Under the pieces are notes generated by a model that did no database searches, was not told where the DNA came from, and worked only from the letters and a program-made list of their open reading frames with translations. A stretch of DNA of 64,000 nucleotides from Deltaproteobacteria bacterium (GTDB lineage: Bacteria > Bdellovibrionota > Bdellovibrionia > Bdellovibrionales > JAMPXM01), in the NCBI GenBank assembly GCA_017302795.1, contig JAFLCB010000002.1, positions 310,001 through 374,000 on the forward strand. The letters are read 5' to 3'. The translations under genes were made by a program, and so were the position numbers. Position 1 is the stretch's first letter. Each line of letters begins with the position of its first letter. This document shows positions 1-64,000 of the stretch, piece after piece.

Positions 1-2
1 AG

Positions 3-929
3 TCGCTTGAAACTCTTCAATGGATAACCACCAATGATGTTTCGAAACTTTCAGCAGGCGAAGCGCACTACTCGCTGTTTCCAAATCCGCAAGGTGGCTT
101 GGTCGATGATCTGATCGTTTATTGCGTAAAGCCCGGCGAAGAGTACCTCTTGTGTGTCAACGCGGCGAATATCGAAAAAGATTTTGCGTTTGTCACAAGC
201 AACAATCGCGGGGCTGAAATTTCGAACGAAAGTTCGGACTGGGGCCAAATCGCGGTCCAGGGCCCGAAAGCTTTGGTTCTGCTTGATCGAGTGTTTGAGG
301 CTAGCGAAGTAAAGCCGTCAGCTATGAAGGCCTTCACACATCGTGCTTTCGCGTGGAACGGAACGAAAGTAATTTTAGCTCGAACCGGATATACGGGTGA
401 AGAGGGAGCCGAAGTTTTTGTTCCGGCTTCAGTAGTGGTCAATTTGTGGCGCGAGTTTTTAGAAAAAGGCAAAGACCTAGGGGCCGAGCCGATTGGTCTT
501 GGTGCTCGCGACACGCTTCGCACGGAAATGAAATATTCGCTCTATGGCCATGAAATCGATGACACCACAAACCCCTACGAGGCAGGACTTGGCTGGGTGA
601 TAAAGCCTGAGGCCAAAGACTTCATCGGTCGAGCGGCAATTGTCGCAGTAAAAGAAAAGGGTTTTTCGCGGAAGTTGATTGGGTTTGAGCTGACCGAGCG
701 TGGAATTCCACGTCAGGGTTACACGCTGCTGTCCCCAACTGGGGGGAAAATCGGAGTATGCACGAGCGGGACGATGTCGCCCTCGACAGGTGCTTCGATC
801 GGAATTGGCTATGTGAACACTGAATTTGCTGCAAATGGAACAGAGATCGCCGTAGATATTCGCGGGAAAGCCGTGAAGGCGAAAGTGCGACCGACGCCAT
901 TTGTGACGACTTCGTTAACTACGAAATGA
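3..929 (+). CDS. gcvT: Aminomethyltransferase, glycine cleavage system T protein (5' end missing)
   Basis: T protein of the glycine cleavage complex: it moves the methylene group from the aminomethyl-lipoyl H protein to tetrahydrofolate and releases ammonia. The reading frame is already open at base 3 (SLETLQWITTNDVSKL), so the N-terminus lies outside the window. The motif GGLVDDLIVYC and the later GLGARDTLRTEMKYSLYGHE are hallmark folate/GcvT motifs, and the C-terminus has the usual GCV_T C-terminal barrel (GKIGVCTSGTMSPS). It is followed 32 bases later by gcvH on the same strand, so the two are probably co-transcribed. The third gene of the pathway, gcvP, lies 25 kb away on the other strand. 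Identification is secure; only the start is unknown. Confidence 0.95.
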   Translation, partial: SLETLQWITTNDVSKLSAGEAHYSLFPNPQGGLVDDLIVYCVKPGEEYLLCVNAANIEKDFAFVTSNNRGAEISNESSDWGQIAVQGPKALVLLDRVFEASEVKPSAMKAFTHRAFAWNGTKVILARTGYTGEEGAEVFVPASVVVNLWREFLEKGKDLGAEPIGLGARDTLRTEMKYSLYGHEIDDTTNPYEAGLGWVIKPEAKDFIGRAAIVAVKEKGFSRKLIGFELTERGIPRQGYTLLSPTGGKIGVCTSGTMSPSTGASIGIGYVNTEFAANGTEIAVDIRGKAVKAKVRPTPFVTTSLTTK

Positions 930-961
930 AATTTTAATTTTTGAAATCAGGAGGATCAGAG

Positions 962-1351
962 ATGTCGAACTATCAATTGCCAGAAGATTTTTACTACACA
1001 AAAGACCACGAGTGGGCACAGGTTGATGAAAACATCGTGACCATTGGAGTTACGGAATTTGCGCAGGAGCAACTTGGCGAGATCGTCTATCTCGATCTTC
1101 CAGAAGAAGGCGCAAAATACTCACAAGGTGAAAGCTTTGGCGTCGTCGAATCGGTGAAAGCAGCGAGCGACTTGTATGCTCCCGTTTCGGGAACTGTCAT
1201 CGAAGTAAATCAGTCGTTGATCGAAGACCCATCAGGTCTTAACGATGACCCGATGAACACCGGCTGGTTGATTCGAATCGAAATGGAAACCGAAAAAGAA
1301 TTGGCGAATATCATGCGCGCGCCAGATTATCGTAAGTTGATTTCGAAGTAG
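962..1351 (+). CDS. gcvH: Glycine cleavage system H protein
   Basis: Lipoyl carrier protein that shuttles the aminomethyl intermediate between the P, T and L proteins. It is 129 residues, the usual family length, starts MSNYQLPEDFYYTKDHEW, and carries the lipoylation site ESVKAASD with the modified lysine at about residue 66. I chose the ATG at 962 because AGGAGG lies 7 bases upstream (949-954). A longer in-frame start at 941 has no ribosome binding site. It forms a gene pair with gcvT and is followed by a good intrinsic terminator. Very confident. Confidence 0.97.
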   Translation: MSNYQLPEDFYYTKDHEWAQVDENIVTIGVTEFAQEQLGEIVYLDLPEEGAKYSQGESFGVVESVKAASDLYAPVSGTVIEVNQSLIEDPSGLNDDPMNTGWLIRIEMETEKELANIMRAPDYRKLISK

Positions 1352-1410
1352 CGAAAAACGGCTCTGAAACCGGTTCTGAGAGACATTCAGCGCCTGAACA
1401 GTCACTTTTA

Positions 1411-1440
1411 AAAGCGGTCCCGACGGGCCGCTTTTTCTTT
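1411..1440 (+). terminator. Intrinsic terminator after gcvTH
   Basis: Stem AAAGCGG / CCGCTTT with extra inner pairs, followed by a T-rich run (CTTTTTCTTT). It sits 60 bases after the gcvH stop and probably ends the gcvTH transcript. Confidence 0.85.
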
Positions 1441-1582
1441 AGAGCTAAAATACTGGCACCACAGATGGCCGCAGGTCTCTCTTTCTGTTGCCGTTCCTTT
1501 GCCTGGCTATTGCCCGGATATTGCCCGGATATTGCTTGGTATGGGGCTTCGAACCTGTACGTGAGTGAACGGAGCCCTAACC

Positions 1583-2263
1583 ATGACCAGAAAATCCAGC
1601 CTCATTCTATCGAGTCTTTTTTTATTCGGTGTGACTTCACTCAGTTCGGTCGTGGCGATAGCGAAATCGTCCGTGCTCCAAGAAATTAAAACATTTGATG
1701 GTCAGGTCATGCGTTGTGAATCGCGCGAGGATCTCGGGCGCATGGGCTATCAAGTTTCTTCTCTTTTGGGCGGGATTCGACCACCCAACTTGGAAGTGAA
1801 GTTGAATATCGTGACACTGAAGTGTGCCGAACGGGCCGGTATTTACCGGTTCGAACCCGCGGCTCTTGGTGCAAGGGTGCCGAATTCCCGCGATGGTTTT
1901 GTCGAATTCTCGAGCCTTGAGCTGGTCGCGTACACGCCGGATTTAAAAGTATTGCGATCTCTGCCAATCGATCTTCGGTCTTCGTCACATTCTCTTGTTG
2001 TGCAAGCGCCGGCGAGTGGATTTGCTGGCCTGTTACCTCGCAACGTAAACGGCAACGGCGAGCGCCAGGTCGTTTTAATGGCATTGGTTCGCGGGCAGGC
2101 ATTGATGGGTCAAACTTCCACCGGCAAAGTCATGCATCGCGCTCAGGCCGCTTTAGGTACCTACGGGTTAAAGCTTTCCGAGTCCGCTGGAACATTGCGC
2201 ATCGGCGGTCGACGCCTTGGAAATGTGGCCACAACTATCGAGGGACGGACGTTCGGACCTTGA
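1583..2263 (+). CDS. Secreted protein of unknown function
   Basis: The 226-residue protein begins MTRKSSLILSSLFLFGVTSLSSVVAIA, a clear Sec signal peptide, so it is exported. The mature part is soluble-looking and contains two cysteines (MRCES and TLKCAE), which might form a disulfide in the periplasm. The start at 1583 is preferred over a GTG at 1565 because GGAG lies 8 bases upstream and the signal peptide then begins correctly. I do not recognise a family. It stands alone between the gcvTH terminator and tRNA-Leu. Confidence 0.75.
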   Translation: MTRKSSLILSSLFLFGVTSLSSVVAIAKSSVLQEIKTFDGQVMRCESREDLGRMGYQVSSLLGGIRPPNLEVKLNIVTLKCAERAGIYRFEPAALGARVPNSRDGFVEFSSLELVAYTPDLKVLRSLPIDLRSSSHSLVVQAPASGFAGLLPRNVNGNGERQVVLMALVRGQALMGQTSTGKVMHRAQAALGTYGLKLSESAGTLRIGGRRLGNVATTIEGRTFGP

Positions 2264-2302
2264 TTTTTCTCATCGAATAGGTGAATCATTTCCCGATCGC
2301 TT

Positions 2303-2387
2303 GCCCAGGTGGTGAAATTGGTAGACACGCGGGTCTTAGAAGCCCGTGCCGTAAGGTGTGTAGGTTCAAGTCCTATCCTGGGCACCA
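2303..2387 (+). tRNA. tRNA-Leu (anticodon UAG)
   Basis: An 85-base tRNA with acceptor stem GCCCAGG / CCTGGGC and an encoded ACCA tail. The D-arm is of class II type (GTGAAATTGGTAGACAC), the anticodon stem is CGGGT / GCCCG with loop CTTAGAA (anticodon TAG at 2337-2339), a variable arm follows, and the T-arm is TAGGTTCAAGTCCTA. The long variable arm and UAG anticodon identify leucine. Confidence 0.96.
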
Positions 2388-2394
2388 ACTAAAA

Positions 2395-2430
2395 TAAAAA
2401 GACCTCCCCATGGGGAGGTCTTTTTATTTT
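2395..2430 (+). terminator. Strong terminator after tRNA-Leu, probably bidirectional
   Basis: Near-perfect hairpin AAAAAGACCTCCCC / GGGGAGGTCTTTTT with a two-base loop, flanked by A-rich and T-rich runs, directly after the tRNA. The symmetry would let it work for both strands. Confidence 0.9.
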
Positions 2431-2451
2431 AGTTGGTTGTTGGTGTCGCTT

Positions 2452-2534
2452 CGGCTTGGCGACCCTCCGCAGGAGGGCCCCGCCAAGAGCCTACGTCTCG
2501 GGTGAGCCTCGCTCCTTCGAAGCTCTCACCCTCG
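2452..2534 (+). repeat. Dispersed palindromic repeat, copy A
   Basis: GC-rich element made of two hairpins. Hairpin one pairs CTTGGCG with CGCCAAG and has an inner stem CCCTCC / GGAGGG. Hairpin two pairs GGGTGAG (2500-2506) with CTCACCC (2525-2531). The first ~62 bases match 45123-45187 closely, with changes concentrated in the hairpin loop. It follows the tRNA-Leu terminator. The rest of the gene-free stretch, to 2768, shows only short open frames with no ribosome binding sites. Confidence 0.75.
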
Positions 2535-2768
2535 TTCCGTGCAGTGGCGCGGAAAGATTTTTCGATAAAAAGGCTGGGTATGAGCGAGCTTGTTCGTTTT
2601 TCTATCTGTCAAAACTTCTAGCCAATAAAGCGAGTCACCAAGTTTCGCGAGGAGTCGCTACGCATAATTTTTTCGGTCGAGCCACGACGGGGAAAAGAAA
2701 CGGCACCGCTCATGATGAACGAGGCCTTCGGTCAAATCACTGCCAGTGATCGCAGAGGTTTTGGTCTT

Positions 2769-3239
2769 CTAAGGTTTAGATTCCAGTTCGTAGGTACAAT
2801 CTAATGTGGAGCTAGGAGATTCATAATAGATTTGCTTGTACTGAATGTTTGAAATTCCAGATTGAAAAATTAATTCTTTAGAATTTCTGATTATATTACT
2901 TTCATAGGTATCAAATTTCACTCCGCTAGCTGTAGTTGTGCTTCTGAGTCCTCGGTAATTCTCCAGAATTGGGAACATTGCAAAAAAAACTTCACCTGCG
3001 CCCATATTGCTATCGAGGCCCTCAAAATAAACTTCATCTATTTTGCCATCCTTATCGAAATACCAACCTAATCTAGCATTAGCCGAACCAAGACCTGTCC
3101 GGCATGCTTTCAATTTATATGGAAGGTATCGAACTGTAAGTGCGCCTAAAGTCGAATCAGGATCAAAAAGATTCGGCACTTCAACAGCATATGTCGTCAA
3201 CGAAAGGGCAGATAGCAGAAAAAATATAATAACTCTCAT
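2769..3239 (-). CDS. Secreted protein of unknown function
   Basis: About 156 residues, beginning MRVIIFFLLSALSLTTYAVEVPN, a typical Sec signal peptide. The start at 3239 is preferred over an upstream ATG because AGGGAGA lies ahead of it and the signal peptide then starts properly. The mature protein has two cysteines, one early (LKACRTG) and one at the end (TLDCTYELE). A stretch GWYFDKDGKIDEVYFEG resembles repeats that model output from input but is not diagnostic. The gene is noticeably AT-rich relative to the rest of the window, as are the genes that follow, which suggests recent transfer. No family recognised. Confidence 0.7.
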   Translation of the reverse strand: MRVIIFFLLSALSLTTYAVEVPNLFDPDSTLGALTVRYLPYKLKACRTGLGSANARLGWYFDKDGKIDEVYFEGLDSNMGAGEVFFAMFPILENYRGLRSTTTASGVKFDTYESNIIRNSKELIFQSGISNIQYKQIYYESPSSTLDCTYELESKP

Positions 3240-3484
3240 AGATCTATAGTCTCCCTGGAAGGCCACTATTTATAACAGACAGTTAATTAAAATTCGCCTG
3301 TAGTGTTTTAGACAAAGTGACGAAATGCGCACTCCTAAACCTGGAGTCAAACCAGGCCGGCTTCCGGCGCTCGACAGACGGGCGCGCACGGGCAATCTTC
3401 GGCGCTTCAATTCTTCCGTTTAGGTGACCGCCTCGGTGGCATTGTTTTGTAGACACCAAATTTTTTGTTTTTTAACATCACTTT

Positions 3485-3964
3485 GTGAAAATAATCCGAG
3501 CTCAGTCAGAGTCTATTGAAAACATCAATATTCTGATTCAAAAATCAAAGTCATTTTGGAATTATCCGAAGTCATATCTAGAAGCGGCAATTCCGTTACT
3601 TATGGTAGATGAGTCCTATTTAAATGAAAATACCGCATTTGAAATTCGGATGAGTGAAGACCTTGTCGGCTTTTTCGCTTTTGCATTGAAGGGCACAGAA
3701 GTGTATTTAGACCATCTTTGGATTGAGCCTTCTAAAATCAATCTGGGAATTGGCCGGCATGCACTCCTATTCACAGAGATTTATGCTCGAGAAAACTGTT
3801 GGTTAGAGTTGTTCACATGTCCAGATCCTCCTGCGGAGGGATTTTATGCGCGAAATGGTTTTTTAGATACAGGTCAAAGAAGTCCCTCCCGCATAGATGG
3901 AGGACCTCAGTTTTCAGTTTTTCGTAGGAAATTTGGAAACGGAGATCTGAATGTACGTACCTAG
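3485..3964 (+). CDS. GNAT-family N-acetyltransferase, PaiA-like by position
   Basis: A 159-residue protein with the GNAT fold pattern: FEIRMSEDLVGFFAFALKG, then VYLDHLWIEPSKINLGIGRHAL, which is the strand and acetyl-CoA-binding region (a Q/RxxGxG/A-like loop here reading NLGIGRHA), then FYARNGFLDTG. The start is a GTG with no clear ribosome binding site, so it is uncertain. The 3' end overlaps the next gene by 14 bases, and that gene is PaiB-like, so the pair resembles the Bacillus paiAB arrangement in which PaiA acetylates polyamines. Substrate here is unknown. AT-rich relative to the neighbours. Confidence 0.8.
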   Translation: MKIIRAQSESIENINILIQKSKSFWNYPKSYLEAAIPLLMVDESYLNENTAFEIRMSEDLVGFFAFALKGTEVYLDHLWIEPSKINLGIGRHALLFTEIYARENCWLELFTCPDPPAEGFYARNGFLDTGQRSPSRIDGGPQFSVFRRKFGNGDLNVRT

Positions 3965-4571
3965 TTTTTATCGCGAACAGAGAACAACTTTAATTTATGA
4001 ACTCATCTTGGAAGTTGGATTTGCGACGGTACTTACTGAAGGTAACACGGATCTGATAAGCCACCTTCCTGTGCAGTTGCTGTTTGATGATATGGGCCGC
4101 CCAGAGCTGCTGACCCACTGTGCTCGCGCCAATCCTCATTGGCGCGACCTGGAAAAGAGAAGGCGTGCTAAAGCTATATTTATTGGTCCTCATGCTTACA
4201 TTTCACCTTCTTGGTATCCGCCAGCCAAAGACAACGTACCAACTTGGAATTATGCCGTAGTACACTCAAAAGGAAATGTCGAAATAATTGAAGATCCTAG
4301 TGGCATCACTGATTGTATGGCAAAGTTTGTCAATCATTTCGAAAACGTAAATAAAACTGGATGGGAATTACCCTTAGAAGAACGTGCGATCGACGAGCTA
4401 ATGAAGGGCATCGTAGTTTTTAAAATCAAGGATATTGAATTCGAAGCAAAGTTTAAACTGAGTCAAAAACAAGATCCATCCACCAGGGACAAGGTCATTC
4501 AAAAACTAGAAGCGAAATCTGATTCTTCGAGCCTTGTGAACTATATGAAAAAAGCTTTTTCAAATGATTAA
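3951..4571 (+). CDS. FMN-binding protein of the PaiB family
   Basis: The 206-residue protein opens MYVPSFYREQ and contains the characteristic run ANPHWRDLEK...AIFIGPHAYISPSWYP...VPTWNYAVVHSKG...IIEDPSG, with KLSQKQDPSTRDKV near the C-terminus. These are hallmark motifs of PaiB, an FMN-binding split-barrel protein described as a negative regulator of degradative enzymes and sporulation in Bacillus. The start ATG has GGAG 6 bases upstream. It overlaps the acetyltransferase gene before it by 14 bases, so the two are translationally coupled. Family assignment is confident; its role in this organism is not known. Confidence 0.9.
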   Translation: MYVPSFYREQRTTLIYELILEVGFATVLTEGNTDLISHLPVQLLFDDMGRPELLTHCARANPHWRDLEKRRRAKAIFIGPHAYISPSWYPPAKDNVPTWNYAVVHSKGNVEIIEDPSGITDCMAKFVNHFENVNKTGWELPLEERAIDELMKGIVVFKIKDIEFEAKFKLSQKQDPSTRDKVIQKLEAKSDSSSLVNYMKKAFSND

Positions 4572-4600
4572 CGGCATCCTGCTGGTCACACGAACAGCCT

Positions 4601-5140
4601 ATGATAAATAATTTCAATCTCGATCAAGTTCATTTTCGAATCTTAAATGCAAGCGATAGCATTGTTGAGATCAATGCTTTATTGAAGGCGGCATACAAGC
4701 CACTCGCAGATGCAGGAATGCGATACGCAGCCTCTCATGAAGATGTGGATGCAACCCTTAGAAACATTAAAGACGGCGAATGTCATCTTGGACTATTTGC
4801 TCAGAAAATTGTCTCATGTGCAGTGCTGCGAATTCCCAACCAGGTTGAAAAGAGCGGGTGGAAATCCAAAGGTCCCAATTGGTACAAATCACCAGGAACG
4901 ACTACCTTCGGACGTTTTGCGGTATCACCTGCATTGCAGAGCATGGGCCTTGGAGCAAAAATGATGGATGTCTTGGAATGTCGTGCTAGAGAGTTGGGTT
5001 TTAAAGAGCTAGCACTCGATACATCGGAACACGCAAATCATCTAATAAAGATGTATGAACGTAGGGCCTATCGATTTATTGAATATCATCAATGGGAAAT
5101 TACTAACTATCGAAGTGTAGTCATGAGCAAAACACTTTAG
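4601..5140 (+). CDS. GNAT-family N-acetyltransferase
   Basis: A 179-residue single-domain acetyltransferase. The central stretch FGRFAVSPALQSMGLGAKMMDVLE is the acetyl-CoA pyrophosphate-binding loop (canonical form Q/RxxGxG/A, here QSMGLGA), followed by ELALDTSEHANHLIKMYERRAYRFI, the usual C-terminal helix-strand signature. It begins 29 bases after the paiB-like gene and is probably in the same transcript. Substrate cannot be told. Same AT-rich composition as its two neighbours, suggesting the three arrived together. Confidence 0.85.
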   Translation: MINNFNLDQVHFRILNASDSIVEINALLKAAYKPLADAGMRYAASHEDVDATLRNIKDGECHLGLFAQKIVSCAVLRIPNQVEKSGWKSKGPNWYKSPGTTTFGRFAVSPALQSMGLGAKMMDVLECRARELGFKELALDTSEHANHLIKMYERRAYRFIEYHQWEITNYRSVVMSKTL

Positions 5141-5169
5141 GTCCACTACGATTTGGTCATGCCACGATC

Positions 5170-5438
5170 AGGATTTCAAAGGAAACGCGATGGATGTTTT
5201 TCTTGAGAAAAACGATCCGCTCGGAAAAACCGTCAGAGCCCGCGTGAAGCAATGCGCCACCTCTGCGGAAGTAAAAAATCCACCGTTTGCGACGGTTGTG
5301 ACTCCAGCGAAGGCTGTAACGCCGTGTGGAACGAACGCACCCAGTAACCTTCGAATTCTTTGTCGCACGCACAATCTAATGGTGGCGGAGCAGACTTTCG
5401 GGCGTGAAAAGATCGAGGCCTTTCGACGGCGAATGTGA
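5170..5438 (+). pseudogene. Decayed HNH endonuclease remnant
   Basis: The end of this frame reads GTNAPSNLRILCRTHNLMVAE followed by FGREKIEAFRRRM, which matches the C-terminal part of HNH nucleases that are abundant in Bdellovibrio-like genomes (pattern GGxNxxxNLxLLCRxHN). Just upstream, FQRKRDGC, the usual start of the HNH domain, lies in a different frame (from 5174), so a frameshift separates the two parts. The catalytic DH of the HNH motif is degraded (VVTPAKAVTPCGTN). No start codon with a ribosome binding site is visible. I read this as a remnant, not a working gene. Confidence 0.6.
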
Positions 5439-5616
5439 TCAAAGTCCGATGGTCAGAATGCCACAGCAATCTTGAACTCGCGCCGCCTTCGAACCGTTGG
5501 ATTAAGTCAGTTTAATCGGTTTGCTTGGCAAAGAACTCTGGCCGAGTCACCGGCCAGACCTAAGCCCGTTGATATTATTCCAGGTTTCGCCGATCAACTG
5601 ACCGGGGGGGTGGGGG

Positions 5617-6357
5617 ATGGCGAGGAACCGGGCCGTCGTAGCGATTTTATTTATTGCTGCTTTCGCCGAGATATTTTCGACATCAGTCGCCATCGCCTCG
5701 TGTCCAGATGGTTTTGCAGAACTCGGATCGGGTAATGCCGGTGATCGCGGCCAGTTTATTTCGCCTGTTTTTGGATCTTACGGCGAAGTCATACTAAGGA
5801 AACTTATTCCTGTAGGTGACGAGCGAGTCGTTGTCTTCATAAATTATCCAGGACTTCGGGCATCTTCTGCCGATCTTGAGATTCACTAAAAACGCCAAGT
5901 CGGTGAACAGATCAAAATTTATAGGCCCAACGAACTAGAATCAATTGAAAACCTCGGATCGATTAACTGCCACGGCTACGCGTGTGCAGTCTCGAATATT
6001 CCCGGATTACCAAATTCTTGGGTCAGAGGTGATGCCACGGAAGTTACAGAAGGAACCAACGCTTTGCGGGCGATTTTAAAGACCTACTTTCGCAAAATTG
6101 ACGAGGTAGAGGCGCCTTTGTTAAGCGAGTTTTTAACTAAAAATGGTTCCGCTCGAGACCAAGACTTTATTACGTTTATTGACCAAAACGGCGTGTTTAT
6201 TCATTCCGGAATTCTAATACCCAATCCGGATCCCAATTCGAAAGGTTTCTGGGTGCGATCTAAATATGCAGCAAATGGAACCTTTGACGCGCCAGTATCG
6301 GCGATAATGAAACTCTATCCTTACACACGATTACAAATTTGGAGACGCCAGCCGTGA
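5617..6357 (+). pseudogene. Secreted protein gene interrupted by one in-frame TAA
   Basis: The first open part (5617-5886) encodes a signal peptide (MARNRAVVAILFIAAFAEIF) and ends in a TAA at 5887-5889. Reading through the stop keeps the same frame open to 6357 for another 155 codons that look fully coding: KRQVGEQIKIYRPNELESIENLGS, then NCHGYACAVSNIPG and FIDQNGVFIHSGIL. The Cys after Asn (NCHGYAC) and the later His (FIHSGIL) resemble the spacing of papain-like or NlpC-like cysteine peptidases, but this is only suggestive. The start ATG has a G-rich tract (GGGGG) directly upstream. Either a recent nonsense mutation or a stop read through in this organism. Confidence 0.6.
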
Positions 6358-6541
6358 CGTGTGAAGCGAAGGTAAGCAGACTCGTAGTGCGCTTCACATT
6401 TCAAAAGACTTCCCGTAAGAAAATCGAAGTCAGTTTTTGTCCTATTTACTGTTCTTGTAAACAGTATGCCCATGTTCACCGTATACCCACTCTTAAAGAG
6501 TTCAGAGTGGGCACCAATATTAAATACCATTGAACAAGAAA

Positions 6542-7027
6542 TCAATTTGTCTGTGGTTCGGCGACAAATGCACAATTTTCGAGTAACAGGTCTTCCACTG
6601 CGAACGTATCGACTCGCGAAAGCAGTGAGCCGGAATCACCTTGAACAGATAAAGTGGAGATCAACTCGCTCGTATCTTTGGGATCAACAGGCGCGTAGCG
6701 ATAGAGATTGAGCTCGGCTGGATCGAAGTCATAAGGCAAGGTCTGCGTCGGGAAAAACCGCTGACCGCCGAACTCATCCGTCAAAACAACCGTCAGAGTC
6801 GCATCCGGCGAAAGCACGCCGTCATAGTCGGCTTCGCCCACGACGACGAGACTGTTCGCCGTTCCAGGAACTGCCGGATCCATCGCTTTCGCCGCACAGG
6901 AGAAAATTTCGACTAAGCCCACGTCGCCACCGCCGATCACTCCACCGCGTGCCGCTGGCGCATTCGAAGCAAACACCGAGGTTCCTGCCGCCACTAACAA
7001 ACTCAAAGCAAAACTAGATTTTTTCAT
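6542..7027 (-). CDS. Secreted protein of unknown function
   Basis: A 161-residue protein beginning MKKSSFALSLLVAAGTSVFASNAPA, a clear Sec signal peptide. The ribosome binding site AGGAA lies shortly upstream of the ATG. The mature protein is acidic and has two cysteines (IFSCAAKAM and LENCAFVAE), probably forming one disulfide; it looks mainly beta-stranded. This N-terminal 'SCAAK' and C-terminal 'ENCAF' layout is seen in small exported proteins but I cannot name a family. It is transcribed away from the TIGR02147 gene, sharing a 190-base divergent spacer with it. Confidence 0.75.
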   Translation of the reverse strand: MKKSSFALSLLVAAGTSVFASNAPAARGGVIGGGDVGLVEIFSCAAKAMDPAVPGTANSLVVVGEADYDGVLSPDATLTVVLTDEFGGQRFFPTQTLPYDFDPAELNLYRYAPVDPKDTSELISTLSVQGDSGSLLSRVDTFAVEDLLLENCAFVAEPQTN

Positions 7028-7219
7028 AAATTCCTATTTTCATATTCCGATTTCATGAGATTACGTTTCTGTTCCGACGGGAAAACACGTCTGTTCGCCC
7101 CTTCGTTAAAACCAGTTATCATTCGCGAAACCTTCGAAACGAAGATTTATTTACTCTGAAATTTGGCAAAACTGAGAGCGTTACTCTCTATTCTCTCCCT
7201 TTTTCCTAGGTAAGAGAAT

Positions 7220-8098
7220 ATGGTCCCGTTCCGCAGCAAAAACTTTCAAAGGGGCCGACCTGTGGCACGTCAAGATGACCCAAACATATATTCGTTCAAG
7301 CTCTATTCTCGATATGTCGGTCTTCGCATCAAACAGGAAAAATCGCGAGTCGGCCGCGGCGTCACTAAGAGTTTGGCCGATTATATTCCATGCCATACGA
7401 CGTTTGTTTCTCAGGTCGTCAACGGGAAAGCCCATTTCTCGGTAGAGCAAGGGTTGGCCTTTGCACGATTCTTCAAAATGTCTGCTGCGGAAGCAGAGTA
7501 CTTCGTGGAGTTAATTTTACTAGAACGTGCTGCCGACACGGCTACTCGAAAATTTTTTGAACTGCGTCTTCGCCGCCTTCGTGATTCACACAGTGACCTC
7601 AAGGAGCGCTGGAAAGAAAACAGTGATTCTCTTTTTGAGGGTGAATCCATTTACTTTAACTCTTGGCTCTATCAGGCGGTTCATCTGGTACTTCAACTAG
7701 AAGGGCGACACACCGCAGATTCTATTGCGCGATACTTTGGACTTTCCGAAACCTCAGTCCAAGAGACACTCGAAAGACTGGAAAGTATGAAGCTAGTCCT
7801 GAAGCAAGGTTCGGCATGGTCAACAACAGCTCACTTTTTACATCTCGGAAAAGAATCGCCCGTGATCGGAAATTTTCATTCTCAGTGGCGCCAACGTGCA
7901 ATTCAGAACTTCATGGAAAATCACCGTTCTAAAGGATTTCATTACTCAGGTGGCGTGACGTGCTCGGCAACCGAGGAACCTGAAGTTCGCGCCGTGTTCG
8001 TGGAAGCGCTCGATCAGATAATGAAAATAATTAGGCCAGCACCTTCTGAATCGGCCTTCGCAATTGGCGTCGACTTCTATCCGCTCGCAAAAAGATGA
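7220..8098 (+). CDS. TIGR02147 / DUF4423-type protein, putative regulator
   Basis: The 292-residue protein fits the TIGR02147 family: an N-terminal HTH-like part (LKQEKSRVG-like region followed by SLADYIPCHTTFVSQVVNGKAHFSVEQGLAFARFF), the EAEYFVELILLERA stretch with ATRKFFELRLRRLR, then a winged-helix-like part (HTADSIARYFGLSETSVQETLERLESMKLV) and the C-terminal end AFAIGVDFYPLAK. The family is known mainly from Fibrobacter and Bdellovibrio-type genomes and is thought to be regulatory. AGG lies 9 bases before the ATG. Another frame stays open just past the stop (see findings), so the 3' end deserves checking. Confidence 0.85.
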   Translation: MVPFRSKNFQRGRPVARQDDPNIYSFKLYSRYVGLRIKQEKSRVGRGVTKSLADYIPCHTTFVSQVVNGKAHFSVEQGLAFARFFKMSAAEAEYFVELILLERAADTATRKFFELRLRRLRDSHSDLKERWKENSDSLFEGESIYFNSWLYQAVHLVLQLEGRHTADSIARYFGLSETSVQETLERLESMKLVLKQGSAWSTTAHFLHLGKESPVIGNFHSQWRQRAIQNFMENHRSKGFHYSGGVTCSATEEPEVRAVFVEALDQIMKIIRPAPSESAFAIGVDFYPLAKR

Positions 8099-8129
8099 TG
8101 CAATTTGTATCGTCGGTGGCCGGTCAGAT

Positions 8130-8173
8130 GAAGAGTTCGAAAAAACTGTTCGAACTGTCTTTTCGAACTCTTC
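8130..8173. repeat. 14-bp perfect inverted repeat
   Basis: Arms GAAGAGTTCGAAAA (8130-8143) and TTTTCGAACTCTTC (8160-8173) are perfect complements. The 16-base spacer itself holds GTTCGAAC. No T-run follows, so it is not a standard terminator. It lies just after the TIGR02147 gene. Confidence 0.75.
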
Positions 8174-8260
8174 GTACAAACCGGATGTCCAAAAATAAAT
8201 TTGAACCTACCAATTGGGCGTATCTGGAGAACACTTAGCTATCCGTTCACAGATCGTTCA

Positions 8261-8746
8261 CTAAAACGACCACATCCACGAGACCTTCGGATTAAACTTT
8301 TCTCGAAGGTCGCGGTTGAACTGAATACCGGCATCCGCTTTCAGATTGTCGGCTTTGGAATTGGCAAGAATGTTTAAGCCGAAGAGTCCCCAGAAAGTTC
8401 CATGTCCTACCTCGTTTGGGCCTCGTATGAGGGCGTAGATCGCGCCACCGAAAAGGACTGAGGCTGCAATTCTCCATCGTTCGGACCGCCTTAAAATGTC
8501 GCCTGCCGCTGGTGAAACTGATTCGATGACGGGACGGAAAGATTCCGTGGTGTAGCGTTCCCGCGTGTTGCCTAAAACGATCAGGCCGCCACCATCCCAC
8601 GCGGACTCGCTCATCGTATATTTGCCAATTTCACGTTCGGCTTCGACGCCCTTAAGGCTGAAGTCAGGCAATTGGCCACTGTGTGTTGCACAGCCTGAAG
8701 TTAAAAATGTCACGAGAAGTAGGATGCCGAATACAACGTGTTTCAT
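8261..8746 (-). CDS. Lipoprotein of unknown function
   Basis: Starting at 8746 the protein begins MKHVVFGILLLVTFLTSGC, a textbook lipoprotein signal peptide with lipobox LTSGC, so it is predicted to be lipid-anchored in the inner or outer membrane. About 161 residues. A second hydrophobic stretch (WRIAASVLFGGAIYALI) and then GHGTFWGLFGLNILA could be a membrane or hydrophobic core segment. An upstream in-frame ATG at 8782 would put twelve polar residues in front of the signal and is less likely. No family recognised. It is transcribed away from motAB. Confidence 0.75.
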   Translation of the reverse strand: MKHVVFGILLLVTFLTSGCATHSGQLPDFSLKGVEAEREIGKYTMSESAWDGGGLIVLGNTRERYTTESFRPVIESVSPAAGDILRRSERWRIAASVLFGGAIYALIRGPNEVGHGTFWGLFGLNILANSKADNLKADAGIQFNRDLREKFNPKVSWMWSF

Positions 8747-8929
8747 ATGCCAAGCATGTACGGGGCGCCACCTTTCAGGCAAGTTAAGTATGTAGCCATT
8801 TGGATGCTATTGCGCCTTCGCACCTAGGTCCAGTGCGGACCTCGTCGGTCAAACATCTATTCAGCCGGCCTTTCGCCGTGGTCAGCGGTCTGGACCTTAG
8901 AAACTTCAGAGCTCGGCCGATAACAACAT

Positions 8930-9715
8930 ATGAACTTTTCGGCAATATTCGGTCTGCTGTTATCGCTGGTTGTATTCTTTGGTGCGGCATTGACGTCGAC
9001 GAAAGAATACAAAGTATTCCTCGATTATCATGCCGCACTGATTGTGTTTGGCGGAACAATCGCTGCATGTATGGTTTCATTCAACGGTGCCAGCGTCTTC
9101 AATATGGTAAAAGTCGTATTTAAGCGAGTATTGCGAAACGACGTGGATCGCTACGAAAGCCTCATCAAGGAAGTCGTCGAAGTAGCAAAAGCTTATCGCG
9201 ACAATCCAAATGTCCTCGGGGAAAAGTCAAAAGCCATTAAAAACCATTTTTTTAAAGAGGCGCTAGAACTCATGGCTGCCGGTGGTTTGGATGCCAAAGA
9301 TCTCGATATGATCCTCGCCAAACGAGCTTCGACTCACTTTCATCGGTACGAACAAGAGGCGGAGATGTTTAAAACGATGGCTAAGTTTCCGCCAGCATTC
9401 GGACTTCTAGGTGCCGTCATGGGCATCGTTGCAATGATGCAAGGTCTTGGTTCATCGGATGCGATTAAATCTGTCGGCCCCTCTTTGGCGGTCGCTCTGG
9501 TGGCAACGCTTTACGGAATCGCTGTAGCGAACTTTCTATTTTTGCCACTGGGTGAGCATCTCACAAAACTGACGAAGATGGATTACACGCTTCGCATGAT
9601 GGTCATTGAAGGAATAAAGTTAATCCGTCTAAAAAAGCATCCGCTTTTGGTCGAAGAATCATTGAAGTCTTACCTGCTTCCGTCGGAGCGTTTGGTAATG
9701 AAGAAAGCAGCCTAA
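8930..9715 (+). CDS. motA: Flagellar motor stator protein MotA
   Basis: MotA/PomA-type stator subunit, which with MotB forms the ion channel that turns the flagellar motor. The 261-residue protein shows four membrane segments: residues about 4-22 and 32-52, then, after a cytoplasmic loop, FPPAFGLLGAVMGIVAMMQGLG and VGPSLAVALVATLYGIAVANFLFLPL. The conserved prolines of the third and fourth segments are visible. The loop has RYEQEAEMFKTMAK. It is followed 3 bases later by motB. There is no strong ribosome binding site before the ATG. Confidence 0.96.
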   Translation: MNFSAIFGLLLSLVVFFGAALTSTKEYKVFLDYHAALIVFGGTIAACMVSFNGASVFNMVKVVFKRVLRNDVDRYESLIKEVVEVAKAYRDNPNVLGEKSKAIKNHFFKEALELMAAGGLDAKDLDMILAKRASTHFHRYEQEAEMFKTMAKFPPAFGLLGAVMGIVAMMQGLGSSDAIKSVGPSLAVALVATLYGIAVANFLFLPLGEHLTKLTKMDYTLRMMVIEGIKLIRLKKHPLLVEESLKSYLLPSERLVMKKAA

Positions 9716-9718
9716 TCG

Positions 9719-10435
9719 ATGGGTGCCGAGCAGCTTCATGATCATGATGACGAAGATGTTGCGGTGAGCACCGCGCCTCCGTCTTCCCACAAGGCGGAAG
9801 AAGGCGAAGGCCCTTGGTTGGTCTCCTATGCAGACTTGATGACTCTTTTGATGGGCTTTTTTGCGCTGATGCTTAGCTTTTCGAAGTTTGATGACAGCAA
9901 GTTTGATGCGATGAGGGAAGAGTCCTCCAAACTTTTCGGCGGAGAATACGTCAAGCCATTCGAAGATCTAAAACGTGAGCTGCAGCTTGTTATCGAAGCG
10001 AAAGGTCTTGCAGACCAAGTGACAATCGAGGCAACGACAAAGGGTGTCGGCATCACGTTTCGAGGCACCGTTTTTTTTGATATTGGTCTTGTGAATCCCC
10101 GCTCGGAAGCGATCGCTTTGATCAATGAGCTAGTTCCTGTAATCAAGAAAGAAGCCGCCGGTTTCTACATTTTGACAGAAGGACACACGGACGACACTCC
10201 TATCACTCAAGGAGTGATCTCGTCCAATTGGGAGTTGTCAGCTCTTCGGGCAAGCAGTATCACTCGAATTTTTGAAAGCGCCGGATTTGATCGCGCAAAG
10301 TTGATGGCGATCGGATGGTCCGACACCAAGCCCTTGGTTGAAAACCGAACCGCTGATGGCGAACCAATTTTTGAAAATCAGTCGCAAAATCGCCGCGTGG
10401 TTATTCAAATCCTGCGTTCTGCGCCTCTCGACTAG
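9719..10435 (+). CDS. motB: Flagellar motor stator protein MotB
   Basis: MotB anchors the stator to peptidoglycan. The 238-residue protein has a histidine- and aspartate-rich N-terminus (LHDHDDED), one membrane segment (WLVSYADLMTLLMGFFALMLSFS) whose aspartate at about residue 39 is the ion-binding residue, and a C-terminal OmpA-like peptidoglycan-binding domain (TEGHTDDTPITQG, then NWELSALRASSI and QNRRVVIQI). The gene starts 3 bases after motA, so they are one operon. Its stop overlaps the convergent gene that follows by 4 bases. Confidence 0.96.
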   Translation: MGAEQLHDHDDEDVAVSTAPPSSHKAEEGEGPWLVSYADLMTLLMGFFALMLSFSKFDDSKFDAMREESSKLFGGEYVKPFEDLKRELQLVIEAKGLADQVTIEATTKGVGITFRGTVFFDIGLVNPRSEAIALINELVPVIKKEAAGFYILTEGHTDDTPITQGVISSNWELSALRASSITRIFESAGFDRAKLMAIGWSDTKPLVENRTADGEPIFENQSQNRRVVIQILRSAPLD

Positions 10436-10902
10436 GTTTCGTCGACATTAAAATAATTTTCTTCCAGATGTTGCAGAAGTTCTCGAACTGTTGATGAGGC
10501 ATCGACGCCTTCATCGTAGCTTGAAAATGTGAATCCACCTATTGCATGTCGATTGATTTCTTCTAAGTACCTATCAACGGCCGCTTTGTTTTCATCGATG
10601 AATTCTTCAATATTTTCATTCTCGTCACCGAAGAAAAATCGAACACCTGTTCCCTTGAGCCTGTCGCCGTAGGCGAAAGCCTCGAGGATAGGGTCGCTGT
10701 TTTTGGCCGCGTCTTGAATGAAGTCGTTCATTTTTTTTGTTCGAAGGCGATCGTCTCGGATTGAATTAATACGATCCGCAGCCTTTGGGTCGAACGCGGC
10801 AAAAAACGTAATCGAGAGTTCCAGTGGAGCTCCGTCGAAATCATCAAGGGGAAGACCTGTCACAAGGCCAAGAGTGCCTTCTAGGTTCAATTCGTTTTTC
10901 AT
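10432..10902 (-). CDS. Hypothetical cytoplasmic protein
   Basis: A 156-residue acidic protein with no signal peptide or membrane segment. It carries FFFGDENENIEEFIDENKAAVDRYLEEI, an amphipathic helical stretch, and ends EENYFNVDET. I do not recognise a family. It starts 12 bases downstream of the stop of the thioesterase-like gene on the same strand, so these two are probably co-transcribed. Its stop overlaps the end of motB. Confidence 0.7.
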   Translation of the reverse strand: MKNELNLEGTLGLVTGLPLDDFDGAPLELSITFFAAFDPKAADRINSIRDDRLRTKKMNDFIQDAAKNSDPILEAFAYGDRLKGTGVRFFFGDENENIEEFIDENKAAVDRYLEEINRHAIGGFTFSSYDEGVDASSTVRELLQHLEENYFNVDET

Positions 10903-10914
10903 AGCCTATTAACC

Positions 10915-11715
10915 TCACGGATCTTTTAAAACAGTAGCTTTACCGATGGCAAGCACGCTGGAGGGAGAGCTTGAGGAAAGAAAGTAAATCGTTTGCTCAT
11001 TTAACTTTGATCGAACTTGAACTTTTTCACCAAGGGCGGCTTCGGATAGGAACTCGATCCCGAATTCAAACGGTTTGAAACCACTATTCCTAGAGACCGA
11101 TATTCCATACTTATCGAGATGCGGCTCGGCCCAACGAAGATAAACAGAGTTATTAAGATGATTGTTATGATCAATATCTTGACTCGCGACGATGCAGTCG
11201 GTGACAGGATCATCAGCTAGAAATGTCGGTAGCTCGGGTCGTCGAGTGATTTTGAGATCAAATATGTGTGTCGGGCTTCTGCCTCGGAGTCGTTCTCGTG
11301 CGTCCCGAGGAGGGATGGCGATTCGACGTTTGGTTCGATCAAATAAGACGAAAGCATGCTTGGCCTCAACGATCGGAATGCCGTCGTCGGAAATTCGATA
11401 CTCGCGAATTAATATTCCATTGTCGAGCGTCGCGACCCATGTTTCAAGTTTGATGATTGTACCCGCAGGGACTGATTGAAGGATTCGGAGCTTCGTGGAT
11501 AGAACGACCCATCCACAATCTCGATTAGGATCAAAGCCCCGGTAGATTCCAAGCTTGCACCCATGTTCCGTCGCCAAATTTCCGATGGCCAAAGAGATCC
11601 CGGAGAACGATAAGCCATTTGGGAATGACTGAAGCGATTCGAGATGGAGATGATCATCTGGGGGCGAAAATTTCACTCCTTCTAGATGCGTTGAATTGCG
11701 GATAGCAGTCAACAT
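10915..11715 (-). CDS. Acyl-ACP thioesterase-like protein (double hotdog)
   Basis: A 266-residue protein consistent with two hotdog folds in the acyl-ACP thioesterase (FatA/FatB) family, which releases fatty acids from acyl carrier protein. The second half contains SQDIDHNNHLNNSVYLRWAE, matching the conserved NxHxNNxxYxxW signature with the catalytic Asn and His. The first half contains WVVLSTKLRILQSVPAGTIIKLETWV, typical of the N-terminal hotdog. It is divergent from the methyltransferase gene and co-directional with the hypothetical gene after it. Actual substrate chain length cannot be read from sequence. Confidence 0.85.
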   Translation of the reverse strand: MLTAIRNSTHLEGVKFSPPDDHLHLESLQSFPNGLSFSGISLAIGNLATEHGCKLGIYRGFDPNRDCGWVVLSTKLRILQSVPAGTIIKLETWVATLDNGILIREYRISDDGIPIVEAKHAFVLFDRTKRRIAIPPRDARERLRGRSPTHIFDLKITRRPELPTFLADDPVTDCIVASQDIDHNNHLNNSVYLRWAEPHLDKYGISVSRNSGFKPFEFGIEFLSEAALGEKVQVRSKLNEQTIYFLSSSSPSSVLAIGKATVLKDP

Positions 11716-11743
11716 TCACTTTGTAAGTGGCTAAGATCCGGAC

Positions 11744-12433
11744 ATGGAGGAGCGTTTGGCCGTGCGAGTTTGTTCAATCTGTCAGGATGTCGACGGGCAG
11801 GCGCGAGTTACGCTTTCGCGCGAACCAGTTAGAACTTATTGGAAGTGCGAGCCATGCAATTTCATCGAAGTGGATACCTTAGACCACCTATCGTCCAAAG
11901 AGGAATCCGAATTTTATCTCCACCATCAAAACTGCGTTGATGATCCACGTTACAGAAAATACGCGAGCGCTGTAGCGGTCGAAGCGATTCGTCGTTTTGA
12001 ACGGCGGGGCTCTGCGGGGGGCTTGCTAGCGGACAAAGCTTTGGATTTTGGCTGTGGACCTGGGCCAGTTGTTGCCAGCCTCCTGAGGGAGCACGGGGTT
12101 CCTTCAGATGAATACGATCCGGTTTTTTTTCCAGATGGAATTCGGGAAAAGGCCTATGGTTTGATCGTCGCCTGTGAGGTGGTCGAGCACTTTCGGCAGC
12201 CAAAGGCCGAGTTTTCAAAAGTGTATGAGCTTTTGCGTCCGGGCGGATGGTTTGTAGTTCAAACCGAGCGTCTTGATTTCGTTTCAAGTTTTGAAGACTG
12301 GTACTATCGAAAAGATCTCACTCATGTCGCATTCTATTCGGACCAAACTTTTCGAAGACTTGGCCTTGAGCTTGGATTCGATAAAGTCGAGATTGTTGAC
12401 CGGAAACTTGTCAGCCTGAGGCGCCCGTACTAA
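11744..12433 (+). CDS. Class I SAM-dependent methyltransferase with N-terminal zinc-finger-like domain
   Basis: A 229-residue protein. Residues about 6-40 hold CSICQD...YWKCEPCNFIE, two CxxC pairs like the zinc-binding start of several small-molecule methyltransferases. The SAM site is ALDFGCGPGPVVASLL, followed by EYDPVFFPDGI and CEVVEHF, then LLRPGGWFVVQTE. This arrangement is typical of the Methyltransf_23-type family. Substrate unknown. It is divergent from the thioesterase-like gene with only 28 bases between them, so the promoters must overlap or lie inside a gene. Confidence 0.8.
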   Translation: MEERLAVRVCSICQDVDGQARVTLSREPVRTYWKCEPCNFIEVDTLDHLSSKEESEFYLHHQNCVDDPRYRKYASAVAVEAIRRFERRGSAGGLLADKALDFGCGPGPVVASLLREHGVPSDEYDPVFFPDGIREKAYGLIVACEVVEHFRQPKAEFSKVYELLRPGGWFVVQTERLDFVSSFEDWYYRKDLTHVAFYSDQTFRRLGLELGFDKVEIVDRKLVSLRRPY

Positions 12434-12499
12434 CGCGGCGTTTTACTGCTAGGGAATTTGGATACAATTTGTTTCAATCATTGAAATGAAGGCGGCGGA

Positions 12500-13093
12500 G
12501 TGGCTTTTGATTTTGGTTCAATTGAATATTTAGCGGACGGTTCACATCGGCAAAAGCGTGCCTACCTCGCGCTTCGGGAGCTGGATCTCTTTACTTCGCT
12601 CGCGCAGTGGACCGGTGATGAAATGGAGTTAGGTAGCGGTTCGGCCTTGGCGGGCAGTATTCCGCTGGATCTTGGTGTTGCCGAAAGCGATTTGGACATC
12701 GTCACTTTTTCGACGGACCTCAAACAGACGGCTACCCTTTTTCGAGAAAAGTTCTCTGCTAGGCAGAACTTTTCCTCTTCGCGAGGCATTGTTCTAGGCG
12801 CGGCGACCCTAGTAACCCGCTTTGATTTTGGCGGCGAGTCTTTTGAGATATTCACGCAGAACGTGCCGCTTCCGCTGCAAAACGCAATCGTCCACATGCT
12901 GGTCGAAGAGAGATTGCTACTATTGGGCGGTTTGAAATTTCGAGAAAAAATCATGGCACTTCGCGAGCAGGGCGAAAAAACAGAACCGGCTTTTGGCAAA
13001 GTGCTGGGACTTGAGGAGCCCTATCGTGAATTGCTTCAATTGGAAGAACTAAGCGACAGTGAGTTACGGTTGAAATTTTCCAATCGATTTTAG
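12500..13093 (+). CDS. DUF4269 protein
   Basis: The 197-residue protein matches the DUF4269 family pattern: GSALAGSIPLDLGVAESDLDIVT near the start (a nucleotidyltransferase-like GS...D-x-D layout), FEIFTQNVPLPLQNAIVHMLVEERLLLLGG in the middle and KTEPAFGKVLGLEEPYRELLQL near the end. The early GS followed by DLDI suggests kinship with polymerase-beta-like nucleotidyltransferases, but family function is not established. The start is GTG with a GGCGGCGGA purine tract directly upstream. It follows the methyltransferase by 66 bases. Confidence 0.8.
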   Translation: MAFDFGSIEYLADGSHRQKRAYLALRELDLFTSLAQWTGDEMELGSGSALAGSIPLDLGVAESDLDIVTFSTDLKQTATLFREKFSARQNFSSSRGIVLGAATLVTRFDFGGESFEIFTQNVPLPLQNAIVHMLVEERLLLLGGLKFREKIMALREQGEKTEPAFGKVLGLEEPYRELLQLEELSDSELRLKFSNRF

Positions 13094-13105
13094 GTTGCTA
13101 GGATT

Positions 13106-13624
13106 TTACTTTATCGGCGCACTCTTTCCTGCGCTTAAGATTTCATCTGACAGCGGCGTTCCTTTTACGATCCGCGAAAGAATCAAGCTGCCGATCGCCG
13201 TTGAGATTGCTCGAATCGCTTGATCGCGGCGTAAACCCCGTTTTTCGAGGTCGAAAATTCTTTCTTCTAAATGGCGAACTAGAAGGCCGCGGGTTCTGTG
13301 GCTTTGTTTTGGCAGCTCACTAGCAAGCGCCGCGAGGACGCAGCCGTTTTCGGGCTGATCCCGATGGGAGGCCGAAAGGTAGTGCTCTAGGGTGAAAGCT
13401 GATTCAAGATTTTCTCTGTTGCCATTGAGGACGCTTGAAAGCGTCAAGGCTACCAATTCCTCCTTCGATTTAAAGTGGGAATAAAATCCGCCAGCCGTCA
13501 GCCCAGCTTCGCCCATAATTTGGTCGACGCCGGTAGCAGCAATCCCTTTTTTTCGGAAAAGCTTGGCGGCACTTCGAAGTATCCGGTCGCGGGATTCAAG
13601 CTTTCTCTCGGACCGCGAATTCAT
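13106..13624 (-). CDS. TetR-family transcriptional regulator
   Basis: A 172-residue TetR repressor with N-terminal helix-turn-helix (RILRSAAKLFRKKGIAATGVDQIMGEAGLTAGGFYSHFKSKEEL), followed by a C-terminal ligand-binding part similar to the TetR_C (YxiA/AcrR-like) group. Its start overlaps the stop of the esterase gene by 4 bases (ATGA), so the two are one operon. A perfect palindrome at the head of that operon (14329-14360) is the obvious candidate operator, meaning the regulator probably controls itself, the esterase and the divergent thioesterase. Confidence 0.93.
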   Translation of the reverse strand: MNSRSERKLESRDRILRSAAKLFRKKGIAATGVDQIMGEAGLTAGGFYSHFKSKEELVALTLSSVLNGNRENLESAFTLEHYLSASHRDQPENGCVLAALASELPKQSHRTRGLLVRHLEERIFDLEKRGLRRDQAIRAISTAIGSLILSRIVKGTPLSDEILSAGKSAPIK

Positions 13625-14322
13625 GTTCGCCTCACTTTTTCGTGAACAAGAAGGTCGCAGAGAATTTTCCCCATCGCTTCGTTTGCGACGTGCGTGCCGT
13701 GATCAACAGAATAAAAATCGCCACTGAAACCAAGTGCGATGACCTTCTGATGCGCGGCCTTCGCCGCGGTTAGCGGGAAGACGCCATCAACCGCGCCGTG
13801 GATCGCATGGACGGAAGGTGCATGTGGCAATCCGTTCAAGAGCGGTCCAAAATAATCCGTGCGATAGCCCGTCCCGATTCCGATGAGGGTCCGAACATTT
13901 TTAAGGTGTTGGGCTAAGTAGGGCGCTAGGAACCCTCCTTGCGAGAAGCCCACCAAAGCTTTTGGGACGTCCTCATAACCAAGTTCGGCCACCAAAGATT
14001 TTATTCCATTGACGGCAGTGTCAGGCGAAATCACCATTTTCTGCCGTGAATCGTCGAAGAAATACCAAGCGTAAGCTTCGCGCCAGCCGTCTTCCGTTTT
14101 CACTGGAACTGGAAATGGACCATTTGGAATAAGTGCCGACGTTTCAGCGAGAGGCTGGGGATAGCCTTCTGGAAAAAGACGCCGCGTGAAGCTGCCACCG
14201 TGATCGGCATACCCGTGCAGAAAGATGGTTAGCATCTTTGGTGTTGAAACTTCTAAGTGTCGGTAGCCAACTGGTAGGTTTGCCGGGACACCCTTTTTGA
14301 CATGGAGAGGCAAGCTAGACAT
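13621..14322 (-). CDS. Alpha/beta hydrolase, carboxylesterase-like
   Basis: An alpha/beta hydrolase of the carboxylesterase/phospholipase group (YpfH/EstB type). The nucleophile elbow is GFSQGG; the acid is in IHGAVDGVFPL and the histidine in SVDHGTHVANE. TIFLHGYADHGGSF is the oxyanion-hole region. The annotated longest frame starts at 14337, but that ATG lies inside a palindromic operator; the ATG at 14322 (MSSLPLHVKKG) is at least as likely. It is co-transcribed with tetR downstream and divergent from the DUF4442 gene. Substrate unknown, probably a lipid or other ester. Confidence 0.85.
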   Translation of the reverse strand: MSSLPLHVKKGVPANLPVGYRHLEVSTPKMLTIFLHGYADHGGSFTRRLFPEGYPQPLAETSALIPNGPFPVPVKTEDGWREAYAWYFFDDSRQKMVISPDTAVNGIKSLVAELGYEDVPKALVGFSQGGFLAPYLAQHLKNVRTLIGIGTGYRTDYFGPLLNGLPHAPSVHAIHGAVDGVFPLTAAKAAHQKVIALGFSGDFYSVDHGTHVANEAMGKILCDLLVHEKVRRT

Positions 14323-14328
14323 CGAGTT

Positions 14329-14360
14329 CCTATTCATATTACGATAGTAATATGAATAGG
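14329..14360. promoter_or_regulatory. Perfect palindromic operator between TetR/esterase and DUF4442 genes
   Basis: Arms CCTATTCATATTAC and GTAATATGAATAGG (14 bases each) are exact complements around a 4-base centre GATA. The site covers the annotated start codons of both divergent genes. TetR-type repressors bind palindromes of this kind and the regulator gene is two genes away, so it is very probably its operator. Confidence 0.85.
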
Positions 14361-14459
14361 AAGAAGGCGGAAGAGAAATCAGAGCTTATAAATGATCGGG
14401 GCAAGAGCGATGCGCGCAATGAGCGCGGCGATCAGAAGACCAGTCTAAAGGCGGCAATT

Positions 14460-14930
14460 ATGTCGCTTTGGAATTTTTGGCCTCCTTTTCTTGGATCCGG
14501 AATTGTGATCGAGAAAGTGGAGGGCGGCTATGGCCGAGACGGCTGGAAGGCGATCGACATAAAGCTAAAGCTGAGGTTTTGGAACTCAAATTACGTTGGT
14601 ACTCAGTTTGGTGGATCGCTGTTTGCTATGACGGATCCGTTTTTGATGGTGATGCTGGTGCGAAGGCTAGGGCGAGAATATATTGTTTGGGATAAATCGT
14701 CGTCGATTCGGTTCCGTCGACCAGGGACCAGCGACTGCCGCGCTCATTTTGCGATCACCGACGCCGAACTTGTCGCAATTAAGGCACGTGCCGACATTGA
14801 GGGGCAGTTTGATTGGCATCGAAAAATTGAAATTCGGGATATTGACCAGAAGGTCGTCGCAGAGGTGGATAAGGTTCTTTTTATCGCCACCCGCGATCAC
14901 TATTTAAAAGGTAAGAAAAAGTCAGATTAA
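14460..14930 (+). CDS. DUF4442 (hotdog thioesterase-like) protein
   Basis: From ATG 14460 the protein begins MSLWNFWPPFLGSGIVIEKV, the usual start of DUF4442 proteins, and continues KLRFWNSNYVGTQFGGSLFAMTDPFLMVMLVRRLG and IVWDKSSSIRFRRPG, all family hallmarks. AAAGG lies 8 bases before this ATG. The longer frame from 14352 would add 36 charged residues and begins inside the palindrome, so I take those as 5' leader. Likely an acyl-CoA or acyl-ACP thioesterase or related hotdog enzyme; it fits functionally beside an esterase and a TetR regulator, perhaps lipid-linked. The reaction is not proven. Confidence 0.85.
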   Translation: MSLWNFWPPFLGSGIVIEKVEGGYGRDGWKAIDIKLKLRFWNSNYVGTQFGGSLFAMTDPFLMVMLVRRLGREYIVWDKSSSIRFRRPGTSDCRAHFAITDAELVAIKARADIEGQFDWHRKIEIRDIDQKVVAEVDKVLFIATRDHYLKGKKKSD

Positions 14931-14932
14931 GG

Positions 14933-15727
14933 TTAGTGGCATTCGCAGCCTTCCGGGCCTCCGAGTAAGCATTTTAGAATTTTGCCATCAGCGCGCACTT
15001 GAAAATCTTGAACTCGGCCGTCCACGTCGGTTGCATGGCCAGCGGCGCCACCTTTGAATAGCGACTCGTCAAAGAGAAGTCCTAACTTGCGCTCGACCCT
15101 GATTGTTTTGCTTTCATTTCGCCATTTTTTAAAGTCTGAGGCTTGAGCTTTGGCAGCAGGAAGCGAAGCAATCACCGAGTTCACTCCCTTTTCGTCGATC
15201 TCGGAAATTTGCGCCATCAATTCGTTGGGCTTCGCAGAATCTAAAAGCAGCTCAATGATGCGCCGGGTTCCAGATTTTAGTTCGAGCTCCTCTTTTTGAT
15301 GTAGGACCTCTTGTTTTTTGATTCGACCAAAGATTTTTTCTAGATCTAAAACCGTGAATTGATCTGATGGGTTTAAATCATTCAGACGGCGATCGTTCCA
15401 GCACCTTTCGATGGCCGAAAGCAAACTTTGGTCGACCTCCTCGTGGGGGGGAATCGGGGCCGTGTCTGTGGCTTCAGCCGGGAAATGAGGGGGGAGTGGG
15501 GTCGGTGTAGGCGTCTCTTTGGACGGAGCCTCCAATGCCGGCCGCGAAATGTCGTTCTCATTGGGCGCCTGAAAAGTCCTTCGGCCAAGCCAGGCGATGG
15601 CCAGCCCAAGAGCAATGATCGTGACCATTGCTTTACGCCAGGAGTTGGATTTTCGAGGTCGTAAATCGTAGGAGTCTGACACAGCCAGAAAGACTAGGGT
15701 CTTTTTATATTCTGAGCAATTCCGCAC
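14933..15727 (-). CDS. Membrane-anchored protein of unknown function
   Basis: About 264 residues with one predicted membrane segment (residues about 34-48, [16 protein letters not shown]) after a basic N-terminus, then a proline-rich linker ([17 protein letters not shown]) and a soluble domain with [17 protein letters not shown]-type helices, presumably in the periplasm. It ends GGPEGCECH, with two cysteines and histidine at the very tail. The longest frame starts at 15727; a GTG at residue 16 (VSDSYDLRP) is an alternative. No family recognised. It converges on the DUF4442 gene with only 2 bases between the stops. Confidence 0.65.
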
Positions 15728-15791
15728 TTGTCCCCGCCGCCCGAAAAGGTTCCAATATCGTGTGTTCCAAAAACTTGAAGGAGAGACTCAA

Positions 15792-16568
15792 ATGAAACTC
15801 AACATGAAGGGTGCGGTAGTCGTTGCTGCGTCTGCTTTAACCTCTGTAGCAATTTCGGGTTGCAAGTTTGTCGGCAATGCGAATCTTGAAAAAGATGAAG
15901 CTCGTGCCAATTATGCTTTGGGCTTAGAAATCGGCAGTAATTTGAAACAATTGAATGTCAAAGAAGATTCCGGAGCTATTCTTGCCGGCGTGGCCGATGC
16001 CTTGGAGGGCAAAGAGCCGCGGGTCGCTCGCGAAGAAATTCGTGCGGCCATCATGCGAATTCGCGAGGGCGGTTCGGCGAAGGCGAAAGAAGAGGGTGTT
16101 AAGTACTTGGAGACAAATAAAGCGAAATCCGGTGTAACGACCACGGCTTCGGGCCTTCAGTACGAAGTCGTCACAGCGGGTACTGGTGCGACTCCGGTCG
16201 ACGGCGATGTTGTGAAGGTTCACTACAAAGGCACTTTGCTTGACGGGAAAGTTTTTGACTCTTCGATCGACCGCAAAGAACCAGCTGAGTTTCCGCTCGG
16301 TCAGATTATTAAAGGTTGGGACGAGGCACTGAAGTTAATGAAAGTTGGGGCGAAGTGGAAACTGACAATCCCGTCTGAGCTCGCTTACGCTGAGCGCGGC
16401 GCCGGCCCGATTCCGCCGAACAGTGTTTTGATCTTTGAGGTTGAGCTTCTCGATATCAAAAAAGGAGCAGGAGCGATGCCTCCAGGCCACTCGCACGGTG
16501 ACGGCCACGATCACGGCGCTAATCCAGAGTCAGAAGACAAGACAAAGAAGCCCAAAAAAGGTAAGTAG
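15792..16568 (+). CDS. FKBP-type peptidyl-prolyl isomerase lipoprotein
   Basis: A 258-residue Mip/FkpA-like protein: signal peptide [24 protein letters not shown] with lipobox (SGC), an N-terminal helical dimerisation domain ([19 protein letters not shown]...[12 protein letters not shown]), then a complete FKBP domain ([65 protein letters not shown]) that isomerises proline bonds in exported proteins. The C-terminal tail is histidine-rich ([11 protein letters not shown]) and lysine-rich, possibly metal-binding. The ATG at 15792 is chosen because AAGGAGA precedes it; an earlier ATG at 15762 has none. Confidence 0.95.
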
Positions 16569-16600
16569 TAGGCTGCCGCTGAAATTCGGCTGGCAGAACG

Positions 16601-16630
16601 AAAAAGGCGCTCATCCGAGCGCCTTTTTTA
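16601..16630 (+). terminator. Terminator after the FKBP gene
   Basis: AAAAAGGCGCTC ATCC GAGCGCCTTTTT: a 12-base-pair hairpin with U-run, 30 bases after the FKBP stop. Confidence 0.9.
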
Positions 16631-16639
16631 TTGGACCGA

Positions 16640-16932
16640 ACCGAATGACGTAGGACTGGGCGAATTGAAAGTTTCGACGCCTCCGCGAATCGCTCAGTAC
16701 GGTCGCGCTTGAGGAAACTCAGCCAACAGTCCAATCCTAATTTTGATTGGGCTCAGCCAGCAGAATTGCGGTCGCCATGGGCCGACCGAGGAGGCTCTCG
16801 CGCGGTAGGCAGCCGGTACCCCCGCGAGGATGGCCAAATCGCTGAGCCAAGGGCGAAGCGCAGCGTGGGCCGGCGGCCCACGCGACAGCAACTGTCGCCC
16901 GCCCTCCGAGTCGGCCCGTGGTGGCCGTAATT
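16640..16932. repeat. GC-rich structured non-coding stretch
   Basis: About 290 bases with no gene I can support. It holds two adjacent perfect hairpins: CGTGGGCC-GGC-GGCCCACG (16864-16882) and GCGACAG-CAA-CTGTCGC (16882-16898). A larger imperfect inverted repeat pairs CATGGGCCGAC near 16780 with GTCGGCCCGTG near 16912. This could be one long folded RNA or a palindromic repeat element. The two short open frames here (16694-16891 minus, 16709-16930 plus) overlap each other and have no ribosome binding sites. Confidence 0.5.
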
Positions 16933-18327
16933 CTAATCTATGGCGTCTATTTTTTCGATGGCGTCGGCGCCCGGGCGCTTCACGAAGTAAAGAATGATAA
17001 TTCCGGCAAGGATTAATCCAGCTGTGATCAGTTCGGGCTGCTTCGCATGCGCAAGCATTGCTAGGCAGGCGATAACGCCTAAAGCGGGAACGAAATAGGG
17101 AACGTCAAACGCACCTTTCGGCGTGGGCTCGCGACGCTTCAAAACAATTAGTGCCGAGTTGACTAAAACGAAACATCCCAAAAGAAGGACGCTTGTCGAT
17201 TTTGCGAGGGAAGAAATATCTCCGGACAGTGCCAGCCCGAGGAGAATAACGTAGAGAACTGCCACCGCGATGTGAGGAGTGGCGGTTTTCCCGTGAACTT
17301 TGCTTAAGAATGACGGCAATAATTTTTGTTTCGACATTCCGTAAAGCAATCTCGATCCCATGACGTAATTGAGTAGCGCCGTATTTGAAACCGCGAAGAG
17401 AGCCATGATCGAGTAGAGCTTTGACGGAAACCAAGGGGCAGCTGTTCGAACGACATCGACTAGCGGCTCTTTTGATTCAGCTAGTTGAGCCGCAGGAACA
17501 ACGGAGACGGCAATCAAGCTAATCAAAACATAAATAATCGAGGCACCCGCAACAGCGAACAGAAGTCCCCGAGGAATTGTTCGCGCTGGATCTTTGACCT
17601 CTTCGCTGACATTCAAAACATCCTCGAAGCCGACAAAGGAATAGAAAGTAAGAACAGCGCCGCCGAGGATGAGGCTTGTTGTAATTAGTCCGTCGGGATT
17701 GGTGATAGGAACGCTCGCGTCAAAATAGTCCACACCGCCAAGATACGAGATGCCAAAAACGATGATAATCAGAAGTCCAGAGAGTTCGATCACAGTGCAA
17801 ATGGAATTGGCCCACATTGACTCCCGAATCCCACGAAAAACAATGCCGGCGAGTAATGTGGCAAAGCCGACAATCAAAACCCAGAGGGGGATTGAAGGGA
17901 ACATGCCCTGGAGATAGCCCGAGAAAACTCTGCTAGCGGTCGCCATTGACGTAAGTCCAGAGGCCAGCGCAGCGAGGCCAACAATGTAAGCGAGCCAAGT
18001 TTTTTTAAAAGCCCGCTGCGTGACGTAGGCCGCGCCTCCGGCGCGAGGAAATCGACTGCCCACGGCGGCGTAAGAGAGTCCCGTGAGTCCAGCTGCAATC
18101 ATACTGGCCAGAAACGCCAACCAGATGGCGTTTCCCATCTGCCCAGCAGCTCGGCCAATGAGTCCGTAAATTCCGGCGCCAAGAATGTCGCCGATGCCAT
18201 ACAACGTCAGCGCAAGAAGGCCGATATGGCGTTTTAGTTGGGGCTCGCTAGATGTTTGGTCATGATGAACGACCCGTGAATCGATTTCCATGGGATTAAG
18301 AGTACCGAGTTGCAGACGCGAGGTCAC
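16933..18327 (-). CDS. APC-family amino-acid permease
   Basis: A 464-residue inner-membrane transporter with about twelve hydrophobic segments. The first has the APC signature GIGDILGAGIYGLIG, followed by the conserved SRFPRAGGAAYV and the DVLNVSEEVKDPARTIPRG motif that marks amino-acid permeases. It most resembles the cationic-amino-acid / YhdG-like branch, but specificity cannot be stated. The start could also be the ATG at 18291 (MEIDSRVVHHD). It is divergent from the EEP-fold hydrolase gene with only about 17 bases between annotated starts. Confidence 0.9.
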   Translation of the reverse strand: MTSRLQLGTLNPMEIDSRVVHHDQTSSEPQLKRHIGLLALTLYGIGDILGAGIYGLIGRAAGQMGNAIWLAFLASMIAAGLTGLSYAAVGSRFPRAGGAAYVTQRAFKKTWLAYIVGLAALASGLTSMATASRVFSGYLQGMFPSIPLWVLIVGFATLLAGIVFRGIRESMWANSICTVIELSGLLIIIVFGISYLGGVDYFDASVPITNPDGLITTSLILGGAVLTFYSFVGFEDVLNVSEEVKDPARTIPRGLLFAVAGASIIYVLISLIAVSVVPAAQLAESKEPLVDVVRTAAPWFPSKLYSIMALFAVSNTALLNYVMGSRLLYGMSKQKLLPSFLSKVHGKTATPHIAVAVLYVILLGLALSGDISSLAKSTSVLLLGCFVLVNSALIVLKRREPTPKGAFDVPYFVPALGVIACLAMLAHAKQPELITAGLILAGIIILYFVKRPGADAIEKIDAID

Positions 18328-18344
18328 GCAGAGTATCTTTTAGA

Positions 18345-19430
18345 ATGAGAGACAAGACCGTGGGGCGAAATATGAAGCTGTTCGAAAGTCGAAGATGGCG
18401 ATTCGTCAGTTTCAATGTCGAGAATCTTTTTCTCTACTTTGATGAGGCCCCCAATCGCGACATGTCGGCTATTAACGAAATAGAATGGCGCCAGCTTTCG
18501 CGGTCCACTGTGGACAATAAACCATTGAAACAAGTTCGCGAAATTGCGGCGACGGTCGAGGACTTGAATCCAGATTTTCTAATGCTAAGCGAGGTCGGAG
18601 GGCGGGAAAGCCTTGCCAATTTTTCGTCCTACTTCTTACGCGATCGATATATTCCCTATCTCATCGAAGGAAATTCGGATCGAGGAATTGATCTGGGCTT
18701 TTTGGTAAAACGCGATCTTCCGCTGAAGTACGACCTCATGTCCCACAAAAATCGCAAACTAGATTTCCTGTATCCACACGAGCGACTGACGAAGGAGACT
18801 GGCTACACTCACCTGCGAGCGGGACGGGTGACTTCGCACCGCTTCTCTCGCGATGTACTGGAGCTTCGCTGTTACGGAGCAAATGATGAGCGTCCCGAAT
18901 TTATCATCATGCAGGTTCACCTCAAATCGCCGTTGGATCGCGACCGAATTGATCCTGGAGGTAAAGACCGACGGAGAGCCGAGCTAGAGATGCTGGTAAG
19001 AATTTACGGTGAAGTTCGCGCTGAGTATGGAAGTCCGCCGGTTCCGGTTTTGATTTCGGGTGATTTCAATGGGGCGATTTACGGAGCTCAGCCAGATGAG
19101 GAATTCCAAGCGATGCGTGAATCAGATTTGACCTGCTGTCTTGAGGCGGCCGGTGTTCCTCTTGATGAACGATTCACTTGGCTTCATACACACCCACGAC
19201 GGCCGAATTTTCAGAAGCAGCTGGACTATGTTTTGATTTCGCCGGAGCTTCGTTCGCGCGTGAACAAAGAGGATACCTGGGTCTATCGTTTTAAGGATGA
19301 AAGCGGCATTTATAGGCAGATTCCTCGCAACCTCAATGAGAAAAAACTATTGCCGTCTGATCACTATCCAGTCGTATTGACGTTGAATTCAGCAATTTCA
19401 CCAAGCGGCGAGAATCCCGATCGCGAATAA
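18345..19430 (+). CDS. Endonuclease/exonuclease/phosphatase (EEP) family hydrolase
   Basis: A 361-residue EEP-fold enzyme. Visible catalytic pieces: RFVSFNVENLF (metal-binding Asn), DFLMLSEVGG (metal-binding Glu), FIIMQVHLKSP (catalytic His), VLISGDFNGA (Asp and Asn) and KLLPSDHYPVVLTL (terminal Asp and His). The set and order are those of the family that includes DNase I and phosphodiesterases. No signal peptide is seen. An ATG at 18372 (MKLFESRRW) is an alternative start. The 3' end overlaps the convergent acetyltransferase gene by 67 bases. Substrate cannot be told. Confidence 0.9.
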   Translation: MRDKTVGRNMKLFESRRWRFVSFNVENLFLYFDEAPNRDMSAINEIEWRQLSRSTVDNKPLKQVREIAATVEDLNPDFLMLSEVGGRESLANFSSYFLRDRYIPYLIEGNSDRGIDLGFLVKRDLPLKYDLMSHKNRKLDFLYPHERLTKETGYTHLRAGRVTSHRFSRDVLELRCYGANDERPEFIIMQVHLKSPLDRDRIDPGGKDRRRAELEMLVRIYGEVRAEYGSPPVPVLISGDFNGAIYGAQPDEEFQAMRESDLTCCLEAAGVPLDERFTWLHTHPRRPNFQKQLDYVLISPELRSRVNKEDTWVYRFKDESGIYRQIPRNLNEKKLLPSDHYPVVLTLNSAISPSGENPDRE

Positions 19431-20287
19431 AATCTATGCGCTTTGGGGTTGGCGGAATCGGAAAACAAAATGACTCCTGAAATTTCGTCGATGGTCGCTT
19501 CCATCGCCATGAGATTCAGAATCTCCGATCCGTATCCGTCACCGCGGAAAATGGAATCTACGAAGACCAAGGAAATTCTGGCCAACCGACCAAACTGGGA
19601 ATCCTCAAATTCACCGCTAAAAGCCGCCATGCCAATGGGCTTTTTACCGCTTTGACCGCTAATTTCAAAAATTAGAAGTCGACGCCGGTTAAGCCATTCA
19701 AGAGCTTCATCGCGCGCCCGGGTGTTTGTCTCTTTAGAAAACTGTTCGGCCCATGATGCGATTTGCTTTCGATCGGCCTCGGTGCAGCGGCGCAGAGAAA
19801 GCCGTTCAATTGTATCAATTGTAACATTAGTTCGCGCCAATGGTGTACGCCACCATGCTGTTTGGTGCGTCACGGTGCTAGAAGTGATTTTTAACGACTT
19901 AACAAAATCGGGTGTGGCGATCACGTGCTTGGGCTGAAAGCGTTGAAACATGAATTCACGCAATATGTTGTCGACTTGAGGATATTGCGACGGCAAATCT
20001 TGGAAGTCGATTTCTGGGCATGTCAACACGACTCGTTGAGACGGAAGCGCGACCCCCCAGATTCGTGAGGGTCTTTGCGCCGATTTCGTAGCGCCACGTC
20101 CGAGGGTGAACCAAAGACTCGCGGGATTTTTCGCTCCTGCATTAACTTTGGCAAGAGTCAGGACCTGATGCTGTACAGCTAGCCATCGGCGTCGATCGCT
20201 GCGATGAAAGGTGTACAGCAAGTCAACATGCTCCATGAGCTGGTCCAACCAGAGTCCGGGATGTGTGTGCCATTCGATGGGTTCCAT
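19364..20287 (-). CDS. GNAT-family acetyltransferase with N-terminal extension
   Basis: A 307-residue protein whose C-terminal half is a GNAT domain: RISLVFVDSIFRGDGYGSEILNLMAMEA holds the acetyl-CoA-binding loop (RGDGYGS), followed by ILFSDSANPKAHRFYSRSGFSPLGEIAEF. The first ~150 residues are a separate part (about half of the protein) rich in Arg and Trp that may be a second, degenerate acetyltransferase domain or a recognition module, as in other double-domain GNAT proteins. Substrate unknown. It overlaps the EEP gene at its 3' end. Confidence 0.75.
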   Translation of the reverse strand: MEPIEWHTHPGLWLDQLMEHVDLLYTFHRSDRRRWLAVQHQVLTLAKVNAGAKNPASLWFTLGRGATKSAQRPSRIWGVALPSQRVVLTCPEIDFQDLPSQYPQVDNILREFMFQRFQPKHVIATPDFVKSLKITSSTVTHQTAWWRTPLARTNVTIDTIERLSLRRCTEADRKQIASWAEQFSKETNTRARDEALEWLNRRRLLIFEISGQSGKKPIGMAAFSGEFEDSQFGRLARISLVFVDSIFRGDGYGSEILNLMAMEATIDEISGVILFSDSANPKAHRFYSRSGFSPLGEIAEFNVNTTG

Positions 20288-20354
20288 CGACTTTCTTCTA
20301 TTTCTTTAGGTTTGTCTTTGTCTAGGACGGGTTCAACTCGCTAGCCTTAAGATT

Positions 20355-21392
20355 ATGGCAAAACGCAGAATTGGATTGATGACTGGTGGTGGCGACGCCC
20401 CAGGATTGAATGGAATTATTGAAGCGACAGTTAGAGCACTGGCCAATCACCCGATCGAACTTGTGGGAATTTGCGACGGCTTCGAAGGGATCTATGCGCG
20501 ACGCACGGTCAGTCTTACGACTGCAGGCGTTTGGAACGCGCATACACATGCCGGAACACTTCTTGGAACGTCCAACAAAAGCAGCACAAAAGGCCGCGAA
20601 CCAGAGTTTTTAAAAGCTTTTGCTGAATTGAAGCTGGATGGACTTATCGCAGCTGGTGGCGATGGAACTTTTGAAGGCCTTAGTCGCGTGCTTAAGGGTC
20701 TCAACTTAATCGGTGTGCCAAAGACGATCGACAACGACCTTCAGGGCACCGACGTTACGTTTGGTTTTGATACCGCATGTGCGGTCGTTGCTGAAGCGGT
20801 CGATGCGCTTCGTGCGACGGCGGATGCGCATCGGCGCGTTTTAGTTGTCGAAGCAATGGGTCGCACGGCGGGCTGGATCGCCTTAGGCGGGGGGCTTGCT
20901 TCCTATGCAGACGCGATCTTAGTTCCCGAACGCCCGTTTGACCGAGCTGCATTGAAAATGCATTTAACCAAACTTCAGAATGGTGGACGTCGTGGGGCAA
21001 TGATTGTGGTGGGTGAAGGCGCACACGCGGTAGGAGAGTCCGCAAGAGTTGCATTCCGTGTCGAGGGAAGTCCACAGGCAGATCGATTCGGTGGAATCGC
21101 CGAGGAAATCGCTCGCTGGGTAGAAAGAGAAACGGGCTGGGAGTCTCGGCACGTTGTGCTTGGTCATTTGCAGCGATCTCGTCATCCAACGACTACCGAT
21201 CGATTTATAACCGCATCGATGGGCGTTGAAATTTCGCGAATGGTTTTAGAAAACGCCTGGGGCCAAGCGGTGGTCGTACGCGGAGGTGTCGTGACGCGTG
21301 CGCCGCTTTCGGACCTGATGAAGCCGCCAAGGCTAGTTGATTCCGAGCATCGCTGGGTGAAGATCGCGCAGTCGCTGGGAATATTTATTTAG
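20355..21392 (+). CDS. pfkA: 6-phosphofructokinase
   Basis: Glycolytic enzyme that phosphorylates fructose 6-phosphate. The 345-residue protein has GLMTGGGDAPGLNGII at the N-terminus (phosphate-donor loop), LIAAGGDGTFEGLSRV, then VPKTIDNDLQGTDVTFGFDTA, then VEAMGRTAGWIAL and GHLQRSRHPTTTDR. GGDGT has Gly where PPi-dependent enzymes usually have Asp, pointing to ATP use, while PKTIDND has Lys as in the PPi-type and mixed group. So the phosphoryl donor is most likely ATP but not certain. No close neighbour suggests an operon. Confidence 0.93.
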   Translation: MAKRRIGLMTGGGDAPGLNGIIEATVRALANHPIELVGICDGFEGIYARRTVSLTTAGVWNAHTHAGTLLGTSNKSSTKGREPEFLKAFAELKLDGLIAAGGDGTFEGLSRVLKGLNLIGVPKTIDNDLQGTDVTFGFDTACAVVAEAVDALRATADAHRRVLVVEAMGRTAGWIALGGGLASYADAILVPERPFDRAALKMHLTKLQNGGRRGAMIVVGEGAHAVGESARVAFRVEGSPQADRFGGIAEEIARWVERETGWESRHVVLGHLQRSRHPTTTDRFITASMGVEISRMVLENAWGQAVVVRGGVVTRAPLSDLMKPPRLVDSEHRWVKIAQSLGIFI

Positions 21393-21417
21393 CTTATCAA
21401 GCCGTTAATGTGGGTCG

Positions 21418-22290
21418 CTAACGGCGAACCGCGAGAGTCGAATCGCGTTTGCTGGCGTAGCCTTCGCGAATTCGAAGCTCAAAGCCCGCATCGACTAACG
21501 CGCGCTTTAAGTTACCTGTGCAGGCATAGGTTGAAAGCACACACGACTGATTACAAGCCGTCGCGAGAAAATGATCCAAAAATTCTCGTGTCCAAAGTTC
21601 TGGCGTGGACTTACTGGAAAACGCATCAAAGGCAATACAATCAAATTTTCTCGTCATTTCTGTTTGCGGCGTGAGTGGTCCCGACAAAGTCCAAGATTTT
21701 TCCAGAAGCGCATTACCAATCGCCCTGCAAACGGTGTCGGGAGTAACAAGTTCAGATTTCATCGCGTCGCACGTTCGGCGCGCAATCTGGTCATAGATAT
21801 CCGGAAGGACGAAAACATCTGGCGTCATAGTCGGTTTCAGCACCTTGGCAAGAGCCCAACTTTTAAATGAGGTGTTGAGTTCTTCGATCAGCTCGAAGCT
21901 TTTACCCCTAGGTACAGCACCAGACTTTAAAGCTAATGCAGCCGACAATATTTCGACGTAACCAAGGCCCAATCCCAAAGAAAAAACCGTTGGCTCCTTA
22001 ATACCTAATTCATTTTGCGCGACCGCGAAGGCCGTGCCGTAAATGTAGACGGTCTCGTTAAAGGCTCCTCTTAGCGAGTGCATCGTTTCGCTCTCGCCAA
22101 GCCTAGCGGTGAGGCTTCCGTCGGCCGTTTCCACGAATTGGAACTGAAGGCCACCCGGTAAAAATGTCGCGGGTCCGACGTTTCTAGTATCAGAAAAAAA
22201 TGGACTGACTGGTTCGGCCGCAGGCAAGCCCGCGCCGGAATGGCTGCCGGAATCAGGGCTAAGATGACCGTGGGTCTTGGGTGTGGACAT
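21418..22290 (-). CDS. MnmC-like methyltransferase (DUF752-type)
   Basis: A 290-residue protein resembling the methyltransferase domain of MnmC, which finishes the mnm5s2U modification at the wobble position of some tRNAs. The key features are TVFSLGLGLGYVEILSAAL (SAM-binding loop), FDCIAFDAFSSKSTPELWTREFL (acid residue and PELW signature) and the C-terminal AGFELRIREGYASKRDSTLAVR. There is no FAD-dependent oxidase domain, so this would be a stand-alone methyltransferase, as in several other phyla. Its N-terminal ~30 residues look unstructured. Confidence 0.8.
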   Translation of the reverse strand: MSTPKTHGHLSPDSGSHSGAGLPAAEPVSPFFSDTRNVGPATFLPGGLQFQFVETADGSLTARLGESETMHSLRGAFNETVYIYGTAFAVAQNELGIKEPTVFSLGLGLGYVEILSAALALKSGAVPRGKSFELIEELNTSFKSWALAKVLKPTMTPDVFVLPDIYDQIARRTCDAMKSELVTPDTVCRAIGNALLEKSWTLSGPLTPQTEMTRKFDCIAFDAFSSKSTPELWTREFLDHFLATACNQSCVLSTYACTGNLKRALVDAGFELRIREGYASKRDSTLAVRR

Positions 22291-22389
22291 ACCTAGGGGT
22301 TTTGAATGTGTTAGCTCGGTCCATCAAGCTCTAAATGCAGGACTTCTTTATTGACACTCTGCTGCCTTAACGGCCAAGTTCGCCTCACG

Positions 22390-23349
22390 ATGCTCAAAAA
22401 CGAATTGCCGCGAAAACAGATCCCAGCCGAGTGGGAGGGGAAACCCTATCACCCGATCAGTTTGGACTACAAAACTCGCTTTGGCGGAAAGGTCGTGAAG
22501 GTCCCCGTGTCGATCGCAGATTCTTGCCCGAACCGCGATGGATTGAAGGGGATGAAGACCTGCATTTTTTGCGACGAACATGGAAGCTTCGCCTATGCGG
22601 ATTCGCAAAAAGAAAGTTTGAAAGCGCAGATCGAACTTCACCGATCGAAAGTTGCCACTCGTTTTAATGCAGCAAAATTCTTGGTTTACTTTCAGGCTTA
22701 CACCACAACTTTTACGGCATTGGCTCGACTGAAAGATGGCTTTGAATTGGCTCTGTCGTATCCCGACACTGTGGGCCTCGTCGTGGGTACGCGGCCAGAT
22801 TGTCTGTCCGAAGCTGTGCTGCGCACGTGGCGAGAGTATTCGGAAAAAACATTCGTTGGCGTCGAAGTCGGGGTTCAAAGCTTTGATGACGATCAGTTGC
22901 TTTGGATGCGACGCGGGCACACCGGGGCGCAAGCGATTCGGGGGATCGAGCGAATCGCAAAAGAGTCAGGTGTAGATGTTGGCATTCACTTGATGTTTGG
23001 TTGGCCAACTGAAAACGATAAACAAATCATCGAAACGGCGAAGCTTTGCAATTCGCTCCCAATTTCGAATGTGAAACTTCATAACCTTCACGTGCTTGCA
23101 AAAACGCCGCTCGAAGACCTTTACCGTGATGGTTCGTTTGAACCGATCGAGCTTGATCTCTACGCTCATCGCGTCGCTGTTTTTTTGGATCACCTAGATC
23201 CGCGCATCGCTGTTCACCGCCTGGCGGCACTTTCAAATCGCTGGGACGAACTGGTTGCACCAGAATGGGTGCGCCACAAAATGAAAAGCTGGCAAGGGAT
23301 GATCGATCGAATCAACGCCGCGGAATCTTTTCAAGGGCGCCTTTTTTAG
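22390..23349 (+). CDS. Radical SAM protein, TIGR01212 (YhcC-like)
   Basis: A radical SAM enzyme of about 319 residues. The iron-sulfur cysteines are at about residues 46, 58 and 61 (SCPNRDG...KTCIFC), a spacing typical of the YhcC / TIGR01212 group, and the protein continues with GVQSFDDDQLLWMRRGHT and GIHLMFGWPTEND, both usual for this group. The annotated longest frame starts at 22351; I prefer the ATG at 22390, where the sequence begins MLKNELPRKQIPAEW. The reaction catalysed by this family is not firmly known. Confidence 0.9.
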   Translation: MLKNELPRKQIPAEWEGKPYHPISLDYKTRFGGKVVKVPVSIADSCPNRDGLKGMKTCIFCDEHGSFAYADSQKESLKAQIELHRSKVATRFNAAKFLVYFQAYTTTFTALARLKDGFELALSYPDTVGLVVGTRPDCLSEAVLRTWREYSEKTFVGVEVGVQSFDDDQLLWMRRGHTGAQAIRGIERIAKESGVDVGIHLMFGWPTENDKQIIETAKLCNSLPISNVKLHNLHVLAKTPLEDLYRDGSFEPIELDLYAHRVAVFLDHLDPRIAVHRLAALSNRWDELVAPEWVRHKMKSWQGMIDRINAAESFQGRLF

Positions 23350-23354
23350 GGCGC

Positions 23355-24077
23355 CTATTTCAAATCGTCGATCAGGTGTTGAATTGCGCCGGTGTGGTCG
23401 ATGGTCCAAACATCAAGCACTGGGTCGGTGTCGAGATTCGCAGCTGCGACCATTTTAAATGTCGATTTAGTCGCGGTGCAATCCGGGCAAAAAGAAATCA
23501 GACGATCAAAATCGATCGACTTCACGTCTGTCATCGGACTTAAAATTATGGGCGCATCGGGCTTATAGCCCGGATCAGCTTTCGCTTTATCAATCGCGTC
23601 TTGTGCGCGCTGTGCCGCTAGCATGGTGATGGTTCGCATTTCCGGATTCCACTTTGATTCGCCCATTGAACCGCCAGTGGCACCATCCGTCGCTTCTTTG
23701 AACGAGGCTGCTTTCACGAAACCAAACGCATACAGTACACGTTTGGGCCAAAGTTCTAACGCCTTGAGATCGGTTGTGTAAAAACCATGTTCTTTAAAGA
23801 ACTTCTGTTGTGCTTGAAAGACCAACTCAAGATCAGCACGAACAACGATTTGAATCGCCTTCAATTGTCGTTGCTTCGCCCAGCTTGCACCGCCGGTTAC
23901 GCCCCAAATGACTCCGATCATTGTTAGAAGCACAATGACTGCGCCGATCACGTGGATGGATCTTCTGGCGCGTGATTCTGCTGCGGTTTCCGGCGCACTT
24001 TCCGGCCCCGCTTCAAAATCTGCGTGATCCGGTTGGTAATCTGGATGATTGGGATCTTTTGACGGCACGATCTTCAT
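23355..24077 (-). CDS. Pilin-like membrane-anchored protein
   Basis: A 240-residue protein with a cytoplasmic acidic N-terminus of about 40 residues, then one membrane segment (IHVIGAVIVLLTMIGVIWGVTGGA, about residues 41-65), then a globular part. The region after the membrane helix has a pseudopilin look (LVFQAQQKFFKEHGFYTTDLKAL) and the end DVWTIDHTGAIQHLIDDLK matches the C-terminal style of type IV pilin-like proteins. But the long N-terminal cytoplasmic tail and absence of a clear prepilin peptidase site are not typical. A two-cysteine pair (FCPDCTATK) lies near the end. Pilin-like is my inference. Confidence 0.55.
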   Translation of the reverse strand: MKIVPSKDPNHPDYQPDHADFEAGPESAPETAAESRARRSIHVIGAVIVLLTMIGVIWGVTGGASWAKQRQLKAIQIVVRADLELVFQAQQKFFKEHGFYTTDLKALELWPKRVLYAFGFVKAASFKEATDGATGGSMGESKWNPEMRTITMLAAQRAQDAIDKAKADPGYKPDAPIILSPMTDVKSIDFDRLISFCPDCTATKSTFKMVAAANLDTDPVLDVWTIDHTGAIQHLIDDLK

Positions 24078-24219
24078 GTTTGAAAAGGATTAGCAGAGGT
24101 ACAAGGGGGGCGCAAACGATGAGGCTTGAACGGAGTTTTCGTTTTTACCCGACCAAGGCCCTGTGAGTTTGAAGACGCTTCTCCCCATTCGAATCAAGGT
24201 TTAGCTAAAATAACGGGAT

Positions 24220-25368
24220 ATGACGCCTGGCTCCTCTGATTCAAATACGCGAAAACTTGGACTGGTACTTTCTGGAGGCGGAGCTCGGGGTGCCTATCAG
24301 GCGGGCGTGCTGCAAGGAATCGCCGAGGTAGCGGCGTCCGTCGGCGTCGCGAATCCCTTTCAGGTCATTACCGGAGTCAGCGCAGGGGCCGTTAACTCGG
24401 CCGTGATCGCAGCTCATCCTGGCGAATTTTCTGAGGCAACGAATCAACTAACGGAAAATTGGAAGACCATAACCGCCAAAGAGGTCTTCAGAACCGACGC
24501 GGTCACCGCGGGTCGCCTAGGCTTTAAGTTTCTGATCGATACGGCCTTGGGTGGAATGAAAGAAAAGAAGATGGCACGGTCCTTACTGGACACGTCTCCT
24601 CTTCGTGAATACCTGGCAAAACGAATTGAATTTGATAAAATCGATTCACGGTTTCGCGAGGATGGAATTCAAGCGCTAGCGTTGACGGCTATGAATTATA
24701 CCAACTCTCATTCGATGACATTTGTGCAAAGCATGAAGCCCGCCGTGATGTGGGATCGATCTCGTCGGCGAAGTGTGAACGCGAAAATCGGTGTTGAACA
24801 TGTGATGGCGTCCGGTGCAATTCCGATGTTTTTTCCGCCAGTCCCGGTAGGTCAGGACTTTTTTGGCGACGGATGCCTAAGAAACACTGCACCCTTGAGC
24901 CCTGCGATCCACCTCGGGTCCGACCGAATTATCGTGATCGGCGTCAGAAGACCCGATCATCTAGCACCGCCGCCGTCGAACGATGTATCGCCTTCGCTAG
25001 CTCGGGTTGTCGGTGTTGTTTTAAACGCGCTCTTAATGGACGCCGTCGAATTTGATATGGAACGCCTTGGGCGCATCAACCAAACGGTCGACTTGATCCC
25101 AATCGGGACAAGAACGAATCTGCAATTGCGAAAAATCGAATACCTATGGATTCGCCCTAGTCGCGATATCGGGGCAATCGCAGCCGGATTGTACGATCGT
25201 TTGCCGTCTGTGATTCGCTATCTCGTCGCGGGCCTTGGATCGCAGAAGGAAGCCTCCGAGCTAACAAGCTATCTACTATTCGATCCCGAATTCTGTGGCG
25301 AACTTGTTCGGCTTGGCCACGAGGATGCGCTCGCGAGGCGCGAGGAAGTCATAAAGTTTATTACCTGA
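24220..25368 (+). CDS. Patatin-like phospholipase
   Basis: A 382-residue patatin-family lipid hydrolase. Motifs in order: GLVLSGGGARGAYQAGVLQGI (oxyanion loop), TGVSAGAVNSAVI (nucleophile elbow GxSxG) and DFFGDGCLRNTAPLSPA (catalytic Asp in a DG(G/A)-type motif, here DGC). There is no signal peptide, so it acts in the cytoplasm or is exported by another route. It is near a divergent pilin-like gene and converges on a secreted protein gene. The third residue of the DGG motif is Cys, which is unusual but not at the catalytic position. Confidence 0.9.
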   Translation: MTPGSSDSNTRKLGLVLSGGGARGAYQAGVLQGIAEVAASVGVANPFQVITGVSAGAVNSAVIAAHPGEFSEATNQLTENWKTITAKEVFRTDAVTAGRLGFKFLIDTALGGMKEKKMARSLLDTSPLREYLAKRIEFDKIDSRFREDGIQALALTAMNYTNSHSMTFVQSMKPAVMWDRSRRRSVNAKIGVEHVMASGAIPMFFPPVPVGQDFFGDGCLRNTAPLSPAIHLGSDRIIVIGVRRPDHLAPPPSNDVSPSLARVVGVVLNALLMDAVEFDMERLGRINQTVDLIPIGTRTNLQLRKIEYLWIRPSRDIGAIAAGLYDRLPSVIRYLVAGLGSQKEASELTSYLLFDPEFCGELVRLGHEDALARREEVIKFIT

Positions 25369-26119
25369 TGGACATCTCTCGCATCAGGCCGAAGTTGGCT
25401 TCAGGTGAGTCTTCCAGGCTGAATTCGGATTTCTCAGTGGTGAGCGAGTGCCAGCGAACAGCGCTTTCTGAAAGCGGAAATAGAATTCCTGGAAGACTTC
25501 CGACATCTATCGCGTAGCTATAAACGATTCCGGAAGGCGTCGTCAGAAAAATCGAATTCACGACATGTAATGATCGAGGAAGCTTCCAAGAGCTTTCCAA
25601 AAAATCGGCTCTGGCGCCGCGGATGTTTAAGCCATTGAAAATTTTGACAAAGAGATTCGCTGCGACGGCACAGAATGTTCGAAAATCAAAAGTGATCCCT
25701 GTCCTAGTGGCTGGAATGTTCATCGAATATTTGGAAACCTCGTAACTGATACAGGAAATTTTGTCGGCCATTGCTGGGGCATCTCGACACGCGCTAAGAA
25801 TTCGGTGAGCGACCTCGTCGGAATCACGGCCGGCAATTTTCAAATAGGCCAAGCTCAACAAGTTAAACGGCGGAACATACAAAACCGTCAGTATTCCATC
25901 GTTTCTTTCAACTTCACGGTCGGAAATTCCGTGGTAGCCGTGGACCCGCTCCCATTCACGGCTAAGCGCCTGGAAAGACCAAGTTTCCGCGATTTTCAAG
26001 CTTGGATAGTGCGGACGGATTGAAATTTCGTCAGAGGCAAAGGCGTCCATTGGGATCATAGAAATGATCGCGAGGCCTATCAGCAGTTTAATCGCAAATG
26101 GAGTCTTTTGGTCTTGCAC
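25361..26119 (-). CDS. Secreted protein of unknown function
   Basis: A 252-residue protein, GTG start, with a signal peptide (FAIKLLIGLAIISMIPMDAFA) after a short basic leader. The mature part has four cysteines (SACRDAP, KISCISYE, RTFCAVAAN) with others possible as disulfides. No family recognised. Three tandem 11-base units (CTACCTACGTG-type) lie 15-47 bases upstream of the start, a likely regulatory feature. The 3' end overlaps the patatin gene by 8 bases. Confidence 0.7.
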   Translation of the reverse strand: MQDQKTPFAIKLLIGLAIISMIPMDAFASDEISIRPHYPSLKIAETWSFQALSREWERVHGYHGISDREVERNDGILTVLYVPPFNLLSLAYLKIAGRDSDEVAHRILSACRDAPAMADKISCISYEVSKYSMNIPATRTGITFDFRTFCAVAANLFVKIFNGLNIRGARADFLESSWKLPRSLHVVNSIFLTTPSGIVYSYAIDVGSLPGILFPLSESAVRWHSLTTEKSEFSLEDSPEANFGLMREMSIR

Positions 26120-26133
26120 GGACTGTCTATATG

Positions 26134-26166
26134 CAACCTACGTGCTACCTACACGCTACCTACGTG
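26134..26166. repeat. Three tandem 11-base units upstream of the secreted-protein gene
   Basis: Consecutive units CAACCTACGTG, CTACCTACACG and CTACCTACGTG. One unit is close to one helical turn, so identical faces are presented; the location just before the gene at 26119 suggests a binding site for a regulator. Confidence 0.6.
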
Positions 26167-26209
26167 CAACGTCTTGGCCTTTAAACTTAGGCTTTCGCGT
26201 ATAATCGAG

Positions 26210-26255
26210 CCTCCTACCTTTTGGTAACGCGCCAGCGTTACCAAAAGGTAGGAGG
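26210..26255. repeat. 21-bp perfect inverted repeat just after gcvP
   Basis: Arms at 26210-26230 and 26235-26255 are perfect complements, separated by the 4-base GCCA. The arm's core reads CCTACCTTTTGGTAACGC. It sits 5 bases downstream of the gcvP stop, without a T-run on either side, so a classical terminator is not obvious. Confidence 0.85.
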
Positions 26256-26260
26256 TACCT

Positions 26261-29200
26261 CTAGGTGTAGCTCTCAAGCGGCGCACACGAACAGACGAGG
26301 TTTCGATCGCCGTGGGCGTTGTTCACGCGACCGACCGATGGCCAAAACTTTCGCTCTTGAACCCAGGCAAGCGGGTAAGCCGCTTCTTCTCTAGAATATG
26401 GTCGGCTCCAGTTTGTGTCGGTCACCATGCGCACAGTGTGCGGTGCGTTTTTCAACACGTTTTGGGTTGCATCGACTTTGCCTTCCTCAACGGCGCGAAT
26501 CTCGCTTCTGATCTGAATCATCGCCTCGCAGAATCGATCGAGCTCTTCTTTCGATTCGCTTTCGGTTGGCTCAACCATCAATGTCCCGATCACCGGCCAA
26601 GACATTGTTGGTGCGTGGAAGCCATAGTCGATCAGGCGTTTTGCGACATCTTCGACAGTGACCGTTTTCATAAAACGAAGATCGAGAATACATTCGTGCG
26701 CCACTCGACCGTTTTGACCCTTGTAAAGGATTGGATAGTGCGGAGCGAGTTTTGCCGCCACGTAATTGGCATTGAGAATTGCGACCTCGGTTGCGCGCTT
26801 CAAGCCGTCCCGGCCCATCATCGCTATATAAGCCCAGGAAATCGGCAAAATCGAGGCACTGCCGAATGGAGCCGAAGCAACCGCCGAACCATCGTGGCGA
26901 AGCCCTGTCGTTGCATCGGCCCCTTTGTGTCCAGGCACAAAATCTTTTAAATGTTCGCGAACTCCGATGGGACCGACACCGGGGCCCCCACCGCCATGCG
27001 GGATACAAAAAGTCTTGTGCAAATTGAGGTGGCAAACATCGGGACCGAAATCACCGGGGCGGCACAGTCCAACCAGTGCATTGAAATTGGCACCATCCAT
27101 ATAGACTTGGCCACCGTGCTTGTGAATAACGTCGCAGATTTCTTGAATGGCTTCTTCGAACACGCCGTGTGTCGACGGGTAGGTCACCATCAGAGCCGCG
27201 AGATTTTTAGAATGAAGATCCGCTTTCGCTTTCAAATCCGCCACATCGACGTTTCCATTTTGATCGCACTTGACGACGACGATTTTCATTCCAGCCATCG
27301 CTGCAGATGCGGGATTGGTTCCGTGAGCGGATGAAGGGATCAAACAGATATTGCGATGGACCTCACCGCGAGCTTTGTGGTAATCGCGAATCGTCAAAAG
27401 ACCTGCGTACTCGCCAGCAGAGCCGGCATTGGGCTGCAAACTTACGCGGGCAAAGCCCGTGATTTCGCAAAGCCAAGCTTCAAGATCTCGAACGAAACCT
27501 AAGTACCCTTTGGCCTGGTCAATTGGCACGAAGGGATGGATGTTTCCCATCTCCGGCCAAGTGATCGGAATCATTTCGGCCGTTGAATTCAACTTCATTG
27601 TGCAAGATCCAAGTGGGATCATCGCATGGGCGAGCGACAGGTCTTTGTTTTCAAGCCGTTTTAAGTACCGAAGCATTTCCGTCTCTGAATGGAACGAATT
27701 GAAAACTTTTTGCTGCAGAAGTGGCTGCGTGCGTTCGAGATCAGACGAATACGAAGTTACATAACTAGAAGTCGATGCGGCGTCCATAGAATCGAATCCG
27801 ACACGCGCGCCAGTGAAAAGTCGAACAAGCTTTTCGACATCTTCGCGCGTGCTTGTTTCGTCAAACGAAACGCCTAGAGCCGTAATTTGCGAATCGATGG
27901 CGCTGGATTTTGCGGTGTAGGTTCGTAGGTTCATTCCCTCTTTTTGTGCTGCTTCGACAACGGCCTTTGCTTTCTCTGAATTCGAGAAGGGCACTACGAC
28001 AGTGTCAAAAAAGTGCTTTGATTCTGGCGCCGCGCTATTTTTCCCAAGGCCATTAGCGAACGCGATCGCAAGACGATTCACTCGTTTAGCAATTCTGCGA
28101 AGGCCTTGTGGTCCATGATAAATGGCATACATCGAAGCCATTACAGCTAGCAGAACTTGGGCGGTGCAGATGTTGGAGGTCGCTTTTTCGCGACGGATAT
28201 GCTGTTCGCGAGTTTGAAGAGCCAAGCGCAAGCCAGGCTTTCCTTGAGAATCTATCGAGACACCTACAAGGCGACCCGGGATTGAGCGCTTGTACTCATC
28301 CTTGGTCGCAAAGTACGCGGCATGCGGGCCGCCGAATCCCATCGGCACACCAAAGCGCTGTGTCGTACCGACGCAAACATCCGCATCAAACGCAGAAGGA
28401 GGCTGCATCACTGTCAATGCAAGTGGATCGGCTGCAACTATCAAAAGGTTTTTTGCTGCGTGCGCGCTGGCAGAAAAAGACTTCAGTGCTGCGAGGGACT
28501 CAGACACTGCACCTCGAGTGTCTGGGTATTGAATGAGACAGCCGAAACTTTCGGCCGAGAACTTAAACAGAGCAGGCTTTTGAACGACTACGTTGATTCC
28601 AAGTGGCTCTGCGCGGCGGGCAAGAACTTCGATTGTTTGTGGGTGGCAGGTGTCGGCGACAAAAAAGGTTTTCGCGCCAGACCCATCGTTCTTTACGTTG
28701 TCGGAAACTTGAAACGCCATTGCCATTGCCTCGGCTGCGGCGGTGCCTTCGTCAAGTAGCGAGGCATTCGCGATCTGCATTCCAGTCAGTTCCATGATCA
28801 GCGTTTGAAAGTTAAGAATAGCCTCTAAACGGCCTTGGGAAATCTCAGCCTGGTAAGGCGTGTAGGCAGTGTACCACCCTGGATTTTCCAAAATGTTTCG
28901 CAGGATGACTGGCGGGGTAATTGTCCCGTAGTACCCTTGGCCCAAAAAGCTCTTCAAAACTTTATTCGATGAGGCCATCTCCCAAGCGCGGGTAAGCACC
29001 GTCGCCTCCGACTGTCCGGCCGGTAAGTCGAGAGTTTTTTTGAGCCGAATGGCTTTCGGGATAGTTTCGTCGATCAGTTGGTCAAGATGGCTAGCGCCGA
29101 TTGATTTCAGCATTTCGCTGATATCGCCTTCGCGAGGGCCGATGTGGCGACCTGTAAATTCGAAAGAATTTTCAAGATCTTGAAAGGAAGCCTGGCCAGA

Positions 29201-29296
29201 GGCTGCAAGGCCACCAGCTGTGGGCAAGTGTAGGCTATTTTTAGACGCTATAACGGGGTCGAGATTGGAATTGTTCATGTCCAAAATAGCTATCAT
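26261..29296 (-). CDS. gcvP: Glycine dehydrogenase (decarboxylating), P protein
   Basis: Fused P protein of the glycine cleavage complex, 1011 residues (usual size about 950-1000). It decarboxylates glycine with PLP and loads the aminomethyl group on lipoyl-GcvH. The N-terminal half has FTGRHIGP and [16 protein letters not shown]-type motifs (here [13 protein letters not shown]); the PLP lysine is in [18 protein letters not shown] at about residue 761. The longest frame starts at 29296; an ATG six codons later (MNNSNLDP) is an alternative. It is separated by 36 bases from the upstream cyclic-nucleotide-binding gene, so they may be one transcript. A 21-bp palindrome follows the stop. Confidence 0.97.
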
Positions 29297-29314
29297 GCGA
29301 GCGCGATCGCTCGC
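29297..29314. repeat. Hairpin at the gcvP start
   Basis: GCGAGCG (29297-29303) pairs with CGCTCGC (29308-29314) around CGAT, directly before the gcvP start codon. It could affect translation start but this is inference. Confidence 0.4.
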
Positions 29315-29332
29315 TAGGTGATTTTGCTTGTT

Positions 29333-29920
29333 TTACGACTTCTTGGTCGCCGGGGCATGCGAGCCCGAAGCTTCGTAAACTGAGAAATCAAAGTCTGTGA
29401 CGGTTTCGTCCGATTCAGCCTGTTTAATCCGAGTTGATCTGCTAGTGTCCGAGTACTCAGCAGCATCCATCGCCTTGCTTGCGGCTCTTCCAAGACCGAT
29501 ATTCGTTTGGGTCTTTTCAAGTCCCGTTTGAAGGGCGCGAACGATGTCATTGGTAAGGCGAACACGTTCAACCAGTGCTCGCATAACGGACAATGCCCAT
29601 TCGGGTAGTTCACTCAATAGCTGATTGTAGGCCTCAGGACTTACGCGGGCCGCCACAATGTCGGTGATCGCCCTGGCAGATGCAGAGCGAGGCTTTCGAT
29701 CGAGCATGGCGAACTCGCCAAGGCTGTTGCCGGCAGTCACTATCGCCAGTTGCACCTCTTCGCCCGCTGGGCCGCGTTTGAAGATTTCGACTTCACCTTC
29801 TTGGATTATGAAAAAATGAAACGAGGTCTCATCTTCTTGGAAGAGAATCTCTCCGGTGCGAAAATGAACCTGTTCGATTTGCTGACCGTAGGAGTCACCG
29901 CTCTGTTGAGTTTCGCTCAT
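29333..29920 (-). CDS. Cyclic-nucleotide-binding domain protein
   Basis: A 195-residue protein with one cNMP-binding beta-roll: FRTGEILFQEDETSFHFFIIQEGEVEIFKRG, then GNSLGEFAMLDRKPRSASARAITD, the phosphate-binding cassette (GEFAMLDxxPRSAS). It has no DNA-binding helix-turn-helix, so it is not a classical CRP. After the domain comes an acidic, low-complexity tail ending SGSHAPATKKS. It likely senses a cyclic (di)nucleotide and acts on a partner. It lies just before gcvP and after a coiled-coil gene on the same strand, so these may be expressed together. Nothing visible says what it controls. Confidence 0.85.
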   Translation of the reverse strand: MSETQQSGDSYGQQIEQVHFRTGEILFQEDETSFHFFIIQEGEVEIFKRGPAGEEVQLAIVTAGNSLGEFAMLDRKPRSASARAITDIVAARVSPEAYNQLLSELPEWALSVMRALVERVRLTNDIVRALQTGLEKTQTNIGLGRAASKAMDAAEYSDTSRSTRIKQAESDETVTDFDFSVYEASGSHAPATKKS

Positions 29921-29988
29921 GCCTCATGTTGCCGCCTTCCGGGCATCTCGAGCAACGGAGTCATGAGGCAAATCGGTCAACCAGGCCC

Positions 29989-30360
29989 TTAGGCGCGTTT
30001 GACTGTTTTACGGGCAGAAGTCTTACGCTTTGCGCCAGTTTTTGGGACGCTCTTTGGCGAAGCTGAGGATTTCGATTTGGCGCGAGTCCCAGCCTTTTTT
30101 CCGCTCAATTGGCGGCGGATTTTAGCAATTTCTTGCTTCACCTGTTTTTCGATTTTCTTTTTCTCCACTTCGATCTTCTTCTGGAGTTTTTGCGCTTTTG
30201 CTCGCGCCTGTCTCACTGACTTTTCGATGTGGGCGACTTCCGATTCACCGCGTTTGCGTATTTCTGAAGCCAGCCGATTGAGCTCAGCTTTCAAGACCTG
30301 AACGTCCGCGAGTTGTGTGATCTTGTTCAGTTCGAGATTGATGTTTGCGAATTTGGCCAT
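29989..30360 (-). CDS. Lysine-rich coiled-coil protein
   Basis: A 123-residue basic protein. Residues about 15-75 predict a continuous helix with heptad pattern (AEIRKRGESEVAHIEKSVRQ, then QKKIEVEKKKIEKQVKQEI), followed by a Lys/Arg/Ser-rich tail (GTRAKSKSSASPKSVPK), the kind of tail seen in histone H1-like or nucleoid-binding proteins. CAGGAG lies 8 bases before the ATG. It could bind nucleic acid or act as a structural spacer; I do not know its role. Confidence 0.7.
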   Translation of the reverse strand: MAKFANINLELNKITQLADVQVLKAELNRLASEIRKRGESEVAHIEKSVRQARAKAQKLQKKIEVEKKKIEKQVKQEIAKIRRQLSGKKAGTRAKSKSSASPKSVPKTGAKRKTSARKTVKRA

Positions 30361-30495
30361 ACGATTTCTCCTGTAGAGATTAAGCCTTTGGAAATTGACA
30401 GCTATGAGTTACCACCATCCGTTCGAGCGAGTCGAGAAATCTCGGTTAGATTGTGAAAAGAATCGGGTCCGTGGACCCCTTATTAGGAACAGGTC

Positions 30496-31599
30496 ATGAA
30501 ACTTTCAGCCTCTCACATCTCAATCAAAACCAAGCGCTCCGCCCGAAAACTGCCACTTTGTGCGCTTGCTGTCAGTTTTGTCGTCTCGACCTCGGTCGCA
30601 AACGGCAGCGCTCTCGTAAAGCCGGACCAAGAATATCTTGAGTGCGGCTCGCGACCTGAAATGGGCACACCATTTAAAATCTGCCTCGTGATAAAAGCCC
30701 ATCAAAAAGCTCAAGCGAGGGAAGACATCGCAGCTTCATTCAAGGAAATACAAAACATCAATTCCTGGATGAGTGATTGGCTTCCGGAAACCGAGCTGTC
30801 CCTGGTTAACCAGTCGGCCGGGGAAAAACCGGTGAAGGTGGGCGCTGATTTACTGCGGGTCTTACGTGAAACATTGGCTGTCGCCAGCGACTCGAGTGGC
30901 GCCTTGGACCCAAGTTTCAATGTCATGTGGGGAACCTACAGCTTCAAAAAAGGCGAAGAACGAGAAGCGACCGACGAAGAAATCCGGACAAGGTTACCCT
31001 TGATCGACTGGCGGAAAGTTATCGTCGACCCGGAAAACAGCACGATTTTCCTCAAAGACAAAGGCATGAAAATTGGTTTAGGCGCCGTTGGTCAAAGTTA
31101 TGCTGCCGATCGTATCGTTGAGCTCATGAAGAAGAAGAAATATGTCGGCGGCTTTGTGGATGGCAGCGGCGATACAGTTTTTTGGGGCCATAAACCAGGT
31201 GGCGCACTTTGGACAACTGGTGTGCGAGATCCAACCAACAAGGATGCTGTTCTTTTGCGAATCTATGGGACGGACTTTGCCATCACGACTTGCGGTGATG
31301 ACGAAAAGTATTTTTTTCGAGATGGACGCCGGGTGCACCACGTGCTTGATCCCAAAACTGGGCGTCCGGCTATGAAAAGTCGCCAAGTGACGGTGATTGC
31401 GAAGCGTGGCTTTACTGCTGACGCTTGGGACACGGCGGCTTTCGTGATTGGCGCCGATCTCGCGATTCCTCTTCTTGAGAAAAAAGGGCTTCGAGCTATT
31501 TTTGTCGAGCCCGATGGGACTGTGAAGTTGACGAAGGGATTAAAAAAAGAATCCAGCAGCTGGGGCGAAGGCTATATAGTCACTGGAGCGCTGAAGTAA
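30496..31599 (+). CDS. apbE: FAD:protein FMN transferase (ApbE family)
   Basis: ApbE attaches FMN covalently to threonine/serine of flavoproteins in the cell envelope. The 367-residue protein has a basic N-terminal signal region (LPLCALAVSFVVSTSVANG), then MGTPFKICL, WMSDWLPETELSLVNQS, GALDPSFNVMW, then the FAD site IGLGAVGQSYAADRIVELM, VDGSGDTVFWG, and the C-terminal HHVLDPKTGRPAMKSR and ADAWDTAAFVIG. All are family hallmarks. Its ATG has AGGAACAGG upstream. It lies about 7 kb from the DUF4266/DUF3570/TlpA block, genes that in my recollection occur next to apbE elsewhere. Confidence 0.95.
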   Translation: MKLSASHISIKTKRSARKLPLCALAVSFVVSTSVANGSALVKPDQEYLECGSRPEMGTPFKICLVIKAHQKAQAREDIAASFKEIQNINSWMSDWLPETELSLVNQSAGEKPVKVGADLLRVLRETLAVASDSSGALDPSFNVMWGTYSFKKGEEREATDEEIRTRLPLIDWRKVIVDPENSTIFLKDKGMKIGLGAVGQSYAADRIVELMKKKKYVGGFVDGSGDTVFWGHKPGGALWTTGVRDPTNKDAVLLRIYGTDFAITTCGDDEKYFFRDGRRVHHVLDPKTGRPAMKSRQVTVIAKRGFTADAWDTAAFVIGADLAIPLLEKKGLRAIFVEPDGTVKLTKGLKKESSSWGEGYIVTGALK

Positions 31600-31607
31600 T
31601 TCCCCGG

Positions 31608-33035
31608 TTAAGTGCTTTCTCGGAAGCGGCGATCTTTAAGGTAACGATCAAAAAAAGATTGCACAGCATCGACGGCTTGTTCAGGTTCCATGCCGCTTTG
31701 CAGAACCAAAATCGCGGCAATCTCATTCAAGCTTCTCTTGCCATCTACCTGGGCCAAAACCCAAGCCATGGTGGCGTAGGTTTCGCCGCTATTTGTAAAG
31801 GGCGCAAGCTTTGGAACTGCAAGAGATGGATTGCGAATCCACTCCACTCGGTCATCCAAGCTTGGCATGGAGTTTTCCGCGGCTGAGCTTGATTTTGCTT
31901 CATGCTTGTTGGATTTCCTCCAGGTAAAGACAGTCATTGTTTCGAAACGACGATGATTGTCTTGGTCAGACTGCAGGTAGGGAGTTTCGACCAGCGAAGA
32001 AGAAAGCGGAATCCAGCCAAGGGACTTTCCGATTTCTTCCGCCTCCGCGAGACTGATATTATCGACTTCATTTTGAAAGTTGAAAAACCAGGCGCCGCAG
32101 TTGACCCAGTGGCCGTCTGGCTTGAGGACTCGGTAAATGCTAGCGGTCAATTCAGAAAAACGCCGGGGCAAAATATCGACCAGCCAAGGCGAAATACAAA
32201 TATCAAAAGTTTCTTTCTGAAAGGGGAGGGCATACACGTCGCCAAAAACAAATTTTAGATTCGTCGCTTGGCCTTTTGGAGCGACGAGGTCAATCGACTC
32301 GCCAGGATTCAAACGATCGCGCGGAGAAACAGAAAATGTAACGGCCTTGAGCTTTTCGCCATCATTGACCGACTTCGCAGCTAGCAAAAGCACAGGATTC
32401 AAATCGAAGGCGACAATCAAAGAGTCTGGAAACTGTTTTGCAATGTCATAAGCAAGTCGACTTGCACCCGAGCCCAATACCAAAATCCGCATCCGTTGAT
32501 TGTGCTGAATTTCAACGGGAATCGCTGCGAGTGTTGTTTCTAAAAGTGTTCGGTTTTCACGGTCGGCGAGTGCTTTGCCAGAGCCCCAATCCCTCGCTAC
32601 ATTCGGAAAATAGCCCAGGAGACCTTGGCTAAAGGGAAGCCGATACCCAAATGCTGTTTTTTTCGGAAGTGAGAGTTTGGTCCCGGGCTTCATAGGCTCG
32701 AGAATCCGCTTTAGAGTTTCAAGCTGCTGAATTTTCAGCATTCGAATTTTTTCAATTCGCTGTTTTGTCAGGGCGGACGACGAATCTCTACTGGCTTCTT
32801 TGAGATCGGAAATATCGGCCGCATATTCGTGCAGCAGTCGATCGGCGCGTTCACGCCAGTTTGCAAGCACGTGTTTCGGGTCTGGAAAAAGCCAGGGGAT
32901 ATCAGAAACTTTTGGGTAGGTCGCGGCGGCGCAAACAAGCTGGTGGCCAGCGTCCTCCAAAATTTCGCCGGACGTTGGGCAGGCAAAAATGTTTCTACCT
33001 AAGTGCGGTTCTGGGCGCGTTTGAGAAGATTTCAT
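31608..33035 (-). CDS. Three-part SAM methyltransferase of unknown function
   Basis: A 475-residue protein. The N-terminus holds a Trm112-like zinc-finger-type segment (FACPTSGEILEDAGHQLVCAAATYPKVSDIPWL); a central class I methyltransferase domain follows with SAM site RILVLGSGASRLAYDIA and then FDICISPWLVDILPRRF and YRVLKPDGHWVNCG; the last ~90 residues (NSGETYATMAWVLAQVDGKRSLNEIAAILV) look like a PqqD-type winged-helix part. The end of the methyltransferase part is similar in style to the N2227/carnosine methyltransferase-like group. Its stop lies 9 bases after the stop of the convergent apbE. Substrate unknown. Confidence 0.75.
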   Translation of the reverse strand: MKSSQTRPEPHLGRNIFACPTSGEILEDAGHQLVCAAATYPKVSDIPWLFPDPKHVLANWRERADRLLHEYAADISDLKEASRDSSSALTKQRIEKIRMLKIQQLETLKRILEPMKPGTKLSLPKKTAFGYRLPFSQGLLGYFPNVARDWGSGKALADRENRTLLETTLAAIPVEIQHNQRMRILVLGSGASRLAYDIAKQFPDSLIVAFDLNPVLLLAAKSVNDGEKLKAVTFSVSPRDRLNPGESIDLVAPKGQATNLKFVFGDVYALPFQKETFDICISPWLVDILPRRFSELTASIYRVLKPDGHWVNCGAWFFNFQNEVDNISLAEAEEIGKSLGWIPLSSSLVETPYLQSDQDNHRRFETMTVFTWRKSNKHEAKSSSAAENSMPSLDDRVEWIRNPSLAVPKLAPFTNSGETYATMAWVLAQVDGKRSLNEIAAILVLQSGMEPEQAVDAVQSFFDRYLKDRRFREST

Positions 33036-33069
33036 ACCTTCCCAATTGTACGCCGAATTTTAGTTTGGA

Positions 33070-33957
33070 TCACTGCGCTTGAAGAATTTCGAATTCAAAC
33101 TGGACTGTGTCAGTCGCTGGTACTGCTCCAGGATATTCAAAAATCGCGGATCCAGCAGCAAGAGTTCCGTTCGCTAAAGTGGTATTTGCAGCCAACGTTC
33201 GATCGATGCTGATAAATGTTGTGGCAGTTGGAATTCGAACACCGTTAATCATGACGAACATCGACTTTACCCGCAATGGGAGTGTGCCGGTTTGAAGGCG
33301 CGGTCGCGCGATGACATAGGCGGGCGGATTGATTGCGGTATCAACGCGAACCTGGAAATCCAACTGCGCAGCGCCTATGTTCGTCGAGCCGAGTTGCAAC
33401 TGACCGGAGAGGTTGTTGAAAATCCGGACTTGCAGTGCCGCCGTCGCCGTCAAAGGAAGTGGCTGAGTGCGCACGGTGATAACGGCACCATCACCTTCTC
33501 CGCCTCCGCTTTTACAGCTATTGAAATTTGTTTCCGCTATAGAAAGTACAGCTTCATGCTCTGGACCACCCGCTGCACCACCGTGACTCGGGTTGAGTGC
33601 GTACGTTCGAAAATTGGTTGCAGTCGTTTTGACAAATTCAGCGTAGGCGAGTGCCGGATCGGTGAGAGCAAATTTCGGGGACTGAGTTCCACCGTGACAA
33701 GACACGCAGTTTTGTTGACCGAATTTCTGGTAGGTTTTTCCGTACGTTTCTTCAAGCGTCGATCCGCAAACGAATTTGCCAAGACCAGAAAGCGCGGAGT
33801 CATCGAGCGGAACGAAATCGGTACCACAGTTCTGAAAGAGTAGAATACATATGGCCGAAGAAAGCCCAATCGCCAAGCGCTGACCAAAGCCGCGACTTGG
33901 GCGACTGGTTTTACTTTTGACTTCGATTTCCGATGTCTGTTGCTCGGCCTCAGACAT
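33070..33957 (-). CDS. c-type-heme lipoprotein with FQNC lipobox
   Basis: Beginning at 33957 (MSEAEQQ), with GGGGG just upstream, the protein has a basic N-terminus and the hydrophobic segment LAIGLSSAICILLFQNC, whose terminal Cys looks like a lipid anchor, followed by NCVSCHGGTQ, a c-type heme attachment motif. The later part is beta-rich and soluble (IRNNLSGQLQLGS-type stretches). So it is an envelope cytochrome c-like lipoprotein. It is the last gene of a minus-strand block whose other members are a heme protein, an FQNC lipoprotein and a Tat-exported protein. Function unknown. Confidence 0.75.
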   Translation of the reverse strand: MSEAEQQTSEIEVKSKTSRPSRGFGQRLAIGLSSAICILLFQNCGTDFVPLDDSALSGLGKFVCGSTLEETYGKTYQKFGQQNCVSCHGGTQSPKFALTDPALAYAEFVKTTATNFRTYALNPSHGGAAGGPEHEAVLSIAETNFNSCKSGGGEGDGAVITVRTQPLPLTATAALQVRIFNNLSGQLQLGSTNIGAAQLDFQVRVDTAINPPAYVIARPRLQTGTLPLRVKSMFVMINGVRIPTATTFISIDRTLAANTTLANGTLAAGSAIFEYPGAVPATDTVQFEFEILQAQ

Positions 33958-34067
33958 TTTTCCCCCTTGGACCATCATACGTTCCGCTAAAGTACCGCCG
34001 TCTTTACAGCGCAGTCAGCGAGTGTGAAGAAAGCACTCGCTGACTGTTGAAAACGAGGTCCCTCTTT

Positions 34068-35603
34068 TTAAGAGGCGACCGGAAGGATACGAACTAACTC
34101 ACCATCGATGTCAGATCGTTGGAAAAGTCCTGGATAAATCGCCTCGAACTTTTTCAAGTTGTCGCCACCAGCAAACGAGAGCCAGTTTGCGACGGCCGCG
34201 GCCGCTGCCTTTTGCGGAGTACCGACAACCGTATCGTCCGATGCCCCTTGACCAGGAGTGTAGAATCCTAACTGGTGCTTGAACGCATCGTTTTTTACTC
34301 CGGGACGTGATGTTGGATGGAAGGCCAAGAACAACACCTCGCCGCGCGTACCAGAGTCGTTTGTTGCGCCTACTCCGTAAGCAGAGTCCCTTGGAGAACT
34401 GACGGACCCGTCACTGACAACATAAATGAAGACTGGTTTGTTCATCACTGCTGCAGTTTCTAAAACTCGGCCAATCAATTCGCCGTTTCGAAGGTCGGTC
34501 GTGTTTTGGTTGGCGCGACCGTTGCCATGATAGTCGTTACCGCCGAGGTCGATCGAACAAGTTGAAGAGTTGCCTTTGAGCGCGTTATACACCATCGCAG
34601 CTTGCGCATAGTTTGCGCCAGCTTTGTTGGCAGGGTTGATTCCCCAAATCGCTGCCACCGATGCGTCTTCACCCGGGTCGATCCCTGGCGACGTGTTAGC
34701 AGCTAACTCGATATTCTTACCGGTCGCGCACTCGACGACTTTCGCGAGCATTGTTCCCGACGCGCTACCAGGCGAGGCGACAGTGCGGGCTTGCGAACCA
34801 GAAAGCGAGTTCACGAGTTCCAAAAGTTTCTTACGACGGGGCGCTGTGAGGCGAGTCGCAAGTGTTCCCGCAGGCGCAAGTGCCCCAGAAATATCTGTGT
34901 AGTTACGAACGATCAGCGGAGCAGCTGGACGCACGATTGCTGGCAATTGACCAACGCCAGTACCTGTACCGTCGCGGGTCCCTAAATTTGGGAGCAAGTC
35001 ACCTGTGAGGCCAGCGGCCAAAACACCGCCCGTTGGATCGGCTGGGTTGTTCGACGTATCGTCACCCGACGCCGTACAAGCGTTAACAAGTGTTGTCTTG
35101 TCGATGGTCGATTGAGCCGCGCGAAGGCTGATGCCCAGGAACATGTGCCCCATCGGTACACCAGCGTTACGTGTTCCCGAGACGCGAACTCCGGGTTGGA
35201 ACATATTCGAACCAAGAGTGTCGTTTGTGAACACGCCTTGATCTGAACCAAGACCTAAAAGGTCATAGCGAAGAAGTGGCTGTCGATCTTCACCAAGTGG
35301 TGGAAGATTTCCAGAAATACTGTTTCCGCCAGAAAGATTCACCACGACGAAGGCAGGCATCGCAGCGCCTGCGACCTGACATGAGTCATTGTTTTGCCCG
35401 AACGCAAACTCCGGCCGGGCAAGAACGTTCAGGATGGACGGAGCCATGATCGAGCCCGAAAATCCCAGAAGTCCCGTCGAAAGGAACTCACGTCGAGTTG
35501 TTGGTTTCGGATGATCTTTGTGAAGGACTATAATGCGCTCTTCACCAGATGCTTCGTCGACGACTTTTTTACTGATGACGTTATCGTCTTTTCGTTCTTT
35601 CAT
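34068..35603 (-). CDS. Tat-exported DUF1501-like protein
   Basis: From ATG 35603 the protein reads MKERKDDNVISKK... and then TTRREFLSTGLLGFSGSIM, a twin-arginine signal (RRxFL), so it is exported folded, via Tat. The mature protein includes PAFVVVNLSGGNSISGNL and SIDLGGNDYHGNG, then FIYVVSDGSVSSPRDS and VLFLAFHPTSRPG, a layout like DUF1501 proteins, which in other groups pair with cytochrome-c-type PSD1 proteins. GGGGG lies 5 bases before the ATG. A longer frame from 35663 is less likely. The match is by pattern, not by alignment. Confidence 0.7.
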   Translation of the reverse strand: MKERKDDNVISKKVVDEASGEERIIVLHKDHPKPTTRREFLSTGLLGFSGSIMAPSILNVLARPEFAFGQNNDSCQVAGAAMPAFVVVNLSGGNSISGNLPPLGEDRQPLLRYDLLGLGSDQGVFTNDTLGSNMFQPGVRVSGTRNAGVPMGHMFLGISLRAAQSTIDKTTLVNACTASGDDTSNNPADPTGGVLAAGLTGDLLPNLGTRDGTGTGVGQLPAIVRPAAPLIVRNYTDISGALAPAGTLATRLTAPRRKKLLELVNSLSGSQARTVASPGSASGTMLAKVVECATGKNIELAANTSPGIDPGEDASVAAIWGINPANKAGANYAQAAMVYNALKGNSSTCSIDLGGNDYHGNGRANQNTTDLRNGELIGRVLETAAVMNKPVFIYVVSDGSVSSPRDSAYGVGATNDSGTRGEVLFLAFHPTSRPGVKNDAFKHQLGFYTPGQGASDDTVVGTPQKAAAAAVANWLSFAGGDNLKKFEAIYPGLFQRSDIDGELVRILPVAS

Positions 35604-35683
35604 ATATCCCCCAAAAAAAGTACCTGCGACCTCTTTATCGGCAGGTTTCCGCCGATATTTCACCCCTAAAACACCCTAAGGAC

Positions 35684-36364
35684 CTAGAATCTGACGGCAT
35701 CCAAAGAGGCCAACATTGCCGAGCAAGTGAATATCAAAGCATCTTCTGTTTCGACTGCATCTGAGACACCAGTTCGTCGTGGATCGACGAGTGCGGCATC
35801 AATAGACGACTTAATGACTGTACGCTCTGCAGCTGTCTCATTTCGACCCCAAAAGTTTCGAGCCATACGACGAATCACGTCGTCTTTTATTTCAGGCGTC
35901 AGTGCTGACGGAGCTGCCGTGAAATTGACCTGACCAAAGAACCGACGATCAGCTTGCGGTTTCGCTTTTTCGTCGTTGATCAAATCGAGACACATTTCAC
36001 CGCTTAAGTTCGTGATCGATAACCACATCGGACCGTTGACCGAGTCGGCTTTTCCGGTCTCCGTCACTTTTGCCTTCGCCGCGTTAGAGGCGTTGATAGT
36101 ATTTTGAGAAACAGTCTGAAGCCCAGTGATCGACTGCATCGAAACCAGCAGATTTTCCGAATGCGTGACTGTGACTGGCTTTGTGTCTTCATCGATGTTC
36201 AGCAGAGTGCTGCTTCCACCTGTCGAGCTCAGTTTCGTACTTTGCACGATCCCTGGGCTACAGTTTTGGAAGCCGATCATCAGAACCAAGGCTGCCATCG
36301 GAAGACCAGTTGATGCTAAGAGCTTTCGTTTCTGTGAGAGAGTCATTTCTTTAAATTTTTTCAT
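35684..36364 (-). CDS. FQNC-lipobox lipoprotein with DUF1592-like tail
   Basis: A 226-residue exported protein: signal TGLPMAALVLMIGFQNCSPG, with FQNC as the predicted lipid-anchor site. The C-terminal part RMARNFWGRNETAAERTVIKSSIDA and TEDALIFTCSAMLASLDAVRF resembles the end of DUF1592-type PSD1 modules (two-helix plus a conserved SAMLASx motif). It carries no CxxCH. It lies between the heme protein upstream and the Tat protein downstream, spacing 17-81 bases, so these are one operon. Role unknown. Confidence 0.7.
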   Translation of the reverse strand: MKKFKEMTLSQKRKLLASTGLPMAALVLMIGFQNCSPGIVQSTKLSSTGGSSTLLNIDEDTKPVTVTHSENLLVSMQSITGLQTVSQNTINASNAAKAKVTETGKADSVNGPMWLSITNLSGEMCLDLINDEKAKPQADRRFFGQVNFTAAPSALTPEIKDDVIRRMARNFWGRNETAAERTVIKSSIDAALVDPRRTGVSDAVETEDALIFTCSAMLASLDAVRF

Positions 36365-36381
36365 CTTATTACCCTACCCTC

Positions 36382-37695
36382 TTACTGAACACATTGTGGG
36401 TTGACTGCGACGTTCTCGTACATGCGGCGAGTGTGATAGCCATCGGCTTCAAACTGATCCGCGAGAGAGCGTACCAAAGACTCTTCGCCAGCAAGCGGTG
36501 TGCGTCGGCATACTGCTTGGAAGGCCTTTTTCACCATACAGCGCGAGAAACCTCGTGAGTCAGCAACTAGTCGGCCAAGACCTCCGAGACCAGAACCAGT
36601 TGTCGAACTTCTCCAACCAAACTGATCGGCGTTTTTACCAAGAGTCGCGTTGTTAACCCAGCTATTGTCGGTCATGCGGTAACCTTGCGGATATTCCGTC
36701 TGGTTACGTGTCATTTTGCCGAGAACAGCCGTCGAGATGGTCTGAGCGTTGTTGTTGAAGTCAACAAAGGCCCATGCACCGCGAAGTCCATCCATACCCG
36801 AATGACATGTCTTACAGGTCGTGAGGTACAGGTTAACGCTTCCAGAAGGTGTGCGCGTAACGTCTTGCGCGACGCGGTCATCAGGAGCATTACCATCAGC
36901 CCAACCAGCCATGTCGACACACATAAATTCCTGCATCATCTCTTCCACCGGTCGACGGTTAGTACCAGCGACAGCGTGAGCTTCGACGAATGCACGAGTT
37001 GTCAAAAGACCAGCTGGATCAGGATGGTTCACCGCAACTCCACCTTGCATCGCACGCTGCGGAGTTGCTGGAATCAGCACTGCCGAGGGCGAAAGACGAC
37101 GAGTTGCCAAGTCGTTATAGTGGTTATTGCTCTGTATGAAGTCGGCAAGCTCAACCTGGCGAATTGTCGCACCTGCAGGAAGCGCGGCAATGACTGTCGG
37201 ATCGACGCGGTAAGTGAAGTTACCGGTCAGCAGTTCTTTTGCGCTTCGAGTATCGGAATCGCGAACCACACCGATAAAGGTGGCAACGAAATCCGACATC
37301 GGAGCGCGGATTGTTTGCTCCCGAGTCGACATGATTTTCGCTACTTCACGAATCTGAACATCATAGAAGAGCGGATCCGAAGAAGCGATTGCAACTGCTG
37401 CCCGTGGATTTCCCGCTTTCAAAAGTGTTTCCATTTGAGTCAAGCGACTGTCGTCGATTGGAATTCGAACGGAAGTCACCGCCTGGAAAAGCTTCTGAGC
37501 GCGCATGCGTTCAGCTGATATAGAAGCCTGAGGATCAGGCCGAACTGCCGGAATTGGTGTTACCTGTGCCGTGGCATATGGCGCGGGAAACAGTGATACC
37601 GCGAGAACTGAGAGTGTTGCAGCCGATGCTGCAGATCCCAGTTTTTTAAACCCGCTTGAGAACATGTTGTCGTTCTCACTTCGAGACTTTTTCAT
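36382..37695 (-). CDS. Secreted c-type-heme, DUF1585-like protein
   Basis: A 437-residue exported protein from ATG 37695 (GGGGGG lies 5 bases upstream): signal LGSAASAATLSVLAVSLFPAPYATA. It holds TTCKTCHSGMDG, a c-type heme motif, and a C-terminal domain GFSRCMVKKAFQAVCRRTPLAGEESLVRSLADQF...YENVAVNPQC that fits DUF1585 (found in planctomycete-type PSD1 cytochrome c proteins). The middle has repeated helices. It is the first gene of a four-gene minus-strand block. It is likely to act in the periplasm in electron transfer or in sensing/oxidation chemistry. Confidence 0.75.
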   Translation of the reverse strand: MKKSRSENDNMFSSGFKKLGSAASAATLSVLAVSLFPAPYATAQVTPIPAVRPDPQASISAERMRAQKLFQAVTSVRIPIDDSRLTQMETLLKAGNPRAAVAIASSDPLFYDVQIREVAKIMSTREQTIRAPMSDFVATFIGVVRDSDTRSAKELLTGNFTYRVDPTVIAALPAGATIRQVELADFIQSNNHYNDLATRRLSPSAVLIPATPQRAMQGGVAVNHPDPAGLLTTRAFVEAHAVAGTNRRPVEEMMQEFMCVDMAGWADGNAPDDRVAQDVTRTPSGSVNLYLTTCKTCHSGMDGLRGAWAFVDFNNNAQTISTAVLGKMTRNQTEYPQGYRMTDNSWVNNATLGKNADQFGWRSSTTGSGLGGLGRLVADSRGFSRCMVKKAFQAVCRRTPLAGEESLVRSLADQFEADGYHTRRMYENVAVNPQCVQ

Positions 37696-37707
37696 CTTTC
37701 CCCCCAC

Positions 37708-38171
37708 CGACTTAGGTCTTGTCGGTCCAAATGCATCAGATCGTGAATACGAAAAGACGCGACCTCTGGATTAAGGTAGAGCAACTCTGGTGCCGTGACA
37801 TTTTCTGGCCAGAACGTATTGATCGCTAGACAGGTGTTCAGCTATTAGCATTTGTCGAAAGCGTAGACGCTTATGGAAAAACCACGGTGTCAGCTTTAAT
37901 ATAAAGTGTCCTTGGATCGTCACGATCGACAAGGCACTTCGGCGAGAACTGAGACAAGTCGTCGAAGATCAGTCTGAGGATCACCGATTTTGAGTTTGCT
38001 TACTTGTTTGTTGGCTTACAAAAGTGTTTCAAGGTGAAACGGTTTTGCAGCAGAAGCCGCAAATATTCAGACTGAGACATCGTTTAAGCAGGAAGGGTGT
38101 CTAACGTTTGATGGTCACTTCTAAAAGAGAATGGCCATATAGTTGTCGATTTAAGATTCAATTCTATTCTA
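37708..38171. other. Gene-free spacer between two minus-strand redox blocks
   Basis: 464 bases with no gene supported. It holds a short hairpin GTTTCA-AGG-TGAAAC (38026-38040) followed, on the minus strand, by a T-rich stretch; this may terminate the DUF3570/DUF4266/cytochrome block. It must also contain the promoter for the next block, but I cannot place it with confidence. The frame at 38084-38377 on the minus strand overlaps the cytochrome gene in another frame and is not supported. Confidence 0.5.
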
Positions 38172-38618
38172 CTAGAAGTGATTGTTGAGATAGGTGTTGA
38201 ATGCTGTGTTGGTGAATTCACCACCGCCGTGACCGGCACCGGGCGCAATCTTGGCAGCCACTGCTTTTCCGCCTCGTGCACAGATCTGAATGTAGGCGAA
38301 GGTTTGAACAGCGCTTGTCGCCGAATCAGCCGTTGGGGAGGGCGTATAAAAGCCTGATTGCACCGGCGTCGCGGCACCAGTTACTCCATGACAGTTAGCA
38401 CAGCTAGTTTTAAGGAAGTTTTCAACGATTGGCTGAATATCGGTGAGGGCTTGGGCCGGCGGTGATCCACATGCACCCGTAGTGGATGCGCCCGGCGTCG
38501 ACGTCGACAGATCGACAGAACAATTTTGAAAGCTGAGAATCATGACTGCTGCGGCCAAAGAAAAGAGAAGTGTATGGGCAAATGGTGGCCCACGGCGCTT
38601 AGAATCAGTTACAACCAC
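38172..38618 (-). CDS. c-type-heme FQNC lipoprotein
   Basis: A small exported protein of about 148 residues: signal TLLFSLAAAVMILSFQNCSVD with the same FQNC lipobox as two neighbours, and SCANCHGVTG, a c-type heme motif. The GTG at 38618 follows GGGGGCGG and overlaps the end of the DUF4266 gene by 14 bases, so translation is probably coupled; a longer frame from 38666 is possible. It is the third monoheme protein in this area. No further family match. Confidence 0.65.
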   Translation of the reverse strand: MVVTDSKRRGPPFAHTLLFSLAAAVMILSFQNCSVDLSTSTPGASTTGACGSPPAQALTDIQPIVENFLKTSCANCHGVTGAATPVQSGFYTPSPTADSATSAVQTFAYIQICARGGKAVAAKIAPGAGHGGGEFTNTAFNTYLNNHF

Positions 38619-38862
38619 AACCGCCCCCGGCTCCACCGAAACCACCAACGGATCCCTCGCGGGCATTGAACATATGATTCATACTCGCTTGCTCTTTCGG
38701 GGCCCCAACAAGTTGCATTCCATTTTTCGAAAGCGTTCCGCGTTCGAAGGCGCTTACTTTCTTTCCAATCAAACTGCATGCAGGCATCGTCAAAAGAGTG
38801 ATTCCCGCTAGCGAAAGAACTAATAAGCTCCTCAAGTTTGATTTAAATGAAAGTCGCACCAT
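38605..38862 (-). CDS. DUF4266 protein, small lipoprotein
   Basis: About 85 residues from ATG 38862, where GGAGG lies 9 bases upstream; a TTG at 38871 overlapping the TlpA stop is less likely. Signal: LLVLSLAGITLLTMPAC, a lipobox-like Cys. The C-terminus is FGGAGGGCGCN, the Gly/Cys tail that marks DUF4266 (pattern EGSxGGxGxxGGGCGCN, seen here as REGSVGGFGGAGGGCGCN). Family function is unknown; DUF4266 genes occur with DUF3570, TlpA-like thioredoxins and ApbE in other genomes as I recall. Placement here is the same apart from the distant apbE. Confidence 0.8.
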   Translation of the reverse strand: MVRLSFKSNLRSLLVLSLAGITLLTMPACSLIGKKVSAFERGTLSKNGMQLVGAPKEQASMNHMFNAREGSVGGFGGAGGGCGCN

Positions 38863-38867
38863 TGGAA

Positions 38868-39440
38868 TCAACCTCCAGTCAGGATTTTTTTAATTTCAGC
38901 ATCGATTTTTTTATCGTCCCCTTCACGGAAAGCTTCGTGGACTTTAACAACTTTACCCTCAGACAGGATAAACGAAGTTGGCATTTTCTGAATGCCTAGC
39001 TCCTGGGAAACCTTTTGTCCCTTGTCATGGACGAGATCGAAACCCACCGGGTGATCTTTTAAAAATGATTTTGCATCATTCATGTTGTCGTCGACATTCA
39101 CGCCGATCACGACCAGTTTGCCTTTATATTTTTTGTGGAGCTTCGCTAGGGCAGGGAGCTCGATTTTGCACGGCTCACACCAGCTAGCCCAAAAATCGAC
39201 AATGACGACTTTACCTTTTAGCTTCTTGGCCATGTCGACTTTATCTTTCCCGGCGAACTGGGACACTTTAATGATCGGGAACTGGTCGCCCTCTTTAATA
39301 TTAAGTTTGCCATCGGCATACGCGTTCGATGACGAAAGACTAATCCCCGCGCCTAACAAAACCGTGGCCGTCGCAATCGCAAGCTTACGAATGTTCGAAA
39401 ACGTCTCATTTCGAGAAAAACCAATCAATGATGCCGTCAT
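38868..39440 (-). CDS. TlpA-like periplasmic thioredoxin
   Basis: A 190-residue exported thioredoxin-fold protein: signal TATVLLGAGISLSSSNAYA, then KVVIVDFWASWCEPCKIELPAL with the redox site WCEPC, then KLVVIGVNVDDN and QKMPTSFILSEG (cis-proline MPT). It is likely a thiol reductase in the periplasm, for example keeping cysteines of a partner (such as the CGC tail of DUF4266 or cytochrome c heme motifs) reduced, which is inference. GGGGG lies upstream of the ATG. It lies between DUF3570 and DUF4266 with short gaps, one operon. Confidence 0.93.
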   Translation of the reverse strand: MTASLIGFSRNETFSNIRKLAIATATVLLGAGISLSSSNAYADGKLNIKEGDQFPIIKVSQFAGKDKVDMAKKLKGKVVIVDFWASWCEPCKIELPALAKLHKKYKGKLVVIGVNVDDNMNDAKSFLKDHPVGFDLVHDKGQKVSQELGIQKMPTSFILSEGKVVKVHEAFREGDDKKIDAEIKKILTGG

Positions 39441-39481
39441 AGTGCCCCCACTAGAACTTGAAAATTTAGTTTAGCTGAAAA

Positions 39482-40588
39482 TCAGAATTTTGTCGAAATG
39501 CCAAAGCCAACGACAAACGCTGAAATCGCTAGTTTCTTATCGTCAGAAAGCGTCGAAAGATTACCAGCATCTGTCGCATCATCAAAAGATTGCCCGAAGT
39601 ATTCCAATTTGAGAGAAAAATTGGTTTTCTCTGTCATATTATAGGACGGTCGAAAGCCGATTGTATAAGAGTTGTACGTTGCGAGTGTGTTATTGCCTGA
39701 GTAAAAAACGCCGGGATCATTGATGTAATAGTCCTGGTAGAACTTCGCCTTGGATTGAATGTAAAATCTTAGAGTCATTGCGATTTCAAGTTTTCGACTA
39801 ATTTCTCTAGTTATTCGCTCTTCGATCGTGTGCGACATCACATCCCAACTGTCTTGGTAGAGTCGATAGGAAGTTGCGAATGAGGTTTTCAGTCCCGGTA
39901 CAAACACATTGTACTTGGCGCCGATTGCATGGCGATTTCTAGTCCGTGGGTGGTTCTCGCTTAAAGCGCTGATGGTCGTTCCGCCGGAGATCAGTTTTGC
40001 CCGCCGGTAGGGACTCGCTATATAGCCATTTTCAACCTTGAAATCATAAATCACTTGAAGAAGGGAATTCTTCGAGATGATTTGCGAGAGCGAAAGGGCA
40101 TAGGACTGTGCCTGCATTGTTTCGCGAAATGAGTTATTGGCCGTCGCCGTGATCACGTTATCGACCGTACCAAAGCCAAATCCCACTACGGTGTTCTTTG
40201 TAAAGAACTCGCGCGACCCTCCGGCGCTAATGGATTTTGAAGAATAGTCCTTTTCGTCAGACGTGACAACACCGACAGAAAGTGTGCCGTCCGGGATTTG
40301 AGACTCATAGTTGATCTGATATTCTTGTCGAAAATCTTCGATCACTCCGCGGGACGAAAACGTTTTTACTTCGCTTGATGCGCTGGTCAGAACATCTTGG
40401 GCAATGTGCGCGGAAACTTTCATGCGATCTTCGTTAAACGTAGACCCAAGTTCGATGGCAGGTGAAAGCACCTGGGTCCAGCTGTCGTCATAAAACCGAA
40501 CCACGGTAGAGAACTCATTTTCTGCATGCGCACCGTTGACGGAGAGCATGGTCACGCAAGCTACGATTACTGGCAAAAGTAACTTCAT
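39482..40588 (-). CDS. DUF3570 outer-membrane-barrel-like protein
   Basis: A 368-residue exported protein: signal MKLLLPVIVACVTMLSVNGAHA, then a beta-strand-rich protein with alternating pattern typical of outer-membrane barrels (SYRLYQDSWDVMSHTIEERITREI, LEIAMTLRFYIQSKAKFYQDYY, FSLKLEYFGQSFDD) and a C-terminus GFGISTKF that ends in Phe. The 'YRLYQDSWDVMSHTIE' and 'LRFYIQSKAKFYQDYY' stretches fit DUF3570. The start overlaps the SH3 protein's stop by 4 bases (ATGA). Likely an outer-membrane component working with TlpA and DUF4266. Confidence 0.8.
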   Translation of the reverse strand: MKLLLPVIVACVTMLSVNGAHAENEFSTVVRFYDDSWTQVLSPAIELGSTFNEDRMKVSAHIAQDVLTSASSEVKTFSSRGVIEDFRQEYQINYESQIPDGTLSVGVVTSDEKDYSSKSISAGGSREFFTKNTVVGFGFGTVDNVITATANNSFRETMQAQSYALSLSQIISKNSLLQVIYDFKVENGYIASPYRRAKLISGGTTISALSENHPRTRNRHAIGAKYNVFVPGLKTSFATSYRLYQDSWDVMSHTIEERITREISRKLEIAMTLRFYIQSKAKFYQDYYINDPGVFYSGNNTLATYNSYTIGFRPSYNMTEKTNFSLKLEYFGQSFDDATDAGNLSTLSDDKKLAISAFVVGFGISTKF

Positions 40589-41349
40589 AAGCCAACCTCG
40601 AGGCTTGCTTGAATACCAGTTGAAACTAAACTGTTGTTTTGATTGTACATCGCCGCTTGCGCGCCGGCGATTGCAATAGAGGCAAAGCCTTCGATATTGT
40701 ATCGAATGCCGAGAGTCGCGTTCATGAAGACGTTGAGCTTTGAACTGCCGGAAAAGATCGTGTTGTCTGCTCCGGGACTAAAGATTCCAAGTCCGTAGGT
40801 AACAAACCCAGAAACAGACCCCACGAGTAGCGAATCGTTTCCGATTTCGCCTCCAAACACCGATCCGTTGGCGACGGGAGTAATCCATTGGCCAGCAAAT
40901 CCCTTGGTGTAAAATCCTGGACTTAAATAGTGCATATAGCCGACGGTCCATAGCGATTGCTGATCGCGGAAGCTGCTAAATGTCACCTGTGCGGCCTTAC
41001 TGATCAGAGCAACTGCTCCATACTTAGATAGGTCGTCCTCATCTTCATCCTCTCCACCAACTTTGATTGGACCATTGGCAGGAATGAATCCGATGGCTCT
41101 CTGTTTTTCACCAAGCTTCACAAGAACTCGATAAAAGCGTCCCGCTTCACTCGAAACGATTTCGTTGGCTGCTTTAACTTCTGTATTGAGAGGTAAGACC
41201 GCGAGAACGCGGAACCGTTCCCCGGGTCCAGAGTACACAGGCACATCCGGCGCTGTGGTCGACAGAGTCAGTGCAGCAAGCACAGTCGATGGAACGCTAG
41301 CGGCAATTACGCACGCTAAAGCGCCGGCCGTCAAAACGGCTTTTTTCAT
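40585..41349 (-). CDS. SH3-domain barrel-like protein
   Basis: About 254 residues from ATG 41349 (MKKAVLTAGALACVIAASVPSTVLA, a signal peptide). The N-terminal part APDVPVYSGPGERFRVLAVLPLNTEVKA is a bacterial SH3-like domain. An acidic linker (EDEDED) follows. The rest looks like beta strands of an outer-membrane barrel or membrane-attached beta domain (GYMHYLSPGFYTKGFAG, FVTYGLGIFS, LNVFMNATLGIRYNIEG, IQASLEVGL). It opens the block with DUF3570. The much longer open frame reaching 42060 is an artefact of the antisense lysine-proline repeats. Confidence 0.7.
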   Translation of the reverse strand: MKKAVLTAGALACVIAASVPSTVLAALTLSTTAPDVPVYSGPGERFRVLAVLPLNTEVKAANEIVSSEAGRFYRVLVKLGEKQRAIGFIPANGPIKVGGEDEDEDDLSKYGAVALISKAAQVTFSSFRDQQSLWTVGYMHYLSPGFYTKGFAGQWITPVANGSVFGGEIGNDSLLVGSVSGFVTYGLGIFSPGADNTIFSGSSKLNVFMNATLGIRYNIEGFASIAIAGAQAAMYNQNNSLVSTGIQASLEVGL

Positions 41350-41497
41350 GAACCACTTCACGAAAACTGTTCCGGCGCTATTCAACAAGACTTGGGTGGT
41401 CGTTTCAGTCACGCCTTCTAGTGTTAAGGTGTCACAACGTCTGGTCAATGACGGACAATAGAGACAAGCAGCTGATTTTTGTTTTATTCTATTTGCG

Positions 41498-43327
41498 ATG
41501 ATACATCCGGCTTCGACATCGGCTCGTTCACACGTTTTTCGTATCTTTGCAGCGTTCATGGTAGCTTTTGTGCTTTCCGCTGGAGGATCCGCAACGCCCT
41601 GGGGTCCTGCAGCATGGGCCCAAGATGACGACGTTCCAACACCAGATGAAATTGAAAACACCGCGGATGCTGGTGGCCTTCCTTCCACTGATGACGATAG
41701 TCCAGACGCGGTCGTTAAACCGGTGAAAAAGGTCAAAAAACCAAAACCAAAGCCAAAGCCAAAGCCAAAACCAAAACCCGAAGCAAAGTCTAAACCCGCA
41801 ACGAAAAAGTCGCCCTCCAAACAAGTACAAGTAGCGAAAAAGGAGCCTGCGAAAAAAGCCGTTAGAAAGGCGCCCGAAAAGCCAGGAAAAAAAGCCGGCT
41901 CTAAAAGCACCGACGCGGACGCTGAGGCCATTGACGAAGAAGAGGAAAAGGTCTCAGAAAAGGCGGAGGAGGAGGTTGCTTCCGAGCCTGAAGAGCGCGA
42001 TCCCGTAAAGATGAGCGCCAACGCAAAAGAAATTTCAATTCGAACAGTCGCTGTAGCCAAAATTCTCGTAACACGGGACGCGCGCAGTTACGTTCCCGCT
42101 GGTACGGAGGCGCGACTTTCAGAGCGGCTTCTGCAAGATTTGAAGGCAAAAACTTATTTTGATCCCAGGCCGCTTGAGGGTGCTGTCGACCTTAGGTCGC
42201 GCAGCGGTGCGATCTCAGCCGCCGCCAAAAAAGCTGGTGTAAACGGGGTCCTGATACTCGAGATCGGCCTCGAAGAAATCCTCGGAACACTGAGTACGGT
42301 GTCCGGTCGGAAAGTGAAAGGATTTGAATTTCGTTACAAGGTTGGTGAACTAGAAGAGAAAAATGCGGTCTCAATCTTAAGTGATCGTATTATTGAGGGT
42401 ATCGTTCAAGTGACCCCCTACCGTGGATTCTTGACCTCGGTGGCGCGGTCTTCCGCCACGGTGAATCTTGGTTCTGATCACTCCGTTAAAGAGGGAGATA
42501 TTCTCGAACTCTTTGAATTTCGTCGTCCCAACATGAACTCCACTCGTCGGTTGATCTCAGAAGTCAAAGTCACAAAAGTCGACGGCCCAAGCGAGAGTAC
42601 TGTTGGTCCGATCGAAGGGCGTAGCTTCATTGTCGAGCCGTTTGCGAAAGTCAGCTATTCGATTTCCAAAACAATGGCTGTTGAAGCGACAGATCACAGT
42701 GTGGTCTCGGGACGTTGGTGGCTTGGTTTTGGAGGTCAATTAGTATCATTTGGCGCAGAGGCGGCAGCGCCAAAATATGAATCGCGACTCTTCAAAGTAA
42801 ATGGTGCTCCCTTTGGCTATGTGACAGGTGGAAACGACATTCTTACTTTTCGCGGAGCCTTTGCAAGTGCGAGATCCGAAACCGAAACGTTGAACTTCTT
42901 CGATTTGGAAGGGCTCTACTCGGTTTATCAAATCGGCGGAGCGCAATCGGCGTGGAATTTTTCTGCGGGCGGCCGCATTCTTTTGATCAATGTTGTGGCT
43001 TTGCCAAACGCCCTGACAGCCCTCACCTCAACAAATATTATTTCACCGATGCTCGAGGCCAAATACAGCTACGTACCGAAAGGGCGGGTGCGACTTGGAT
43101 TCACGGGCGAGGTGTTTTGGCCCGTGTACACGTCGGGTGCGGATTTTGGTGCTTTGATTTTTGCGTTTGGCGCTGGAGCAGGGGTTAATATGCAGCTGGC
43201 GATCACTTCACAGCTGGGAATTGATGTCTTTGGAAAACTTCGCTATCTCCGACGTCCTATCGAGGGCCAAAGCGGAGTTCAGGAACGGCAAACGCTTTTG
43301 GGCGCTGGGCTGATTTTCTCGTTCTAG
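41498..43327 (+). CDS. Predicted outer-membrane barrel with lysine/proline repeat linker
   Basis: A 609-residue exported protein. Signal: VFRIFAAFMVAFVLSAGGSA, then an acidic stretch, a low-complexity KPKPKPKPKP tract (residues about 75-100), further Lys/Pro/Glu-rich linker, a domain with GTEARLSERLLQDLKAKTYFDPRPL and VNGVLILEIGLEEILGTLS (periplasmic part, resembles CsgG/TolB-like half repeats), and from about residue 390 beta strands ending LLGAGLIFSF, as in outer-membrane barrels. It is divergent from the SH3/DUF3570 block. The linker could cross peptidoglycan, by analogy with other K/P-rich linkers (inference). Confidence 0.7.
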   Translation: MIHPASTSARSHVFRIFAAFMVAFVLSAGGSATPWGPAAWAQDDDVPTPDEIENTADAGGLPSTDDDSPDAVVKPVKKVKKPKPKPKPKPKPKPEAKSKPATKKSPSKQVQVAKKEPAKKAVRKAPEKPGKKAGSKSTDADAEAIDEEEEKVSEKAEEEVASEPEERDPVKMSANAKEISIRTVAVAKILVTRDARSYVPAGTEARLSERLLQDLKAKTYFDPRPLEGAVDLRSRSGAISAAAKKAGVNGVLILEIGLEEILGTLSTVSGRKVKGFEFRYKVGELEEKNAVSILSDRIIEGIVQVTPYRGFLTSVARSSATVNLGSDHSVKEGDILELFEFRRPNMNSTRRLISEVKVTKVDGPSESTVGPIEGRSFIVEPFAKVSYSISKTMAVEATDHSVVSGRWWLGFGGQLVSFGAEAAAPKYESRLFKVNGAPFGYVTGGNDILTFRGAFASARSETETLNFFDLEGLYSVYQIGGAQSAWNFSAGGRILLINVVALPNALTALTSTNIISPMLEAKYSYVPKGRVRLGFTGEVFWPVYTSGADFGALIFAFGAGAGVNMQLAITSQLGIDVFGKLRYLRRPIEGQSGVQERQTLLGAGLIFSF

Positions 43328-43359
43328 TTTTTTCTTACAAAGCGTGGGTATCATCATTT

Positions 43360-44691
43360 ATGACTGCGGCTAACTTTATTTCGGCACGCGACTTGTTTTT
43401 AAGTCACCACTGGAGGCGATATCCACCTTTCGAAAAGCAAAACCAGTTTGGCAACCGAAGCTATAAGTGTGGGAGAGTTGTCGGTCGTGACCGCGAGGAA
43501 TTTGTAATTCGAGAGGCGAAAAGCTCAGCGCGATTTGAAATTCGACTGCGGCCAGAAGAAATGAATTGGCACCTTTCAGGCCTCCGTGAACCATCGGCGC
43601 TCGAATCCGCTCCACCGGTTCACGAGGTGTTACGCGTCGGGGATTGGATCGGAATTAGCCACGTGCCGGGACTATCGGGACCCTTCGGAGCAAAAAATGA
43701 CTGTATTTTGTTTTCCCCTTGCCTGCGACCCGTCGCGATCCAAGAAGCAGATTTGCTTTTGGACAAAACGAAGGCTTGGGGCGAATTTCTAAATTCCGTA
43801 AGGCAGTTTTTTCTTCAACGGGACTTTGCCGAGGCGACAACGCCGTCTTTAGCTGTATCGCCGGGAACCGAGCCGTTTCTTGACCCCCTCGCCTTCGATA
43901 TTGAGTTTTCAGGTGAGACCTTCCGGCGCTACCTGATAACCAGCCCCGAGTTTCACTTGAAAAAAATTTTGGGCGCTGGGCAACCGCTAGTTTTCGAGAT
44001 CGCGAAATGCTTTCGAAATAAGGAAGGCGGCGACCATCATCGTATCGAGTTTTTTATGCTCGAGTGGTATCGGTCGTTTGCCTCCCTCGACGAGATTGCG
44101 GTCGACGTTGAAGCGCTGATTCAAAGATTTTCACCGATGCAGTCACTTGAGCGAAATACCATGTCGGAACTATTTCGCGAATATGTCGAGTTTGAGTTGA
44201 AGCCGGAAACCAGCCGCGTAGATCTTGTTCGTTTGGCAGAGCGCCATGGCGTTCGGGTTCTTCGCGGAGACACGTTTGACGATCTCTTCCACAAAATATT
44301 TTTGGAAAAGATTGAACTAAAATTGCGAGAAAGGAATAGCGGTGGCCCCGTGCTGATCACTGGGTATCCGCCGTCTCAGGCTGCTCTTTCTCGAATTGGT
44401 GAATTGGGCTTCGCAGAAAGATTTGAGGTTTATTGGCGGGGGCTAGAGTTATGCAACGCCTTCCACGAGTTAAATGACCCGGCTGAAAACAAAAAGCGGT
44501 TTGATCACGATAACTTTTTAAAGAGCCAGTCAGGGCGGCCAACGGTTCCGCTGGATGAAGAGCTGATGCGAGCGTTCGATCATGGTGTACCCCCAGCGGC
44601 AGGCATTGCATTGGGTCTTGAACGATTGTTTATGGCGTCTTTCGAGGTCGAATCAATTGAATTTACCCGACCTTTCTCGGCGTTCGTCTAG
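43360..44691 (+). CDS. epmA: EpmA-like lysyl-tRNA synthetase paralogue with N-terminal extension
   Basis: EpmA (GenX/PoxA) attaches (R)-beta-lysine to elongation factor P. The catalytic part begins near residue 130 and has the class II motifs: PSLAVSPGTEPFLDPLAFD, YLITSPEFHLKKILGAG, FEIAKCFRNKEGGDHHRIEFFMLEWYRS, and near the end LELCNAFHELNDPAE and GIALGLERLFMAS. Usual EpmA is about 325 residues; this has about 120 residues more at the start, with GRVVGRDREEFVIREAKSSARFEIRLR and LRVGDWIGISHVPG, which looks like an OB-fold. Its partner EF-P and epmB are not in this window. Start has little ribosome binding signal. Confidence 0.8.
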   Translation: MTAANFISARDLFLSHHWRRYPPFEKQNQFGNRSYKCGRVVGRDREEFVIREAKSSARFEIRLRPEEMNWHLSGLREPSALESAPPVHEVLRVGDWIGISHVPGLSGPFGAKNDCILFSPCLRPVAIQEADLLLDKTKAWGEFLNSVRQFFLQRDFAEATTPSLAVSPGTEPFLDPLAFDIEFSGETFRRYLITSPEFHLKKILGAGQPLVFEIAKCFRNKEGGDHHRIEFFMLEWYRSFASLDEIAVDVEALIQRFSPMQSLERNTMSELFREYVEFELKPETSRVDLVRLAERHGVRVLRGDTFDDLFHKIFLEKIELKLRERNSGGPVLITGYPPSQAALSRIGELGFAERFEVYWRGLELCNAFHELNDPAENKKRFDHDNFLKSQSGRPTVPLDEELMRAFDHGVPPAAGIALGLERLFMASFEVESIEFTRPFSAFV

Positions 44692-44771
44692 CAAAATGAA
44701 TCTTTAGAACTTAGTCCCGTTTCGTATGACTCTGGACTGCCAAGTTCAGGTAAGAATGGCATTCTAATTAC

Positions 44772-45107
44772 ATGTTGAGCGTAAAGACACTTCGAGAAAG
44801 TCTTCTTCCGATTTCGCCTCAGGCTGCCATTGATCATTGGGTACGTATTTTCGAAAAATACGGAGAGAGTCCAGATTTCGAAAATCCGCGTGTTTCGATT
44901 TCAATGAAGTCAGGAACTCAGTTCGGCGGCTATCTTGTGAATGCCGGCGGTCAGCCTAATTCTAAAGATCGTCACTTGATACTAAGTTTGGTATTAAAAA
45001 ATGACGCCGATCAAGCTCGAGATATCGTGTATTTGAATTTCTCCGACATCGAGTCGATTTCCTTCTACGATATCGATCACATTCTTCAGTATCTGGCGCG
45101 CAAGTAG
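44772..45107 (+). CDS. Hypothetical small protein
   Basis: A 111-residue protein with no signal peptide. It contains WVRIFEKYGESPDFENPRVSISMKSGTQFGGYLV, probably beta-stranded, and VYLNFSDIESISFYDIDHILQYLARK, with an ending that fits a small alpha/beta fold. No family recognised. It converges on the HU/IHF gene, with the palindromic repeat copy B between the two stops. Confidence 0.6.
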   Translation: MLSVKTLRESLLPISPQAAIDHWVRIFEKYGESPDFENPRVSISMKSGTQFGGYLVNAGGQPNSKDRHLILSLVLKNDADQARDIVYLNFSDIESISFYDIDHILQYLARK

Positions 45108-45122
45108 CTGCTGGCGACGTTA

Positions 45123-45187
45123 CGGCTTGGCGACCCTCCTCGAGGCAGGGCCCCGCCAAGGGCCTTCGTCTCGGGTGAGACTCGCTC
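45123..45187 (-). repeat. Dispersed palindromic repeat, copy B
   Basis: Closely matches 2452-2513 (copy A). The outer stem CTTGGCG / CGCCAAG (45126-45132 with 45154-45160) is conserved exactly while the inner hairpin has changed from CCCTCC...GGAGGG to CCCT...AGGG with an inner CCTCGAGG. It lies immediately after the HU gene's stop and before the end of the hypothetical gene. Changes kept in stems suggest selection on folding. Confidence 0.75.
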
Positions 45188-45188
45188 A

Positions 45189-45467
45189 TTAACCTTTGTT
45201 GATTTCTTCTTTCAGTTCTTTGCCAACTTTGAAGAACGGAAGCTTCTTTTCTTCGACGTTGATGACTTCGCCAGTACGCGGATTGCGCCCCTGATAAGCT
45301 TCATAATACCGGTTCACGAATGATCCAAAGCCGCGGATCTCAATCCGATCATCGCGCATCAGTGCTTCGACCATTGAATCGAAGATCGTGTTAACGACAG
45401 TCTCTGATTTCACGCGAGTGATTCCAGCTTTTTCAGCGATCATATTGATGAGATCGGCCTTGGTCAT
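45189..45467 (-). CDS. HU/IHF-family DNA-binding protein
   Basis: A 92-residue nucleoid protein, usual family length. It begins MTKADLINMIAEKAGIT, and contains the characteristic IEIRGFGSFVNRYYEAYQGRNPRTGEVINV arm that grips DNA, followed by PFFKVGKELKEEINKG. The RYYEAYQGRNPRTGE wording is closer to integration host factor than to HU. The ATG has GAGGAAAT upstream and a good promoter 70 bases further up. It is a single gene followed by a palindromic repeat. Confidence 0.95.
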   Translation of the reverse strand: MTKADLINMIAEKAGITRVKSETVVNTIFDSMVEALMRDDRIEIRGFGSFVNRYYEAYQGRNPRTGEVINVEEKKLPFFKVGKELKEEINKG

Positions 45468-45542
45468 GATTTCCTCAGACTTTTTCCCAGACGTTCAGCG
45501 TCCGGAAGTGTTTGAAAACACTTAGATAGTGCTCAGTTGGAA

Positions 45543-45570
45543 ATTATAAAGAACCCGCTTTGCTGGGCAA
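45543..45570 (-). promoter_or_regulatory. Probable promoter of the HU/IHF gene
   Basis: On the minus strand TATAAT (complement of 45543-45548) lies 16 bases after TTGCCC (complement of 45565-45570). The -10 is consensus and the -35 matches four of six positions. Confidence 0.6.
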
Positions 45571-45607
45571 ATGAATTCGGTCGTCAACATCGAGCTTCCG
45601 CATTGCA

Positions 45608-47059
45608 TCAAAGGGCGTTGTCATCTGGGACGAGTCCATGGGCGTAATGCTCCGTCATATACAAACTCATCGACCCAACGAGGATGAAGAGATTCATTGA
45701 AAAAGCCTCGGTCATTGTGCTCCAAAATAGACCAGCAACATGAAATGCACACTGACTTGCAAAGCACCCGGCCGCCAGAACCCGGTGGCGATGATGAGAT
45801 TCGGGTATTTCGTGAAACAGCCGCAGCGTATTCAGTAGATGATGAAGAACAAAAGCTAGGTACAACACCAATCCGACGATTCCACTTCGGGCAAGCATTA
45901 AGAAATAAATATTCACAGACTCATAGCGGGCGGCATCAGAGGTCCGTTTAGAAGCGAGTGAATCTAAATCGGAAACTGATCCAGAAACACCTAGCAGAGG
46001 CGAAGTTTCCCAAACCGTCACCAGACTATTCATTTGTGCGCGATGCACTTCTTCGCGCTTTGCTTCTTCGACGTTAATCATAGTCCAAACACTCGCCGCG
46101 GGAGTTTTGGCTCCGAAGTCAAAAGCGAAAAACAGCAGAAACCAAACCGCCGCGATCGCGACCGCAATCGATGCGAGCAGCTTTAGGCGGCGATCGCCCG
46201 GAAATAGTAAAAGTGCTAGCGCACCTGCGCCACCAGCCCACCACAAGCCGGGCCGATAGGTAAATACCAACGCGAGAGCGATGACAACGGCTAAGCCAAA
46301 ACCAATCCAAGTGACCCGATCAGTCTCGTCGCCCTCGCGCCTCAGGCAAGCTGCTGCGACCGGAAAAGGAAGTGTGCAAGCGAATAAAGTCGCAAGTGCT
46401 TCAGTGGATCCCAGGAACCCGCGAGGCACATAGTAGGGAATTTCGCCTGTCGGAGCACGCACAAGGCTTTCACCTGTTAACCAATCGACCCCTTGAAAAT
46501 GTTGAATCCAGGCGAGCACCGCGACAGTCGTGACAGTACCGACGAGAGCCACAATGATTCGATTGAGGCCCGGAAAAAGTTCCCACGCATAGACAAACAG
46601 ATAGAGCAGAGGAATCCAGCGCAAATGTCCCAAGCCTTCCAAAAGGAGGCCCAATGTATCTAGTGAAGCTGAGGCCGAATTTGCGGCGATTGCCATCGAC
46701 GAGACGATACTAAGTATTCCTGCGAACAAGCAGGCCGCGAGACTAATATCGGGACCGAGGCGGAAAAATTGAAATTCCCGATTTCGAGCGAAGGAATCGG
46801 TTGCAATGTAAAACAAGGTTAAAATTGCCAGGCCCCAAGAGGCGATTTCGGTCGCGGCTCTAGAAGTGGCAAGAAGAACCGGAAGAAGCACCATGAGCCA
46901 AGGGATCGGCAAGCCCAATATTTGTTTGAACGCGTGAATAGTTTTTTCGCGGCCAATCGAAAGGTCAGCGCTGTAGCTCCATCGACCACGGACATGCTCA
47001 CGCCGTCTTGCGCTTGGAGTTCCGCTCGCGCTTCTGTTGGATGAACCAGTGGTACTCAT
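45608..47059 (-). CDS. O-antigen ligase / polymerase-like membrane protein
   Basis: A 483-residue inner-membrane protein with about ten hydrophobic segments and a large periplasmic loop containing SGSVSDLDSLASKRTSDAARYESVNIYFLMLARSGIVGLVLYLAFV; the R-x3-L/GH-x-x-Y-style loop arginine and LARSGIVGLVLY are typical of the Wzy_C / WaaL-type family that ligates or polymerises O-antigen. It overlaps the upstream glycosyltransferase stop by 4 bases (ATGA) and thus closes a four-gene run of Nudix, two glycosyltransferases and this gene. Ligase versus polymerase cannot be told from sequence. Confidence 0.8.
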   Translation of the reverse strand: MSTTGSSNRSASGTPSARRREHVRGRWSYSADLSIGREKTIHAFKQILGLPIPWLMVLLPVLLATSRAATEIASWGLAILTLFYIATDSFARNREFQFFRLGPDISLAACLFAGILSIVSSMAIAANSASASLDTLGLLLEGLGHLRWIPLLYLFVYAWELFPGLNRIIVALVGTVTTVAVLAWIQHFQGVDWLTGESLVRAPTGEIPYYVPRGFLGSTEALATLFACTLPFPVAAACLRREGDETDRVTWIGFGLAVVIALALVFTYRPGLWWAGGAGALALLLFPGDRRLKLLASIAVAIAAVWFLLFFAFDFGAKTPAASVWTMINVEEAKREEVHRAQMNSLVTVWETSPLLGVSGSVSDLDSLASKRTSDAARYESVNIYFLMLARSGIVGLVLYLAFVLHHLLNTLRLFHEIPESHHRHRVLAAGCFASQCAFHVAGLFWSTMTEAFSMNLFILVGSMSLYMTEHYAHGLVPDDNAL

Positions 47060-48363
47060 GCAGTTCTCCGGTAGCGCCCGGTGGCGGCCATGATCGATCG
47101 GTAGGCGCGAAGCGTTTCTACGACCATTTTCTCTGGATCGAAGAGCGAGCTGATTTTGGTTCTTGCTGCTTCGCCAATTTGCTCGTTAGGCAGCTGATTT
47201 TCGAAAACAGCCAACAGCAGATCGGTGATTTCATTCACATCGGCGGGGCGAACCAAAAAACCCTCAAGTCCGTGTTCGATCATGGCGGAAATCGGACTCA
47301 TTTCTGAACCGATGACGACTTTCTTCTGTGCCATCGCCTCAAGAAGCGACGGCTCGAAGCCAGACGTTCTGGCTGAAAGATTCACGAAGACGTCGGCGCG
47401 TGAGATCGCGCGAACTTGATCTTCATGTGTGAGGTCGCCGGTGAAAATGACTTTGCTCCCCAGCGCCAGCATGAGTGCCTCAAATTCGATGTCTTTGAAC
47501 TTGGGGCCATCACCGATTACGATCAATCGCGAATTTGGTTTCCGGATCGCGACTTGTTCGAAGGCCCTCAGCAGACTGGCCATCTCGCCGATTTCATTCA
47601 TGTCGCTAACGGTGACGGCCACGTGGACCGAACGCGGAATAGTCAACCAGGAACGCGTCTCTTGCTCGTTAGTTTCGTCAATCGGCTTCAATGCTCCGAT
47701 TTCGATTCCGTAGGGAACGGTGTGTATTTTTGCATCGGGATAGAGGTAATAACGCTCCAAAGAAATTCGTTCCCTTGGACTGGCTACGAAGACTCCGTCC
47801 GCGGTGGCCAAAAGCTTTCGGTCGCGCCCAAAGTAAGTGGAAAGAAACTTAATTCCGACGCTCATCCCAGTTCCGAGGATGCTGCCTAAGCTTTCCTGCC
47901 CCATCCCCATTATCGCAAAAAGATCTGCCATGTGAGTGGCTTGGACATCGTAAGCCATCGCAAAATCGTGATCTTTTTTTATTAAACCTACGCGGATCGC
48001 AGAGCTGTCGAGCGCATGAACGATGTGAAATGGCTTTTCGCGGTGAAGCTCTAAGAACTTCGAACGAACTAAATCTTGAAATCTTGGTTGATGGGCCTGC
48101 GATCTTAAGCGCGATGATCTGCTAGGGGCAATGCTCACGACGCGAACTCCATCAGCTTCCCTAACGGTTGTCGCTCCACCAAGGCTTTCGCCCGTGATGA
48201 TCGTCACGCTGTGGCCTCGAAACGCTAAGCCGCGGGCAATGAGACGCAAAAAACTTGGACCGGCGACCCGGCCAGAAGTAGGCCGCGTTTGAATCAATGG
48301 CGCATACTGTGAGATCAGCGCGATATTCAGTTGGTCTGGAATGGGCTTTCGAGAAAAAAACAT
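47056..48363 (-). CDS. Glycosyltransferase family 4
   Basis: From ATG 48363 the protein begins MFFSRKPIPDQLNIALISQYAPLIQ. It has the GT4 layout: N-terminal PTSGRVAGPSFLRLIARGLAFRGHSVTIITGESLGG, and C-terminal SRLIVIGDGPKFKDIE followed by VFVNLSARTSGFEPSLLEAMAQKKVVIGSEMSPISAMIEHGLEGFLV with the E-x7-E pattern (FEPSLLEAM). It is likely to build a surface polysaccharide or LPS. The upstream glycosyltransferase ends 5 bases before. The extra 40 residues in the longest frame, starting at 48483, overlap that gene and are unlikely. Confidence 0.88.
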   Translation of the reverse strand: MFFSRKPIPDQLNIALISQYAPLIQTRPTSGRVAGPSFLRLIARGLAFRGHSVTIITGESLGGATTVREADGVRVVSIAPSRSSRLRSQAHQPRFQDLVRSKFLELHREKPFHIVHALDSSAIRVGLIKKDHDFAMAYDVQATHMADLFAIMGMGQESLGSILGTGMSVGIKFLSTYFGRDRKLLATADGVFVASPRERISLERYYLYPDAKIHTVPYGIEIGALKPIDETNEQETRSWLTIPRSVHVAVTVSDMNEIGEMASLLRAFEQVAIRKPNSRLIVIGDGPKFKDIEFEALMLALGSKVIFTGDLTHEDQVRAISRADVFVNLSARTSGFEPSLLEAMAQKKVVIGSEMSPISAMIEHGLEGFLVRPADVNEITDLLLAVFENQLPNEQIGEAARTKISSLFDPEKMVVETLRAYRSIMAATGRYRRTA

Positions 48364-48368
48364 CGACT

Positions 48369-49475
48369 TCAAGAGTACGAAGGGTTGGCCTGATGAGCAA
48401 GGACCTGCGAATAAAGCCGTGAAATCCGATTCACCGCAATGTCCCGCTTCGATTCCAGCGCGCCAGCCGAAATTTGCGACCAAACGTAATCGCGATTCTC
48501 ATCAAAGGAAAGGACGGCCAAGGCTTGTGCCATCCAGGCAACGTCGGGTACCAGACCAAGAGTTCTTACATCTGGTTCCAGCACGGATCTTTGGCTTTCA
48601 GAGCCTACTAAAGGCATTGGCAGCACCTCCGTCCACGCCTTTACCGAAGAATCCGATAGGCCAGCCATAATCGCACCGTCAAACTCGCCCGACTGAAGGA
48701 TTTCGAGTGCGTCAGTTGGCGACTCTAGTCGTAGCCGGTAGGCTTGCGCCGATTGGCGCTCCCATTTCTGAAGCCGTTCGCGTTCCGACCGAGATAAATG
48801 GGTGCGGTCACAAAAGACGGTCAGTTCTACATCCGAACAGTACTCAAAGAATTCAATGGCACTTTTCAAGGCGTCCAAAAAGTCGAACCGTTCTGTATAG
48901 GTTCCCGCCAAAACAAAGCGTCGCGCTGCCCGAGCGGAATCTTGGCTCATCGCCGCTGCATCCAGATTTTCGCTCAAGTTTCTTTGGAAGCTAGGGTTTT
49001 CAACTCCCTGTTTTAACCAGTCACTTTCGGTCGCTGCCGCGCCCAGGTTTCGCCAAAACTGAACTGTTTTTGTGCGTGTCATCGGCGACGAGAGATGGGA
49101 GACAATCGCTCGGGGGCGCAGACGGTTACGTGAGCCAATGCGAAGTCCATCCAAAAGTGGGAAAGTCGAAACCTCCGCTGAAAAAACTTTATCGCTGATG
49201 GCGAGTCCGGGATCAATAATGTGGACGATTTCGGGTCGCCAGTTGAGAGCAAGAGATGCGGCCATAGGCCATTCCCATGCTTTGAACGATCGAAATGGAA
49301 AGCGGACTTCGATCCGTTGAGGCAATTGGAAATCGATTTGTTGGCCGCGCCATTGAGTGAAGACGAGGACCTCATGGCCGAGTTCAGAAAGTTCGCAAAG
49401 GCGCTCGTGGAGTCTGCGGCCTAATCGCGAGTTGATCCGATCGGGGTGTATTCGGGTGATAAAGAGAATCCGCAT
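48369..49475 (-). CDS. Glycosyltransferase-like protein
   Basis: A 368-residue protein beginning MRILFITRIHPDRINSRLGRRLHERLCELSELGHEVLVFT, as in glycosyltransferases with a GT-B fold. The donor half is diverged: ELTVFCDRTHLSRSERERL and LESPTDALEILQSGEFDGAIMAGLSDSSVKAWTEVLPMPLVGSE, where a GFE-type donor motif is weak. So it may be a less active or different member. It lies 2 bases after the Nudix gene and 5 bases before the GT4 gene: one operon for surface polysaccharide synthesis. Confidence 0.65.
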   Translation of the reverse strand: MRILFITRIHPDRINSRLGRRLHERLCELSELGHEVLVFTQWRGQQIDFQLPQRIEVRFPFRSFKAWEWPMAASLALNWRPEIVHIIDPGLAISDKVFSAEVSTFPLLDGLRIGSRNRLRPRAIVSHLSSPMTRTKTVQFWRNLGAAATESDWLKQGVENPSFQRNLSENLDAAAMSQDSARAARRFVLAGTYTERFDFLDALKSAIEFFEYCSDVELTVFCDRTHLSRSERERLQKWERQSAQAYRLRLESPTDALEILQSGEFDGAIMAGLSDSSVKAWTEVLPMPLVGSESQRSVLEPDVRTLGLVPDVAWMAQALAVLSFDENRDYVWSQISAGALESKRDIAVNRISRLYSQVLAHQANPSYS

Positions 49476-49477
49476 CT

Positions 49478-49945
49478 TCAGGGCCTTGTGGGTTGTGTCG
49501 GGGATTCTAGGATTTCGATAAGCCGCTCAATAATTTTTCTGTTAGCGTCCGGAATCGGCAGCTGGGAAAACTCACGCGGAGTCGTCCAGTTTAAAGCTGT
49601 GTGCTGTTGGAGTTTCGGTTCGCCTTTCCAGTAATAGACGTCGTAAAACAAAATCAAAATCGATATCTCGCCGTAGGTGTGAGTGGCGGCGTGACGAAGT
49701 GGTCCGATTTCGGCCTCTATTCCAAGTTCCTCTTGAAGCTCCCTTTTAAGAGCGCCTTCCGGCGATTCACCTTTTTCAATTTTCCCGCCCGGAAATTCCC
49801 ACTGGCCGGCCAATGTGTGGCCCGGAGGTCTTTGTCCGACGAGGACTTTTTCCCCTCGACGTATCAATCCGGTGACCACTGGAATCCAGATTGGTCTTTG
49901 TATGCGAGTTCCATGAGGAGGTGTACGGATCGGTGATGACATCAA
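49478..49945 (-). CDS. Nudix hydrolase, MutT-like
   Basis: A 155-residue pyrophosphohydrolase. The Nudix box is complete at about residues 53-75: GGKIEKGESPEGALKREL followed by QEELGI (GX5EX7REUXEEXGU). The stretch GQRPPGHTLAGQWEFPGGK before it is typical of 8-oxo-dGTP diphosphatases (MutT). WKGEPKLQQHTALNWTTPREF follows the usual MutT pattern. It leads a run of glycosyltransferase genes with only 2 bases between, which is unusual for a MutT-type gene and may mean it acts on a nucleotide sugar, but MutT is the simplest reading. Confidence 0.85.
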   Translation of the reverse strand: MMSSPIRTPPHGTRIQRPIWIPVVTGLIRRGEKVLVGQRPPGHTLAGQWEFPGGKIEKGESPEGALKRELQEELGIEAEIGPLRHAATHTYGEISILILFYDVYYWKGEPKLQQHTALNWTTPREFSQLPIPDANRKIIERLIEILESPTQPTRP

Positions 49946-50014
49946 CCCTCACACTACCGAACCTAGAAGCTCGATACAATGCTTAGGATGTGTGCTTTCA
50001 ATTAATCCAGTTGT

Positions 50015-51061
50015 TCAGACTAATTGCCTAAGAGCCTGGTGAAAGAAACGCGGGCCACTGAAGACGAGCCCCGAGTAGGTTTGAACACAATCGGCGCCGA
50101 GGTCCAGGCGCAATCGCGCTTCTTCACCGTCAAGCACGCCGCCTGCTGAAATTACAAGTAGGCCTGATCGGCGCTGCCCAAGCTCATGAAGCGCTGTCTT
50201 AAGAAAATCCCGCGAGCGAATTGTCAGCGGAGCACCCGAAAGACCGCCCTCGGTAGGCAGGTGAGTGAAGCCTTGGGGCCTCGCTGCGGTCGTATTCGTT
50301 GCGACGAGTCCGTCAAGCGCGAGTTCAGAAATCACATTCCAGCAAGAATGGCGAGTTTCGACGTCCATATCGGGACTCAACTTCAATAAGCCTGGGATCT
50401 GAAAACGCTGGAGCGTGTCTGCAATTGGGGATAAGAAGCTTCGCAATCGAGCCTGTGAAAATAGATCCCGTAGTCCTTTTGTATTTGGGCTGCTGATATT
50501 GATGACGAACGCGTCCGCAAGTGGACGTTCTTCAATGGCACGTGACGGATCCATGAATGTTTCGATCAAAGCCAAGTAATCCTCGTTCGCCTTTTCGAGC
50601 GTCGTGTCCCTTTGTTTTCCTATGTTGATGAAAATAGGAAATCGAAAGTCTTGCCCCATTTCACTCGAGCGCAGTGCTTCTTTTACTCGCCAATCGCGGA
50701 CCAGAAGCCGCGTCGCGTGTGCGCCGGGACTTGGAAATCCCATTTTATTCCATAGCGATTCTGTCTTTGTCTCCCGAGACATGATCCGTCCCGGGTTTGG
50801 CTTTTGAGCCAAAGGAGTCACGGTGCCGATTTCCACAAACCCGGCACCAAAGTGCTGCCAACTAGAAATTTGCCGGCCGTCTTTGTCAACCCCACCAGCT
50901 ATTCCAAGTGGGTTTCGAAAAAAGATCTGTCGGCCTTTTCGCTTCCAAGTAAACGATCGCGCGTCTGCTTCGACAGGTGCTGTTGCCAGCGCCGCTAGTT
51001 CCAGCCCGAACGGCGCTAAGTCGTGTGAGAGTTGAGCTGGAAGCCACAGCCACGGTTTCAT
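50015..51061 (-). CDS. pyrD: Dihydroorotate dehydrogenase, class 2
   Basis: Quinone-linked, membrane-associated enzyme of pyrimidine synthesis. From ATG 51061 (MKPWLWLPAQLSHDLAPFG) the protein has the family motifs FRNPLGIAGGVDKDG, FVEIGTVTPLAQKPNPG, FINIGKQRDTT, and FVINISSPNTKGLRDLF (catalytic Ser of class 2), LVATNTTAARP, TEGGLSGAPLT, VISAGGVLDGEEA and QTYSGLVF. The start overlaps the glutamate dehydrogenase stop (TAATG), so translation is coupled. A longer frame from 51169 lies mostly inside gdh and is unlikely. Confidence 0.93.
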   Translation of the reverse strand: MKPWLWLPAQLSHDLAPFGLELAALATAPVEADARSFTWKRKGRQIFFRNPLGIAGGVDKDGRQISSWQHFGAGFVEIGTVTPLAQKPNPGRIMSRETKTESLWNKMGFPSPGAHATRLLVRDWRVKEALRSSEMGQDFRFPIFINIGKQRDTTLEKANEDYLALIETFMDPSRAIEERPLADAFVINISSPNTKGLRDLFSQARLRSFLSPIADTLQRFQIPGLLKLSPDMDVETRHSCWNVISELALDGLVATNTTAARPQGFTHLPTEGGLSGAPLTIRSRDFLKTALHELGQRRSGLLVISAGGVLDGEEARLRLDLGADCVQTYSGLVFSGPRFFHQALRQLV

Positions 51062-52386
51062 TATCGTGGATACAAGCCGCGTAAAAGCATCGCGCGTTCC
51101 AGACGGCGAACCGCTTGGCCCATCGCCGCCGTTCGCATGTCGATTTTCTTTTCGACTTTGAGTTCCCAAACCTTGTCGAAAGCACCGACGATCACTTGCC
51201 GCATGCGTTCGTTCACTTCGCTTTCAGTCCAGAAGAAGTACTGAAGACTTTGAACCCATTCGAAGTAAGAAACGATGACGCCACCGCCGTTTGCTAGGAT
51301 ATCTGGACAGATCAAGACATCGCGCTCGTGCAAGATTTTTGTCGCAGAATTGTTGGTCGGCCCGTTGGCACCTTCAACGATGATCTTCGCTTGAATTTTT
51401 GCTGCATTGGCCTCGTTGATTTGGTTTTCCATCGCACACGGAGCAAGAACGTCGCACTTAAGTTCCAGGAGGGCCTCATTCGAAATCGAGTCAGCCTGAG
51501 GAAAGCCTTTAATCACTTTCTTCTCTGCCACCCACTTCAACAGGGCAGGAATATCGAGTCCGTTGGGATTGTGAATTCCGCCCGAGACATCGCTCACGGC
51601 CAATACTTTAGCGCCTCGCTCGTAGGCATAGAGGGCGGCGTGACTTCCTACGTTTCCGAAGCCCTGAACGACCATTGTGGTCTGGTTCATTTTCATACCT
51701 AGTTTTTCGAGCGCTTTTTCTGCGATGAAGACGACGCCGAGTCCAGTGGCTCCGTTGCGACCTAGTGAGCCGCCGACTTCCACCGGCTTTCCAGTCACAA
51801 CTCCGGGTTGAGAATAGCCAACCTCTTGCGAGTAGGTGTCCATCATCCAGGCCATGGTTTGTGCGTCTGTACCCATGTCCGGGGCTGGAATATCGACTTG
51901 TGGCCCAATCAGAGTTCCAAGTTCCGACGTGTAACGGCGAGTGAGATTTTGCTTTTCCGTGCGCGACATTTTTAGCGGATCAACCGCGATTCCACCTTTC
52001 CCGCCGCCAAGTGGAAGATTTAACAGCGAACACTTAAACGTCATCAGTGTCGCAAGCGCTGCAACCTCTGACAGCGATACTTCTTGATGGTAGCGAATGC
52101 CGCCCTTGTAGGGTCCAAGGGTCGAAGAGTGCTGAACCCGGTAACCGGTAAACACTTTCACCGAGTAATCGTCCATGCGCACCGGAACAGAAACAATAAT
52201 CGTTTTTTTGGGTCGCTTCACGCGGGCTAAAACGTTGGGATCGCAGTTCACGACTTTTGCGGCATCGTCGAGAATTTTGATTGTGTTATCGAACATCTCG
52301 CCACGATAGAGCTCTTCGCTTGAGTGGTAGAAATGATTCGAGTCTGTTTGTGATGCACTAGATGTTGAAATACCAGATCCGGCCAT
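51061..52386 (-). CDS. gdhA: Glutamate dehydrogenase
   Basis: Glu/Leu/Phe/Val dehydrogenase family, probably glutamate: it links ammonia and 2-oxoglutarate. From ATG 52386 the protein has STLGPYKGGIRYHQEVSLSEVAALATLMTFKCSLLNLPLGGGKGGI, with the catalytic lysines, then VDIPAPDMGTDAQTMAWMMDTYS, then the NAD(P)-binding TTMVVQGFGNVGSHAALYAYERGAKVLAVSD, and ending LERAMLLRGLYPR. Length about 441 residues, as usual for the hexameric small type. GGGGG lies 4 bases upstream of the chosen ATG. A longer frame from 52455 has no such signal. Confidence 0.9.
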   Translation of the reverse strand: MAGSGISTSSASQTDSNHFYHSSEELYRGEMFDNTIKILDDAAKVVNCDPNVLARVKRPKKTIIVSVPVRMDDYSVKVFTGYRVQHSSTLGPYKGGIRYHQEVSLSEVAALATLMTFKCSLLNLPLGGGKGGIAVDPLKMSRTEKQNLTRRYTSELGTLIGPQVDIPAPDMGTDAQTMAWMMDTYSQEVGYSQPGVVTGKPVEVGGSLGRNGATGLGVVFIAEKALEKLGMKMNQTTMVVQGFGNVGSHAALYAYERGAKVLAVSDVSGGIHNPNGLDIPALLKWVAEKKVIKGFPQADSISNEALLELKCDVLAPCAMENQINEANAAKIQAKIIVEGANGPTNNSATKILHERDVLICPDILANGGGVIVSYFEWVQSLQYFFWTESEVNERMRQVIVGAFDKVWELKVEKKIDMRTAAMGQAVRRLERAMLLRGLYPR

Positions 52387-52514
52387 AATTCCCCCTGTAG
52401 GTCCCGCTTTCGACCCGCCATTAAAAGTGACTCCCCCTAGCATGGCAAGTCGCATTTCGATTCCTTGGCACGGTGAAAGTTGATTTAACGACGTCTTCGT
52501 GATTGTGTTGATTC

Positions 52515-53549
52515 ATGACGCAAGTGACTCGGATGGCCATGAAGGATTTCACTCAAAGTCTTACGGCGGGACTACCACGTTTGAACGGGCGCGAGGTCGT
52601 TATCGTCGGCGACGTTGGTGTCGACGAGTACACTCTTGGCCAGGTGCGCCGAATAAGTCCCGAGGCTCCGGTTCCAGTAGTTGAAGTAGAGAAAGAAGAA
52701 TCCCGACTAGGTCTAGCTGCTAACGTTGCACAAAATGTAAGCGGCCTTGGCGGTGTTCCTCGTTTGATCTCTGTGATTGGTGAGGATGCTGGTGCGGGTC
52801 TTTTAAAAGACCTTCTTAGGTCTGCAGAGGTTCCCGTCGACCACCTTGTCGTCGATCGCAGCCGGCCGACCACGCGAAAACTTCGAGTCATGGTGCAAAA
52901 CCATCACATCGTGCGCGTCGATTACGAAAAACGAAAATTCTTATCTCCTGAAATAGAAGCCCTCGTGATTGAGCAGGTGGCCAAAGCCCTTCAGTCCCCA
53001 AAAGTGGTCGCACTGATAGTGCAAGACTATGCGAAAGGTGTGATCAGTGAAGGGCTTGTTGGCAAAGTCGTAGCCATGGGTCGAGAAAAAGGAATTCGAA
53101 TTTTAGCGGACCCTTATCGCTCGACACCGCTTTCGCTCTATCGCGGGGTTGACCTTATGACCCCCAATCATGACGAGTCTATTGCGCTTTCGGGCGTCGG
53201 TGCGGATGAACTTCGCGCAAGCAACGATACTCTCAACGAAATCGGAAGAGTGTTGATGGAGGGCATAAGGTCTCAGACAATGGTCATCACGCGCGGTCGC
53301 GACGGTATGCGAGTTTTCGAGAATGGAAAAATCACCGACCTGCCTACCAATGCCAAGCAGGTCTTTGACGTGACGGGTGCCGGCGACACTGTCATTGCTG
53401 CTTTAGCGCTTTCATGGGGTTCGGGCTTGTCGCTGGTAGAGGCCTGCGCGCTTTCCAACATCGCGGCCGGAGTCGTAGTAGGTAAAGTCGGCTGTGTGCC
53501 GTGCAAAAGAAGTGACTTGATTGAGGCGATTCACGCGCTAGCGTTATAG
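52515..53549 (+). CDS. rfaE1: D-glycero-beta-D-manno-heptose-7-phosphate kinase
   Basis: PfkB-family kinase, N-terminal domain type of HldE/RfaE, which phosphorylates heptose 7-phosphate in LPS inner-core synthesis. The 344-residue protein has VVIVGDVGVDEYTLGQVRRISPEAPVPVVEVEKEE, the hallmark of this subgroup, ANVAQNVSGLGGVPRLISVIGEDAGAGLL, and VTGAGDTVIAALAL with the catalytic Asp. It lacks a nucleotidyltransferase domain, so the partner (HldE C-terminal type) would be a separate gene. It is divergent from the gdh-pyrD pair. Several ATG starts are possible near the beginning. Confidence 0.92.
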   Translation: MTQVTRMAMKDFTQSLTAGLPRLNGREVVIVGDVGVDEYTLGQVRRISPEAPVPVVEVEKEESRLGLAANVAQNVSGLGGVPRLISVIGEDAGAGLLKDLLRSAEVPVDHLVVDRSRPTTRKLRVMVQNHHIVRVDYEKRKFLSPEIEALVIEQVAKALQSPKVVALIVQDYAKGVISEGLVGKVVAMGREKGIRILADPYRSTPLSLYRGVDLMTPNHDESIALSGVGADELRASNDTLNEIGRVLMEGIRSQTMVITRGRDGMRVFENGKITDLPTNAKQVFDVTGAGDTVIAALALSWGSGLSLVEACALSNIAAGVVVGKVGCVPCKRSDLIEAIHALAL

Positions 53550-53695
53550 CGCGTCGCAGGCCACTTTCCTGGCCACTTGGCTGATTCAAGCAGCTCTGAA
53601 ACCAATCTTAATTTCCTTCCAGGCAATTGAAAAAAATCGCCGACCCTGTATTGGCGCCCGAGGCAGCACCCCGACATAGACCTGCTTCGACTTTT

Positions 53696-53701
53696 TATAA
53701 T
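53696..53701 (+). promoter_or_regulatory. Probable -10 box (TATAAT) of the secreted-protein gene at 53755
   Basis: Perfect TATAAT 54 bases upstream of the TTG start at 53755, with a poor -35 (CCGACA at 53671-53676, 19-base spacing). Confidence 0.45.
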
Positions 53702-53754
53702 ACAGTGCAGTCGTCAGACTCAACCCCCATACACTACATTCTCAGGAGCAAACC

Positions 53755-54435
53755 TTGAAACCTTCCGCTTTGATTTCCAAGTTAATTACCGCGCTTGCGC
53801 CGTTGGCAATTTCAACTGCTTCGATCGCATTCGGCCAACCCGTTCCCGCCCCAGCCGCCGCAGAAATGGCCTGCGTCGTCGGCGTTGTGACTGGCAAAGA
53901 TCTTCTGGCACAAGCAGAGGGCTCTGATCCAACAATCGCCACCACCTCTCAGGTGATTTCACTTCCGATTGTTGATGGCAAAGGCGACCAGGAGTTTCAA
54001 ATCAACGGTCAAACGGTGGCCGTCATGATGTACAAAAAAGAATTCGCCGATCTCTATAATGTCGACGTTCTTCTTTTGACGCCTAAGGCGGACTTGCCAC
54101 CACTTGGCCCGCAGGTCAACGCTTCGATCAATGACTACCTCGTCAATGAGGGGCCGGCGAAAGACAACGGCTGGACAATTAAGCCGGGTCCGAATTCAAC
54201 GAAATACGACTATCTTTTGAGCCAAAGTGGCACATTCGCATTTACCAACAAACTGCAAAAGGTTTTGAAGGCGGAAGGCAAGTGGGGCACTTACCCGTTT
54301 AGCTCGATGACCACGCACGTAAACAATATGTATTACGTGGCCGAAGAAGTTCAGGCGTTGTTGAAAGCTGGGAAGATTGCCGAGTCAGACGTACTCGGAA
54401 TTTACACGGCGTTCACATGTACATTGAATAAGTAA
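53755..54435 (+). CDS. Secreted protein of unknown function
   Basis: A 226-residue exported protein with a TTG start that has AGGAG 7 bases upstream (53743-53747). Signal: LITALAPLAISTASIAFG. The mature protein has two cysteines (AEMACVVGVVTGKD and TAFTCTLNK at the very end) that could be joined by a disulfide, plus LPIVDGKGDQEFQINGQTVAVMMYKKE and DVLLLTPKADLPPLG, probably all beta. No family recognised. A strong TATAAT precedes it, so it may be well expressed. Confidence 0.75.
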   Translation: MKPSALISKLITALAPLAISTASIAFGQPVPAPAAAEMACVVGVVTGKDLLAQAEGSDPTIATTSQVISLPIVDGKGDQEFQINGQTVAVMMYKKEFADLYNVDVLLLTPKADLPPLGPQVNASINDYLVNEGPAKDNGWTIKPGPNSTKYDYLLSQSGTFAFTNKLQKVLKAEGKWGTYPFSSMTTHVNNMYYVAEEVQALLKAGKIAESDVLGIYTAFTCTLNK

Positions 54436-54456
54436 TCAAATTTATTCTGGAGGCCC

Positions 54457-54486
54457 TGCGGGGTCCAGCTGAGGCTAGACCCCGCA
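54457..54486 (+). other. Hairpin after the secreted-protein gene
   Basis: TGCGGGGTC (54457-54465) pairs with GACCCCGCA (54478-54486), 9 base pairs with a 12-base loop, 22 bases after the stop codon. No T-run follows, so a terminator is uncertain. Confidence 0.5.
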
Positions 54487-54609
54487 CATTGGTCCAAGAC
54501 AAGAGGTCCTGCCGATCGGGTTACTTCAGTTTTTATAGATAGCGGCGGTCGCGGTGCCGCCCAGTTCTTAATGGACCTATAAGGAAAATGGTCCACTCTT
54601 CCGATCTGA

Positions 54610-57042
54610 ATGATAAGCATGTCAAATTCGTCGGAAGCGAACTCCAGCCAACCGGCTGTTAAATTAAAGCAAATCAGAAAAAAACGCCTCGTCGCAGGCG
54701 TGGCGTTTTTCGGCGTCGCCGTTCTCGTGGCCGTGGAAATCTATTTGCCCCAGTTGTCGGTTGTAAACTTAGTCGACCTTTCTAACAATGATCAGTTTGC
54801 CTCGATTGCCAGAGTAGTTCAGACCAATGCTGACGTCCGACAGAAGCCAGATAATTTAGACGAATGGTTTCGCGCAGAAACGAATGGAAATGTGGTCAAA
54901 GGTGACGCGATCTATTCTGGCATCAATTCAAGTGCCGACGTGAAAATGAACTCGGGTGCCGAAATTGAAATTCAGGATGAAGTGCTTGTCATATTTGACG
55001 GCGACAATCAGATTTCAATTCCTGATCAGGCTAGGGGCATGGTCCGTCTTCAATTTGAACCTGGCGCAAAGCTTTCGTTTTCTGGTCAAGTGTCACAAGT
55101 TTCCGGCGGAAAGGGAGCCCAATCTTTGGGTGCGGCAATTCTGACCGTGAAAAGTGGAGCGGCCCAAATTTCTACACCTGAAGGTGGATTTCGAAAGTTT
55201 GAACGCGGCGAGAAGATCGAGCTCAATATCAAGATATCAGAAACCAAAATGCTGAAAAGCGTGCCCGTTTCTCGCCAAAGCCTGTCGAAGGCCCGAGGTA
55301 AATCGGTTTCTCCGTCCGCTGTTTCACCAGTTGCAGGTTTTCAAAAGCCGATTCAAGCACCTTCTTTATCGGCTCCCTCTGACTCCGTCGAGTCTGATAC
55401 CACACAAGCAGCAGTGGCAGAGCCAAATCAGCCGGCCCCGATCATCCCTCTTCCGGAGGTCCAGGAGCCCGTTGTTGCGAGGCCTCCGATTCCTACCGAT
55501 GCCGAACACAACCATCACCACGTCTATCTTTTAAAAGAGTTGTATCAAAGGAAAGACAAGCTATTTTTAGAGGCTCGCTCGATGCCAAAGTATGTGCGCG
55601 CGCGCGTGAATTTAACTTGGGCCGACACCCCTGATCGAAAGCCGGGACAAGATGCCGTTATTCAGGTATCGAGTTCCGAGGACTTTTCTAAACCATGGCT
55701 CGAGGGAGTTTCAAAAACTGCAAACCTCGGCCACAGTTCTTGGCCATTGGGCGAAAACTTTTGGCGTGTCTCATATGATAAATTGAATTGGTCTCAGCCC
55801 AAGAAAGTTTCGCTGTCTGCCGACTTTGATCGCGCACGTCGTCCGAAGATTATTTCTCAACAATCCGAGCTTTCGCTTCCGAATGCAGGGCCTTCCCGGC
55901 GAAATAGCAGGACTGTGAAAGTTTCTGCAGATCTCGAGTTTCGTGAGAATGGCAAAGTACCACCTATTGCCTGGGTTCTTCACGCGGCAGACAAAGAAGA
56001 TTTTCATCCGCTCGCCACGAAGATGATTCTTGTCAGCGCTAGGAAGATCAAAATTCCGTTGAAGCGCATTGGTCGTTTTTATTTCCGCGTTCAAGGTGTG
56101 AACAAAGATGGTCAGCTTTCGGGCTATTCGCCGACCAAAGTAGTTTCCGTTGTTGCGCCGAAGATCCCGAAGCCAGAACCGGTCATGCTCCGAGCGGTGG
56201 CAGCCGCAGATGAAGAAGCAATTGCATTGAAGGAAGAAGCGTTACGTCGTGAAGCCGCCCTAAAAGAGCAAGCGCTAAAGCAGGATGAGGCCTTGAGAGA
56301 AGAGTCGCTGCGGCGGGAGGCAAAAGCGAAGTCCGCGGCAGAGCGAAAAGAGCGCAAAGCGATGGCCGTACGTTTAGAACAAGAGCGGGTAGCGAATTTG
56401 GAAAAGCATTATACGAATCGCAATCGATATTGGCATATCGGACTCGAGACTGGGCTTTTTGGCGCGGCGGTCGAGGGTGGAGCCAGCGCGGCTGGTACAT
56501 CCAGTACGAGCCCATCAGCAGGCCCCATCGTCGGCTTCACCGGTGGATTCGACGACGGTCGAAAGTCCGCGCGCGTTTCATATCGGAAGGAGTCGGTCGT
56601 CGATCGACAATCAGTTTCAGGTGATGATCTCGCAGCTTCGCGACTTGATTTGCGCTTTGAATCTTGGCTAAAATTTACGGATAGTATTTTTAAGCGACCG
56701 ATGCGATACGGTTTATTAGGAGGCTATTCACACTATCGAATACCGAGAACAACCCAAGTGACCCAGCCCTTTGATTTGTTCAAAATGGGTTTCGCATTGG
56801 AGTTTGAGGTTGGAGAAAAGTGGCGAACGGGCGGCGATTTTATTATCGGAAAGTGGATTGATTCGAATCAGACGTTCGAAGCCAACGGCTTTTTGAATTA
56901 TGACTACAGTAAGGTGTTCGGCGTAGGGCTTGGCTATAGGCTGAACATATACGATGCTGGCTCTGGCAGCGATGCCGGACTCGGCTCGCCTTACCGTGGC
57001 ATTGTTGGCGAAGCCTATTCCGGATTTCGCTATTCTTTTTAA
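54610..57042 (+). CDS. FecR-domain protein with inner-membrane anchor and barrel-like C-terminus
   Basis: An 810-residue protein. Residues about 27-47 (RLVAGVAFFGVAVLVAVEIYL) form a single membrane segment after a Lys/Arg-rich start, as in an inner-membrane anchor. Residues about 85-200 fit a FecR-type beta domain (VVKGDAIYSGINSSADVKMNSGAEIEIQDE, AAILTVKSGAAQISTPEGGFRKFERGEKI). A Pro-rich linker, Ig-like stretches and a charged helical tract (residues about 540-600, EEALRREAALKEQALKQDE) follow, then about 200 residues of beta strands ending AYSGFRYSF, barrel-like with terminal Phe. So one chain may span both membranes. Start codon choice is not certain. Confidence 0.75.
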   Translation: MISMSNSSEANSSQPAVKLKQIRKKRLVAGVAFFGVAVLVAVEIYLPQLSVVNLVDLSNNDQFASIARVVQTNADVRQKPDNLDEWFRAETNGNVVKGDAIYSGINSSADVKMNSGAEIEIQDEVLVIFDGDNQISIPDQARGMVRLQFEPGAKLSFSGQVSQVSGGKGAQSLGAAILTVKSGAAQISTPEGGFRKFERGEKIELNIKISETKMLKSVPVSRQSLSKARGKSVSPSAVSPVAGFQKPIQAPSLSAPSDSVESDTTQAAVAEPNQPAPIIPLPEVQEPVVARPPIPTDAEHNHHHVYLLKELYQRKDKLFLEARSMPKYVRARVNLTWADTPDRKPGQDAVIQVSSSEDFSKPWLEGVSKTANLGHSSWPLGENFWRVSYDKLNWSQPKKVSLSADFDRARRPKIISQQSELSLPNAGPSRRNSRTVKVSADLEFRENGKVPPIAWVLHAADKEDFHPLATKMILVSARKIKIPLKRIGRFYFRVQGVNKDGQLSGYSPTKVVSVVAPKIPKPEPVMLRAVAAADEEAIALKEEALRREAALKEQALKQDEALREESLRREAKAKSAAERKERKAMAVRLEQERVANLEKHYTNRNRYWHIGLETGLFGAAVEGGASAAGTSSTSPSAGPIVGFTGGFDDGRKSARVSYRKESVVDRQSVSGDDLAASRLDLRFESWLKFTDSIFKRPMRYGLLGGYSHYRIPRTTQVTQPFDLFKMGFALEFEVGEKWRTGGDFIIGKWIDSNQTFEANGFLNYDYSKVFGVGLGYRLNIYDAGSGSDAGLGSPYRGIVGEAYSGFRYSF

Positions 57043-57125
57043 GTCGCACTTGAGCGAACCGGTTCCCACTTGATCAAAAGGCCAAAAGTCGCTCGAGCTG
57101 AACTGACAGTCGCCGTTCTTCTTTC

Positions 57126-57944
57126 TTACCAAGGAGGATGGCTGCCGAGCTCGAGATTTGGATCACGTCCCAAATCCTCAAGCCGTTCCCATTCGCTGGC
57201 TAGAAACTGTCCGACTTCCCCATACGCGCGTGCAAGGGCACTTTGTCTTGTTGAAACATCATTGTTTTCACAAAGCGAATCTGGATCATACGATGCGCCA
57301 GCGCAAATCGCGATTTCGACGTCTGAATCATCCATTGCGTTCAGCCAAGTCTTCACGGGCATAGGCGCTTTGGGGTTCATGGCAGGATCAAAAACGTAGT
57401 ATTCATCGCTGGCAGTCGTTCCTGTGAGGGTCGTAACTTTCGTTATTGCGGCCACATGGTACCACCACTGAACTTCCCCGGCGGGCGAATTGCCCGTGCG
57501 TACATTCAGGTTCCCGAAAGCGAAAATTTTCGCTGTTGGAATGTTGGCAGAGGAAAGAAGTTTTGCAATTACATCGTCCGCGACTGTGGCGCGAACAAAG
57601 CAACCATCGTCAGGGTAGAACCATGTGGCTCGACGTTTTCGAAGGCTGTCGTCGGTGAAGGCTTTCTCGTCTCGCACAAGTTCGAAACTCGCTTGTAGAT
57701 CGCGTTCCAGCATAAGTGGGACACGGTTCCAGGCTGCTTTGTCGAAAGATGACTTCGCCCAGACGACCGGACCGACGCCAAGCTGTTTGTTGGCCGGCGG
57801 CCGACTTCGCCCTTTGGCCGCGCGGACGAAGAACTCTGCGGCAACTCCCGGGGGGCGGTGGGCCGAGGAACTGGCTGATCCAGCCGATGTCGTAAACAGC
57901 ATGGCGAAGGTTAGCAAAGCTGAAAGCAGGGGGCGGTGAAGCAT
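57126..57944 (-). CDS. Probable secreted protein-glutaminase (deamidase)
   Basis: From ATG 57944 (TAGGAG upstream) the protein has a signal peptide (LLSALLTFAMLFTTSAGSASS) and then the pattern of protein-glutaminase, a Cys protease-like enzyme that deamidates protein glutamine residues: WFYPDDGCFVRATV with Cys about residue 115, QWWYHVAAITKV with His about 163, and EYYVFDPAMNPKAPM with Asp about 186. Order and spacing match the Cys-His-Asp triad of that family. No propeptide boundary is obvious. A periplasmic or secreted enzyme acting on other proteins. Family call is by motif. Confidence 0.75.
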   Translation of the reverse strand: MLHRPLLSALLTFAMLFTTSAGSASSSAHRPPGVAAEFFVRAAKGRSRPPANKQLGVGPVVWAKSSFDKAAWNRVPLMLERDLQASFELVRDEKAFTDDSLRKRRATWFYPDDGCFVRATVADDVIAKLLSSANIPTAKIFAFGNLNVRTGNSPAGEVQWWYHVAAITKVTTLTGTTASDEYYVFDPAMNPKAPMPVKTWLNAMDDSDVEIAICAGASYDPDSLCENNDVSTRQSALARAYGEVGQFLASEWERLEDLGRDPNLELGSHPPW

Positions 57945-58092
57945 TAAACGACTCCTAAGGTCCAAGACCGTATGAAATTCTTTCCAAATCAATGCTGAGG
58001 GTCAAGTGAGCAATGAAGTTCACGGTAGCGACCAAAGGCCACAATTCGCAGGTGGCCCGAAGTGTTCAATCTGTGTTACATTCCGGCCACTT

Positions 58093-59319
58093 ATGAGTTT
58101 AAACGACATCTCCAAGCATTTAGCTTCGCCCCAAGGCCCAGTTGACCGCGTTCTCGAAGCTCAACCGGGTCTTCCGGAAGTCATGCCGCAGGTTGCAGAA
58201 AAAGTGTCCTTTTTTGATCTTCCGATGGACGAACTCGCGCTTCGTTTAAGCGGGATGGGAAAAGAAAAGTTCCGCGCCAAACAGCTTTTCAATTGGGTCT
58301 ATCAGCAGAGAATTCACGACTTCGATCAGATGTCGAATGTATCGAAAGCGTTTCGCGCCGAGCTGCCCATGCTTTTTGATTTCCACGAAATGAAAGTCGT
58401 TCAGGAATTAAAGAGTGTCGACGGCACTCGCAAGTGGCTGTTTGATGTCGGGCAAGGGATGACCGTTGAGACGGTTTTGATCCCCTCTAAAGACCGTCTC
58501 ACTCTTTGTGTGTCCAGTGAAGTCGGCTGCAATATGGCTTGTCGGTTTTGCTATACAGGCAAGCAAAAGATGAAGCGCCGACTTTCTGCTGGGGAAATCG
58601 TCGGCCAGTTCCTGCACGCTAGCGACAGCCTTAAAAAAGATGATTTACGAGTCACAAACATCGTCTTCATGGGAATGGGCGAGCCGCTGGACAACCCAGA
58701 TGAAGTATTTAAGGCCATTCGAGTTTTGCATGAGCCAGACGGCATCGGTTTTTCGCGCAGAAAAATAACGGTCTCGACGTCGGGCATTGTCCCACTGATG
58801 CCGAGAATCACTGAAGCGGGTGTTCGTATGGCTGTCAGTTTAAATGCGCCGAACGACGAAACTCGCACGAAAGTGATGCCAATCAATAAGCGGTGGAATA
58901 TCCATCAGCTACTAGATGCTTGTAAGGCCCACTCAGAAGCGTCGGGCGATCATGTGACGCTCGAGTACGTGCTTTTAAAGGGTGTCACTGACCGTCTTGA
59001 ACATGCGCGTGAACTTTACCAGCTGACCAAAGACGTTCAATGCAAGATCAACATCATTCCCTTCAATGAACACCCGGGAACTGACTACTTACGTCCAGAC
59101 GCCGAGCAGGTCGTGAAATTTCAAAACGAATTGATCCGTCTAGGAGCGCACGTTTTACTTCGGCGCACAATGGGTCGAGATATTTTCGCAGCCTGCGGCC
59201 AGCTGACGTCGCTCTATGAAGGTCGGCCGGAAACGATGAGTACGGCCAGAAATCAAAACTCCAATCAAAACGCAAATCAAAACATTGTCCCTACAACAGG
59301 AGAAACTGCGCGTGTCTGA
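58093..59319 (+). CDS. rlmN: Dual-specificity RlmN rRNA/tRNA methyltransferase
   Basis: Radical SAM enzyme that methylates C2 of A2503 in 23S rRNA and A37 in some tRNAs. From ATG 58093 the protein reads MSLNDISKHLASPQG. The cluster motif is CNMACRFC with Cys at about residues 146, 150 and 153, and the catalytic Cys that takes the methyl is at about residue 368 (MGRDIFAACGQL). GMGEPLDNPDEVFKAI and MAVSLNAPNDETRTKVMPINKR are characteristic. The C-terminal tail is Asn/Gln-rich (NQNSNQNANQN) and not part of the fold. It overlaps the PfkB-type kinase gene after it by 8 bases. Confidence 0.96.
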   Translation: MSLNDISKHLASPQGPVDRVLEAQPGLPEVMPQVAEKVSFFDLPMDELALRLSGMGKEKFRAKQLFNWVYQQRIHDFDQMSNVSKAFRAELPMLFDFHEMKVVQELKSVDGTRKWLFDVGQGMTVETVLIPSKDRLTLCVSSEVGCNMACRFCYTGKQKMKRRLSAGEIVGQFLHASDSLKKDDLRVTNIVFMGMGEPLDNPDEVFKAIRVLHEPDGIGFSRRKITVSTSGIVPLMPRITEAGVRMAVSLNAPNDETRTKVMPINKRWNIHQLLDACKAHSEASGDHVTLEYVLLKGVTDRLEHARELYQLTKDVQCKINIIPFNEHPGTDYLRPDAEQVVKFQNELIRLGAHVLLRRTMGRDIFAACGQLTSLYEGRPETMSTARNQNSNQNANQNIVPTTGETARV

Positions 59320-60217
59320 AATTTTAGTGGTCGGTAGTCTTGCCTATGATTCTATTTCTACTCCAGCCGGAAAAACCGATCGAACACTGGGTGGAAGTGC
59401 CAACTACTTCTCGCTTGCGGCAAGTCTCTTCGCGCCCGTTCGAATTGTCGGCGTTGTTGGTGAGGACTATTCCGAATCAGACTTGAAACTTTTGACTGAC
59501 CGCAAAGTGGACGTCGCGGGCTTACAAAAAAAACCGGGCAAAACCTTTCACTGGTCCGGTGCCTATGATGGCAACATGAACGAAGCTAAAACATTGCAGA
59601 CCGACCTCAATGTCTTTGGCGATTTCAATCCCGAGCTGCCAGCAAGTTACCGAGATTCGAAATATGTTTTCTTGGCTAACATCGATCCCGTTTTGCAGTT
59701 GCGAGTTTTAGAGCAAGTGACAAAGCCGAAATTAGTAGGCGCAGACACGATGAATTTTTGGATCTCGTCGAAAAAAGACATCTTGCTACAAGTCCTCGCG
59801 AAAATCGATGCGCTTTTGATTAACGAGGGCGAAGCGGAAATGTTGACGGGGAAAACCAACGCCATCGCCGCAAGTGACGAACTGATAAAAATGGGCCCCA
59901 AGGCTGTTGTTGTTAAACGCGGCGAATATGGTTTCGTACTTCGCACGGCAGAAGGATTTTTTATTCTGCCAGCGTACCCAGTTGCTAACGTGGTTGACCC
60001 AACTGGAGCAGGGGACACATTCGCAGGCGCCTTTTTTGGAACTCTCGCAAAATCCGATCGCGGTCTCGATTTGGTTTCGTTGAAAGAGGCGTGTGTGAAT
60101 GGTTGCCTCATGGCGAGCTTCACAGTCGAAAACTTTGGCGTCAAAAGTCTACGAGATTTGACGATGGCGAAACTCGGAGCACGAGGCGAGTCTTTCAACG
60201 TGATCACGCGCCTCTAG
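59312..60217 (+). CDS. PfkB-family sugar kinase
   Basis: A 301-residue kinase from GTG 59312, with AGGAGA upstream. It has the family motifs: GGSANYFSLAASLFAPVRIVGVVGEDY near the start and VVDPTGAGDTFAGAFFGTL with the catalytic Asp at the end. The Asn-rich stretch after GGSAN and the layout resemble ribokinase-type or adenosine kinase-type members, but the substrate cannot be told. The start codon overlaps the rlmN stop (GTGTCTGA), so translation is coupled. No sugar-related gene lies nearby. Confidence 0.88.
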   Translation: MSEILVVGSLAYDSISTPAGKTDRTLGGSANYFSLAASLFAPVRIVGVVGEDYSESDLKLLTDRKVDVAGLQKKPGKTFHWSGAYDGNMNEAKTLQTDLNVFGDFNPELPASYRDSKYVFLANIDPVLQLRVLEQVTKPKLVGADTMNFWISSKKDILLQVLAKIDALLINEGEAEMLTGKTNAIAASDELIKMGPKAVVVKRGEYGFVLRTAEGFFILPAYPVANVVDPTGAGDTFAGAFFGTLAKSDRGLDLVSLKEACVNGCLMASFTVENFGVKSLRDLTMAKLGARGESFNVITRL

Positions 60218-60234
60218 GTAAAATTCGAATTTGA

Positions 60235-60948
60235 TTAGAGACAGAATCCCACGCCTAAGACTCCATTCGTGGTGTTGCCGGCCTCGTCGATTGCGCGGTA
60301 ATCGACGGATGGCGGCAATGCGCCTTCGTTCCAATCACAAGAAGTCGAATTTGATCCATCTAGGCATCCAGAGAGGCTCGCCGGCAAAACTCCAATGACT
60401 TCGTAGGTAATTCCTGCGACCGCAGAGATGTTATCCGTCGCCGCGAAAAACGTTCCGCTAGATGGGCCGCAGCCCCAATAGATTCCGTTTCCTTCGCTTG
60501 CTGAAAGTGTCGGACCGGTGCGATCGACCATTGCGGAGCCAAGTTCAATGATCTCGCTGCCAAACGTGAGTCGGAAGTTCAAAGTTCCGTCGGCCAGCGG
60601 AATTGTCGCTGGCTCAATCGACAGCGCTCCCGATTGAGAAGTGACGGTTGTAACGGTGACCCAACTGTCGTCGTCATCGCTAGCTTCAAGTTTCAGGCTT
60701 GCGGCCTCACCACTGGCGACCCATGTAAATCCGATTTCAGATGCCCCATTGATTACGGCTGGGATGGGTGTCGCTTCCTGAATGACAATTTCAGTTGGAA
60801 CAACTGGTTCCGGGTTTGATGGATTCTGTGGTGGTGAATTGGAATTGCTATTATCGAGATTGATCGAAAATCTGCCTAACAGAAAATCACAGCCAGACAG
60901 GAGGCTTGAGAATAGGAGCAACTGAATTAGCAAAAGTTTTCTGGGCAT
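60235..60948 (-). CDS. Lipoprotein of unknown function
   Basis: A 237-residue protein with lipoprotein signal MPRKLLLIQLLLFSSLLSGC (lipobox LSGC), then an Asn/Pro/Ser-rich linker (SNSNSPPQNPSNPEPVVP) and a beta-rich domain with four or more cysteines (WGCGPSSG, GCLDGSNSTSCDWNEG, GVGFCL). The end region (DYRAIDEAGNTTNGVLGVGFC) resembles Ig-like or fibronectin-type repeats. Predicted to be on the cell surface or in the periplasm. No family recognised. Convergent with the PfkB gene. Confidence 0.75.
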   Translation of the reverse strand: MPRKLLLIQLLLFSSLLSGCDFLLGRFSINLDNSNSNSPPQNPSNPEPVVPTEIVIQEATPIPAVINGASEIGFTWVASGEAASLKLEASDDDDSWVTVTTVTSQSGALSIEPATIPLADGTLNFRLTFGSEIIELGSAMVDRTGPTLSASEGNGIYWGCGPSSGTFFAATDNISAVAGITYEVIGVLPASLSGCLDGSNSTSCDWNEGALPPSVDYRAIDEAGNTTNGVLGVGFCL

Positions 60949-61239
60949 TTGTCATCCTCTACAGACGTACAGCTGGACGAACGACCTGACGTCGTAAGTA
61001 CCGATCGGATTCTTCTGCGCAATCTTAAGGAATCTGTCGAAGTTTGACTCTTCACCTTGTTTTGTCGGTTCATTCGTATTGTTTTGAAACAAATCGACTA
61101 AAGTGCTTTGGCCTGACTATTGAGCAGCCGCTGGCACCCAGTCCGAATCTAAAAAGCCGCGTTTGAACCCGACCGGACTATTGTCCCATTAACTCAATAA
61201 ATCTCAAGATTTTCCCGATAGATAGAGCAGAGAGGACTC

Positions 61240-63030
61240 ATGTCCCGTTTGAAAAAGCCCACGTCGCCTCGCGCGGCGCCAAAAGATGATCTCATCGATT
61301 CGCTTCTCGGAGACGAGAACGAGGGGGCTTCTTCGTCTTCGTCAAACCGCACCAATTCAGATACGTCACCATCGGTGAATCGACTTTCTGCTGTTCGGCG
61401 ACCGCCACCACCACCGCCGCCGCCGCCAGGAGCTGACGACGACGAAAATGATGCAGTGTTTAGCTTTGAATCTCAGCCAGGCGCTTCACTGAACTTGGTG
61501 ACAAATCCGATTGCGGAGGCTGACAAAACTTTAAGCGTTGTGCGGCCTCTCGACGATATGAAGACGACCGTCGCGAGAGTGTCAGAAGCAGACAGTTTGG
61601 CGGACGATTCGGATGGACGGTCTATTTCAAAAGTAATTGATGAAGAGGCTGAAAGTGAGGCTGCGGCTCGCCGAGCGCGAATGGAGCAGTCGATTCGCCG
61701 AAGGACATTTGATCTCGAGGCTGCCGACGATGATGTTGATCGAGACGGAGTTATCGATGCAGACTATGAAGATCAAAGTGCGGCACCGACGCGTCCAATT
61801 GAGACGCCAAAAAAGTCGGCAGAAAACTTTGTCGCCAGACCACCAGAAAAACCGCGAAGCGATAAGCTTCAGCGACTTGAGGATGTACTTAAGCGGCTGA
61901 CTCCGCAGTTCGATAAAAAGCCCGAACGACCAAAAGGCCCATTGTTTGCTCCGATCGAAGATGTGGTCGAAAAACCGGCTTCACAAGCTGTCGAGCGCGC
62001 GAAAGTGGCGGACCAAAAAGCGGGATTCAAATCTGCTCTTGACTCCGTTCAGCCGCCGCCAGCTAAACCACCTGGCGTAGTCGCCAAAGCAGCAATGCCT
62101 GATGCAACTCCGACGGATGCGATAAACGCTGTTGAGCTTTCTTCTTCTTCTCAGCCCGAGCGTGCACCAACGAAACCGGTGACCGCCGATGACGAAAAGA
62201 CGATCGCGGCCGCACAAACAACCTCGCCAGCGATGCGTCAAAATACAAGTGATAGTCCACGGCCAATTTGGCAGGACGCAAAGACCGAAGTCATTTCGAA
62301 GATGACCTCGGGCGATAATCCGGATTCAGATCCTGAGGGCGAGCAGTTTATGCCAACGGAAATTCGACCGAATTCTCCGGGCGCACGGTTTCGCGAACAA
62401 TCACGTCAGGCTCAGCCAGGTGCTGCGATATTCTCGTCTGCAGAGGCAGCGCTTCGGCAGTCCGAAAATCTTCGGGTTGCTCAGAAGCGAATTTCTGATC
62501 TGGAAGGTGAACTCGAGCGCGTGCGTCGTGAAAATGAAAGCTTGCGGTCGGCCGGAGAAACGCTTCGACGACGAATGGACGAGCTGCAAAGCAATGCCGA
62601 AAATGCAGAAATGAACACCCAAGAGGCAAAAAAGATTGCTGATGAAGAGCGCAAAGTCCTTCGTGGCCAAATAACTAGTCGCGATCGAGAAATCAATGAA
62701 CTGAAAAGTCGAATCGACGACGCCGAAGGTCGCTTGGAATCGAATTTCCGGAAAATTCGTGTTCGTGAACGCGACCTCGAACACCGAATTGAGATCATTA
62801 AGGCCGAAAGTCAGTCGATTGCAGCCAGCAAAGATCGCATGATCCTCGAGCTGAAGCGGCAAATTGACCAAATTTCATCCGAGTTGAATCATGCAAAAGC
62901 TCAAGTGCAAGAGACGTTTGGTCAGTTCAAAGAACGACAAGAAACAGCCCGTCGTGCGGTTCGTGCTTTGCGAATTGCGCTGACAGTGTTAGAGGGCGAA
63001 GAGGAATCTGGTTCAAGAAAAGCCGAGTAG
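61240..63030 (+). CDS. Long coiled-coil protein with disordered N-terminal half
   Basis: A 596-residue protein. The N-terminal ~350 residues are low in hydrophobics, rich in Asp/Glu/Ser/Pro, and include a run of nine Pro (residues about 57-65), suggesting disorder. The last ~190 residues predict a long coiled coil (EALRQSENLRVAQKRISDLE, ERVRRENESLRSAGETLRRR, LKRQIDQISSELNHAKAQVQ). No signal peptide, so cytoplasmic; such proteins serve as scaffolds, for example in cell poles or cytoskeletal sets. No family recognised. The downstream metallophosphoesterase gene begins 12 bases after its stop, so they are co-transcribed. Confidence 0.75.
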   Translation: MSRLKKPTSPRAAPKDDLIDSLLGDENEGASSSSSNRTNSDTSPSVNRLSAVRRPPPPPPPPPGADDDENDAVFSFESQPGASLNLVTNPIAEADKTLSVVRPLDDMKTTVARVSEADSLADDSDGRSISKVIDEEAESEAAARRARMEQSIRRRTFDLEAADDDVDRDGVIDADYEDQSAAPTRPIETPKKSAENFVARPPEKPRSDKLQRLEDVLKRLTPQFDKKPERPKGPLFAPIEDVVEKPASQAVERAKVADQKAGFKSALDSVQPPPAKPPGVVAKAAMPDATPTDAINAVELSSSSQPERAPTKPVTADDEKTIAAAQTTSPAMRQNTSDSPRPIWQDAKTEVISKMTSGDNPDSDPEGEQFMPTEIRPNSPGARFREQSRQAQPGAAIFSSAEAALRQSENLRVAQKRISDLEGELERVRRENESLRSAGETLRRRMDELQSNAENAEMNTQEAKKIADEERKVLRGQITSRDREINELKSRIDDAEGRLESNFRKIRVRERDLEHRIEIIKAESQSIAASKDRMILELKRQIDQISSELNHAKAQVQETFGQFKERQETARRAVRALRIALTVLEGEEESGSRKAE

Positions 63031-63042
63031 GACTCAGTTGAA

Positions 63043-64000
63043 GTGAAGCGCATTAAGGTCGTCATCTCAGATTTGCATTTAGGGCGCGGGCGCACACTGG
63101 AAGGTGGGGCCACGAATTCGCTTGAAGAGTTCTATTTTGGGAAAAAGTTAGTCGAGTTTTTCAACTACTATTGCTCGGGTGAGTTTCGCGACTCAGAAGT
63201 TGAAGTTGTCATCAACGGTGACTTCCTAAATTTTCTTCAGACGGACTATCGTGGCCATTTTCTGACTGTTGTTACCGAGGGCGTTGCTGTTGAACAGCTT
63301 CGGTCCATTTTGGGTGGCCACCGAGATGTTTTCGAATCGATGAAGAGTTTCGCGAGTTTTCCTAATCATTTTATTACCTACATCGTTGGTAATCACGACC
63401 AGGCAATGTTGTGGCCGGCGACTCGGCAAGTTTTCAACGAAGCGATTGGTACTGACATCCGTTACAAAAACATAGTTTACTTTTTTGATGGCGTGCACGT
63501 TGAACACGGTCACATGCACGAAGCGGCGAATCGACTAGACCCGAAGCGATTTTTTTTAAAGCGCAATTTACCTGAACCCATTTTGAATCTGCCGTTTGGA
63601 TCGCATTTCTTTGTCGATTTTGTTTTAAAAATTAAACATAAACATTCTCATGTCGACAAGGTCCGTCCGTTCAACGCTCTGATCCGATGGGCCATCTTCA
63701 ACGAACCGCGATTTACCGTGTATGCGTTTTTCAAACTGACATTGTACTTCTTGAAGGCGATGTTTTGGTCGGATCCTCGGCGGCACATTTCACTGCAAAG
63801 CGTTTTGCGAGTTCTGGCCGAGAGCGCGATTTTTCCTGATCTCAGCGAGTCGGCGCGCCGCGTTCTAAATGACGAACGGGTGCACACGGTGGTTTTTGGC
63901 CACTCTCACGTCTATCAGTACCGTCAATGGGGATTAAACAAAGAGTACTTCAACACGGGAACATGGACAGACATCACTTCATTGGATATTGAATCACTTG
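63043..64000 (+). CDS. Metallophosphoesterase (3' end missing)
   Basis: A calcineurin-like phosphoesterase that runs off the end of the window. From GTG 63043 it reads VKRIKVVISDLHLGRGR with the metal motif DxH (SDLHLG), then VVINGDFLNF (GD), ITYIVGNHDQ (GNHD) and VHVEHGHMHEAAN plus VFGHSHVYQYRQWG (GHxH), the full metallophosphatase set. Length already about 319 residues. The GTG has little ribosome signal but its frame is clearly coding and it starts 12 bases after the coiled-coil gene's stop. Such proteins act on nucleotides, lipid A precursors (LpxH type) or phosphoproteins; I cannot choose. Confidence 0.9.
   Translation, partial: MKRIKVVISDLHLGRGRTLEGGATNSLEEFYFGKKLVEFFNYYCSGEFRDSEVEVVINGDFLNFLQTDYRGHFLTVVTEGVAVEQLRSILGGHRDVFESMKSFASFPNHFITYIVGNHDQAMLWPATRQVFNEAIGTDIRYKNIVYFFDGVHVEHGHMHEAANRLDPKRFFLKRNLPEPILNLPFGSHFFVDFVLKIKHKHSHVDKVRPFNALIRWAIFNEPRFTVYAFFKLTLYFLKAMFWSDPRRHISLQSVLRVLAESAIFPDLSESARRVLNDERVHTVVFGHSHVYQYRQWGLNKEYFNTGTWTDITSLDIESL

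Follow-up and report, generated by a model that had tools for sequence, protein, structure and literature searches.

The locus and its product

In the stretch of Bdellovibrionota DNA analysed here (the window, 64,000 nucleotides), a minus-strand open reading frame with its ATG at 57944 and a stop codon ending at 57126 encodes a protein of 272 amino acids; the first-pass annotation had given no strand. The features of this gene are collected in Table 1. A signal-peptide-like pattern of the same kind is visible by eye in the sequences of relatives, and because no cysteine precedes residue 115, the predicted export would proceed without a lipobox and the product would not be a lipoprotein. The two conserved cysteines near the C-terminus may be joined by a disulfide once the protein is in the envelope or beyond the cell.

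Table 1. Features of the protein-glutaminase family gene and of one neighbouring gene, in window coordinates (A1 and A2, subfamily alignments described below)
Feature	Position	Strand	Basis or remark
Coding sequence, 272 aa, protein-glutaminase (PF18626) family	57126..57944	-	stop codon included
Probable Sec signal peptide, residues 1-24	57873..57944	-	by eye, from a hydrophobic core and an AGSA|SS cleavage site
N-terminal segment of the exported protein, residues 25-73	57726..57872	-	precedes the part matching mature protein-glutaminase
Conserved S-x-x-R motif S27-A28-H29-R30, proposed active-site plug	57855..57866	-	conservation and model alignment
PF18626 Gln_deamidase_2 match, residues 84-204	57333..57695	-	profile search
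Putative catalytic Cys115 codon	57600..57602	-	raw-sequence codon and alignments A1, A2
Putative catalytic His163 codon	57456..57458	-	raw-sequence codon and alignments A1, A2
Putative catalytic Asp186 codon	57387..57389	-	raw-sequence codon and alignments A1, A2
Conserved Cys pair, Cys214 to Cys225	57270..57305	-	C214 in at least 90% of rows, C225 in 32/32 rows (A1)
C-terminal signature L-G-x-x-P-P-W, residues 266-272, subfamily mark	57129..57149	-	alignments A1, A2
810-aa protein, FecR-like and outer-membrane-barrel-like	54610..57042	+	by eye

The gene stands alone and is divergent from rlmN, with rlmN and a PfkB kinase gene upstream and genes for proteins of 810 and 226 amino acids, both lacking a Pfam match, downstream. 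The rlmN side is conserved in the genus, while the Bdellovibrio-like loci share another stable neighbourhood and Legionella has its own; recurrent neighbour genes were found only within the genus, the Bdellovibrio-like group, Legionella and a few other close sets. In two same-genus relatives the gene for the 810-residue protein is absent beside the PF18626 gene. A conserved operon or an immunity partner was considered and rejected, as the gene sits between housekeeping genes. One study (PMC10318531) notes Dot/Icm genes close to those that code for PF18626 proteins.

Family assignment and predicted fold

The protein matches PF18626 (Gln_deamidase_2) with an E-value of 5.9e-25 and 88 bits against a curated cut-off of 25, covering profile positions 2-106 of 106, and this is the only PF18626 match in the genome, which thus holds no paralogues. 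A search of PDB sequences with the single protein returned five protein-glutaminase chains (E 1.3e-7 to 7.3e-7), and the profile of alignment A2 likewise returned five, with a best E-value of 3.7e-22. The equivalog family NF040782 (PG_glutam_Chrys, NCBIfam) scored 41.6 bits, far below its 250-bit cut-off. In the HMMER alignment with 2zk9, C115, H163 and D186 fall on the Cys, His and Asp of that enzyme, and this triad is invariant in all 32 rows of A1 and all 42 rows of A2. The first-pass annotation had placed the three residues at about these positions, and the numbering proved exact, with C115 in YPDDGCFVRA, H163 in WWYHVA and D186 in YVFDP.

It had also called for a comparison of structures, and this bore out its assignment. 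An AlphaFold2 model of residues 25-272, built from 42 alignment rows, had a mean pLDDT of 92.2 and a pTM of 0.91, and a Foldseek search of the PDB with this model yielded six chains at E<=0.001, all of them protein-glutaminases. With VIA-align, the solved protein-glutaminases gave Z-scores of 15.0-15.7, including the pro-enzyme 3a56_B (Z 15.7, rmsd 4.1, 183 aligned residues), 8z3i (15.6), the mature enzyme 2zk9 (15.5, rmsd 2.8, 155 aligned) and 3a54_A (15.4), against 6.5 for the next-best chains, those of NTAQ1. A second model, of the orthologue from Bdellovibrio bacteriovorus kdesi (pLDDT 94.3), was built from alignment A3, which combines the kdesi and window proteins with 31 other pattern-scan loci; it matched protein-glutaminases at Z 14.8-16.2 and other structures at 6.9 at most, and the two models are not independent, because most alignment rows are common to both. 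Identity to the Chryseobacterium proteolyticum enzyme was 22-28% when the two models were aligned with it by structure. The L-G-x-x-P-P-W signature lies outside the region aligned with solved protein-glutaminases, as the structure alignments stop at model residue 227-231.

On this evidence it is highly likely that the gene product is a protein-glutaminase-type enzyme. The proposal of a secreted protein-glutaminase is thus upheld for the enzyme type by family, fold and triad, and for export by a signal peptide judged by eye, so that the gene very probably encodes a predicted exported enzyme converting glutamine to glutamate in other proteins.

The closest characterised system is the C. proteolyticum protein-glutaminase (EC 3.5.1.44; PDB 2zk9, 2ksv, 3a56, 3a54), with which the window protein has in common PF18626, the Cys-His-Asp triad, the fold, a signal peptide and an N-terminal segment aligning with the pro-peptide from about residue 44. 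The S-x-x-R motif and an additional C-terminal LG..PPW set the window protein apart. Enzymes of EC 3.5.1.44 act on glutamine side chains within proteins rather than on free glutamine. The Flavobacterium sp. 316 enzyme FBPG (PDB 8z3i) is alike in fold, including the pro-segment (Z 15.6 for the window model and 16.2 for the kdesi model), but both FBPG and the Bacteroides helcogenes enzyme PGB have a long pro-peptide and come from another phylum.

A short N-terminal segment

The alignment with mature 2zk9 begins at model residue 50, equivalent to residue 74 of the gene product, which leaves about 49 amino acids between the cleavage site judged by eye and the part matching the mature enzyme. By comparison, the pro-sequences reported in the excerpted text of PMC9396377 and PMC6132073 comprise 114 residues in C. 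proteolyticum (PMC6132073), 118 in C. cucumeris and 108 in B. helcogenes, so the segment falls well short of the 108-118 residues of a long pro-sequence. In all six pro-enzyme alignments of the window and kdesi models the segment holds one register, with model residue 1 or 2 aligning with pro-residue 44 or 45 of 3a56_B and 3a54_A and with residue 63 or 64 of 8z3i. The first ten residues were modelled with a mean pLDDT of 90 in the window model and 93 in the kdesi model. As the alignment gives the ends of ranges, placing S27-A28-H29-R30 on pro-residues 46-49, with A28 on 47, presumes an ungapped alignment over the first residues. The A47Q mutant of the Chryseobacterium pro-enzyme is deposited as PDB entry 3a54. 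Residue 47 of this pro-peptide is reported to reach into the active site, where it would mimic the substrate.

The arginine of the motif, R30, is invariant in the 32 rows of A1 and the 42 rows of A2, and the serine is present in at least 90%. By simple pattern, S-x-x-R occurs in 84 of 97 rows, some of which represent one gene in two collections; the 13 rows lacking the pattern include some that are partial or of another architecture. Since the segment aligns in two models with the part of the pro-peptide holding residue 47, we consider the odds a little better than even that it acts as a short built-in active-site plug.

The second position of the motif in the 84 rows is Ala in 59, Ser in nine, Pro in eight and Gln in eight, two of the Gln rows having an identical sequence around the motif. 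Gln at this position, found at loci L126, L125, L116, L105, L103 and L099, is a candidate self-deamidation site. The idea of self-deamidation arises because such S-Q-x-R rows occur, in both Legionella and Bdellovibrionota, and it would depend on the modelled position of the segment.

A conserved subfamily

In a tree of 90 proteins, which excludes unfetched matches below the Pfam cut-off and a contig-edge copy in genome G017, the window protein falls in a branch of 37 rows with an SH-aLRT support of 100, drawn from 36 genomes and thus nearly one row per genome. Alignment A1 holds 32 of these 37 rows, four near-copies and one divergent row being excluded. In addition, a scan with two peptide patterns, using one genome per species, yielded 60 loci, of which 41 form alignment A2 together with the window protein. 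Of the 19 loci excluded, ten were incomplete, disrupted or differently built, six began with GTG or TTG, one contained ambiguous letters, one had its start misplaced, and for one (L110) no reason was stated. Both alignments display the marks of the subfamily, namely S-x-x-R after the signal peptide, RD..., RR.TW.YPDDGC, the cysteine pair and the terminal LG..PPW.

Among 98 relatives from the organism's own order, PF18626 was detected at E<=0.001 in 56 genomes and above the cut-off in 53. Across the phylum, 212 of 368 genomes have PF18626 at E<=1e-5, with as many as 12 matches per genome, and the subfamily itself, defined by the A2 profile at E<=1e-45, is present in 70 of the 368 genomes and 33 of 181 genera, usually in single copy. 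The expansion of PF18626 to as many as 12 putative protein deamidases was observed in genus g104, family f12. None of the 14 control genomes of each family search contained PF18626 above the cut-off. Members of genus g19 cluster with B. bacteriovorus kdesi in the protein tree; of the 24 PF18626-bearing genomes of g19, 22 have a subfamily match and two lack one at E<=1e-45. No PF18626 match was found in one same-genus genome, G001, which is 88% complete. The gene is therefore not essential everywhere.

The pattern-scan loci are mostly from Bdellovibrionota; those beyond it belong mainly to Legionella and other Gammaproteobacteria, with one in Ca. Uabimicrobium amorphum, a phagocytic planctomycete. 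Four loci from gammaproteobacterial metagenome-assembled genomes (L122, L139, L144 and L147) show a different architecture, with the domain at the C-terminal end of longer frames, which measure 461-505 amino acids in L122, L139 and L147 and end at the locus edge in L144. In Legionella norrlandica (L149, about 5935-6764) the subfamily gene is split over two overlapping frames, so it is broken or misassembled in this strain.

In a tree that left out seven of the 60 pattern-scan loci, the Legionella rows group inside the Bdellovibrionota rows, with most deep forks unsupported. This scattered phylogeny suggests old transfers of the gene between lineages. A recent mobile gene was also considered and rejected, with no match among 72,556 plasmid records and no viral structure at E<=0.001. 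Nine of ten close pairs, seven of them from the subfamily, had dN/dS values of 0.016-0.096, and in the tenth pair, the window protein with its nearest relative, synonymous sites were saturated. The close pairs are therefore under strong purifying selection, and the protein is kept for what the protein does. This conserved subfamily, common in Bdellovibrio and its relatives, forms a distinct branch, little noticed so far, of an enzyme family already known.

Relation to the predatory lifestyle

The long form of tryptophan dioxygenase is a reported marker of obligate predators in the excerpted text of PMC4646340, and the form called long here, from the profile positions matched, is presumably the same marker. 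The 98 genomes of the order divide into 66 with a long form, 10 with a short or fragmentary one and 22 without the enzyme; the split between long and short is clear across the order and may mark predatory lineages. PF18626 exceeds the cut-off in 48/66 genomes with the long form, 2/10 with the short form and 3/22 with none (48/66 vs 5/32, kinship ignored), and the subfamily is present in 34/66, 1/10 and 1/22, respectively. Small genomes tend to be without both PF18626 and the long dioxygenase. In these genome counts as in the comparison by genus, G026 was counted as short on two fragments only and the subfamily copy of G017 was not counted. When genera were scored by majority, the proportions were 21/31 vs 5/22 for PF18626 (Fisher p 0.002, kinship ignored) and 13/31 vs 2/22 for the subfamily (Fisher p 0.013, kinship ignored).

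As the window's genome carries the long form, a predator lineage is plausible for this organism, in keeping with the first-pass annotation, which had presumed one. Two further genes do not discriminate, because they occur in nearly all relatives searched: the type II secretion system (T2SS) secretin, detected in this genome at 563.7 bits and in 39 of 39 genomes, and the mevalonate gene for HMG-CoA reductase, also present here and found in 37 of 39, which led us to reject it as a predator marker. Action of the predicted enzyme on prey is plausible, and that prey or host proteins are its main targets is a tentative proposal, to which we give somewhat less than an even chance. The first-pass annotation had offered prey or own envelope proteins as possible targets, and chaperoning, toxin action and nutrition as candidate roles.

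Proposed mechanism and alternative explanations

The reading we favour, and consider fairly likely, is a Sec-exported protein-glutaminase with an N-terminal plug, most likely used on foreign proteins during attack. Export is inferred here from the signal peptide judged by eye, and the catalysis, target and timing that follow are inferred as well. After removal of the signal peptide, residues 25 to about 73 would fold back, placing S27-A28-H29-R30 along the cleft of the active site in the position of a protein substrate. Until this segment is cleaved or pushed aside the enzyme would have little activity, an effect like that of the longer Chryseobacterium pro-peptide. Cys115, activated by His163 and Asp186, would then attack the side-chain amide of a protein glutamine, ammonia would leave and water would release glutamate. 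In a Bdellovibrio-type cell, foreign proteins met in attack would become more acidic, more soluble and more open to digestion. For B. helcogenes PGB, the pro-form is partly active and activity rises about 17-fold after removal of the pro-peptide, according to the excerpted text of PMC13139226.

A role in nutrition only, in which the exported enzyme would release nitrogen from proteins already under digestion and loosen them, would agree with the secretion of characterised members and their action on many food proteins, as described in the excerpts of PMC9396377 and PMC13139226, and with the T2SS secretin in the genome. The conserved S-x-x-R and LG..PPW, specific to the subfamily, may nevertheless point to something beyond a generic digestive enzyme, and we regard this role as possible but unlikely. 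Somewhat less likely again is a housekeeping role in the envelope, with the cell's own periplasmic or outer-membrane proteins as the substrates of deamidation and no part in predation. The single copy, the strong purifying selection in the subfamily, the stable place beside rlmN and the PfkB kinase gene in the genus with no toxin-like neighbours, and the presence of the subfamily in one of the ten genomes with a short dioxygenase would all fit such a role; against it stand the many relatives without the subfamily (70 of 368 phylum genomes have it at E<=1e-45), its scattered occurrence in Legionella and Ca. Uabimicrobium, and the growth of the wider family to 12 matches in one genome.

It is improbable that the protein is another papain-fold enzyme, such as a cysteine protease, a transglutaminase or an N-terminal amidase. 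NTAQ1, SseI, LapG and transglutaminases do share the triad and core at Z-scores of about 4 to 7, but protein-glutaminases reach about 15-16 against at most 6.9 for the rest, and the Pfam family matches. Human NTAQ1, the N-terminal glutamine amidohydrolase, is alike in core fold, triad and glutamine deamidation, with a fold match of Z 6.0-6.9 over the two models that lies below the level the alignment tool calls clear; it is not known to act on any but N-terminal Gln, nor to be secreted. Papain-fold bacterial effectors such as SseI are alike in core fold and triad (Z about 5) but are injected and not known to carry a signal peptide. A dead enzyme, for instance a scaffold or binding protein, is very improbable; some distant paralogues are altered at triad columns, which would favour it, but the triad is invariant in 32/32 and 42/42 subfamily rows.

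The exported, plugged enzyme acting on foreign proteins can be extended to a more specific picture, which we put forward as quite unlikely speculation: Bdellovibrio and its relatives would hold in their attack kit a separate, usually single-copy deamidase, a short-plug zymogen opened at invasion that rewrites prey glutamines, and S-Q-x-R members could deamidate their own plug as a one-time switch.

Significance

The enzyme family is already known, and what is new here is a conserved protein-glutaminase subfamily, for which no report was found in the open-access literature. The first-pass annotation had remarked that it had not seen action of such an enzyme on prey or own envelope proteins described, and our searches agree: no open-access paper was found that pairs protein-glutaminase with Bdellovibrio, titles or abstract openings of open-access papers on Bdellovibrio with deamidase or glutaminase yielded nothing on such an enzyme, and the open-access literature on PF18626 or near names held no mention of Bdellovibrio. 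Known protein-glutaminases are used in food processing, and the short-plug branch could therefore be a practical enzyme source. Should the favoured reading hold, predatory bacteria would have protein deamidation among their chemical tools, a use absent from the open-access literature searched, and the presence of the subfamily in both Legionella and a phagocytic planctomycete would tie deamidation to life inside or on other cells.
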